Positions 1 to 35,306 of a stretch of 35,306 bases of DNA are shown in pieces; the stretch's first letter is position 1, and the number at the start of each line of letters is the position of its first letter. This DNA comes from a bacterium (GTDB lineage Bacteria > SZUA-79 > Acidulodesulfobacterales > Acidulodesulfobacteraceae). The notes below the pieces were generated by a model. It had not been told where the DNA came from. It worked only from the letters and a program-made list of their open reading frames with translations, and searched no databases. Made by a program: the position numbers and the translations under genes. Location: NCBI GenBank assembly GCA_021789605.1, contig JAJYJI010000020.1, forward strand, positions 1 to 35,306, given 5' to 3'.

Positions 1-113
1 AGTTAGAGAAATTAAAAAGTAATAGGATAATGGGCTTTAAGGTTAATAATTACGTTGAACTTACGGACGCAAAATTATTTGATTTTATAAAATATTTTAA
101 AAATCTGAATTAA
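1..113 (+). CDS. C-terminal end of an unidentified protein (5' partial)
   Basis: An open frame enters from the left edge (first full codon at base 3) and ends at TAA 111-113. It encodes about 36 residues ending in KYFKNLN. The piece is too short and featureless to assign. The next gene starts 21 bases downstream behind its own strong Shine-Dalgarno site, so the two probably share an operon. Confidence 0.5.
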   Translation, partial: LEKLKSNRIMGFKVNNYVELTDAKLFDFIKYFKNLN

Positions 114-134
114 TTTTTTTAAGGAGGGTCTCTT

Positions 135-470
135 ATGGATGCTCAGGAATTAGCGGAAGCGTATGCGAACGTAAAAACTAAAGCGAAGCCGGATAAAATA
201 TCGCAATCTAAACGAGTGGTTAAAGCGGCGAGGGATAAAGACCGGCACGAATTAACAAAAAAAGAAATAATCAGGGCGTCCTTAAACGACATAGAAGATA
301 TGCTTAACAACGATTTTACCTTTGATGATATCTCTATCGTTTTTTGGAATAAAGGCGTAAGCATAGACGAAAGCCATATCCGGCATTCATATCATTATTT
401 CAAACGCAGAATGCTGCCGGATATTAATACGGTTAAACCGCCGAAAGGCGACGGAAAATTTCATAAATAA
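135..470 (+). CDS. Small basic HTH-like protein, possibly TraK/MobC-type conjugation accessory protein
   Basis: 111 residues. The ATG follows AAGGAGGG at ideal spacing. The N-terminal 45 residues are highly charged and probably disordered. Residues about 46-92 (IRASLNDIEDMLNNDFTF, then a segment ending SHIRHSYHYFKRR) have the pattern of a small helix-turn-helix, in which a short helix is followed by D-I-S-x-V and a recognition helix. Small mobilization accessory proteins of the TraK/MobC kind use this layout to bind oriT or promoters. The assignment rests on pattern only; no family signature is decisive. It could equally be a general small DNA-binding protein. It is followed at 34 bases by the ring-nuclease gene, suggesting co-transcription. 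Confidence 0.45.
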   Translation: MDAQELAEAYANVKTKAKPDKISQSKRVVKAARDKDRHELTKKEIIRASLNDIEDMLNNDFTFDDISIVFWNKGVSIDESHIRHSYHYFKRRMLPDINTVKPPKGDGKFHK

Positions 471-503
471 ATTAAATTAGCTATATTACGGGAGGATTAA
501 ATT

Positions 504-824
504 ATGAGAAACATCGTATCAAACGCTTTCAGCGTAAATATGTTAAAGGAGATAGCATTATTAAGTTTTATTCCGGCAAGCCTTTCCGACGTTAAATTTT
601 TTCTCGAAGAGGGCGAGTTATATTCGATAATCGGGCATAAGGCGACGGCGGACTTATTAACCGCCAAATTAGGCGTAGAAATTAAATATAACCGTGAAAA
701 TTATATAAAAAGAAAAGACGACAGGATTATCGTCTGCCTGCCGAATAAAAGGCTTGACGGGGGGCAGGTTCTTACTCGGGCAGAAATGGAGAAAGTAGAT
801 ATTAAATTCTGGCTAGTGCAGTGA
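504..824 (+). CDS. DUF1874 / AcrIII-1-like ring nuclease (putative type III anti-CRISPR)
   Basis: 106 residues with the layout of the DUF1874 (STIV B116-like) family: an N-terminal SNAFSVNMLK segment (residues 6-15), IGHKATADLL with His45 (42-52), a KRLDGGQVLT stretch (82-91) and a hydrophobic C-terminal strand ending WLVQ. In the characterised viral member AcrIII-1, a dimer degrades cyclic tetra-adenylate, the second messenger of type III CRISPR, with an active-site His in the IGH motif and an Arg in the R-L-x-E-G loop. Here His45 and Arg83 are present, but the loop reads R-L-D-G-G, so the usual Glu is a Gly. Host-encoded homologues (Crn2) also exist; on this mobile element an anti-CRISPR role is the simpler inference. 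Start chosen by GGGAGG upstream. Confidence 0.8.
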   Translation: MRNIVSNAFSVNMLKEIALLSFIPASLSDVKFFLEEGELYSIIGHKATADLLTAKLGVEIKYNRENYIKRKDDRIIVCLPNKRLDGGQVLTRAEMEKVDIKFWLVQ

Positions 825-859
825 TTTTAGATATTGTGCATGGTTAAGCGTTTTCGTAT

Positions 860-888
860 TTGACATTTATTTTTCTTTGATATATTAT
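860..888 (+). promoter_or_regulatory. Predicted sigma-70-type promoter
   Basis: TTGACA at 860-865 and TATTAT at 883-888 are separated by 17 bases. It lies in the 240-base gap after the ring-nuclease gene and would drive the interrupted gene at 1063. Just downstream (about 896-909) is TTTTTGAGATACC, the reverse complement of the GGTATCTCAAAAA box found upstream of other operons here. The rest of the 825-1062 gap shows T-rich tracts but no other gene. Confidence 0.55.
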
Positions 889-1062
889 TAACATTGTTTT
901 TGAGATACCGAAAGGTAATATTATTTTTTTTGGTTTAGGATATGTTTTGGAAATAGCCAAAAAACGCAAGGAAAGGGGTTAAATTTTCGAGATAGACAGT
1001 TTTAGGTAGAGTATTACTAAAAATAAAATTAAACGCCTTAAAAGGCAAATTATAGGGTTAAA

Positions 1063-1287
1063 ATGGCAAATATAGAAGATATTATAAGTTGGTTTAGGAA
1101 TAAGTATAATAAGGAAGAATATTTTTTCACATTCAGGGAGTATAAGACGAAAAGTATTATTAAAAATAATTTGAGATACCGAGTTGAAAATATTTATCCA
1201 CATAAAACCGACGATGGCTTATATTTTATTGTTTGCAAAAGAACGCCGGTCAACCACCCCGCCCTTTCGGACGGGGCTTGTCGGTGA
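1063..1287 (+). pseudogene. Small gene of unknown function interrupted by the IscB element
   Basis: ATG at 1063 opens a frame of about 62 native residues (MANIEDIISWFRNKY onward). It then runs into the left end of the IscB transposon near 1250, where the last codons (NHPALSDGACR) come from the element's first hairpin. Native residues continue past the right end near 2717 only in pieces. No family is recognised. The N-terminus loosely resembles the start of the unknown gene at 23223 in size and Trp/Tyr content. Function unknown; the gene is probably inactivated. Confidence 0.5.
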
Positions 1288-1502
1288 CGACAAGATATCT
1301 AATGGTTGATTAGGGGGCATTAATTATGAAAAAAATGCAGAAGTTATTAACAAGACGGATAACCGACACACCTGCGGATTCTCTAGTCCGCAGCAACTGC
1401 GGTCTGTCGTTAAACAAAGAGGAAACTCTTAGTGCGGCAGGCTTAAAAACGGTTAATAACAACCCCGAAGAGAACCTACTCTCCGGCAGGAGAGGACGAA
1501 AC
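1250..1502 (+). ncRNA. Omega-RNA of the IscB element (with transposon left end)
   Basis: The roughly 250 bases before the IscB start are non-coding in character. They contain a hairpin CCCCGCCC-TTTC-GGACGGGG near 1257-1276, a second short stem, the string GATTAGGGGGC (about 1307-1317), and AACAACCCCGAAGAGAACCTAC (about 1458-1479) before the gene. Orphan copies at 9181 and 10339 share the same order, including GATTAGGGGGC and AACAACCCCGATGAGAACC, so the conservation is at RNA level. IscB omega-RNAs carry their guide at the 5' end, so the guide should be the flanking bases just left of the element (about 1232-1250). An apparent protein extension through this region is an open frame by chance. 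Confidence 0.7.
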
Positions 1503-2702
1503 TTGAGAGTATTCGTCTTAAACATGCGCGGTAAGCCTTTAATGCCGACAACGGCAGGCAAAGCAAGAAAACTTTTAAGAAAAGGATTAGCTAAAGTAAT
1601 CATGAGAACTCCTTTTACGATTCAGCTTGCTTATGCGACGGGAGAGGTAAGGCAGGACGTCAAATTAGGCGTCGATACCGGCTATAAGCATATCGGATTA
1701 TCGGCAATATCAAGCGCTAAGGAACTCTTTCGCTCCGAAGTGGAGTTAAGAACGGATATTGTTAAACTATTATCCGAAAGACGCCAATACCGCAGGACGA
1801 GACGCAATAGGCTCTGGTATCGAAAAGCCCGTTTCTTAAATAGAACCAAGAGTAAGAAAGCCGGTTGGCTCGCTCCAAGCGTTCAGCATAGGTTAGACAG
1901 TCATATTAAAGCGGTAGAATTTGTCAAGTCTATATTGCCGGTTACGGAGATTACCGTCGAAGCCGCCGCTTTCGATATCCAGAAGATTAAGAATCCGGAT
2001 ATAACGGGAACGGATTATCAGAACGGAGAACAAAAGGACTTTTGGAACGTAAGGGAATACGTTCTTTACAGGGACGGGCATAAATGCCAAGCTTGTAACG
2101 GCAAGAGCAAGGATAAGGTATTAAACGTTCATCACATCGAAAGCAGACAGACCGGCGGAGACAGACCGGATAACTTAATTACTCTCTGCGAGACTTGTCA
2201 TAAGGCTTACCACAAGGGCAAGCTCGAACTTAAAATAAAGAAGCATAAAGCCTTTAAAGCGGAAACTATTATGTCTATTCTGCGGTGGAAGATAGTTAAT
2301 AAGCTAAGAGAACTTGGCAATATAGTGAATATTACTTACGGCTACCTTACTAAGTCCGCAAGGATAGCGTTAAGGTTAGGCAAGAGCCACGCTGACGACG
2401 CCTTTTGTATAGCCAGCGGGAGCGGGCAGGAGAGGACGGACGTTATTAACGGTTCTTTTACCCGCAGGCAGAATAGATGCACGCAGCTTAACCGCAAGGG
2501 CTTTAAGCCGTCTATCAGAAAGCGGAGGTATGAGCTGCAACCGAACGATTTGGTAAGATTTAACGGTAAAGCCTTTCTCGTTAAAGGTATGCAGAATTTA
2601 GGCAAATATATCAAACTTGCGGGTTTAAAAAAGCCCGTCAAAACAGAATTAGTCAATTTAATTAAATACGGCAAGGGGTTGCAATTCATCCCCGCCTTGT
2701 AA
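1503..2702 (+). CDS. iscB: IscB RNA-guided nuclease (IS200/IS605-associated)
   Basis: 399 residues from TTG at 1503, preceded by GGAGAGG. Domains in order: PLMP domain (residues 1-40, GKPLMP); RuvC-I with Asp58 in LGVDTGYKHIG; Arg-rich bridge helix (about 93-112); RuvC-II with Glu153 in ITVEAAAF; HNH (about 180-240) with paired CxxC Cys, HHIE and a C-x-x-C-H-x-x-Y-H motif; RuvC-III with SHADD (295-299); and a C-terminal beta-rich LQPNDLVR module thought to contact the target-adjacent motif. All catalytic residues of both nuclease domains are visible, so the enzyme looks active. IscB is the ancestor of Cas9 and cuts DNA matching the omega-RNA guide. No TnpA transposase gene is present, so movement would need one in trans. 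A longer frame from 1326 exists but covers the omega-RNA. Confidence 0.93.
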   Translation: MRVFVLNMRGKPLMPTTAGKARKLLRKGLAKVIMRTPFTIQLAYATGEVRQDVKLGVDTGYKHIGLSAISSAKELFRSEVELRTDIVKLLSERRQYRRTRRNRLWYRKARFLNRTKSKKAGWLAPSVQHRLDSHIKAVEFVKSILPVTEITVEAAAFDIQKIKNPDITGTDYQNGEQKDFWNVREYVLYRDGHKCQACNGKSKDKVLNVHHIESRQTGGDRPDNLITLCETCHKAYHKGKLELKIKKHKAFKAETIMSILRWKIVNKLRELGNIVNITYGYLTKSARIALRLGKSHADDAFCIASGSGQERTDVINGSFTRRQNRCTQLNRKGFKPSIRKRRYELQPNDLVRFNGKAFLVKGMQNLGKYIKLAGLKKPVKTELVNLIKYGKGLQFIPAL

Positions 2703-2720
2703 AGACGGGGTCTTATTGCT
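2691..2720 (+). mobile_element. Right end of IscB transposon with terminal hairpin
   Basis: CCCCG-CCTTGTAAAGA-CGGGG (2691-2711) forms a subterminal hairpin overlapping the iscB stop, followed by GTCTTATT. Such imperfect palindromes are the ends recognised by IS200/IS605 transposases. The left partner hairpin is near 1257. The exact junction is inferred to within about 10 bases. Confidence 0.6.
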
Positions 2721-2772
2721 GTATTTTTGAGAAAGTTTATATTTAACTATTTTTGTATTTTTGGAGAGACAA

Positions 2773-3174
2773 ATGCAAAATAATAATGATAACGATTTAG
2801 GAATTATTTTAGAATTTCCGTTTCTCGCGCCGTCGCTAAATCAATTTTATTCAAACAGGAATCCTTATTGGCGCTCGCAGATAGTCAAAAAAATCCATAA
2901 CGATGTTCGGTGGCTTTTGATATCTAAAGGCTACCGGCAAGAATCCTATCCTTTCGGGAAAGAGAAACTTTCTGTCATCGCTGTATGCTGTTTTGCCGAC
3001 AACAAACGCAGGGATGTGGATAACTACTTTCCTAAACCGATTATAGACGCCCTAAAAGGTTTCCTGATATATAGCGATGACGACAGATATATCTCGTCCT
3101 GCGCCGTTAGAATCAAATCGAACTGTAAAGAGAACAAAACTGTTATTATTATTAACAAATCCGAGGGGTTTTAA
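2773..3174 (+). CDS. RusA-family Holliday junction resolvase
   Basis: 133 residues from ATG at 2773; GGAGAG lies 5 bases before it, so the in-frame TTG at 2761 is disfavoured. The RusA signature is clear: RRDVDNYFPKPIIDALKG (about 79-96) followed by a DDDRY segment. Asp and Lys residues in these motifs form the Mg-dependent active site of this dimeric structure-specific endonuclease. RusA genes are typical of phages and mobile elements and resolve four-way junctions during recombination or replication. The stop overlaps the next start by one base (TAATG), so translation is probably coupled. Confidence 0.85.
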   Translation: MQNNNDNDLGIILEFPFLAPSLNQFYSNRNPYWRSQIVKKIHNDVRWLLISKGYRQESYPFGKEKLSVIAVCCFADNKRRDVDNYFPKPIIDALKGFLIYSDDDRYISSCAVRIKSNCKENKTVIIINKSEGF

Positions 3175-3554
3175 TGTCCGTAAATTTATCGGTCATAGAC
3201 AAAGGCGGCAATTTAGTAAGTTGCGATGCCGTCCGGCATCACGGAGAAACGCCTCTTGCGGTTAGAATTATTATAATAACCGATGTTTTTCCCGTAACGG
3301 CGATAAAGCCGGCGAGATTATCTTTTCTTTATTTCGATATTGATTACGTAAAAGATATAGTCGGTAAATTTCCGTATTGTTTTTACGGGGCAGACGAGAC
3401 AAAGAATAAAGCGATATGCGATTTATTAAATATAAAAAAAGATAATCTAAACACGATAAAAGGCAGTTACGTTAAAAAATCTTGGACGGACTGGCTGATA
3501 CTGCCTATTTACGACAATAAAAATAAAATAAGTAAATTCTTAAAAATTATATAA
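3174..3554 (+). CDS. Hypothetical protein, translationally coupled to the resolvase
   Basis: 126 residues. The ATG overlaps the resolvase stop by one base. The N-terminal half is beta-rich (LAVRIIIITDVFPVTAI) and the C-terminal half alpha/beta, with a Trp-rich WTDWLILP near residues 103-110. There is no signal peptide or membrane segment, and I recognise no family. Its position between a RusA resolvase and a radical SAM protein suggests a DNA- or nucleotide-related accessory role, but this is context only. Confidence 0.6.
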   Translation: MSVNLSVIDKGGNLVSCDAVRHHGETPLAVRIIIITDVFPVTAIKPARLSFLYFDIDYVKDIVGKFPYCFYGADETKNKAICDLLNIKKDNLNTIKGSYVKKSWTDWLILPIYDNKNKISKFLKII

Positions 3555-3557
3555 TTT

Positions 3558-4496
3558 ATGCAAAAAATCGGTCTTATCAACATCGATAGTAAAATACCGA
3601 ACTTGGCTCTTATGAAGATATCTGCTTATCATAAGGCGAAAGGCGATACGGTTTCTTGGTTCGATATGTTTGAAACCTACGACAAAGTTTATTCGTCAAA
3701 GGTATTTTCTTATTCGCAGGACTTCGATTATTACCCCGCCGGGATAGAGACAGTAAAAGGCGGTTCCGGCTATATCGGTAATTATACCGTCCTGCCGGAC
3801 GAGATAGAGCATATCTGCCCGGATTATTCTCTTTATCCCGGAATGGATTACTCTATGGGTTTTATTACCCGCGGTTGCATAAGAACATGTAATTTTTGTA
3901 TAGTCCCGAAAAAGGAAGGCTATATACGGGCTAACGCCGATATAGACGAGTTTTTAAGGCATAAGAATTTAGTCTGCTTAGATAATAACGTATTGGCGAG
4001 CGACTTCGGATTAGAACAGATAGAAAAAATCATAAAACGCAAGATTAAGGTAGATTTTAATCAGGGTTTAGATGCCCGGATTATAGCTGAAAATCCCGCC
4101 ATAGCAGAACTGCTCTCAAAGGTAAAATGGTTAAAGCCCGTCAGGATGGCTATGGATAATATGGGAGAGGCGGACGCCGTCATTAAAGCTACGGAGCTGT
4201 TGAGGAAGTATAAGACTACGCCGAAAAGATATTTTATTTATCTTTTGGTCAGGGAAAATATCGAAGACGCTTTGCAACGGGTTAATATCTGCAAGCAATA
4301 CGATTTAAACCCCTTTGCGCAACCGTATCTTAATCCGGCCCTGCCGTATAAAACGATTACAAAAGAACAGATAAACTTTTGTAAATGGGTAAACGTCAAG
4401 ATATTTTTTAAAAACGTAGAATATTATAAATTTACGGATACGAGAACCGCTAAAAAATATAAAGAAGAAGGAGAAAATCAATGTCTTGCAATCTAA
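3558..4496 (+). CDS. Radical SAM protein
   Basis: 312 residues. The radical SAM cluster motif C-x3-C-x2-C is at Cys107, Cys111 and Cys114 (ITRGCIRTCNFCIVPK). These Cys ligate the 4Fe-4S cluster that cleaves S-adenosylmethionine. The first 90 residues resemble the B12-binding-like N-terminal region of methylthiotransferase/B12-type members (IGLINIDSKIPNLALMKIS), but no DxHxxG cobalamin motif is evident. Similar compact radical SAM proteins occur in phages and mobile elements, mostly of unknown substrate. The C-terminus overlaps the next gene by 16 bases, indicating coupling. Substrate unknown; radical SAM assignment firm. Confidence 0.85.
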   Translation: MQKIGLINIDSKIPNLALMKISAYHKAKGDTVSWFDMFETYDKVYSSKVFSYSQDFDYYPAGIETVKGGSGYIGNYTVLPDEIEHICPDYSLYPGMDYSMGFITRGCIRTCNFCIVPKKEGYIRANADIDEFLRHKNLVCLDNNVLASDFGLEQIEKIIKRKIKVDFNQGLDARIIAENPAIAELLSKVKWLKPVRMAMDNMGEADAVIKATELLRKYKTTPKRYFIYLLVRENIEDALQRVNICKQYDLNPFAQPYLNPALPYKTITKEQINFCKWVNVKIFFKNVEYYKFTDTRTAKKYKEEGENQCLAI

Positions 4497-5017
4497 GCCC
4501 GGAACTTTACGAAAAGTTAGAAAAAGATATTAATTACGCCGCGAATATTATCAAATTCGATAATATTTCGGACAAAGACGATTTTAAACAGGACTGCTGG
4601 TTCGGCATATTTGCTTTTCTTAATAAAAACGGCAAAATATCAAGACTTTCCGCTAAATTCATAATTCAAAAATATTCAATAAAATTCTTTACTAAAAAGA
4701 ATTTCGTTCAGATAGACGATATCGAAAATACGGTTGCGCAGGAATGCTATACCGATGTTCTTGACGAGATAATTCAAGAGGAAGATAAAAGCCGGAAAAA
4801 AGATACTATCGACCTTATAGAAGAAAAATTAGGATATGCGCGCGGAGACGTAAATCTGGCCAACCCCGCTAAAATTACTCCGCTTGCGGCTATAAATTAT
4901 AAAAATTACAGAAAATTCCGCAATCAGTATGAATATTACGAAAATAAATCGATAAAAACCTTAAGGCAGTTCCTAAAACAATCAGGGCATAAGCTGCCGG
5001 CCGCGGGGGCAATGTGA
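4481..5017 (+). CDS. Hypothetical protein with weak sigma-region-2-like segment
   Basis: 178 residues from an ATG behind GAAGGAG inside the end of the radical SAM gene. Residues about 31-47 (KDDFKQDCWFGIFAFLNK) resemble the D-D-x-x-Q-E-x-W-x-G-I pattern of sigma-70 region 2. No convincing region 4 follows, so this may be a divergent or truncated sigma-like protein or a coincidence. The middle is acidic (DVLDEIIQEEDKSRKKD) and the C-terminus basic and Tyr-rich. It overlaps the next gene by 4 bases (ATGTGATG arrangement). Confidence 0.5.
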   Translation: MSCNLSPELYEKLEKDINYAANIIKFDNISDKDDFKQDCWFGIFAFLNKNGKISRLSAKFIIQKYSIKFFTKKNFVQIDDIENTVAQECYTDVLDEIIQEEDKSRKKDTIDLIEEKLGYARGDVNLANPAKITPLAAINYKNYRKFRNQYEYYENKSIKTLRQFLKQSGHKLPAAGAM

Positions 5018-5397
5018 TGAACATTATTAAAAAAGTTAAAAACTTTCTAAAAATTAAAAAAGCGTTGAGAGTAGAATCTATCGAAACATACGAAGACGTT
5101 AATTTGTTTTTGGCGGGGTATAAGTATTATTTTGAGTTTGTTTCTTATAGTTATTTATCTTTTGATTGGATTTTTTATTTTAGCGAAAAAGGGTCCACTA
5201 TCGAAATTCTTAAGGAATCCTTAATTTTTACTTCGATATATATAATTGACGGTCACCGCGAGCCTAATATAAGGGCTTTTGTTTGGGAACATAGGGATAG
5301 TATCAACGCGGAACTTTTGCGCCGCAATAAATCGGCAGAGATATTTAAACGCATAAGATTGCAGAAAGAAACACTAGAAAAAAAAATTAAAAATGAC
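5014..5397 (+). pseudogene. Small hypothetical protein gene interrupted near its 3' end by the TnpB element; paralogue of 7550 gene
   Basis: The first about 128 residues (MMNIIKKVKNFLKIKK through EKKIKND) are a full-length relative of the 106-residue protein at 7550. Both carry VESIETYEDVNLFLAGYKYY and an EPNIRA-(F/Y)-(V/I)-W block followed by NAEL and a basic coiled tail. Right after KND the frame enters the TnpB transposon left end and stays open through tnpB, giving an artificial fusion to 6627. Joining the left flank (AAAAATGAC) to the right flank after the element (TCTCTAAAATAA) restores a short natural C-terminus, so the disruption removes only a few residues. Function unknown. Confidence 0.65.
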
Positions 5398-6665
5398 CGA
5401 GAACCCCCGCCCGCAAGCCCCTGCTTTAGCCGTGGGGATAAGGGCGTCCAACTTCGCTATATAGATAGAGGTAAAATGTATAAAGTTAGAAAGCTAAACA
5501 TAGGCGTATCGGAACAGCTAAACGCATTATCTCTTGCGTCGGGAGATCTTTATTCCCGCACGGTAGTTTTCTTTTGGCGCACCGTCCGTAAGAAAGGTCT
5601 CTGGCTTAAGCCCTCTTCGCTTATGCGGGCGCTAAACGACAAGCGACTCCACGCCCATACGGCGGACGGAACGGTTCAGTCGTTTTGTTCGGCGCTTAAG
5701 TCATGGAGAAAGAGGCGTAAGGAAGACCAGAATGCCAAGCCGCCGAGGAAACGCCGGAAGTTTTATAAGCTGATATACAAGTCTTCGGCGATAAGGCTTA
5801 AAAACGGCAACTTAATTCTGTCTAACGGCAAGGGCAACGAACCGCTAATATTTCCATGGCAAGGGGATATGCCGACCCAAGTTGAAATCGGCTGGAACGG
5901 GAAAGAATACCAGTTAAGGGCAGCTTACGGATTCGAGCCGATAAACGAGATAACAGGAAAAAAAACCTGCGGAATAGACCTTGGGGAAATACATACCGCC
6001 GTGGTCCACGACGGCAAAGATACCGTTATTTACAACGGACGGCTTTTAAGGTCTAAAAGACGATACCAGAATAAAGTCAATGCGGAACTCGCCGCCAAAA
6101 TGGATATTATTAAAAAGGGAGGACGAAAATGGAAAAAACTTAACAAAGCGAAGCAAAGGATAAATAGTAGGTTGAATAATCAAATAAGGGATATTCTCCA
6201 CAAGCAGACCACGCATTTAGTGTCAACGATGAAAGAAAAAGGCGTTCACACGCTGGTTGTAGGCGATTTGAGGAATATCCGAGATTCCTTAAACTATGGG
6301 AAAAAGACGAACCAGAAACTACATCAGTGGACATTCGGTAAAATAACGCAAATGCTCAGGTATAAGTGGGAGGCTATATGCGGGTTATTTGAACTCCAGG
6401 ATGAAGCATACACCTCGCAGGAATGTCCGGCTTGCCATAAAAGACACAAGCCGACCGGCAGGGTCTATAAGTGTAAATGCGGGTTCGTTTATCATAGGGA
6501 CGGAGTAGGCAGTATTAACATAAGAGCAAAGTATCTGGGAGAAGTCCCAGTAGTAGGCGAAATGGCGCCGCCGGCAGGAGTGAGATATAATCCGCACCTG
6601 TCTTACCTAGGAGGTTTACATAAATAAGTCGCTTAGGAATCCCCTGGATTTATCCATGGGGAGCG
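5398..6665 (+). mobile_element. IS605-type transposon carrying only TnpB
   Basis: The left end near 5398 holds the hairpin CCCC-TGCTTTAGCCGT-GGGG (5418-5437). The right end holds CCCCTGGATTTATCCATGGGG (6641-6661, split here by a short loop) followed by AGCGTCAAT. No tnpA gene lies between, so this is a non-autonomous element. The bases just left of the element (AATGAC) would be the target-adjacent motif. Boundaries follow from restoring the interrupted host gene and are good to a few bases. Confidence 0.7.
5476..6627 (+). CDS. tnpB: TnpB RNA-guided nuclease, variant lacking the canonical RuvC-II Glu
   Basis: 383 residues from ATG 5476 behind AGAGG. Order: N-terminal HTH/wedge region with a basic stretch (about 75-98, WRKRRKED and PPRKRRKFY), RuvC-I Asp168 in CGIDLGEIHTAVV, long basic helices, RuvC-II region LVVGDLRNIRD, then YKWEA, EAYTSQECPACH, a CxxC...CxC zinc ribbon (Cys317, 320, 333, 335) and RuvC-III Asp342 in HRDGVGSINI. 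Canonical TnpB has E-D at the RuvC-II position; here it is G-D (Gly263). A known branch with G-D-(L/V) is proposed to use a relocated Glu, possibly Glu299 in YKWEA. TnpB cuts DNA next to a short motif using a guide RNA from the element's right end. The protein is intact. Confidence 0.92.
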   Translation: MYKVRKLNIGVSEQLNALSLASGDLYSRTVVFFWRTVRKKGLWLKPSSLMRALNDKRLHAHTADGTVQSFCSALKSWRKRRKEDQNAKPPRKRRKFYKLIYKSSAIRLKNGNLILSNGKGNEPLIFPWQGDMPTQVEIGWNGKEYQLRAAYGFEPINEITGKKTCGIDLGEIHTAVVHDGKDTVIYNGRLLRSKRRYQNKVNAELAAKMDIIKKGGRKWKKLNKAKQRINSRLNNQIRDILHKQTTHLVSTMKEKGVHTLVVGDLRNIRDSLNYGKKTNQKLHQWTFGKITQMLRYKWEAICGLFELQDEAYTSQECPACHKRHKPTGRVYKCKCGFVYHRDGVGSINIRAKYLGEVPVVGEMAPPAGVRYNPHLSYLGGLHK

Positions 6666-6682
6666 TCAATCTCTAAAATAAA
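6500..6682 (+). ncRNA. Predicted TnpB omega-RNA (reRNA) spanning tnpB 3' end, right end and guide
   Basis: TnpB guide RNAs overlap the 3' end of tnpB, run through the right-end hairpin and finish in flanking DNA that acts as guide. Here the hairpin is 6641-6661, the scaffold would end at about GTCAAT (6665-6670), and the guide would be the following 15-20 bases, starting near TCTCTAAAATAAAAATATTC. The 5' limit is a rough estimate; nothing in the sequence fixes it. Confidence 0.45.
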
Positions 6683-6690
6683 AATATTCT

Positions 6691-7521
6691 ATGGACACTT
6701 CGGATATCGATGTTTTAAGGTTTCAAGAAATTAAAATGATAATACAGGGACTTTCTATTAATTCCGGGCTTACTATGGAAGAGTCTATTTTTGTAATAGA
6801 ACGGGCGTTTGAAAAGGTATTTTTCAACGAATATACCGTTCAGTTCGATGATAAATACGAAGTATATGCGACTAATAGCGAATATACTCATCATGTTAAA
6901 TCCATGGATGACGTTAAACGTATCCGGCAGAGTATTTTTATCGACGTAACGGAAACCCGCAGGCGCTATATCGATGATTTAAAAAGGCAAATTTCGATTA
7001 GGGAAATAGCGTCTTTAATAGCGAAAGAGATTAATAAATTAGCGTCTCTAAACGCTTTTAACAGGTTTAATTATTTGATTTACAGGTATATAAAGGGTTT
7101 TATTCTGTCTAAAATAGACGGCGGGTATATAGTCAATATCGGCATAGGCAAAGTGGCTTATTTTTTTACCGATATTGACTGCGAATTATACAAAGAATAT
7201 ATATTTTTCGTTAAGCAAATCAGAAAAGATACGGACTCAGGAATAATTAAAATTATATTAGAAAGGCCTGAAAGATATAAAAAAGTTATTGATATTTACG
7301 AAATATTTAAACATCGCAACGGCAAAATAGTTAAGAATAAAATAGCTATCAGGGTATCTAACGATTTTGTTTGGGTTTTTGAATCAAGGCACCGCGAGAC
7401 GTTATATCGTCAGGAAATTAAGTCCAACGATCAGACGGCAAGAGAATTGGCGTTACTTGCCGCTAAAAGGGTTTTTGACGCGTATGCGTTTGGAGGTCAA
7501 AGGAGAGCGGAGGGGACTTAA
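6691..7521 (+). CDS. Divergent NusA-like protein (NusA N-terminal domain plus S1-like domain)
   Basis: 276 residues. Residues about 12-45 (IKMIIQGLSINSGLTMEESI, then ERAFEKVF) match the opening of NusA, in which a helix is followed by K-G-x-x-x-E-x-x-x-x-A-x-E-x-A. A helical block follows (80-135), then IKGFILSKIDGGYIVNIGIG-like S1 strands (about 145-165), then KIILERPERYKKVIDIYEIF, which sits where NusA has L-S-R-x-x-P. The region after that (KNKIAIRVS) resembles the entry to a KH domain, but the protein stops there. NusA binds RNA polymerase and controls pausing and termination. A mobile-element copy could protect its own transcripts or act as antiterminator. The likeness is by pattern, not strong identity. 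Shine-Dalgarno is weak because the TnpB element sits directly upstream. Confidence 0.55.
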   Translation: MDTSDIDVLRFQEIKMIIQGLSINSGLTMEESIFVIERAFEKVFFNEYTVQFDDKYEVYATNSEYTHHVKSMDDVKRIRQSIFIDVTETRRRYIDDLKRQISIREIASLIAKEINKLASLNAFNRFNYLIYRYIKGFILSKIDGGYIVNIGIGKVAYFFTDIDCELYKEYIFFVKQIRKDTDSGIIKIILERPERYKKVIDIYEIFKHRNGKIVKNKIAIRVSNDFVWVFESRHRETLYRQEIKSNDQTARELALLAAKRVFDAYAFGGQRRAEGT

Positions 7522-7549
7522 GAAAACGAATTTAGTTTAGGAGGCTAAA

Positions 7550-7870
7550 ATGTTAAAAAAAATTAAAAAGCTTTTAAATATTAAAGATGTGCCGATAGTA
7601 GAATCTATCGAAACTTACGAAGACGTTAATTTATTCTTGGCGGGGTATAAATATTATTTTGAAAAATGCCCCGCGCAATATTATTATGAATGGTGTTTTT
7701 TTACTGATGACAACAATATAACTATAACCAAAATAGTAGATAGATATTTCGTTAATGGTTTTGATGAACCGAATATCAGGGCTTATATTTGGGATAATAG
7801 AGACATCATTAATGCCGAACTTAAACGCCGAAAAGAAAGAATCGAAAGCAAAAAAGTTGATTTAAGGTAA
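7550..7870 (+). CDS. Small hypothetical protein, paralogue of the gene at 5014
   Basis: 106 residues behind AGGAGG. It shares VESIETYEDVNLFLAGYKYY, the EPNIRAYIWDNRD block and the NAEL-RR-rich tail with the interrupted gene at 5014. The N-terminus is strongly basic (MLKKIKKLLNIK), and the middle is aromatic (CPAQYYYEWCFF), with no membrane segment. The family is unknown to me. Two copies flanking the NusA-like gene suggest local duplication within the element. This is the intact copy. Confidence 0.65.
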   Translation: MLKKIKKLLNIKDVPIVESIETYEDVNLFLAGYKYYFEKCPAQYYYEWCFFTDDNNITITKIVDRYFVNGFDEPNIRAYIWDNRDIINAELKRRKERIESKKVDLR

Positions 7871-7882
7871 TATATTTATTAT

Positions 7883-8166
7883 ATGCGTCAAAAACCTTTT
7901 ATTTTTGTGACCCTTTCAATGGTATTATTCGGAGCGTGGGGCGTGGTCGCAAAATTCATTAATATTCCCGTCCCTTTGCTTATTTTTATAATGACGGGAA
8001 CGGCGGCTATTGTTTTATTGCCTTTTGGCATTAAACATGTAAAAGGTTTATTTAAGGATTCTTACGCTTTTTTGGTTAGTGTGAACTTAACTTTAGATTT
8101 AATTTTACTGACGGAAGCCTATAGAAGAGTTGATTTGGCTATAGTCGTATCTATTCACTATATAGG
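7883..8166 (+). pseudogene. Truncated EamA/DMT-family transporter (N-terminal third)
   Basis: About 94 native residues with three predicted membrane helices (FIFVTLSMVLFGAWGVVAKF, then PLLIFIMTGTAAIVLLPFGI, then the DSYAFLVSVNLTLDLILL segment) and LLTEAYRRVDLAIVVSIHY. This is the standard start of a 10-helix drug/metabolite transporter of about 290 residues. At codon 95 the sequence switches abruptly to the 3' end of an IscB gene (GCTGCAACCGAACGATTTGG, also present near 2533). The rest of the transporter is missing, so the gene is dead. Confidence 0.75.
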
Positions 8167-8334
8167 CTGCAACCGAACGATTTGGTAAGATGCGGAAAAG
8201 AAGTTTTCAGGGTCGTAGGCGTCCACTCTTACGGCAAGTATGTTAAATTAAGAAACAAATTAAACGAGATTATTAACGTTAATATTAAAAAAACAGAGGC
8301 GTTGGTCTATGGAAAAGGATTGCGATTTAACTAA
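8167..8334 (+). pseudogene. 3' remnant of a second iscB gene
   Basis: Reading from 8167 gives LQPNDLVRCGKEVF, then VVGVHSYGKYVKLRNK, and finally YGKGLRFN with stop at 8332-8334. This aligns end to end with the C-terminal module of the intact IscB (LQPNDLVRFNGKAF, LGKYIKL, YGKGLQF). Everything upstream of this module is lost. The remnant is followed by a right-end hairpin with CCCC-ATTGATAAATCA-AGGGG (about 8353-8372) and then by dsbA. It is clearly related to but different from the 1503 gene (about half the residues match). Confidence 0.8.
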
Positions 8335-8395
8335 AAATAATCGCCTTATATCCCCATTGATAAATCAAGGGGTATTACGGCGATTGTTGATAATT

Positions 8396-8980
8396 ATGGT
8401 ATCAAAAAAATATTTCTTTTTATTTATTTTATTTATTTTTTTATTACTCCCGCGCTTTGCGTCCGCCTACTCGATAGGCAATCCTAACGCCCCGGTAAAA
8501 GTAATAGAGTATTCCGACTATCAATGCCCGTGGTGCCGGAAGTTTGAATTAAATACCTTGCCGTATATTTATAAGGCTTTTATTAAAAAAGGTTACGTCT
8601 ATTGGGTATTTAAGGATTATCCGCTCGTAAATATCCACGCATTTGCTTATAAGGCGGCTAAGTTTGCCGACTGCTCGGGTAAATATTATATGAAAATGCG
8701 GTATTTATTATATAAATATCAAGGCGTTTGGGATAAGACGGGTGATATATACTCGTTTCTTAAAAGCAAAAACTTTCCCTATATCAATTCTATTAAATCC
8801 TGCGCAGGTTCTAACTATCCCATAAGTTTTATAAGGCGGGATATGGCGCAGGGGGATAATATCGGTATAAGCGGCGATCCCGTATTTTTAATTTACCAAA
8901 AAGGGCAGTATCAAGAGAAAATTAAAGGATATTACGGCCCGGCGTATTGGGAAAATACGCTGAGTTTATTGCTTTATTAA
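8396..8980 (+). CDS. DsbA-like periplasmic thiol-disulfide oxidoreductase, copy 1
   Basis: 194 residues from ATG 8396. A signal peptide (about 1-24, a run of F/L/I then ASA-Y) leads into NAPVKVIEYSDYQCPWCRKF with redox pair Cys44-Cys47, a helical insert, and GISGDPVFLIY carrying the cis-Pro opposite the active site. This is the DsbA/DSBA-like thioredoxin fold that oxidises or isomerises secreted protein thiols. A frame extending upstream to 8309 only translates the transposon right end. The native ribosome-binding region has been replaced by that end, and no Shine-Dalgarno is visible before 8396, so expression may now depend on the upstream start. The protein is identical to copy 2. Confidence 0.88.
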   Translation: MVSKKYFFLFILFIFLLLPRFASAYSIGNPNAPVKVIEYSDYQCPWCRKFELNTLPYIYKAFIKKGYVYWVFKDYPLVNIHAFAYKAAKFADCSGKYYMKMRYLLYKYQGVWDKTGDIYSFLKSKNFPYINSIKSCAGSNYPISFIRRDMAQGDNIGISGDPVFLIYQKGQYQEKIKGYYGPAYWENTLSLLLY

Positions 8981-8988
8981 TATTAATC

Positions 8989-9034
8989 GGTATCTCAAAA
9001 ATATCTTGACGCATAATTAAACTTGCGGTATAAT
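8989..9034 (+). promoter_or_regulatory. Sigma-70 promoter with upstream GGTATCTCAAAAA box
   Basis: TTGACG (9006-9011), 17 bases, then a perfect TATAAT (9029-9034). GTG of the ORF6N reading frame starts only 7 bases after the -10, so the transcript may be leaderless. Directly upstream is GGTATCTCAAAAATATC (8989-9005), matching the shared operator-like box of the conjugative operons. Confidence 0.7.
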
Positions 9035-9040
9035 TTAAGT

Positions 9041-9198
9041 GTGAAAGATAATAAAAAAAAAATAAAAACTTAATTAAGCCCGAGACCGTTCAGGACAAAA
9101 TAATAGATGTCAGAGGAGAAAAAGTTATAATTGATAGCGACGTGGCCGCACTATACGGAGTTGAGACAAGAGATATCAGTCATAGACCCCGCGGCTAA
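9041..9198 (+). pseudogene. 5' fragment of ORF6N-domain gene, copy 1 (frameshifted and interrupted)
   Basis: From GTG 9041 a lysine-rich start meets a run of ten A's. One base more would join it to the frame PETVQDKIIDVRGEKVIID, then SDVAALYGVETRDI, the hallmark of the ORF6N (KilA-N-related) DNA-binding domain. After DI the frame runs into the element left end and stops at 9196 (HRPRG stop). The 3' half survives only at 10707-10902. ORF6N proteins are phage and mobile-element regulators or antirepressors. Confidence 0.75.
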
Positions 9199-9548
9199 AG
9201 CCGGGGGCTTGCAGAAATGTAAGCCCGCTATGATTAGGGGGCGTAGTTAATACGCAGCAGTTGTTTTAGTCACGATACCCGTGAATTACTCAAGTTCACG
9301 GCTCTATCGTCCGTCTTTAAAAGTCCTTCGGGTGCGGGGCGGTGAGACGGACTTAAAAAGCTATTACAACAACCCCGATGAGAACCTACAAGTTTAAGGG
9401 AGTTCTTGGACGAATGACGAGTCTATTCGTTGTAAAAACTCCCTAATTAATATTAAGCAGAGGTATTGGTTTATGGAAAAGGATTGCGATTTAACTAAAA
9501 ATAATCCGCCTTATATCCCCAATCAAGGGGTATTACGGCGATTGTTGA
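9181..9548 (+). mobile_element. Internally deleted IscB element with orphan omega-RNA, copy 1
   Basis: The left end starts near 9181 (CATAGACCCC). It holds the hairpin CCCCGCGGCT-AA-AGCCGGGGG, a stem GCTTGC...GTAAGC, GATTAGGGGGC, a long stem with GTCCGTCTTTAA and TGAGACGGACTTAA, then ACAACCCCGATGAGAACCTAC, matching the IscB omega-RNA at 1250-1502. About 9450 onward is right-end sequence (last iscB codons, CCCC...GGGG hairpin) with essentially the whole iscB gene deleted. It sits inside the ORF6N gene. The expected guide is the ORF6N sequence just left of 9181 (GTTGAGACAAGAGATATC region). Confidence 0.75.
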
Positions 9549-9553
9549 TAATT

Positions 9554-10138
9554 ATGGTATCAAAAAAATATTTCTTTTTATTTATTTTATTTATTTTTTT
9601 ATTACTCCCGCGCTTTGCGTCCGCCTACTCGATAGGCAATCCTAACGCCCCGGTAAAAGTAATAGAGTATTCCGACTATCAATGCCCGTGGTGCCGGAAG
9701 TTTGAATTAAATACCTTGCCGTATATTTATAAGGCTTTTATTAAAAAAGGTTACGTCTATTGGGTATTTAAGGATTATCCGCTCGTAAATATCCACGCAT
9801 TTGCTTATAAGGCGGCTAAGTTTGCCGACTGCTCGGGTAAATATTATATGAAAATGCGGTATTTATTATATAAATATCAAGGCGTTTGGGATAAGACGGG
9901 TGATATATACTCGTTTCTTAAAAGCAAAAACTTTCCCTATATCAATTCTATTAAATCCTGCGCAGGTTCTAACTATCCCATAAGTTTTATAAGGCGGGAT
10001 ATGGCGCAGGGGGATAATATCGGTATAAGCGGCGATCCCGTATTTTTAATTTACCAAAAAGGGCAGTATCAAGAGAAAATTAAAGGATATTACGGCCCGG
10101 CGTATTGGGAAAATACGCTGAGTTTATTGCTTTATTAA
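9554..10138 (+). CDS. DsbA-like periplasmic thiol-disulfide oxidoreductase, copy 2
   Basis: 194 residues, identical to the protein at 8396 (signal peptide, CPWC at 44-47, GDPVF cis-Pro loop). An open extension to 9473 is element right-end sequence (MEKDCDLTKNN). It lies in the second tandem unit; see copy 1 for function. Identity of coding and non-coding parts shows a very recent duplication, or an assembly artefact. Confidence 0.86.
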   Translation: MVSKKYFFLFILFIFLLLPRFASAYSIGNPNAPVKVIEYSDYQCPWCRKFELNTLPYIYKAFIKKGYVYWVFKDYPLVNIHAFAYKAAKFADCSGKYYMKMRYLLYKYQGVWDKTGDIYSFLKSKNFPYINSIKSCAGSNYPISFIRRDMAQGDNIGISGDPVFLIYQKGQYQEKIKGYYGPAYWENTLSLLLY

Positions 10139-10146
10139 TATTAATC

Positions 10147-10192
10147 GGTATCTCAAAAATATCTTGACGCATAATTAAACTTGCGGTATAAT
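10147..10192 (+). promoter_or_regulatory. Sigma-70 promoter with GGTATCTCAAAAA box, copy 2
   Basis: Same as 8989-9034: box at 10147-10163, TTGACG at 10164-10169, 17-base spacer, TATAAT at 10187-10192, GTG at 10199. It reads toward the second ORF6N fragment and, beyond the element, toward the DndC-NurA-HerA genes, making it a candidate promoter for them. Confidence 0.65.
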
Positions 10193-10198
10193 TTAAGT

Positions 10199-10356
10199 GT
10201 GAAAGATAATAAAAAAAAAATAAAAACTTAATTAAGCCCGAGACCGTTCAGGACAAAATAATAGATGTCAGAGGAGAAAAAGTTATAATTGATAGCGACG
10301 TGGCCGCACTATACGGAGTTGAGACAAGAGATATCAGTCATAGACCCCGCGGCTAA
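10199..10356 (+). pseudogene. 5' fragment of ORF6N-domain gene, copy 2
   Basis: Identical to the fragment at 9041: GTG start, A10 run with apparent frameshift, the ORF6N motif SDVAALYGVETRDI, then interruption by the deleted IscB element at about 10339. This copy is the one still next to its 3' half, at 10707. Confidence 0.72.
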
Positions 10357-10706
10357 AGCCGGGGGCTTGCAGAAATGTAAGCCCGCTATGATTAGGGGGC
10401 GTAGTTAATACGCAGCAGTTGTTTTAGTCACGATACCCGTGAATTACTCAAGTTCACGGCTCTATCGTCCGTCTTTAAAAGTCCTTCGGGTGCGGGGCGG
10501 TGAGACGGACTTAAAAAGCTATTACAACAACCCCGATGAGAACCTACAAGTTTAAGGGAGTTCTTGGACGAATGACGAGTCTATTCGTTGTAAAAACTCC
10601 CTAATTAATATTAAGCAGAGGTATTGGTTTATGGAAAAGGATTGCGATTTAACTAAAAATAATCCGCCTTATATCCCCAATCAAGGGGTATTACGGCGAT
10701 TGTTGA
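10339..10706 (+). mobile_element. Internally deleted IscB element with orphan omega-RNA, copy 2
   Basis: Same 368-base element as at 9181. Here the right flank is the continuation of the ORF6N gene: joining GATATCA (left) to ATAAAGCGGTC (right) restores ETRDI-N-KAVKNNP in frame. That defines the insertion as precise and without target duplication, as for IS200/IS605 transposition. Confidence 0.78.
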
Positions 10707-10902
10707 TAAAGCGGTCAAAAACAATCCGGATAAATTCCCGGAGGGTTATATCTTTGAATTAACTGGGAAAGAAAAAAACGAGGTTGTGGAAAATTTCCAC
10801 CACTTCGAAAAAGTTAAGTTTTCGCCGCACTTTCCGACCGCCTTCACCGAAAAAGGTCTCTATATGCTTGCAACTATAATCAAAAGCTCAAAAGCGATTT
10901 GA
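10707..10902 (+). pseudogene. 3' fragment of ORF6N-domain gene
   Basis: The frame KAVKNNPDKFPEGYIFEL, then FTEKGLYMLATIIKSSKAI and TGA at 10900, is the second half of the ORF6N domain. Family members usually continue well past this point (for example with an ATF-like helical segment). The gene is therefore also cut short at its 3' end, where the DndC-NurA-HerA cassette begins. Confidence 0.75.
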
Positions 10903-11999
10903 ATGTATCAATAAATAATATGTTGACAAGTTCATTATTACAAAAAACGAAAAGCGACAAGTTTTTTTTGTCTAATAAACAATTTTTTATTAATAGTATT
11001 ATTGAAAATATAATAGATATTTATAAACCTCAAAATATATTTTTGCCATTTTCCGGAGGAAAAGATTCAACGGTTCTTTTGCATAATACCATAGAAACGG
11101 TTCTTAAAATCAAGAAACCGCCAAAAATTACAATTATACACTGCGATACATTAATTGAAAATCCTATTATAGAACGTCATTCTTACGATTTTTTAAAAAA
11201 TTTAGAGAGTTTTTTTAAAGCAAATAATTTAAATTTTGAAATAGTAATATTAAAGCCAGTTCAAACTTACTGGCATAGCTTAATAGGCAAAGGGTATCCT
11301 TTACCAAATACTATGTTTCGGTGGTGCCAAAGAACGCTGAAAATTAAACCATCGGAAGATTATATGAAAACCGTTAAAGATAATGATGCAGTTGTATTCG
11401 TAGGATTAAGAAAAGATGAATCTAAATCAAGAAAAAATGATATTACAAATAATCAATTAGATAATTATCAAATAAAAAGACAATCAAAATTAAAATATTT
11501 TACTCCCATTATGGATTTGACCGAAACGGATATATGGGAATTTCTTATTTCAAATAAAACATTGTGGAAAAGTTCCTATCAAAATATCATAGATATATAT
11601 AAAGGAGCGCGAGGCGAATGTCCGTTAATACCTGAAATATCAAAAAAAAATAGTGGGTGCGGTTCTCGTTTCGGTTGTTGGATGTGTACTCTGGTTAAAA
11701 AAGATAAATCGCTTCAAAATCAATCTTTAGATAATGAAGATTTGTTGCCTTTAATAAATTTTAGAGAGTGGACTATTAATTTCGTAAAAGATGATAATAA
11801 TCATTTCAAATACATGAGAAATGGTAAACCTGCAAAAAGAGGTTGTTTAACATTTAAAGCAAGAAAGAAAATTTTTAAAGAGTTAAAAGATTTAGAAAAA
11901 AGAACTGGAATATCTGTCTTAAGCAATAATGATCTAAAAAATATTAAATCACAGTGGAAAGCGGATATGCTTTTTTTTAAAAGTAGAAATATAATCTGA
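10899..11999 (+). CDS. DndC-like PAPS-reductase-family protein (putative DNA sulfur-modification or nucleotidyl/sulfur-transfer enzyme)
   Basis: 366 residues. PP-loop SGGKDST at 52-58 binds ATP. RWCQRTLKIKP (141-151) and GLRKDESKSR (169-178) follow as in PAPS reductases. The GCGSRFGCWMCTLVKKDKS block (253-271), with Cys254, 260 and 263 plus Cys241, matches the Fe-S-cluster region diagnostic of DndC/SspD, which activates DNA for phosphorothioation. No DndA, B, D or E gene is nearby. It is followed by NurA- and HerA-like genes in the same direction. The start is uncertain: TTG 10899 overlaps the ORF6N stop (TTGA), and ATG 10920 is the alternative; neither has a clear Shine-Dalgarno. The region is visibly more AT-rich than its neighbours, indicating separate origin. 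Confidence 0.85.
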   Translation: MNVSINNMLTSSLLQKTKSDKFFLSNKQFFINSIIENIIDIYKPQNIFLPFSGGKDSTVLLHNTIETVLKIKKPPKITIIHCDTLIENPIIERHSYDFLKNLESFFKANNLNFEIVILKPVQTYWHSLIGKGYPLPNTMFRWCQRTLKIKPSEDYMKTVKDNDAVVFVGLRKDESKSRKNDITNNQLDNYQIKRQSKLKYFTPIMDLTETDIWEFLISNKTLWKSSYQNIIDIYKGARGECPLIPEISKKNSGCGSRFGCWMCTLVKKDKSLQNQSLDNEDLLPLINFREWTINFVKDDNNHFKYMRNGKPAKRGCLTFKARKKIFKELKDLEKRTGISVLSNNDLKNIKSQWKADMLFFKSRNII

Positions 12000-12034
12000 T
12001 AATTTCATTTTTATATTTCGGAGGAAAATAAAAT

Positions 12035-13177
12035 ATGGGATACAATGGAGAAAAGTCTAATCCATTAGGGGCTGATAATTTTCTACAATTATTTAATCAA
12101 TCTGATACTAAAGAAACCTGCGACATAATAAATGATATTTGCAATAATTTAGCTAAAGAACTTGATAAAAATTCTATTAAAAGATTTACTAAATATAACG
12201 GTTCTAATAATAAATTGATTACTGTTAGTGTTGATGGCGGTAATCAAGAAATATTTAGAAATTTTAAGGAAATTTCCAGCAGTATTATTATCGTAAACTC
12301 AAAATCGGACGATTTAAAAGAAACATTAGAACCATTCAGGTTAGCCCTGCAATATAAAAATTTTTTTCCAAAACTATATTCTTTTTTAAATAAAAATAAT
12401 CAAGATAAAGAATTACAACAAACTAACGCAGAAAAGTATAAAAATGTTTTTCAAAATGATTATATTAAAGTTTTTATGGAGAAAACAAATATTACATTAG
12501 ATGATATAGGTACGGCTTGTTTTTTTAATCTGCAAACTTTTACTAATACCATAAGAGATATTATAGAATGGGCATATATTGTGCAATTAGTAGATAAATT
12601 TAGAGATATAAAGGCCGTAATAGTCAAAGACGGAAGATTAGCTCAGAGCGGCGTTGAAACTACTTTTATTGATAAATTAAAAGCATATTTTAATAAATAT
12701 AACGCTTATATAATAGGCTTATTAAAAAAGAATGCAGTTTTTGACGATGGATTAGCATCTGTAATAATTTTGTCTTGGATAGAAGCGATAGAAGAATCTT
12801 TTTATTTTAAGGTTCCTTCTGGAGTAATGGATTATGTATATAGTAATAAAAGACAATGGGATTATAGCGTAGATAATTCAAAAGTTTTTGGGATAAGATA
12901 TTTTGGAAGATTATACGGTAAATGTTTTCAACCTTTTCAGTCCATGATAGCGCTTGATATTCCTTACTATTTAGAAAATAAAGAAAAAGAGATACACGAA
13001 ATTATCGGTACTATTTTTTCGCATAAATCAGTATTATATAACGGCAGTATATCGGTTATATCGGAGTCGCATATCAAATCATCTATTGCATATTCGGTAG
13101 TAAAGCAAATTGAGAATGAACTTTTAAATAAAATAGATTCTAAAGCTATTAAAAATGTCATAAAGTATATAAAATAA
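12035..13177 (+). CDS. NurA-like nuclease
   Basis: 380 residues from ATG behind CGGAGG. The NurA fold is suggested by the N-terminal ITVSVDGGNQEIF with Asp67, the central IKAVIVKDGRL with Asp199, and a C-terminal FGRLYGKCFQPFQSMIALDI segment. In NurA nucleases these Asp residues bind Mn/Mg and the enzyme resects DNA within the HerA hexamer. It sits directly before a HerA-like ATPase gene (11-base gap), the classic nurA-herA pairing, which supports the call. Bacterial HerA-nuclease pairs are known in antiphage systems. The protein is divergent, so I rely on both motif and context. Confidence 0.72.
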   Translation: MGYNGEKSNPLGADNFLQLFNQSDTKETCDIINDICNNLAKELDKNSIKRFTKYNGSNNKLITVSVDGGNQEIFRNFKEISSSIIIVNSKSDDLKETLEPFRLALQYKNFFPKLYSFLNKNNQDKELQQTNAEKYKNVFQNDYIKVFMEKTNITLDDIGTACFFNLQTFTNTIRDIIEWAYIVQLVDKFRDIKAVIVKDGRLAQSGVETTFIDKLKAYFNKYNAYIIGLLKKNAVFDDGLASVIILSWIEAIEESFYFKVPSGVMDYVYSNKRQWDYSVDNSKVFGIRYFGRLYGKCFQPFQSMIALDIPYYLENKEKEIHEIIGTIFSHKSVLYNGSISVISESHIKSSIAYSVVKQIENELLNKIDSKAIKNVIKYIK

Positions 13178-13187
13178 AGGAGAAAAT

Positions 13188-14969
13188 ATGAGCAATATTG
13201 GTTTTGTAAGAGACATCAGAACGATAAAATCTAAAACATTTTTAACATTGGTTCTTAATTATGAAGAACTTGAAAAAATTCATCTAAAGCTTGGAGAGTT
13301 TGTAAAACTCGAAAGCGGAATCCTTTTAAATAACAAAAAGTTTTATTTAGGCAGGGTTGAAAAAATTTATTATAATCCAGTTCAAAACACAAATTATTCT
13401 GGGGATCTTGCATTAAGCAAATTGAACGACGAAATAATAGATGGCGCTGCCGTAAAAAGTATTAACTTTTTACATTATGATATTTGCATATTAGGAGAAA
13501 TTAACGAAAAAGACAACAAAATATTATTCTTTCCTTCAACGAGAACCATTCCGTCCATCGTAGATTTGGCTATAACTCAATTTAAAGACGAAGAATTAGA
13601 AAAGATAATCAACGCAAGCTTAGATAATAATACTATTAATAAATCCAAAGAATTTGAAATAGGGTTCCTGCAATACGGAAGCGAACCGAAAGATATACTA
13701 AAAGCAAAAAAAACAATAAATATAGAAAATTTTATAAGAAAAAGAACTGCTAATTTAGGAAAAACCGGATTTGGAAAAAGCAATGAAAATAAAATAATTA
13801 TAACATTATTATCTAAAATGTTTCCTAATCTTTCAATGGTAATATTCGACTTAGACGGAGAATATGCTTTTGCAGACAATAAATCGTTATCTATGGGACT
13901 TTATCCCGCATTTAAAGAATTAGGAATAGAAGATAAGATAGTAGTATATACCGACAGAAAAAACGATATGTATGTAGATAATAAATCAATAAAGAGTTTT
14001 TCTATGAATTTTTATAAATCTCCAGAAATAGCAATCCAAATGTTATACGAAAAAAGAGTTGCCGAACAAAAACCAGCTAATTATATTGAGGCTATATATA
14101 ACGATATAGATAATATTTTAAATATACCCAACAGAAAAGCGTATTTATTGGCGGCTTTTAGGAAAGCTGGATTAAAAGCTGGTAACGACATCAGCGTTAA
14201 ATATGGAAATAATTATTATAAACTTGAAGATGAATTTGCTAAATATAACAATGGAAGCGAAGACGTAGAAAGCTTATTTAATTTATTAGATAAAGGTGAT
14301 AAAAGCAAAGATGACAATTCTAATGGAAATAAAGATGGAAATAAAGATACGTCCACCACTATGCTTTATAATAAATATAGTAATATATTAAGTTTTTTGA
14401 ATAAATTTCATTCGTCTGCAAATAACGAAGATATATTTAAAACTATAAGAGAAGATGTAAGAAACAATAAAATAGTTATATTAGATCTGCCTTCTATAAG
14501 TTCATATCTTTATTCTACAGTAAGTAAAAAAATAGCTTCCGAAATTTTTATCGAAGAGCAAGAACTGCTTTTAACCGGGAAAAATTACGATGTAATATTC
14601 TTAATAGAGGAAGCACAGGACTTATTAAGTAATATAAGCGAAGATAATATATGGTATAAAATAGCAAAAAGAGGCAGAAAACATGGAATAGGTTTAATTT
14701 ATTCTACGCAAACACCTAAATCTATACCAGACGAAATATTATCGCAAACGGAAAATTTTCTTATTAAACATTTAAGTAGTTCTGAAGATGTCGATAAATT
14801 AGCAAAATCAAAAATTAGTTTTTCGGCACCTATATCAGAATTTATTTTAAACGAACCTATTATTGGAACTACATATATTTATATGGAACCATATCAGCCA
14901 TTTGTAGTATCCGTAAATGTAAAAAAATTTGATGATGTTGTTGAATCATTAAAGAATAATAAAATATAA
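13188..14969 (+). CDS. HerA-like hexameric DNA translocase (FtsK/HerA ATPase)
   Basis: 593 residues from ATG behind AAAGGAG. An N-terminal HAS-barrel-like beta region (1-120, LVLNYEELEKIHLKLGEFVK) precedes Walker A GKTGFGKS (191-198), VIFDLDGEYAF (218-228), Walker B VIFLIEEAQDLL (469-480), the RGRKHGIG motif (495-502) and STQTP sensor (506-510). These are the DUF87/HerA landmarks. An Asn/Asp/Lys-rich low-complexity insert lies at about 370-390. HerA forms a ring that pumps DNA through to its partner nuclease, here the NurA-like protein just upstream. With the DndC-like gene this makes a three-gene cassette. No terminator is seen before the next gene. Confidence 0.87.
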   Translation: MSNIGFVRDIRTIKSKTFLTLVLNYEELEKIHLKLGEFVKLESGILLNNKKFYLGRVEKIYYNPVQNTNYSGDLALSKLNDEIIDGAAVKSINFLHYDICILGEINEKDNKILFFPSTRTIPSIVDLAITQFKDEELEKIINASLDNNTINKSKEFEIGFLQYGSEPKDILKAKKTINIENFIRKRTANLGKTGFGKSNENKIIITLLSKMFPNLSMVIFDLDGEYAFADNKSLSMGLYPAFKELGIEDKIVVYTDRKNDMYVDNKSIKSFSMNFYKSPEIAIQMLYEKRVAEQKPANYIEAIYNDIDNILNIPNRKAYLLAAFRKAGLKAGNDISVKYGNNYYKLEDEFAKYNNGSEDVESLFNLLDKGDKSKDDNSNGNKDGNKDTSTTMLYNKYSNILSFLNKFHSSANNEDIFKTIREDVRNNKIVILDLPSISSYLYSTVSKKIASEIFIEEQELLLTGKNYDVIFLIEEAQDLLSNISEDNIWYKIAKRGRKHGIGLIYSTQTPKSIPDEILSQTENFLIKHLSSSEDVDKLAKSKISFSAPISEFILNEPIIGTTYIYMEPYQPFVVSVNVKKFDDVVESLKNNKI

Positions 14970-14991
14970 TAATTAATAATGGAGGATAATT

Positions 14992-15204
14992 TTGTTATCC
15001 GCTTATAGTGCGAGTGTAACAAAGATTATAATATTTATAATGCAAAAAAATAAAGATTTAAAACTAAAACCAAACACTAAAGGCGTGGGTATTCAACTAC
15101 CAGCGGAACTCCATAAAAAACTAAAAATCAAAGCTACCGAGAACGATACTACGCTGAAAGAGTATATCATTAGGATATTAAACGAGTTTGTCGAAAAAAA
15201 ATAG
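14992..15204 (+). CDS. Ribbon-helix-helix (Arc/CopG-like) small regulator
   Basis: The segment GIQLPAELHKKLKIKATEND, then TTLKEYIIRILNEFVEKK, is a ribbon-helix-helix fold: a beta strand for DNA contact and two helices, like antitoxins and plasmid copy or transfer regulators. TTG 14992 follows GGAGG at 6 bases and gives 70 residues with an odd hydrophobic start; ATG 15040 gives a more typical 54 residues but lacks a ribosome-binding site. The start region GGATAA-TTTTG-TTATCC (14984-15000) is a palindrome covering the TTG, and TTGTTATCC recurs at about 15233, both plausible autoregulatory sites. No toxin partner gene is visible. It may repress the upstream cassette or the transfer operons. Confidence 0.7.
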   Translation: MLSAYSASVTKIIIFIMQKNKDLKLKPNTKGVGIQLPAELHKKLKIKATENDTTLKEYIIRILNEFVEKK

Positions 15205-15252
15205 GATATATTAATCATAGGATATATTATATTTGTTATCCTTTAATTTTCA

Positions 15253-15280
15253 GTATCTCAAAAAATATCGTATATATATA
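15253..15280 (+). promoter_or_regulatory. Shared promoter/operator box 1
   Basis: GTATCTC, six A's, TATCG, then TATATATATA. It lies 35 bases before the cytochrome-like gene and is the first of six near-identical copies in this orientation. Read as a sigma-70-type promoter, TATATA is the -10, TATCTC-A-tract-CG is a 17-base spacer, and the -35 (TTTCAG) is weak. Confidence 0.65.
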
Positions 15281-15314
15281 AAAGGTAATGTTAATATTAA
15301 GAAGGAGTAGTAAT

Positions 15315-15722
15315 ATGTGTAGCAGAGTCAGAGACAAGTCTTTTGCAATGGCTAAAAGTGCATTTAAGCTATCCTACATCGCTATTACATCGTTTTTATT
15401 CGTCATCGTAACGCTTGTTGCCGTAAGCGCCGTTTCGCAAGCCCTTACGCTTAAAAATAAGCTTAAAGCCGAGACAAAAAGGGTTAATATCTTAAAAGGT
15501 AAAAAGATAGTTTTACAGTCCAGATGCTATACCTGCCATTCTTTCGTAAAAGGCAAACGTTATGACGGAGTAGCGTCTCTGGCGTATTGGGGCGATAAGC
15601 ATTTAACCGTTAAGCAGACCGAAAAAGCGATTCGTTCTTGTAAAGCCGATGTCTATTGCTCGCAAATATTAACCGATAAGCAGGTTAAATATGTGGCGGA
15701 GTATCTAAACTCGTTAAAATAA
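15315..15722 (+). CDS. Membrane-anchored c-type cytochrome-like protein
   Basis: 135 residues from ATG 15315, 8 bases after AAGGAG (a longer frame from 15288 lacks such a site). One hydrophobic segment (about 20-41) acts as signal anchor. A haem c site CYTCH is at 71-75, followed by VKGKRYDG and a C-terminal helix VKYVAEYLNSLK typical of small class I cytochromes. After the haem site there is no Met at all, so the sixth iron ligand is not the usual one; a His (for example in KHLTVKQ) or none is likely. Two extra Cys (SCKADVYC) could form a disulfide. It probably faces the periplasm and transfers electrons; a role tied to the Dsb/CcdA proteins of this element is inference. Confidence 0.75.
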   Translation: MCSRVRDKSFAMAKSAFKLSYIAITSFLFVIVTLVAVSAVSQALTLKNKLKAETKRVNILKGKKIVLQSRCYTCHSFVKGKRYDGVASLAYWGDKHLTVKQTEKAIRSCKADVYCSQILTDKQVKYVAEYLNSLK

Positions 15723-15735
15723 TAAGGAGGATATT

Positions 15736-16040
15736 ATGAGTAATTTAGCTTTCGCAGAGAAATTGGCGACTCTCAAATTAAAATTGCCAAGTTTCGATAA
15801 GATATGTGACGCAGTTTTTTCTTTTTTACAGGGACTTTTTTTGCAATTCATATACTTTTAGAGTTAGCTTTTAATTTAATTATTATCCTTTGCGCCTTGA
15901 AATTATTTAACGCCGGCATAGATTTGTATATGCTAAGGAACGGCGGGAATATAAGTAAAGTGGTCATAGAAATAGGTGCATATTTGGCGTTCATAATACC
16001 AGCTATCGTCGTAAAAAATATAATATTAAGATATATCTAA
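15736..16040 (+). CDS. Small membrane protein encoded in two frames; apparent -1 frameshift
   Basis: ATG 15736 behind AAGGAGG starts a 41-codon frame (MSNLAFAEKLATLKLK onward) ending at TAG 15859-15861. Just before, CTTTTTTTG (15835-15843) contains T-TTT-TTG in the phase needed for -1 ribosomal slippage. After slippage the frame FAIHILLELAFNLIIILC continues to TAA 16038-16040, adding two membrane helices and ending IVVKNIILRYI. The full product would be about 101 residues. The next gene begins 18 bases on with its own AAGGAG. Either programmed frameshifting gives a short soluble and a long membrane form, or the T7 tract has lost/gained a base by mutation or sequencing error. Family unknown. 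Confidence 0.55.
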
Positions 16041-16057
16041 TATAAGGAGTGAGTAAA

Positions 16058-16675
16058 ATGTCATTAATCCAAAGGCTTAACGATTTACCGGCAGGCTCGA
16101 TGACAGCGGAATCGGTATTAGTAAATCTTGAACCGGAAATGATTTTTATTATTAAAGACAGCGAACATCCGTCGATTAACTGCAAAGTCGAAAGCGGGTT
16201 ATTATTTTTCATAGTTCAATTTGAAGATAAATACCTGCCGTTTCTTTATTATGTCGTTAAATTTGGAGACTCAAACAGGTTTATATACGATATGATAATG
16301 TATATCCACGATATAAAGCCCTTTAAAAAACTTCTTTTAAACGAACACAAATACAGTTTTTTAGACGATGGCGAAGTTAATTTTGACCGTATTATACAAG
16401 AATTAGTCGGCGATAAATTTAATCAGGAAATTATTAACGCAATAGAACTATTTGAGAAAGTAAAAAGTGTTAATAAAGGCTCTGCCGAAGATTTCTTAAA
16501 ATTCTACGATAGCAATGTATTTTGGAATTTTATCGGTAATCCCTTACAGGCGATAAATAAAGTAAAAGAATTATCCAAAAAAGGTTTAATCGTTGATTTG
16601 GTAGTCTCTAAAACAAACACGATATCCGAGCCTGAACCGCGGGGGTGCATGTCTAATACGCTGATAGGCGGGTAA
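16058..16675 (+). CDS. Hypothetical protein preceding the TraC-like gene
   Basis: 205 residues from ATG 16058, 8 bases after AAGGAG (GTG 16049 overlaps that site and is less likely). The N-terminal half is beta-rich (PEMIFIIKDSEH, ESGLLFFIVQFEDKYLPFLYYVVKF), the C-terminal half helical. There is no signal peptide or membrane segment. I do not recognise a family. It could correspond to the N-terminal part of a split VirB4/TraC-like protein, since the next gene resembles only the C-terminal ATPase half, but I see no motif proving this. Confidence 0.55.
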   Translation: MSLIQRLNDLPAGSMTAESVLVNLEPEMIFIIKDSEHPSINCKVESGLLFFIVQFEDKYLPFLYYVVKFGDSNRFIYDMIMYIHDIKPFKKLLLNEHKYSFLDDGEVNFDRIIQELVGDKFNQEIINAIELFEKVKSVNKGSAEDFLKFYDSNVFWNFIGNPLQAINKVKELSKKGLIVDLVVSKTNTISEPEPRGCMSNTLIGG

Positions 16676-16708
16676 TATTAATTCTTATTATTAAAGGAGG
16701 AGAACTCA

Positions 16709-17611
16709 TTGATTAATAGAACTATAGAACTTGAAAGGCATTTTAATACATTTGACGACAATATATTAAACTACGATTTATTTAATAATCAGCACGAAAG
16801 CAATAACCTGATAGTAGCAGGTTCGAGAAAATATGATTTCTTGAATAATTCCTTAAGGATTCATCGGGAAATTTACGCGGACGCTTTCAAAGCAATTCTT
16901 TTTAACACCACGGGAAACAATATATTTTTGCCGCCGGGATGCGAATTTGCGGAGATATTTGCGGAGATAATAGATATCGATATTTTTAATCCCGTCTGCG
17001 TCAATCCGTTTGCTTTATTAACCGACTACGATTTATTTAATTATAATACTTCGCTCTTATTCGATATGTTAGTAGATTTTCTTTACGTATTCGTCCCCGA
17101 TAGAGATAAAATAAGCACGGTTATGGAGAAAGTCGTTAAAAGGTCTATCGAGATAGCTATTAGGCAATGCTACGCCACATACGGTAAAGATTTGAATATA
17201 GAACATATATCGGTTTATCTGTCTCATCATTCGAGCGACGAGATTTCGGGTATGGTTGGAAATATAGCTCTTTTTATAAGTAAATCAGGCAGTTTTTTAT
17301 TAGGAAAACCTGACGACAGGCTTAAATTTGAAAAGCAGTTTACCGACGTAAAATTTAGCCCTGATATCTTTGACGATTACGAGCATAAGGTTTACCTTTA
17401 TAAAACAAGCGTATCTTGTATTTTAGTTAGCGCTATGTTTATCCACGCCTGCAATTACGTTTATAAAAATGAAGATGAAAATTCTAAAACCCTGCTTTGT
17501 ATCGACAGCGGCCAAAAGATTACCGGCGTTTGCAGAGACACGGATAAATTCGTAGAAAGGGCTTTTAGAAATTTTCGTCCGTATTCGGCCGGAGTTTTGC
17601 TTTTGCAGTAA
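16709..17611 (+). CDS. Degenerate TraC/VirB4-like protein lacking Walker motifs
   Basis: 300 residues from TTG 16709 behind AAAGGAGG. It follows the second half of the TraC at 33235 block by block: CVNPFALLTDYDLF matches SINPFSEIRTEKDL, LVDFLYVFVPDRDK matches LIDFIYFIGAPASL, GSFLLGKPDD matches GAFFIGKSTI, and TLLCIDSGQKITG sits where TraC has VIMDEAHRFL. There is no P-loop before the INPF region, and the Walker B acidic pair is D-S instead of D-E, so it should not hydrolyse ATP. It may be an inactive structural partner or regulator of the real TraC, or a decaying duplicate kept open. Ends just before a strong terminator. Confidence 0.6.
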   Translation: MINRTIELERHFNTFDDNILNYDLFNNQHESNNLIVAGSRKYDFLNNSLRIHREIYADAFKAILFNTTGNNIFLPPGCEFAEIFAEIIDIDIFNPVCVNPFALLTDYDLFNYNTSLLFDMLVDFLYVFVPDRDKISTVMEKVVKRSIEIAIRQCYATYGKDLNIEHISVYLSHHSSDEISGMVGNIALFISKSGSFLLGKPDDRLKFEKQFTDVKFSPDIFDDYEHKVYLYKTSVSCILVSAMFIHACNYVYKNEDENSKTLLCIDSGQKITGVCRDTDKFVERAFRNFRPYSAGVLLLQ

Positions 17612-17658
17612 TCCAAAAACAAAGTTAGCTATTAAGAATATGAGCCTCCTCTCATATA

Positions 17659-17697
17659 CCCCAAAGTTGAAGAAATTCGGCTTTGGGGATTTTTTTG
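17659..17697 (+). terminator. Rho-independent terminator
   Basis: CCCCAAAG, a 14-base loop region, CTTTGGGG, then ATTTTTTT. It closes the cytochrome to TraC-like operon and is immediately followed by shared box 2. Confidence 0.88.
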
Positions 17698-17698
17698 C

Positions 17699-17738
17699 CC
17701 TGAAATTTAAGTATCTCAAAAAAATATCGTATATATAT
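17699..17738 (+). promoter_or_regulatory. Shared promoter/operator box 2
   Basis: CCTGAAATTTAAGTATCTC, seven A's, TATCG and TATATATA, ending 52 bases before the DsrE-like gene. The conserved stretch starts directly after the terminator T-run (as does box 6), so terminator and promoter have travelled as one block. Confidence 0.68.
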
Positions 17739-17790
17739 CATATGACATTTTAATTTTTTAACTGCGGCAAAGCCGTGAAGGAGAGACGCT

Positions 17791-18432
17791 ATGCAGAAAT
17801 TATCTAACAAAACAAAGTATATCGCTTTAATGGTAGCTTTTATTTTTATTACCGTTATCACAATAATCGCAAGTTATATCAATAACGCTAATCCTAAAAA
17901 GCCCTATTCACAACTTATTAAACTTGAGCAGAAGTTCGGCGGTAAAAATAAAAAGACCGTTCTTACGGATTTAAAAATCGTAAAATCTTATTCAACGTCG
18001 GGGCAATTAACCCCGCCTAAATTTATCCCCGTCGGCAAATTAAAAGGTTTAAAATCCCCGTTAAAAATAGTTTTTGGCATATCCGGAGGCGATAAAAATA
18101 ACCTTAAAGAAACCTTAGGTAATATTTTTTATATAATCCAATACGCCGAAAAGAATAACCTGAAATACAAAGTAGCCGTGGTAATTTACGGTAAATTGGT
18201 AAGGCTATTGCATCCTACTATTCAAGACGGGTATTTAGTAAAAAACCGCATTAATACCGATATGCTTTATGCCGCAAAGCACGGAGTTAAGTTTTACGTC
18301 TGCTATAACGCTTTAATGATAAACCATTTAATCTATAAAGAAATACCTTATTTCGTAAAGCCGGTGCCTATGGGGTTATTAAAGGTTTATGAATTAAGAA
18401 AAAAGGGATATTTGTATTTTACGAATCCTTGA
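17791..18432 (+). CDS. Membrane-anchored DsrE/DsrF-like sulfur-metabolism protein
   Basis: 213 residues from ATG after GGAGAG. One N-terminal membrane helix (about 9-28), a linker, then a DsrE-type domain (about 88-213): LKIVFGISGGDKNNLKETLG, VAVVIYGKLVRLLHP, LYAAKHGVKFYVCYNALM, and the closing PMGLLKVYELRKKGYLYF. In cytoplasmic DsrE/F/H complexes this fold carries sulfane sulfur on a Cys; here one Cys (FYVCYNA) sits in the expected area of the fold. Tethering it outside the membrane is uncommon and suggests periplasmic thiol or sulfur handling along with the Dsb, TlpA and CcdA proteins nearby. It is preceded by box 2 and followed by a long palindrome. Confidence 0.8.
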   Translation: MQKLSNKTKYIALMVAFIFITVITIIASYINNANPKKPYSQLIKLEQKFGGKNKKTVLTDLKIVKSYSTSGQLTPPKFIPVGKLKGLKSPLKIVFGISGGDKNNLKETLGNIFYIIQYAEKNNLKYKVAVVIYGKLVRLLHPTIQDGYLVKNRINTDMLYAAKHGVKFYVCYNALMINHLIYKEIPYFVKPVPMGLLKVYELRKKGYLYFTNP

Positions 18433-18480
18433 GACATTACTCCCCATGCCTTTAGGCATGTAGGCATGGGGAGTAATGTC
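18433..18480 (+). repeat. 18-bp perfect inverted repeat with two alternative inner stems
   Basis: Arms 18433-18450 and 18463-18480 are exact reverse complements (GACATTACTCCCCATGCC and its partner) around a 12-base loop. Inside, CATGCC-TTTA-GGCATG (18445-18460) can form a competing smaller hairpin, since GGCATG occurs twice. No T-run follows, so it is not a standard terminator. The CCCC...GGGG core resembles IS200/IS605 ends, but it could also be a protein site (oriT-like or replication). Confidence 0.8.
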
Positions 18481-18490
18481 AAGAACCTTA

Positions 18491-18534
18491 ATGTCCGTAA
18501 AATGTCCGTAAAATGTCCCGAAAATGTCCGTAAA
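18491..18534 (+). repeat. Four 11-bp direct repeats (ATGTCCGTAAA)
   Basis: Units begin at 18491, 18502, 18513 and 18524 with strict 11-base spacing. The third reads ATGTCCCGAAA; the others are identical. The spacing is about one helical turn, so a protein could bind all units on one face of the DNA, as with iterons or oriT-binding arrays. They lie between the palindrome and the start of the next gene. Confidence 0.82.
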
Positions 18535-18546
18535 ATAGGGGGTAAT

Positions 18547-18783
18547 ATGCAGGAAAAAACCTATATTAAAGGCTATATCGAAAAAAACCAATCATCTGAC
18601 GGCGGATATAAATGCCCTAGATGCTCGGGACGAATAGAACCTTTTTTAAAAGGCATAAAATGCGAAAATACGCTGATGTCCGATGTGGCGCTATCGTATT
18701 TAAAAAGGGTTAAACACGGCGAAAAAGAGTTGAATTATATGCAGTTCGAGAAATGCAACCATTTCAAATTTAACGGTCAATAA
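18547..18783 (+). CDS. Small Cys-rich putative zinc-binding protein
   Basis: 78 residues from ATG 18547 behind AGGGGG. KCPRCSGRIEPF (residues 25-36) gives a CxxC knuckle, with further Cys in KGIKCENT and FEKCNHFKF (a C-x-H), enough for one zinc ribbon. A longer frame from 18466 only translates the direct repeats and the palindrome arm. Function unknown; as it lies beside the repeats it could bind them, but nothing shows it. Confidence 0.62.
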   Translation: MQEKTYIKGYIEKNQSSDGGYKCPRCSGRIEPFLKGIKCENTLMSDVALSYLKRVKHGEKELNYMQFEKCNHFKFNGQ

Positions 18784-18795
18784 TAGGAGGCTATT

Positions 18796-19116
18796 TTGGA
18801 TTTGATTTCTCTCGGCATAGCAGTTATTTTGTTTATAGCTATTTTTTTAATATCAAAGACTAAATATTTCTTTTTAGCCGCAGTGGTCGCTAATTTTCCG
18901 ATGCTTTCTTTATTTGCGTATTTTCAAAGCAGGCAGCCGAGAGTTACGGCTATTTATTTATCGGTTTTTTCGTTTATCGTAAGTTTATCTTTTTTTGTCG
19001 TATATTGCATAGGCGGAAATAATAAATATCTTAACGTCTTAACGGTGTTCTTGGTATGGAGCGTGTTTTCCGCGACGGCTTTTATGTTGTTAAGGCATGC
19101 GGGAGTTATAAAATAG
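18796..19116 (+). CDS. GlpM-like small membrane protein
   Basis: 106 residues from TTG after TAGGAGG. Four hydrophobic helices with ISKTKYFFLAAVVANFPMLS near the start match the GlpM family pattern (about 110 residues, S-K-x-x-x-x-x-A-G-x-x-P). GlpM proteins are inner-membrane proteins of poorly known role, linked in some species to alginate or polysaccharide production. The TAG stop overlaps a GTG start of the next gene (TAGTG). Confidence 0.65.
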   Translation: MDLISLGIAVILFIAIFLISKTKYFFLAAVVANFPMLSLFAYFQSRQPRVTAIYLSVFSFIVSLSFFVVYCIGGNNKYLNVLTVFLVWSVFSATAFMLLRHAGVIK

Positions 19117-20141
19117 TGCTTATTATTCTTACGGTTTGTTTGTCATTGATAACGATGGCAGGTATTTTTTTAATTGAATCGCGGAATAAGGTAAAAGAAA
19201 ATACCAATATAATAGAACGCCTTGCGTCCGGGATTTCTATTCCTATAGACCTTTTGGACTCGGCTATTCAGGATATAGTTTTATCTACCGGGTCGATAGG
19301 GGGTTTTATAGCGCTAGGTTCGCTTGATTATTTCGATATAGTTATAGGTTCGATGAGGGATAAGAGAAAAGGCGGGCATATAGATTCTATTTCGGTGTCG
19401 GATTTCACTGGGACGGAGTTCTACCGGGACGGTATTACCGTTATCAAAGGAAATATCTATATTTATGCCAGCCGTCTTGGGTGGTTTATCGGACTCGACA
19501 GTCCTCTTGTTAAAAAAGACGAAGCGGAAAAGATTATAGAAGATAAGCTTAAAATAGCCTACCCCGTGTATCATCAGTTATTAGAAAGGCAAAAACGCAG
19601 GAGCGACCGCGACCATTTAACGGGACTTTTAACGCGGAGCCAGTATTTCGAGAATATTACAGGAAATCTCAAGACCGTGGCGGCTAAAGATTTGCCTTTA
19701 TATATATTCTATATGGATTTTAATAATTTTAAATCGGTAAACGACGTATTAGGACACGACTACGGCGACAGGGTCCTTATTTCGTTATCGTCCGAGATAA
19801 GAAAATGTTTTCTTGGGTTCGGCAATGCTTACAGGCTCGGCGGGGACGAATTTAGCGGGCTTGCCGTAGGCATAACGGACGAAAAGGCGGAGTCGCTTAA
19901 AACCGACATCGAGCGGATCACGGAGCAAAGACCGTGCGGTATGTATGTAAATATATCGGTGGGTTTCGTCAAAATAACTAAGGATATAATAACCGCCAAA
20001 ATAGACGAGTTAGGTTCGGGCGAATTAGAAAATATGCAGGAACATTTTATATCTTTAGCCGAAGCGGATATGTATATCAATAAGAAAAATAAGAAAAAGC
20101 CGGACATAGATTGCGAAAGATGCCCGTATTATAAAATTTAA
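19116..20141 (+). CDS. Diguanylate cyclase-like GGDEF protein, membrane anchored
   Basis: 341 residues from GTG 19116, which overlaps the previous stop by one base; an ATG at 19056 would overlap the GlpM-like gene by 61 bases. One N-terminal membrane helix (about 2-20), an extracytoplasmic sensor of about 140 residues without a known motif, then the GGDEF domain from RDHLTGLLTR to the C-terminus with FYMDFNNFKSVNDVLGHDYG and an intact RLGGDEFSG active site. No RxxD inhibitory site precedes it, so product feedback is unlikely. The tail has three Cys (DCERCPYYK). Such enzymes make cyclic di-GMP from GTP; on a conjugative element this could shift the host toward attachment and so favour transfer. 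Confidence 0.88.
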   Translation: MLIILTVCLSLITMAGIFLIESRNKVKENTNIIERLASGISIPIDLLDSAIQDIVLSTGSIGGFIALGSLDYFDIVIGSMRDKRKGGHIDSISVSDFTGTEFYRDGITVIKGNIYIYASRLGWFIGLDSPLVKKDEAEKIIEDKLKIAYPVYHQLLERQKRRSDRDHLTGLLTRSQYFENITGNLKTVAAKDLPLYIFYMDFNNFKSVNDVLGHDYGDRVLISLSSEIRKCFLGFGNAYRLGGDEFSGLAVGITDEKAESLKTDIERITEQRPCGMYVNISVGFVKITKDIITAKIDELGSGELENMQEHFISLAEADMYINKKNKKKPDIDCERCPYYKI

Positions 20142-20153
20142 GGGAGAGAAATA

Positions 20154-20906
20154 ATGCTATTATTTACGCCTAACGTATCTTTTTTGGTAGCTTTTTTAGC
20201 GGGGCTGTTTTCTTTTATAAGCCCCTGCGTATTGCCTTTGATACCGTCTTATTTATCTTATATATCCGGTTTGTCTATGGACAAATTATTAGAAGATAAA
20301 AGCAGGCAGGCTAAAAGGATTACGATAAGACACTCGATTGCTTTTATATTAGGTTTTACGGCGATATTCGTCCTTTTGGGCGTATTTTCTACCGCTATAG
20401 GCTCTTTGCTTCACTCCGTATGGCTTATGCGCATAGCGGGCGTTTTTATCGTTGTTATGGGCTTATTTATATTAGGAGCTTTTAATAAAGTAAAACTTTT
20501 TTCTTTTATGAATAGAGACGTTGCCGTAAACGTCAAAAATAAGCCGTTAGGACTAATCGGTTCGGCTTTAATAGGCGTAGTATTCGCGGCCGCTTGGACG
20601 CCCTGTATTGGTCCGATACTCGCCTCGATTTTATTCATAGCATCGACTATGCACGAAACTATTTTAGGCGCTAAACTTCTTTTTGTTTATGCCATGGGGC
20701 TGGCCGTGCCGTTTTTTATAAGTTCTTTATCCTTAAGTTTATTTTTCTCGGCGTTTAAAAAGATAAAGCCGTTTATAAAAATTATTTCGGTAATAAGCGG
20801 GGTAATTTTAATTGCCGTAGGTATTCTTATATTTTTTAATTATCTTTCGGTAATATCCTTATATTTCGGGAATGCTTTTCATTATAAAATACCGTATAAC
20901 GCTTAG
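20154..20906 (+). CDS. ccdA: CcdA/DsbD-type transmembrane thiol-reductant transporter
   Basis: 250 residues, six or seven membrane helices. The two signature Cys are in SPCVLPLIPSY (helix 1) and WTPCIGPILAS (helix 4). CcdA carries reducing equivalents from cytoplasmic thioredoxin to periplasmic thiol proteins such as the TlpA-like protein encoded at 24707, supporting cytochrome c haem attachment and disulfide isomerisation. Start ATG after GGGAGAG, 12 bases past the GGDEF gene, so the two are in one operon. Confidence 0.9.
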   Translation: MLLFTPNVSFLVAFLAGLFSFISPCVLPLIPSYLSYISGLSMDKLLEDKSRQAKRITIRHSIAFILGFTAIFVLLGVFSTAIGSLLHSVWLMRIAGVFIVVMGLFILGAFNKVKLFSFMNRDVAVNVKNKPLGLIGSALIGVVFAAAWTPCIGPILASILFIASTMHETILGAKLLFVYAMGLAVPFFISSLSLSLFFSAFKKIKPFIKIISVISGVILIAVGILIFFNYLSVISLYFGNAFHYKIPYNA

Positions 20907-20919
20907 GCTAAAAGAATAT

Positions 20920-21108
20920 ATGCAAATAGTCCGGCATACGATTTTAACGATAGTATTAACGGTGATAGTGATAGCATTACTGATATTATTTTTATTAGCG
21001 TTTAAGGAAAGCGCGGTTATTAAACAAATGCAGAATCGGCAAATATTATTAAGCCACCAAATAAAAGAGTTGAGAATTGAACAATCATATCATAGACCCC
21101 GCGGCTAA
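20920..21108 (+). pseudogene. Small single-helix membrane protein truncated by an omega-RNA element
   Basis: From ATG 20920: MQIVRHTILTIVLTVIVIAL forms a membrane helix, followed by a charged coiled segment IKQMQNRQILLSHQIKELRI. Near 21091 the frame enters the IscB-type left end and ends HRPRG-stop, exactly as the ORF6N fragments do. The remaining native C-terminus is lost or lies beyond. An upstream ATG at 20872 overlaps ccdA. No family recognised. Confidence 0.5.
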
Positions 21109-21177
21109 AGCCGGGGGCTTGCAGAAATGTAAGTCCGCTATGATTAGGGGCGCATCTAATACGCAGCAGTTGTTTTG
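21091..21177 (+). mobile_element. Third IscB-type left-end/omega-RNA fragment
   Basis: From CATAGACCCCGCGGCTAAAG to GCAGCAGTTGTTTT this matches the left end of the elements at 9181 and 10339 with a few differences (AAGTCC for AAGCCC, CGCATCTAATACG for GCGTAGTTAATACG). The omega-RNA 3' half and right end are missing; only TGATAA after it resembles the last bases of the right end. The guide position would hold GAATTGAACAATCATAT. Confidence 0.75.
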
Positions 21178-21188
21178 ATAAATTTTTA

Positions 21189-21226
21189 ATTGAAATTTAA
21201 GTATCTCAAAAAAAAGCGTATATATT
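21189..21226 (+). promoter_or_regulatory. Shared promoter/operator box 3
   Basis: TGAAATTTAAGTATCTC, eight A's, GCG, TATATATT. It lies about 70 bases before the topoisomerase TTG start, right after the truncated omega-RNA element. Confidence 0.68.
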
Positions 21227-21294
21227 ACATAGGCGGTTAGTTTTGAGTCTCTCCCAAACCTGACCGCTCTGTATAAATAAAAAGGAGTATAAAA

Positions 21295-23226
21295 TTGGCA
21301 AAAGAATTAATCATAGTAGAATCGCCGCATAAAGCAAAAACGATAGCGGGAATATTAGGCGCAGGATATATCGTAAAAGCGTCTTTAGGACATATAAGAG
21401 ATTTAGAAAAAAACGACATATCGGTCGATTTAGAAACCTTAAGGCCGAGATATAAGGTTACGCCGGATAAAGTAAGGACGGTAAAAGAGTTAAAAGATTA
21501 TGCCGAGAAGTCGGACCGCGTTATTATCGCAAGCGATCCCGACCGCGAGGGCGAAGCTATCGGCTGGCATTTAACGCAGGCGTTAAAACTAGGCAATTAT
21601 AAAAGGGCGGAGTTTCACGAAATAACGGAAAAAGGCGTCAGAGACGGACTTTCCCATTTAAAAGATTTAGATATGAATTTAGTCGCCGCTCAAGAGGCAA
21701 GGCGGGTATTAGACAGATTTATCGGTTACGGTATTTCGCCTAACCTTTCAAGTCATATCGACAAAGCAAAGTCCGCAGGCAGGGTCCAAACCGCTACTCT
21801 TAAAATTATCGTTGACAGAGAAAAAGAAATCCTTAATTTTAAGCCTGAGGATAGATATAAAGTAGAATTAGACCTAAAGCAAAACGGCAACGCCTTTACC
21901 GCCGTCGTCGTCAGGAAAAACGGCGACGAAAAGAATACTTTATCGGAGTTAAAAGATAAAGCCCTTGCCGAAAGAATAGTTAATTACATACAAGGCAAGC
22001 CCGCCGAGATAATTGCGATTACGCATAAAGATATTAAGAAGAACCCCCCGGCGCCTTTTACTACTTCTACCTATCAGCAGGCCGTAAGTTCCATGCTTGG
22101 AATATCCGGCGAAGACGCTATGAAAATAGCCCAAAAGTTATACGAAGGCGGTTATATTACGTATATGAGAACGGACAGCGTCCGCCTGTCTGACGAAGCC
22201 GTAGGCATGGCAAAAAACCATATCGCTTCAAAGTTCGGCTCTCAATTTTTTACTAACCATATTTATAAAAATAAAGACGGTTCCCAAGACGCCCACGAGG
22301 CGATAAGACCCGCCGATATAAATCAGCCCCCAAATAGCCTGTCCGCCGACGAAATGAAAGTTTATAACTTAATTTTAAACAGATTTATATCATCGCAGAT
22401 GACCGCGGCTATTTACGACCAGACCGTTATTACCGTAAAAATAGGCGAATTAATTGCCGAGGCTAATGCGTCCGTTATGAAATTTAAAGGATATAAGGCA
22501 GTCTATAACGACGAGGACGACGAAAAAGAGAGCGTATTATCAGGCATAAATCAGGGCAGTGTCGATATATCAGGCATAAATATCAGAAATTGGAAAACTA
22601 AGCCACCGGCGAGATTTACGGAAGGCTCTATTATAAAAGAGCTGGAATCCAAAGGAGTAGGCAGACCGTCGACGTATGCAAGTATTATGAAAACTCTTAA
22701 AGCAAGAGATTATATCGAAATTAAAAATAAGCAGATTATCCCGGCGGAGTTAGGCAAATCGGCTTTAGAGTATTTAATTAAAGAGTTCGGCGGTTTATTC
22801 TCGGTCGATTATACCGCTAAAATGGAAGAAAAGTTAGACGAGGTAGCAAAAGGTAATATGAAGTATAGAGACGTAGTAACTGAAATTTACGATAATCTTA
22901 AAAATCATAATATCGATTTTACTAACGGCGGATTTAAACCGTCCGAAAAGCAGATTGCCTTAGCCGAAAAAATTGCTCAAGAAAAAAATGCAGAACTCCC
23001 GGAGGGATATTTAAATTCTATGGATATATGCTCTAAATTTATAAAAGAGCGGTTCGGGACGGCAAAAGACAATAAAAGTTCCGGCAAGGGCAATTTTAAA
23101 CCGTCGGATAAACAGATATCTTTCGTAGAATCTATCGCTCAAAAAAAAGGCGTTAAACCGCCTAAAGGGTATAAATCGGATTATAGAATATGCAAGCAAT
23201 TTATCGAGGAGAATAAGCCGCTATGA
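21295..23226 (+). CDS. topA: DNA topoisomerase I (type IA) with unusual C-terminal repeats
   Basis: 643 residues from TTG after AAGGAG. Toprim residues Glu9 (IIVESPHKAKT) and SDPDREGE (80-87), then the type IA core with active-site Tyr290 in GYITYMRTDS. After about residue 545 the zinc fingers of chromosomal TopA are absent. Instead there are two copies of a roughly 45-residue repeat, K-P-S-(E/D)-K-Q-I-x-x-x-E-x-I-A-Q...P-x-G-Y...I-C-x-x-F-I-x-E, seen in some plasmid and mobile-element topoisomerases. It relaxes negative supercoils or decatenates single-strand-containing DNA and probably serves element replication or transfer. SSB follows two genes later under the same promoter box. Confidence 0.93.
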   Translation: MAKELIIVESPHKAKTIAGILGAGYIVKASLGHIRDLEKNDISVDLETLRPRYKVTPDKVRTVKELKDYAEKSDRVIIASDPDREGEAIGWHLTQALKLGNYKRAEFHEITEKGVRDGLSHLKDLDMNLVAAQEARRVLDRFIGYGISPNLSSHIDKAKSAGRVQTATLKIIVDREKEILNFKPEDRYKVELDLKQNGNAFTAVVVRKNGDEKNTLSELKDKALAERIVNYIQGKPAEIIAITHKDIKKNPPAPFTTSTYQQAVSSMLGISGEDAMKIAQKLYEGGYITYMRTDSVRLSDEAVGMAKNHIASKFGSQFFTNHIYKNKDGSQDAHEAIRPADINQPPNSLSADEMKVYNLILNRFISSQMTAAIYDQTVITVKIGELIAEANASVMKFKGYKAVYNDEDDEKESVLSGINQGSVDISGINIRNWKTKPPARFTEGSIIKELESKGVGRPSTYASIMKTLKARDYIEIKNKQIIPAELGKSALEYLIKEFGGLFSVDYTAKMEEKLDEVAKGNMKYRDVVTEIYDNLKNHNIDFTNGGFKPSEKQIALAEKIAQEKNAELPEGYLNSMDICSKFIKERFGTAKDNKSSGKGNFKPSDKQISFVESIAQKKGVKPPKGYKSDYRICKQFIEENKPL

Positions 23227-23639
23227 TTACCAACGAAATATTTAACGCTATTGTAAGCTGGTATAAAAGTTATCCGTATAAAAATAATATATATATCTTA
23301 TGGGATAACAATGAAAGCGCATATGTATATACTATTATAGATAAAGAAGACCATAATCCCATAGACGAGGAGTGGGGAATAAGAGGCGCTGTATTGCCGT
23401 TGTTCTATGAAGAAGATTTTGCTTTTTATATTGCGTCAAAAGAATCGCAGTTTAGTATAAAAATGATAAGCCACTCGGCTCTTAAAGTATTAAGCATGTG
23501 GTGCGAAACCGAAAAAGTAACGCCTATCTTTTTAACTACGTTAGACAGGCGGGGTAACGGAGAAAAAGAAATAGATAAAAATAAAAGCGGTTTTAAAAAA
23601 GAATTTGAGCATTTTTTATTTAAAAATATTAAATTTTAA
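23223..23639 (+). CDS. Hypothetical protein coupled to topA
   Basis: 138 residues. The ATG overlaps the topA stop (ATGA). The sequence is aromatic and acidic (AIVSWYKSYPYKNNIYILWD), with a basic C-terminus (KNKSGFKKEFEHFLFK). No membrane segment or known motif. Lying between topA and ssb under box 3, it may be a replication/transfer accessory, but this is only context. Confidence 0.6.
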   Translation: MITNEIFNAIVSWYKSYPYKNNIYILWDNNESAYVYTIIDKEDHNPIDEEWGIRGAVLPLFYEEDFAFYIASKESQFSIKMISHSALKVLSMWCETEKVTPIFLTTLDRRGNGEKEIDKNKSGFKKEFEHFLFKNIKF

Positions 23640-23650
23640 CGGAGGTTATT

Positions 23651-24085
23651 ATGGGAAGTTTGAACAAAATTATGTTAATCGGCAATTTAGGCAGAAATTC
23701 GGAACTTAGGTATTCTCAGTCTGGGATGCCTACGGCCAGTTTTCCTATCGCGGTCAATAAGGTTTATAAAAACGAAAAGGGAGATAAGGTCGAAAAAACC
23801 ACCTGGGTAAACGTCGTTATGTTCGGAAAGCAGGCGGAAACTCTTAATGAACATCTAACAAAAGGCAAGCTGATTTACGTCGAAGGGGAGTTAAATATCG
23901 ATAAATATACCGACAAGGAAGGGGTCGAGAGATATTCTACAAAGGTTATCGGCAGGGTAATACAGTTTTTAGGCGAGCCTAAAGATAAAAAAGATGTTTC
24001 CGGCGAACCTGCGCCCGAAGATACGGAGTCTCAAGAACCGGCTGTCGAACCGCCTCAAGGACATGGAGAAGATATACCCTTTTAG
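23651..24085 (+). CDS. ssb: Single-stranded DNA-binding protein
   Basis: 144 residues after GGAGG. The OB-fold (1-110) has typical strands LNKIMLIGNLGRNSELRYSQ, FPIAVNKVYKNEKGDKVEKT, WVNVVMFGKQAE and KGKLIYVEGEL. The acidic linker ends in GEDIPF, the C-terminal tip that recruits partner proteins. Conjugative elements often carry their own SSB to coat incoming single strands. Same operon as topA. Confidence 0.95.
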   Translation: MGSLNKIMLIGNLGRNSELRYSQSGMPTASFPIAVNKVYKNEKGDKVEKTTWVNVVMFGKQAETLNEHLTKGKLIYVEGELNIDKYTDKEGVERYSTKVIGRVIQFLGEPKDKKDVSGEPAPEDTESQEPAVEPPQGHGEDIPF

Positions 24086-24092
24086 GTTATTA

Positions 24093-24132
24093 CCCTGAAA
24101 TTTAAGTATCTCAAAAAAAAGCGTATATATAT
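24093..24132 (+). promoter_or_regulatory. Shared promoter/operator box 4
   Basis: CCCTGAAATTTAAGTATCTC, eight A's, GCG, TATATATATT, ending 40 bases before the 24172 gene and 8 bases after the ssb stop. No clear terminator precedes it. Confidence 0.68.
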
Positions 24133-24171
24133 TATAGAAATTAAATTTAAAATTTTAAGGGAGGTATTAAA

Positions 24172-24717
24172 ATGGCTGAAGAAAAAAAGCCTTTAACGGC
24201 TGAAGAACAGAGAATAAAGACGGAAGAATGGAAAAGCAGAAGGGATGAAATAAATGCAAAAAGAAACGAGATAGGCAAAAATCTGCTTAACGAAATCGAC
24301 TCCCGCATAAGAAAAGGCGAGGATATTATAATTCCCGCCGCTCAGTTTAACGGCGGAAGGTTTGTATTCAGGAGAGACAGTTTCGACTCCCCGAATAATT
24401 ATAAAACCAAGTTAATGCTCGGTTTTATAAAGTATTTCGATAACGCCTTAAACGTTATTAACAACAATAGAATCGGCAGCGCCGATTTAGACGCTATGAA
24501 AGGCATAGAAGACAAATTTAACGATATTATTATCGAGTTAGACGCCTTTGCCGCCGAAATACAGAACGTATATGAAGACCGTCCATTCGGCAATAAGCTG
24601 ACATACAAGAGAAACGCTATTATCAACGAGGTATTAAAGCAAAGAGGCGCAACGGTAGAAACCGAAACCGTCCCTGCCAAAAAAACTAAAAATAAGGGGT
24701 CCGAAAGTGAAAGCTAA
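24172..24717 (+). CDS. Hypothetical charged helical protein
   Basis: 181 residues after GGGAGG. Lys/Glu-rich helices at both ends (TAEEQRIKTEEWKSRRDEIN, and a KKTKNKGSESES tail) with a central FNGGRFVFRRDSFDSPNNYK. No signal peptide or membrane helix, so cytoplasmic. It resembles no family I can name; length and composition would suit a structural or DNA-associated protein. Its last 11 bases overlap the GTG start of the TlpA-like gene. Confidence 0.6.
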   Translation: MAEEKKPLTAEEQRIKTEEWKSRRDEINAKRNEIGKNLLNEIDSRIRKGEDIIIPAAQFNGGRFVFRRDSFDSPNNYKTKLMLGFIKYFDNALNVINNNRIGSADLDAMKGIEDKFNDIIIELDAFAAEIQNVYEDRPFGNKLTYKRNAIINEVLKQRGATVETETVPAKKTKNKGSESES

Positions 24718-25210
24718 AAAAGCGGTTTACTTAACGGCGGTTATTTTTAGTTTATTCGTCTTTATAAACGGGGCTTTCGCATATACTCCGAAAGCCCCCG
24801 ATATAAGAGGGTCGGTTTTAAATCCGGCATTAAGCGGATTTAAAAGCATAGACCTGCACAAAATAACCGGCAAGAAACTTATTATCGTAAATTTCTGGGC
24901 TACGTGGTGTCCCCCTTGCAGGGCGGAACTGCACGATTTAAACGAATTTTATAAGCATAACGAGAAAAACGTCCTTATTATCGGGGTAAACGTCAATGTC
25001 AACGGATCGTCCATTCCTGAGTTTATTAAAAAAAGAGAATTGGTTTATCCGGTAGTCCACGCTAATATAATCGAAATGGAAAACTATGGCGGTATTAATT
25101 TTATCCCGCAGTCTTTTTTTATTAATCCGGAAGGCCGTATTATTTTTCACTGGCAGGGACCGCTTAACTCTCAAATGCTTAGCGAAATTAAACAAAAAAT
25201 GGGGTTTTAA
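24707..25210 (+). CDS. TlpA/ResA-like periplasmic thioredoxin
   Basis: 167 residues from GTG overlapping the previous gene. Signal peptide to about residue 25 (FINGAFA-Y). Thioredoxin fold with NFWATWCPPCRAEL (Cys68, Cys71) and INFIPQSFFINPEGRI, whose I-P holds the cis-Pro. These proteins reduce disulfides in the periplasm, for example in apocytochrome c, and take electrons from CcdA, which is encoded at 20154. The C-terminus is standard for the family. Next gene starts 4 bases later. Confidence 0.88.
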   Translation: MKAKKAVYLTAVIFSLFVFINGAFAYTPKAPDIRGSVLNPALSGFKSIDLHKITGKKLIIVNFWATWCPPCRAELHDLNEFYKHNEKNVLIIGVNVNVNGSSIPEFIKKRELVYPVVHANIIEMENYGGINFIPQSFFINPEGRIIFHWQGPLNSQMLSEIKQKMGF

Positions 25211-25213
25211 AAT

Positions 25214-25567
25214 ATGTTGCAATTAGCTGAGTTCAACCGCAAAGATTATAAATTGCCGGATAAGGTCTTTAATTTTATATCGGAATACAGGGAAGAACTA
25301 AACCCCGATTTCGTAATAATATATGTTTATAGGGACCATTTTAATACCGACAAGGTTTTTATTTTAAATTTCGGCAAAAGCGTAGTTATAATTTCGCGCT
25401 CAGGGGAAAAAATTATAGAATTTCTGCCGCAGGAGTTCAATTATTATTTAAAAGATAAACGTGACCCTGTGCTGAATGCGGTTTACGGTAATTCTTATTT
25501 TATATCTAAAATTCAATTTAACAAAAATAATAACGGAGGATTAAGAAATGAAGAAAGTATTATTTAA
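25214..25567 (+). CDS. Hypothetical protein between TlpA-like and outer-membrane genes
   Basis: 117 residues. Alternating hydrophobic strands (DFVIIYVYRDHF, KVFILNFGKSVVIISRSGEK) suggest a small beta-rich soluble protein. No signal peptide. The 3' end overlaps the following outer membrane gene by 20 bases, and that gene's ribosome-binding site lies inside it, so translation is coupled. Function unknown. Confidence 0.58.
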   Translation: MLQLAEFNRKDYKLPDKVFNFISEYREELNPDFVIIYVYRDHFNTDKVFILNFGKSVVIISRSGEKIIEFLPQEFNYYLKDKRDPVLNAVYGNSYFISKIQFNKNNNGGLRNEESII

Positions 25568-26312
25568 GAAAAAGTTTTTATCGGCCGCATTAGCTTTAAC
25601 TTTAGCCGCAGGGTTGTCTTTCGGCGCGAAAGCCTATGCCGGAACCGCCGGCGTTATTAATTCTTTTAACGCTTCTTACGGCTATACGCACAGCTATTAT
25701 CCTAATGGGGAGGGCGGGGCAGACCTTAATAACTATAATTTAAGTTTAGAAGGAGCGCCTTTGGTAATTCCGGTCTGGGGACAGATAAATTTTTCGAAGA
25801 ATTTTTCGTCCGGGAATAAGTCCGCGGATATAGGACCAGAAAATTATAATAACGAGTTTTACGGAGCTAAATTAGGTTATGCTTTTTCGGTCAATCCGGA
25901 TCTGACCGTCGTTCCAAACGTAGGTTTCGAGTATGTGGCGGCAAAGTTAAACGGCGTGGAAAATACTTATGGAATCGCCTTTAACGAAACCAATAATCTT
26001 AACCAGATGCTTTTAGGCGCAAAAGTCTATTACACCCCGCCCGTAGCAAATTTATGGATAGAGGGACAGGCTTATTATCAGCATACGACAGGCGCTAAAA
26101 TTAACGAAAATATCGGAGCCTATGTTAATTATTCTAGCACGCTGACCGACGGGTCGGGTTACGAAGTCGGCGTAAAAGTAGGATATGCCGCGTATAAGAC
26201 GAGATACGCCGTTTTTAGTCCGTTCATAGGCGTAAATTACGAAAGCATCGGCGTTGATAATAACAATATCGGCGTATTAGGTCTAGACTTAGGCATTAAA
26301 AGTTCTTTTTAA
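25548..26312 (+). CDS. Outer membrane beta-barrel protein
   Basis: 254 residues after GGAGG. Signal peptide (about 1-31, ALALTLAAGLSFGAKAYA-G). The mature part is a series of amphipathic strands with alternating aromatic residues (FNASYGYTHSYY, YGAKLGYAFSV, YEVGVKVGYAAYK) and ends in the hydrophobic LGIKSSF with C-terminal Phe, the mark recognised by the BAM machinery. About ten strands are likely. A role as porin or surface/adhesion factor in mating contact is possible but unproven. Confidence 0.75.
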   Translation: MKKVLFKKKFLSAALALTLAAGLSFGAKAYAGTAGVINSFNASYGYTHSYYPNGEGGADLNNYNLSLEGAPLVIPVWGQINFSKNFSSGNKSADIGPENYNNEFYGAKLGYAFSVNPDLTVVPNVGFEYVAAKLNGVENTYGIAFNETNNLNQMLLGAKVYYTPPVANLWIEGQAYYQHTTGAKINENIGAYVNYSSTLTDGSGYEVGVKVGYAAYKTRYAVFSPFIGVNYESIGVDNNNIGVLGLDLGIKSSF

Positions 26313-26328
26313 CGTCAACTGCCTTGGG

Positions 26329-26353
26329 TCCCGCCTTATTAATTAGGGCGGGA
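26329..26353 (+). terminator. GC-rich hairpin between the two barrel genes
   Basis: TCCCGCC-TTATTAATTA-GGGCGGGA. A strong stem without a following T-run, so it may be a weak terminator, an RNA-stability element or a processing site that lowers expression of the downstream gene. Confidence 0.5.
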
Positions 26354-26373
26354 TTACCGGCGAGGTTTAAATT

Positions 26374-27186
26374 ATGAAAAAAATATTATTTTTAAGTTTT
26401 CTAATCTTTATATTGGCGTTTTCGGTGTCAGCGCATGCTTACGATTATTGGACTAGTTCGGCCAAACTCGGTTATAGTTATTTCGGATACAGCGAACAAT
26501 ACGGCGCAGAAACTAAAGGCGGAGAGTATTCTTTAGGCCAAAGATTTAATTATCATAATAATTTATTTCTTTTGTCCATTAAAGGCTCTTTAGGAATTGT
26601 GCCTGGGCAATATACGGGTTCGGGGCAGACAACGGGAATATCTACTACAGGCGACGTGTATTATTCGTTGGAAGATTTTTCGATAGGGGCCGGCATAGAC
26701 CCAAGGCTTTTAAACGGGCTTATGCAAAACGAACTATATTTATCGCTTGGATATATGGACCATGATTTTATGGCCGGCAATGCGGATTTTACGAATAATG
26801 TAACGGGTTACGATGAAGATTATCAGGTAAAATACGCAAGCCTGACATATAAAAATATTTACGCTTTTAAGCCTAGACTTTCTAATGTATTTAAAATAAG
26901 TTATCTTTACGGACTTAACGGAACGGCTACGACGAAAGGCATGCAGAATATTACGATAGACGGCTACCCTACCGGGAATAATCTTGAATTTAATTTAGGC
27001 GGAGAAAGCGGTTATACGGTAGCCGAAGGCATAAGATACAGGGTAACAAACAGCGTATCTTTAGTGTGGGATACTTATTATTCGGCGTTATTCTTTAAGC
27101 ACTCGAATACCGCTAACGAGTTTTACGAGCCGAGTTCTACGACCCATCAATTCGGCGTTCAATTTGGATTACATTATGATTTCTAA
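26374..27186 (+). CDS. Second outer membrane beta-barrel protein
   Basis: 270 residues. Signal peptide ending VSAHA-Y near residue 22. The mature part is rich in Tyr/Gly and alternating strands (SAKLGYSYFGYSEQYGAE, LYLSLGYMDHDF) and closes with TTHQFGVQFGLHYDF, a C-terminal Phe again. It differs in sequence from the neighbour at 25548, so it is probably not a recent duplicate. Function unknown; outer-membrane location is the confident part. Confidence 0.72.
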   Translation: MKKILFLSFLIFILAFSVSAHAYDYWTSSAKLGYSYFGYSEQYGAETKGGEYSLGQRFNYHNNLFLLSIKGSLGIVPGQYTGSGQTTGISTTGDVYYSLEDFSIGAGIDPRLLNGLMQNELYLSLGYMDHDFMAGNADFTNNVTGYDEDYQVKYASLTYKNIYAFKPRLSNVFKISYLYGLNGTATTKGMQNITIDGYPTGNNLEFNLGGESGYTVAEGIRYRVTNSVSLVWDTYYSALFFKHSNTANEFYEPSSTTHQFGVQFGLHYDF

Positions 27187-27347
27187 ATAACTATTTTTGC
27201 GGGGTTCGCTTTTAGACGCCGGCGTCCGTCTTAAAAACGTTTCTGCGTTCCCCCGTAAATCGCGCTATAACGGCAAGCGCTCTAAAAATACCGTTTTCGG
27301 TAAAACGCAGAAACGGCGACGCTTTAAATAAATACGGGAGTCAAAAA
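27187..27347 (+). other. Structured intergenic region with long inverted repeat
   Basis: Contains the palindrome GACGCCGGCGTC (27215-27226), a perfect 12-base inverted repeat CGTTTCTGCGTT / AACGCAGAAACG (27238-27249 and 27304-27315), and within it the small hairpin TACCG-TTTT-CGGTA (27289-27302). Together they could fold into a multi-stem RNA of about 80-100 bases before the OmpA-domain gene. It is visibly more GC-rich than its surroundings. It may be a leader RNA, a small RNA or an insertion remnant. Confidence 0.5.
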
Positions 27348-27923
27348 TTGAAAAAAATAAAAATATCGGTCGAAATATTATCTTTAATTTTATTTATCGT
27401 TGCGTTATCCCCTTTACGGTCTTACGCCGCGGTAAGGCAGAGACCCGTAAAATATAAAGGTTATATTTCCGGTTTAACTTTTACTATCGTAAAACACAAT
27501 GAAAGCGTTACGAAACTTCACAGGCCGGTAATTAATAAAAATGCGTCGGTAATAAACGCTTTAAATAAATTATCGTTAGCGTTTAAGAAACGCATAACGG
27601 TAAAAAAAGTTAAAATTCATAAATTTAAAACTATATTAGCATACGGTTTTGCGTTTAATTCTTATAAAATTAGCACTCTATTAAAGGAAAGGCTTAATTA
27701 TATAAAAAGCCTTATAAAAGATAAAAAAGTTATCTCTATAGCGGGATATACGGATAACTTCGGGTCTAAAGCTTATAATAATAAATTAGCGTTAGAAAGG
27801 GCTAAATCCGCCGAAAAATATTTAGGGTTAAAAAATATAAAGTTATACGGCTACGGCAAATGTTGTTATATATCTAAGGTAAATCTCAAAGACAGGCGTA
27901 TCGTAATTAAATTTTTACCCTGA
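27348..27923 (+). CDS. OmpA C-terminal domain (peptidoglycan-binding-like) protein
   Basis: 191 residues from TTG behind GGGAG. Signal peptide to about residue 27 (SPLRSYA-A). The domain from about 95 has FAFNSYKISTLLKERLNYIK and ISIAGYTDNFGSKAYNNKLA followed by LERAKSAEKYL, the OmpA-family TD(N)xGs-x-x-x-N-x-x-L-S/A-x-x-R-A pattern that binds diaminopimelate in peptidoglycan. It is short and has no barrel or lipobox, so it probably sits free in the periplasm. The stop TGA lies inside shared box 5. Confidence 0.8.
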   Translation: MKKIKISVEILSLILFIVALSPLRSYAAVRQRPVKYKGYISGLTFTIVKHNESVTKLHRPVINKNASVINALNKLSLAFKKRITVKKVKIHKFKTILAYGFAFNSYKISTLLKERLNYIKSLIKDKKVISIAGYTDNFGSKAYNNKLALERAKSAEKYLGLKNIKLYGYGKCCYISKVNLKDRRIVIKFLP

Positions 27924-27958
27924 AATTTAAGTATCTCAAAAAAAAGCGTATATATATA
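27918..27958 (+). promoter_or_regulatory. Shared promoter/operator box 5
   Basis: CCCTGAAATTTAAGTATCTC, eight A's, GCG, TATATATATA, ending 38 bases before the 27996 gene. It drives the pilin-TraL-E-K-B-DsbC-V operon. Its first bases include the OmpA-gene stop codon. Confidence 0.7.
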
Positions 27959-27995
27959 ATGTTAGTTAAATAAACCAAATTCAAAAGGAGGAAAT

Positions 27996-28229
27996 ATGTC
28001 GGATGAATTAGTAGATTCTCAGGTTAAAAAAGTCGAGAACGGAGTAAATGTAATTATATCTATTGATAAAGAAACTCTATCTCAGGCTATCGAAAAAGGT
28101 ATGGAAAACCTTATCGGCGATTTCAAAGAAACTATCAGGAAGCAGACGCAGTTATTCGCTTTTTCGGCGTTAGGGATAACCGCTATGCTTGCCTTAATAG
28201 CGCTTATGTTGTCTTCTTATAGAATTTAA
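27996..28229 (+). CDS. Small protein with C-terminal membrane anchor, first gene of the transfer operon
   Basis: 77 residues after AGGAGG. A soluble charged N-terminal part (KKVENGVNVIISIDKETLSQ, possible short coiled coil) and one membrane helix near the C-terminus (FAFSALGITAMLALIALML). No family recognised. Because it heads the secretion operon just before the pilin gene it may help pilin insertion or assembly, but there is no direct evidence. Confidence 0.6.
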   Translation: MSDELVDSQVKKVENGVNVIISIDKETLSQAIEKGMENLIGDFKETIRKQTQLFAFSALGITAMLALIALMLSSYRI

Positions 28230-28262
28230 TAATTTAATTTTAAAACAGGTTAGGAGGGATTT

Positions 28263-28637
28263 ATGAACAAATTATTTTTGGCAGTAGGAAACGCTTTTAA
28301 AAACGAAAAGGTTAAAACCTACTTAAACGCTTTTATGACGATGGCGTTATTAGTAATGGTAATACAGACGTTCGGCGTTTTCTTTGCCGGACACGCATTT
28401 TCGTCGGCTACAACTTCGAGCGGGGCGGGCGCTAGTCTATGGACGGGCATAACAAACTTTTTCGACAGCGGTTACGTTAAGGTTATAGTTTTAGGCGTAA
28501 TCTTTTACGGTATCTTTGAAGTCGCAACCGGCAAGCACGTGTTAATGGGTTTGCTTGTTATAGTCATAGGCGCTATCATGTTTTACTTGCCTACGCTTGT
28601 CGATTCTTTGCCCGGCGTGTTCGGAGCGGTGATATAA
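28263..28637 (+). CDS. Putative conjugative pilin (TraA/VirB2-like)
   Basis: 124 residues after AGGAGG. A long leader with a hydrophobic core (about 23-42) and a likely cleavage near FAGHA-F (about 46). The mature part is a small-residue stretch (SSATTSSGAGASL) and two membrane helices (about 72-86 and 94-110, VLMGLLVIVIGAIMFYL) with a short basic loop (GKHV) between. This is the two-helix layout of TraA/VirB2 pilins, and the position directly before traL is the F-plasmid order. Sequence identity is too low to be sure. Confidence 0.7.
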   Translation: MNKLFLAVGNAFKNEKVKTYLNAFMTMALLVMVIQTFGVFFAGHAFSSATTSSGAGASLWTGITNFFDSGYVKVIVLGVIFYGIFEVATGKHVLMGLLVIVIGAIMFYLPTLVDSLPGVFGAVI

Positions 28638-28639
28638 AC

Positions 28640-28915
28640 TTGGATTACAAGAGAATACCGAAACATTTAGATTCCAAACCGCAGTTCCTATGGTGGGAAG
28701 TTGACGACATATCCGTATTTTTTATTTTCTTGGTAATAGGGCTCGTTTCTAATTATCTGCTTATATGTTCTATTATAGGAATATTTGCGGTTTGGCTTAA
28801 AATTAAGTCTAAAGACTCTTTCGTTAAGGGCTATTTTAACCATTTTTTCGTATGGCACGGGTTAATATCTAAAAAAGGCTTACCGCCGGGGCATATAAGG
28901 AGGATTATAAGATAG
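28640..28915 (+). CDS. traL: TraL-like F-type T4SS protein
   Basis: 91 residues from TTG 2 bases past the pilin gene. The opening YKRIPKHLDSKPQFLWWEVDD is typical for TraL (R-I-P-x-x-L-D-x-P-x-x-x-x-W-x-x-D), followed by two membrane helices and a basic tail. TraL (VirB3-like) is an inner-membrane part of the pilus assembly machine. Its last base overlaps the GTG start of traE. Confidence 0.88.
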   Translation: MDYKRIPKHLDSKPQFLWWEVDDISVFFIFLVIGLVSNYLLICSIIGIFAVWLKIKSKDSFVKGYFNHFFVWHGLISKKGLPPGHIRRIIR

Positions 28916-29466
28916 TGGATTCTAAATATTTAAAAACTAAAATGGACAAGACGATAGTCGAGGCTTATACTTTACGTTTCGCGGTTATTGTTCTGGCGGT
29001 AGTTATAATAGCGGAAACTATTTTTATGGGTATTATAGTAGAAAACCGCCGGACGGTGGTATTGCCGCCGAGAGTATCGAAGCAGTTCTGGGTAGCGGGC
29101 AATAAAGTTTCGGCTGGATATTTAATACAGATGGGAGATTATCTTTCTCAGACTATTTTAAATTTTACTCCTAAGGATTATAAAATTCAGCTCGGCAACT
29201 TTATGGTTTATGTATTGCCGGCGAGATTTAAGTCGATGAGAACGGCTCTCGAAGCCCAAATGCAAGCCGTTACGCAGTTAGGCGTTTCAAGCGTATTTTA
29301 TCCGACTGGCACTAAGATAAACGGCGATAATATTATAATTACGGGAGTCAACCATACTTTTAAAAAGAAAATTTCCAGCGATAAATCTAAGCAGGTAATA
29401 TTAACGTTTAGAATATTAAACGGCAGATTTTATATAACTAAAATTCAAGTTAAAAGGAGCGTTTAA
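28915..29466 (+). CDS. traE: TraE-like F-type T4SS protein (VirB8-like)
   Basis: 183 residues from GTG overlapping traL. One N-terminal membrane helix (about 20-42), then a periplasmic domain with VVLPPRVSKQFWVAGNKVS and YLIQMGDYLSQTILNFTPKD, the conserved TraE features. It is an inner-membrane core component that links to the TraK/TraV/TraB complex. Confidence 0.88.
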   Translation: MDSKYLKTKMDKTIVEAYTLRFAVIVLAVVIIAETIFMGIIVENRRTVVLPPRVSKQFWVAGNKVSAGYLIQMGDYLSQTILNFTPKDYKIQLGNFMVYVLPARFKSMRTALEAQMQAVTQLGVSSVFYPTGTKINGDNIIITGVNHTFKKKISSDKSKQVILTFRILNGRFYITKIQVKRSV

Positions 29467-29468
29467 CA

Positions 29469-30422
29469 ATGCTTATCGATAAAAAATATTTATGTTTAAT
29501 CGCGGGATTATCTATACTTTTTCTGTCAAGCAACGCTTTTGCGTTAAAGCAGCCTTATCCGGTTTATCATAAAGGAGATAAGCTGTATCCCGTAAAAAAG
29601 ACGGTTAAATCTATTAATAAGGTAAAAACAACGGCGGGCAGTCCTGCCGTTATGCCGGCTAAAAACGTAGGCGTAGTCCCGCCCGTTCCGGGCAAAAAAA
29701 TCGGTTTTTCAAATTTAGTCATTAAACCAGTAACGATTCACATGAGGCACGGAGAAACAAGAGTCGTAAAATTATCCCTTACGCAGATAAACAGAATCGT
29801 TGTAAATTCGTATATCCAAAACGTTAAAACTACTAAAACGGCTAATATATCGGTTTTATTGCAGGGTAAAAACGCTTACGTCCAGTGGACGCCGTTACTC
29901 GAAAAGCAGGGCAACGTAAGCAAGGTTAAATATATCAAGCAGTTAAGTTCTATAATTTTTAACACTAAAAAGGGCATATTTACTTTAGTAGTAGTTCCCG
30001 CCCGTATTCCCGGACAGACGGTATATGTTAAGCAGAAATATTCAAGCTCTAAATACGTATCGGATAAAGGTTTTTACCGCATAGATAAAAGAGGGGCGAC
30101 GCATTATTTTGCGTCCGTCTATAAAAACGTCTATAACGGTTTAACGCCGAAAGGATTTACATTAAAAAAAGAAACCGTAAATTATAAAACGCGATATCCG
30201 CAGATTAAAGTTATGCTTATTAAAAAATATATCGGCGGATTTCTAACCGTTTATGAGTTCTACGTTTATAACAGAGCAGGTAAAACCGTATCTTTATCTA
30301 ATAAAGAGTTTATAAATCTTATAAACAGACCTATTTCAATATCGTTATCCAACGAACATTTATTTAAAAATACGTTCACAAGATTATTTATCATAGCTAA
30401 GGGGGCCAACCGTGGCGAATAA
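29469..30422 (+). CDS. traK: TraK-like F-type T4SS protein (VirB9/secretin-like)
   Basis: 317 residues. Signal peptide (about 1-25). A Pro/Lys-rich linker (about 27-75) and then beta-rich domains: VTIHMRHGETRVVKLSLTQI (about 93-112) is the usual TraK entry with N-R-I, and the C-terminal half (KKYIGGFLTVYEFYVYNRAG) is the outer-membrane-complex domain. It is longer than F TraK because of the linker. It forms the outer ring with TraV and TraB. It overlaps traB by 11 bases. Confidence 0.85.
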   Translation: MLIDKKYLCLIAGLSILFLSSNAFALKQPYPVYHKGDKLYPVKKTVKSINKVKTTAGSPAVMPAKNVGVVPPVPGKKIGFSNLVIKPVTIHMRHGETRVVKLSLTQINRIVVNSYIQNVKTTKTANISVLLQGKNAYVQWTPLLEKQGNVSKVKYIKQLSSIIFNTKKGIFTLVVVPARIPGQTVYVKQKYSSSKYVSDKGFYRIDKRGATHYFASVYKNVYNGLTPKGFTLKKETVNYKTRYPQIKVMLIKKYIGGFLTVYEFYVYNRAGKTVSLSNKEFINLINRPISISLSNEHLFKNTFTRLFIIAKGANRGE

Positions 30423-31653
30423 ATTAACCGAAAAACTACGTTCAAAGTTTAAGACGGAAGAGGGGTATCAGAAGTTTTTAAAAATTGCCGTAGGAATAGT
30501 ATTAGCCCTTATTTTTATAGTCTTTATAAGTTTAGTTCTCCATAGCAATAAGCCCGTGAAGTCCAAAAAGAAAAAATCGTTTGCTAAAATTATTAATAAA
30601 AAGAACTTTCAAAAAGAACAGTGGATACTTCATGCGCAAAATCAGCTCAATACTACGCAGTCTAAACTTATAAAAATGGAAAAGCAGAATGCCCTTTTAG
30701 CTAAGGAAGTCCACGACGTGCAGGTTATTAAGCAGACTCAGGCAAACGGCGGGAAAGTTCCTAACGGCAAGCAAAAGGTTTTTACTCCGCCGATTCCCGG
30801 ACTGCCTAACTATAATAATAATCGTAATTATAATAGGCCGCCAGCGCCGAACAAACCCGCAGCGCCTATAACTATAACGCCTATCACCAATCCTATTAAT
30901 ATTATTTTAAATTCGGAGCCGCCAAAAGCATTGGCCCAAAAAGCTAAAAAAAAAAGAAAACCGGCGGGTTTTTACGTTCCGGCGGGAACGTTTACTCAAG
31001 GGACGCTTCTTAACGGCTTAGACGCTCCAGCGAGTATGAAAGGCAAGTCTAATCCTTATCCTACGATTATAAGGCTTACTAATTTATCGTTTTTGCCTAA
31101 CCAATACCGATTATCTATGAAAGGGTGTTTCGTTATAGCCGAGGGCTACGGATCGCTCTCAAGCGAAAGAGTATATCTTAGAACTACCGATTTATCTTGT
31201 ATAGTCAAGGGCGGAAATAAACATATATCCGCGCCTATTAAAGGCTATATCGTAGGCGAACACGGCAAAGTCGGATTAAGAGGCAAGGTCGTAACGAAAC
31301 AGGGGGCAATACTCGCAAGAGAGTTTGTTGCCGGTTTAATGCAGGGTTTTGCGTCTATAGTTCAGCAGCAGTCTATGACTATGAGCACGTCGGCTTTAGG
31401 TTCTACTTCTACTATTAATCCGTCGAATATCGGCGAGGCAGGTTTAGGTCAGGGATTAGGAACTGCCGCAGGCGAACTGTCTAAATTCTATATGAAAATG
31501 GCAAATTCTATGATGCCGGTAGTCGTGGTAGGTGCAGGGAGAAAATTAACGCTGGTATTAACGCACGGATTTTACGTATCATACAAAAAAAATATTAATT
31601 ATGATAAATCTAAGACTAATAAAAACAATAAAAATAAGGGGGCTAAAAAGTGA
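30412..31653 (+). CDS. traB: TraB-like F-type T4SS protein (VirB10-like)
   Basis: 413 residues from GTG inside the end of traK. Cytoplasmic start, one membrane helix (about 24-42), coiled coil (about 65-100), Pro/Asn-rich span (about 120-165), then the VirB10 beta domain starting GFYVPAGTFTQGTLLNGLDA. Later, SMKGCFVIAEGYGSLSSERV contains Cys; the hydrophobic helical antenna region is near 295-360. The C-terminus is a Lys/Asn tail (KTNKNNKNKGAKK). TraB spans both membranes and senses ATPase state. Confidence 0.9.
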   Translation: MANKLTEKLRSKFKTEEGYQKFLKIAVGIVLALIFIVFISLVLHSNKPVKSKKKKSFAKIINKKNFQKEQWILHAQNQLNTTQSKLIKMEKQNALLAKEVHDVQVIKQTQANGGKVPNGKQKVFTPPIPGLPNYNNNRNYNRPPAPNKPAAPITITPITNPINIILNSEPPKALAQKAKKKRKPAGFYVPAGTFTQGTLLNGLDAPASMKGKSNPYPTIIRLTNLSFLPNQYRLSMKGCFVIAEGYGSLSSERVYLRTTDLSCIVKGGNKHISAPIKGYIVGEHGKVGLRGKVVTKQGAILAREFVAGLMQGFASIVQQQSMTMSTSALGSTSTINPSNIGEAGLGQGLGTAAGELSKFYMKMANSMMPVVVVGAGRKLTLVLTHGFYVSYKKNINYDKSKTNKNNKNKGAKK

Positions 31654-32456
31654 AAAAGTTAATTATTTTAACCTTTATAGCGGTCTTTTCTTTAACCGTC
31701 AAATCATATGCCGTGTCTTTACAAACCGTTCAGTCGATACTGCCGCATACCAAGATATCTAAAATTTTAAATACGCCTATAAAAGGTCTTTACGGCGCGT
31801 TAATGCCTAGCGGCCAGATAGTTTACGTCTATCCGTCTAAAAAACTATTGGTATTTGGTCAGATTTGGACTAATACCGGCAAGAATTTAACTAACGAATC
31901 TATGGCGGGTATGCAGGCGTCTAAAGCTAAAAGAATAGCAAAATACGTTGATTTGGCAAAAGCTATTAAAATAGGACACGGTCCGGTTAAAGTTATAGAA
32001 GTGATGAATATAGACTGTCCGTATTGCCGGGCGTTTGAAAGGCTTACTGCGGAATCTAAAACGTTAAGGGACAAAATGACCAGATACGTTTTTTTAATAC
32101 CGCAGCCGTCGATTCATCCGCATTCTACCGAGATGGAACTCTATTATTTTACTCAAGCGCAGAACTTGTCTAATGCAGCAAAAATAGCATTACTTAATAA
32201 AATAATGGTAAAGCAGGCTTACTTGACTAAAACCGGCAATATTGCGCCTAAATTTAAACAGTCGGCTTATGCGATGAAAAGACTTGAATACGACACTGCT
32301 TTAGCGCAGAAATTCTCTATTTTCGGAGTGCCGTATTTCATAATAAAAAATCAGGCGGTTTTAGGGCTTAATATCGGGCAGATTTATAAACTCTTAGGGA
32401 TAAAGACCGTAAACGTCAAGAAAATTCAAAGCAATATTTTTAAAAATTTCAAATAA
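31650..32456 (+). CDS. DsbC-like disulfide isomerase of the F-type T4SS
   Basis: 268 residues, start ATG overlapping traB by 4 bases (GTGA arrangement). Signal peptide to about 21 (SYA-V). An N-terminal dimerisation-like domain (about 25-100), then thioredoxin fold with VIEVMNIDCPYCRAFERL (Cys123, Cys126) and FSIFGVPYFII with cis-Pro. This matches the DsbC homologues encoded in F-type transfer operons, where they fold Cys-containing Tra proteins such as TraV. The traC operon follows after traV. Confidence 0.88.
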   Translation: MKKLIILTFIAVFSLTVKSYAVSLQTVQSILPHTKISKILNTPIKGLYGALMPSGQIVYVYPSKKLLVFGQIWTNTGKNLTNESMAGMQASKAKRIAKYVDLAKAIKIGHGPVKVIEVMNIDCPYCRAFERLTAESKTLRDKMTRYVFLIPQPSIHPHSTEMELYYFTQAQNLSNAAKIALLNKIMVKQAYLTKTGNIAPKFKQSAYAMKRLEYDTALAQKFSIFGVPYFIIKNQAVLGLNIGQIYKLLGIKTVNVKKIQSNIFKNFK

Positions 32457-32541
32457 AATTATAGATAAAGAAAAAGACAAGCAAATTAAAACTGTAAAAA
32501 CTAATAAAAAGAAAAATTAATTAAAGCGGGGTGTTAATCAA

Positions 32542-33099
32542 ATGCTTAAAAATAGAAAAATTAAAATAGCGGGAATGTTAGCGGGTGTAGGTTTTATAAT
32601 GCTCGCTTCCGCTGGATGCTCTTTAATGCCGTATTCGAGCAATTATTCATGTCCCGAAGCCAAATCAAATATGGGAAACTGTTCGTCATTGGTAGCGAAT
32701 TATAAAGCGACTTTACATCCCGCCCGATACGCTAAACAAAAAAAGGCTAAAGTTAATTGCCCCATATCGTTAAGACATACGGGGGCTTGCGAGAGTTACG
32801 ACAATAATAATGCGAAGCCTGCCTTAACAGACTTAACCGGACATGCCGTTTCAAAGCCGAAAGGTTTTGTTTCTATGAGAAAGGCATTATACCGATATAT
32901 GTTTCAATCGCAGACCCCGCCGTTAAGAATACCGTCCGTAGTCAAGAAAGCATTAGTATTGCCTTACTCGGCAAAAGGTATGTTCCACGGATTTACAAGC
33001 ATTTATTTTATAACCAGAAAGGGCAAATGGCTTATGGGTAATTATCTGTATTCTAAATACCATAATACTAACGATATGCATTTCAGAATAATTAAGTAG
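32542..33099 (+). CDS. traV: TraV-like outer-membrane lipoprotein of the F-type T4SS
   Basis: 185 residues, ATG after GCGGGG. Signal peptide with lipobox LASAGC (lipidated Cys26), then SCPEAKSNMGNCSSLVANYK and a second NCPISLRHTGACESY, the paired-Cys motifs of TraV, which need disulfide chemistry. TraV anchors the TraK ring in the outer membrane. Its Cys content explains the neighbouring DsbC. The 85-base gap before it is AT-rich with no gene. Confidence 0.82.
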   Translation: MLKNRKIKIAGMLAGVGFIMLASAGCSLMPYSSNYSCPEAKSNMGNCSSLVANYKATLHPARYAKQKKAKVNCPISLRHTGACESYDNNNAKPALTDLTGHAVSKPKGFVSMRKALYRYMFQSQTPPLRIPSVVKKALVLPYSAKGMFHGFTSIYFITRKGKWLMGNYLYSKYHNTNDMHFRIIK

Positions 33100-33128
33100 T
33101 CATTTATCTCTCTCATCTCTCGTGAAAA

Positions 33129-33160
33129 AAATACCGGGCTTTTTTGTCCGGTATTTTTTT
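33129..33160 (+). terminator. Rho-independent terminator after traV
   Basis: AATACCGG-GCTTTTTTGT-CCGGTATT followed by a T7 run. It separates the pilin-to-TraV operon from traC and is immediately followed by shared box 6. Confidence 0.88.
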
Positions 33161-33161
33161 G

Positions 33162-33200
33162 CCCTGAAATTTAAGTATCTCAAAAAAAAGCGTATATATA
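33162..33200 (+). promoter_or_regulatory. Shared promoter/operator box 6
   Basis: CCCTGAAATTTAAGTATCTC, eight A's, GCG, TATATATA, 35 bases before the traC start. The terminator-box fusion resembles box 2. Confidence 0.7.
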
Positions 33201-33234
33201 CTGTGAAACCATTTTACGCGGGAGGACGCTGAAA

Positions 33235-35306
33235 TTGAAAACTAATTTATTGAAACTATTAAAGGGCAATATCGGTCTTAAAAAAGATAAAAATCCGGAA
33301 CTGCTTTACGAGCCTCAAGGCTGGCTTGAGAGCATTTTAGGTCATCTCGAAAAGAAATACAGCAGGTTATCGGATTGGCTGCCGTATATGTCTTACGATT
33401 ACGAAACTAACGTTTATATTAATAATAACGGCTCTAAAGGAATGGTCATTGAAGTTTCCCCGCGGCTTATCGCCGGAGACTCCGGCCCGATAGAACTTAT
33501 GCTCGACGGCATACCCGAAGGCGTTACTCTCCAAACAATGCTATACGGTTCGCCTAATATAACGCCTGTAACCGATGCCTTTTTATCAAACGCAAAAGCG
33601 ACCGTTTACGACCCTATGTATAAGGCTATCGCAGAGGAATTTGCGGGGTTTCTTGAAGGCAGGACTAAAAAGTCTGTCAATAAATTAATGGTGACGAGAG
33701 TTAAAAACCATAGAGTATTTTTTACTTTGACTTTCGACGAAAAGTTTGACGACATTGAAATCCAAAATATAGCTATGACGATAAGAAATATTTTAGAATC
33801 TAAAAAATTCTTTCCGCAGATAGCAAATCCTAAAATATTTGTTCCTTTGTTGTTTGAAATATTTAATATAAACCATAATTTCAGGGAGTTGCCAAGTTAC
33901 GACGACACTCAGTTTATAAACGAACAAATTTTGGCTCCCGATACGGAAATAAAATTAAATGACGACTGCATGGTATCTGACGGGCAGTATTGGGGTTCGT
34001 TAAACGTAGTGCAACTTCCGGAATATACCCATATTTACGAGTTTAGTAAAAAGTTAGGCGACTGGATGACTATGAACGTAGATAAACAACAGTTTTTTGA
34101 ACCTTTTTTTATAACGGTGTCTTACCGCAGGAGAACAAAAGGCGAAATATCTACCCAAAGAAGCATGGGGATGGCTACTATTTCTCAACAGCTCCCCGGA
34201 CACATCTTTACCAAACTCGTGGAAAAGCAGATAGACCAAGTGGAAGCTAATAAAAAATACGATGCCAAAACTCCCGTATTTTCAATGGATATGAAAGTAA
34301 TAATATCCGGTTCTACCAAAGAAAATTTAAATATTAACTTAGATACGGTGTCGAGTTATTGGAACTCCGGCAATAAAGAATCGAGATTTAAGGTAATGCA
34401 GAGCAAATACGTCACTTTCTTGGATTTTTTAACCGGGCTTCCTATGATGAGGACTAAATCTTGGGATAAGCACTTAAAAAGCCAAAAGGTTTTATTTTAC
34501 GATGAATGTTCGCATTTTACGCCTATGGAGGCGGACTGGTCGGGGACTACGAAGCCGACCATATTATGCCTATCGAGGAGAGGACAGCTCGTCGGTTTCG
34601 ACTTATTCGATTCGCAGTCCGCTTATAACGGTTATATAGTCGCTACTACTGGAGCGGGTAAATCCGTGTTTATTAACCTTTTGAGCCTGTCGTATCTTAT
34701 ACAGGGCAGAAAAGTTTTTATATTCGATATAGGACGTTCTTACGAAAAACTCGCAAAAACGATAGGCGGGCAGTGGATAGAATTTAATCTCGACAATCCG
34801 CAGTCTATTAATCCCTTTTCCGAAATAAGAACCGAAAAGGACTTAAAAGAATACGCCGACTATTTAATAGATTTTATCTATTTTATCGGCGCGCCCGCGT
34901 CTTTATCGTTATCAGAAGAAATAGTCTATTTTGTAAAGTCTCATATAGAGCAAGGCCTTTATGAATTATGGGCGCAATACCGCGAAGATTTAGAGGTAAC
35001 CCATTTTTCAAATTGGCTATTACAGAAAGAGGATATCAGGCTATTAGATTTCGGACAGCAGCTAAAACCGTTTACGAGAACCGGGCGTTACGGAGCTTTT
35101 TTTATCGGCAAATCTACAATAGATTTCTCGAAGCCTTTCGTCGTAATGGAACTTGACACCGTGGAAAATATGAGGCAATTATTGGACGCCGTTCTTATGA
35201 TAATGATGTTTCATATATCTAAAACTATATATCTGTCCGGCGTATCGGATAGTAATTATATAGTTATAATGGACGAGGCGCATAGATTCTTAGGGACGTC
35301 TCCTAA
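33235..35306 (+). CDS. traC: TraC-like F-type T4SS ATPase (3' partial)
   Basis: At least 690 residues from TTG 33235 behind GGGAGG, running off the window without a stop. An N-terminal VirB4/TraC domain (about 1-440, RTKGEISTQRSMGMATISQQ in the middle) precedes Walker A ATTGAGKS (470-477), FIFDIGRSYEKLA, SINPFSEIRTEKD, and Walker B VIMDEAHRFL (about 677-686). TraC powers pilus assembly and is the cytoplasmic ATPase. F-type TraC is usually near 850-900 residues, so some 160-200 remain beyond the edge. No frameshift or loss of motifs. Confidence 0.95.
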   Translation, partial: MKTNLLKLLKGNIGLKKDKNPELLYEPQGWLESILGHLEKKYSRLSDWLPYMSYDYETNVYINNNGSKGMVIEVSPRLIAGDSGPIELMLDGIPEGVTLQTMLYGSPNITPVTDAFLSNAKATVYDPMYKAIAEEFAGFLEGRTKKSVNKLMVTRVKNHRVFFTLTFDEKFDDIEIQNIAMTIRNILESKKFFPQIANPKIFVPLLFEIFNINHNFRELPSYDDTQFINEQILAPDTEIKLNDDCMVSDGQYWGSLNVVQLPEYTHIYEFSKKLGDWMTMNVDKQQFFEPFFITVSYRRRTKGEISTQRSMGMATISQQLPGHIFTKLVEKQIDQVEANKKYDAKTPVFSMDMKVIISGSTKENLNINLDTVSSYWNSGNKESRFKVMQSKYVTFLDFLTGLPMMRTKSWDKHLKSQKVLFYDECSHFTPMEADWSGTTKPTILCLSRRGQLVGFDLFDSQSAYNGYIVATTGAGKSVFINLLSLSYLIQGRKVFIFDIGRSYEKLAKTIGGQWIEFNLDNPQSINPFSEIRTEKDLKEYADYLIDFIYFIGAPASLSLSEEIVYFVKSHIEQGLYELWAQYREDLEVTHFSNWLLQKEDIRLLDFGQQLKPFTRTGRYGAFFIGKSTIDFSKPFVVMELDTVENMRQLLDAVLMIMMFHISKTIYLSGVSDSNYIVIMDEAHRFLGTSP

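Follow-up and report, generated by a model that had tools for sequence, protein, structure and literature searches.

A TdpABC-type cassette with a C subunit unlike that of Thermus on an F-type conjugative element

In the TdpABC system, TdpC reportedly writes phosphorothioate into DNA and TdpAB degrades DNA that does not carry it. From the common name Tdp, we take the proteins solved in PDB entry 8WET to be the subject of the paper on the Tdp machinery cited below. In Dnd systems, DndC works with DndD and DndE, and DndE gives DNA specificity.

The window analyzed here is a stretch of 35,306 nt from contig JAJYJI010000020.1 (GCA_021789605.1), to which all coordinates refer. Its positions 10899–14969 encode a DndC-like PP-loop enzyme, a NurA-like nuclease and a HerA-like translocase. 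We are fairly confident that these proteins form a TdpABC-type self/non-self system, in which TdpAB is combined with a non-Thermus C subunit and carried as cargo of an F-type conjugative element. The first-pass annotation had read the trio as a candidate undescribed system in which the DndC-like enzyme marks DNA and HerA-NurA degrades unmarked DNA; this division of labor fits the TdpABC scheme given above, whereas the word undescribed has to be dropped. TdpA and TdpB already have solved structures, and the Tdp machinery is, to judge by the title, the topic of a published paper (An et al. 2025 Nat Chem Biol, doi 10.1038/s41589-024-01832-w). What is new is the partner, namely the C subunit, and the place, a conjugative element outside the Thermaceae. 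A literature search returned no further title on TdpABC among the matches listed. The word TdpABC also occurs in PMC10826400, which concerns Burkholderia metabolite clusters.

Gene layout and identity of TdpA and TdpB

All three genes lie on the + strand, at 10899–11999 (C subunit, 366 aa), 12035–13177 (tdpB, 380 aa) and 13188–14969 (tdpA, 593 aa), and the motifs quoted for them in the first-pass annotation are present. The gaps measure 35 nt between C and tdpB and 10 nt between tdpB and tdpA, and Shine-Dalgarno-like GGAGG/GGAG sequences precede tdpB and tdpA. The start of C is either TTG 10899 or ATG 10920, with a clear Shine-Dalgarno sequence at neither by eye. The best + strand promoter candidate upstream of the operon is a predicted TTGACG-17-TATAAT site (10164–10192, +) matching 11/12 consensus positions, from a scan that was near chance overall (37 sites found versus 31.9 expected).

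The NurA-like protein has no match in Pfam, PADLOC or NCBIfam at E ≤ 1; it was identified as TdpB by its match to PDB 8WET_G (E 1.3e-42, residues 1–367 of 380). The translocase matches TdpA of the same entry (8WET_A, E 1e-98) over residues 5–588 of 593. Residues D67 and D199 are invariant in an alignment of five TdpBs, as are Walker A K197, E474/E475, STQ.P and QTENFL in one of five TdpAs. Identity to complete Thermaceae proteins is 36–41% for TdpA and 25–32% for TdpB, near full length in both cases. As in Thermus TdpABC (PDB 8WET/8WFD/8Y1K), the gene of a PP-loop sulfurtransferase lies directly upstream of tdpB-tdpA in the order C-B-A. Residues 1–352 of the PDB TdpB are identical to the Thermus parvatiensis protein, whose locus has this order, as do the other Thermaceae loci read; it is found in 6/6 retrieved loci of family f19 and, in pieces, in locus L017. 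By sequence comparison, both proteins are homologous to their Thermus counterparts over the full length, and the gene order is shared. Unlike Thermus TdpABC, the cassette resides in a host outside the Thermaceae, sits on a conjugative element, is trailed by a ribbon-helix-helix (RHH) gene and has a C subunit that is only 27–30% identical, carries DndC-type cysteines and, in trees that include phage-type relatives, stands apart from Thermus TdpC. On whether such trios are already catalogued in defense databases, which would have counted against novelty, the answer is split: PADLOC 2.0.0 matches C to DndC and A to HerA, whereas TdpB goes unmatched, both the cassette's and that of Thermus.

Cellular HerA-NurA pairs likewise combine a translocase with a nuclease, and PMC9960219 describes them in repair. 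The cassette could accordingly be read as such a DNA-end-resection pair next to an unrelated PAPS reductase, and NurA-HerA pairs without a C match do exist elsewhere in the family (loci L036–L038). Those pairs match the cassette weakly, with best E values of 2e-5 for TdpB and 2e-31 for TdpA, versus 9e-51 to 1e-54 and 2e-117 to 1e-127 for complete Thermaceae proteins. Moreover, C accompanies TdpAB at every Thermaceae TdpB locus read, which bears out the expectation that the DndC-like, NurA and HerA genes recur together, whereas the cellular resection pair has a repair role, no modifying enzyme and distant sequences. We therefore consider the repair reading very improbable.

Family and phylogeny of the C subunit

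C belongs to the PP-loop enzymes of the DndC superfamily, and its cysteines are of the DndC type. It matches PF01507 in Pfam (E 2.3e-18) and DndC in PADLOC (E 2.7e-66), with SspD (E 5.9e-15) and BrxP (E 1.2e-16) far below DndC. On the NCBIfam DndC model (TIGR03183) it reaches 196.9 bits, which is below the cut-off of 290.4, versus at most 27.8 bits on CysH/PAPS-reductase models. The concern that C might group with ordinary PAPS reductases was not borne out by these scores, nor by the tree, where two host outgroup proteins that match C weakly stand apart from it at 100/100. Besides SGGKDST, C carries C143, C241, C254, C260 and C263 in the layout RWC143, EC241P, C254G, C260xxC263 seen in the DndC rows of the alignment; Thermus TdpC has RWC, SC...GGEC, GCxxC, as in the phage PAPS rows. 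Like C, the PAPS-reductase/DndC-like proteins of phages (phrog_12882) and the TdpC-like protein encoded by Thermus phage Tsatsa are compact PP-loop enzymes, but they have this other cysteine layout. Accordingly, the best PHROG match of C is phrog_424 (4e-34; phrog_12882, 2e-10), while that of the Thermus-type copy in Tsatsa is phrog_12882 (5e-44; phrog_424, 1e-23). The tree sequences also include compact DndC proteins, 345 to 375 aa long. The AF2 model of C (pLDDT 81.6; the second model, from 32 rows, a first with pLDDT 54.9 having been discarded) has a PP-loop fold, and the folds nearest to it include adenylating enzymes, PAPS/APS reductases and [4Fe-4S] sulfurtransferases, in line with a putative ATP pyrophosphatase/sulfurtransferase.

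The resemblance of C to DndC in family score and cysteines raises the question whether HerA-NurA took the place of DndD/E/F/G/H in a degenerate Dnd system. The cassette has TdpAB where DndABCDE has DndDE/DndFGH, and no DndA/B/D/E was recognized among the genes adjoining it. A DndD search of the genome gave no match at E ≤ 0.001, with a control that matched 9/14 genomes, none over the cut-off; the DndE search gave zero matches, as it did in the control genomes. We consider a degenerate Dnd system very unlikely: A and B are members of the Tdp family, so more is explained by a TdpABC whose C is a variant.

In trees that include phage-type relatives, a clade of cassette C with Thermus TdpC was disfavored, with AU p from 0.0004 to 0.043 (0.0027, 0.043, 0.0067, 0.0188 and 0.0004, of which 0.0188 was obtained with a Thermus-type viral row inside the tested clade). 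A further value of 1.2e-5 is unusable because that row was outside the tested clade. When the phage-type rows and L068 were removed, the clade was not rejected (p 0.396). Cassette C forms a long, AT-biased branch. With C outside the Thermus TdpC clade in the trees with phage types and its cysteine layout different, we regard the cassette as a variant TdpABC.

The likeliest explanation is an exchange of the C gene, in either of the two lineages. Trees without the host outgroup place cassette C on the DndC side (100/99 and 100/100), as does a tree from row sets of up to 16 rows (99/94), another giving only a weak 62/97 split. Within the Thermaceae compared, C is the best conserved subunit (G454 and G442 versus T. 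parvatiensis, 70/65%, against 57/52 for A and 49/41 for B), whereas between T. parvatiensis and the cassette it is the least conserved (C 27, B 29, A 36%). Otherwise, C would be an early branch that retained the DndC layout: the ancestral TdpC had this layout, the branch leading to Thermaceae and phages altered it with function unchanged, and phages took tdpC from that branch. This account, which we hold possible but clearly less likely than exchange, is favored by the conserved gene order, by a clade of cassette, Thermus and phage types that is not rejected (p 0.448, 0.473 and 0.196), and by the tree rooted on the two host proteins, in which cassette C lies outside a group that unites DndC, TdpC and phage types (84/73).

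Proposed mechanism and the RHH gene

For this TdpABC-type system, we propose that C would adenylate a DNA backbone phosphate using ATP and swap a non-bridging oxygen for sulfur. The sulfur may come from a housekeeping NifS/IscS-like desulfurase, of which the genome holds two genes, via the cysteines of C beside a putative Fe-S cluster. TdpA, as a predicted hexameric HerA-type motor, would thread duplex DNA into the TdpB nuclease. Phosphorothioates would stall TdpA, so that marked host DNA would survive and unmodified incoming DNA would be degraded.

If C truly works with TdpAB, a mark-reading degradation module and a mark-writing enzyme can recombine, and the cassette is a natural test of what DndC is capable of without DndD and DndE. 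More speculatively, TdpAB may be a portable read-out of missing phosphorothioate that serves any writer, here a DndC-lineage one without DndD/DndE, possibly with the RHH protein giving DNA specificity, which would make the cassette a natural Dnd/Tdp hybrid. DndE is described as a two-RHH protein in PMC10853773. The Arc/CopG-like RHH gene (14992–15204, +) begins 22 nt after tdpA on the same strand, and its membership in the cassette is doubtful. Its Pfam RHH matches are sub-threshold (RHH_10, E 8.1e-5, under the gathering score), it has no Pfam DndE match at E ≤ 1, and PHROG assigns it to an Arc-like repressor (E 5.9e-7). As an integral fourth subunit it is disfavored by its GC3 of 0.324, nearer the element than the trio, and by a tblastn search (E ≤ 1e-3) that left it unmatched in locus L016 of T. 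parvatiensis.

Distribution and mobile-element setting

Among the genomes sampled, full-length TdpB was seen here and in a single other family, the Thermaceae; within the phylum of the present genome it is found in 1/30 genomes. In this sample, TdpABC extends beyond Thermaceae and onto a conjugative element. TdpB had no match in either the plasmid or the phage collections (E ≤ 0.01), and TdpA matched six plasmid records, of which none covers 80% of the protein and the best is 29.9% identical. Searches of viral contigs with TdpB, TdpA and C as single proteins or two rows, and with five TdpB rows, confirmed no relatives. A 13-row C alignment found at least 159 viral relatives, and the 80 that were kept have no TdpA, TdpB or RHH match in the stretch retrieved around each of them at E ≤ 0.01. 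Phages carry the TdpC-like gene alone, which suggests a counter-defense through marking of the phage's own DNA.

The cassette is AT-rich cargo of an element that carries F-type transfer genes. The AT-richness claimed at first sight stands: positions 10899–15204 have a GC of 0.271 versus 0.378 for the rest of the window, and GC3 of C, tdpB and tdpA is 0.202, 0.189 and 0.204 versus 0.401 on average (sd 0.044, minimum 0.297) across 31 selected ORFs from elsewhere in the window. This cargo position, the single occurrence in the phylum and the lone phage genes would also suit a tool of the mobile element, with C marking the conjugative element's DNA and TdpAB removing competing incoming plasmids or elements. 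The same observations are compatible with host defense, as the target is not readable from sequence, and we think it rather unlikely that the cassette serves the element instead of host immunity. Ten further window proteins had no PADLOC match to other defense genes at E ≤ 0.001.

For the insertion into an ORF6N gene that was first proposed, support comes from the left side alone. There, an ORF6N fragment (10244–10902, +), split by a HEARO RNA at 10337–10547, is cut short at the cassette's left edge, and its alignment with another copy of 196 aa in the same genome ends at 10896. When window positions 9901–16200 were compared with that copy by blastn, its C-terminal part was unmatched among the matches listed. 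Inverted repeats in 10700–15400 were considered as transposon ends, but they are AT-rich and look like chance matches, and no target-site duplication was demonstrated at the cassette. The right flank matched 11/16 genomes of the genus, outside its own genome in pieces of about 240 bp or less.

Identity of the cassette and a putative mechanism

Three consecutive genes on the + strand encode a DndC-like PP-loop protein (C, 10899-11999), a NurA-like protein (B, 12035-13177) and a HerA-like protein (A, 13188-14969). As the first-pass annotation had described, the ORFs are co-directional and carry the motifs of these families, and the block is markedly more AT-rich than its surroundings, with a GC content of 0.271 versus 0.378 outside. 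GC3 of the trio is 0.19-0.20 compared with a mean of 0.401 (sd 0.044) for 31 other, hand-selected window ORFs; that of the ribbon-helix-helix gene 3' of tdpA (14992-15204), at 0.324, is closer to the element than to the trio. The same annotation placed the cassette inside a truncated ORF6N gene. A remnant, whose relative of 196 aa is located elsewhere in the same genome, does adjoin the left side of the cassette, but blastn of window 9901-16200 gave no match for the missing ORF6N end among the hits listed, so support for an insertion is confined to the left edge.

General libraries gave only fold-level names, PAPS_reduct/DndC for C and HerA for A, and no match for B. Comparison with solved structures settles, at the level of sequence, A and B as homologues of Thermus TdpA and TdpB (PDB 8WET; E 1e-98 and 1.3e-42, both near full length), which does not bear out the view that the trio is an undescribed system. 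TdpA, TdpB and the C-B-A order are common to Thermus and the window, whereas a Thermus-type C is found in Thermus alone of the two. Since its C is not of that type, we class the trio as a variant of TdpABC; the unlike part is the C subunit, which by its residues differs in kind from Thermus TdpC.

An and colleagues are said to have found in 2025 that TdpC adenylates DNA and then swaps in sulfur, while TdpAB reportedly degrades DNA without the sulfur mark, which inhibits its translocation. The earlier proposal that the DndC-like enzyme marks DNA and HerA-NurA degrades unmarked (or marked) DNA was a good guess, agreeing with this reported mechanism. Carried over by family only, window C would adenylate DNA and insert sulfur; carried over strongly, by homology, TdpAB would degrade unmarked DNA and the mark would block its translocation. 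The model of C (pLDDT 81.6) has a PP-loop fold. Its solved neighbours include the adenylating FAD synthase and ATP sulfurylase as well as PAPS/APS reductases and the [4Fe-4S] tRNA sulfurtransferases TtuA and NcsA, although likeness of fold does not establish a function. Sulfur could come from two NifS/IscS-like desulfurases encoded in the genome. DndD was not found in a genome search; that for DndE gave no match here and none in the control genomes either.

The C subunit

Compared with T. parvatiensis, C is the least conserved subunit of the window (27%; B 29%, A 36%); in genomes G454 and G442 it is the best conserved (70 and 65%; A 57 and 52%, B 49 and 41%). RWC143 and C260xxC263 are common to all rows of a 13-row alignment. 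Thermus TdpC and phage PAPS rows have an SC...GGEC-type insert that holds an additional pair of cysteines, whereas window C shares with DndC rows EC241P and C254G beside RFGCWxC. The PHROG assignment of C agrees with this split. According to Rakesh et al. (PMC10853773), DndC has a three-cysteine [4Fe-4S] site plus a separate cysteine dyad; we infer that the dyad is placed differently in the two kinds of C.

Trees were built from hand-chosen rows (four Thermaceae TdpCs plus the solo copies of genome G047 and phage Tsatsa, near-copies omitted). AU tests disfavoured a clade of window C with Thermus TdpC with 27 rows (p 0.0027), with 26 (p 0.043; minus two host and three fused plasmid proteins, plus four rows) and with 25 (p 0.0067; minus locus L068). 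The same held with 36 rows (p 0.0188; plus ten viral rows from 80 kept of at least 159 viral relatives, eleven examined, L107 excluded because the trimming motif is absent) and with 34 (p 0.0004; minus the long rows L097 and L068). Without L068 and five phage-type rows the clade was not rejected (20 rows, p 0.396). A clade of window, Thermus and phage-type rows was rejected in none of three tests (p 0.448, 0.473 and 0.196). A further p of 1.2e-5 was discounted, as a Thermus-type viral row stood outside the tested clade. In trees without host outgroup, window C fell on the DndC side, weakly in one of them; rooted on two weakly matching proteins of its own genome (27 rows), it fell outside all others (84/73). 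It is a long, compositionally biased branch. Weighed together, these results indicate that window C is not the Thermus TdpC in the narrow sense and favour an exchange of C over an early branch.

Distribution and relatives

Of 386 genomes sampled, two (that of the window and G194) carried full-length TdpB, and five more gave partial, weak matches. Full-length TdpB occurred in one of 30 genomes of the window's phylum (weak partial matches in four others); in G194's class, 7/111 genomes had TdpB. C, B and A were adjacent in all six loci fetched from those seven, including G434, whose TdpB is broken; these loci are of family f19, which we take to be Thermaceae from the probable match of genome G443 with the T. 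parvatiensis locus (L016). The short record L017, by coordinates probably the locus of the seventh genome (G447), keeps the C-B-A order with all three genes in pieces. The T. parvatiensis order is likewise C, B, A, and the N-terminal stretch of its TdpB equals the 352 typed PDB residues. Of 40 candidate stretches from a scan of genome contigs with a two-row TdpB alignment, two were confirmed, both from Thermus. At a cut-off of E <= 1e-60, 7 of the 390 genomes around G194 matched a TdpA alignment; the seven belong to a single family. As these counts rest on partly overlapping samples, TdpAB may occur more widely.

A TdpC-like gene, apparently unaccompanied by TdpAB, occurs in phages. That of Thermus phage Tsatsa (PQ109078.1; L071 1710-2669) encodes a protein with 86% identity to T. 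parvatiensis TdpC over 87%, and the record names no TdpA/B. The phage-type locus of G047 has a copy (L067 3532-4590), with no TdpB or TdpA match in that genome. A third, on a viral contig (L098, about 1717-2745), groups with both and has no A/B match within its 6.7 kb. TdpB had no match in the phage collection. Section 3.7 of PMC11437467 singles out the Tsatsa PAPS reductase as worth study, Tdp being unmentioned there. Self-marking against TdpAB is a possible role.

Other NurA-HerA-like pairs occur in the same genus or family (L036 of G011, 380 and 711 aa; L038 of G005; L037 of G020; L007 of G014); they are distant from TdpAB, with no C match in the stretches compared. Compact DndC/PAPS-like genes lie directly 3' of DNA cytosine methyltransferase genes on a Deinococcus plasmid (L072 5893-7074) and in two phages (L077, L078).

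Element setting

Given the F-type transfer genes (TraE, TraK, TrbI, DsbC, TraV) and the topoisomerase, SSB, RRXRR/HNH and TnpB-like genes in the window, we read the cassette as putative cargo of a conjugative element. Copies of a promoter-like repeat of ~36-50 bp, core AAGTATCTCAAAAAA..GCGTATATATA, at 15245, 17703, 21190, 24098, 27912 and 33152 lie 5' of six apparent gene starts of the element and are perhaps an element-specific control site. Identical 560-bp copies at 8992-9551 and 10150-10709, 1158 bp apart, span a promoter-like site, the ORF6N start and a HEARO RNA. Near them are two DsbA-like genes (8309, 9473) whose Thioredoxin_4 scores are the same, and the whole points to a recent tandem duplication. 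HEARO RNAs lie at 1249-1479, 9179-9389 and 10337-10547, the first overlapping the start of the RRXRR/HNH gene (1326-2702). Window 17350-18432 is 94% identical to 6660-7745 of another contig of the same genome (G000:C21), perhaps a related element.
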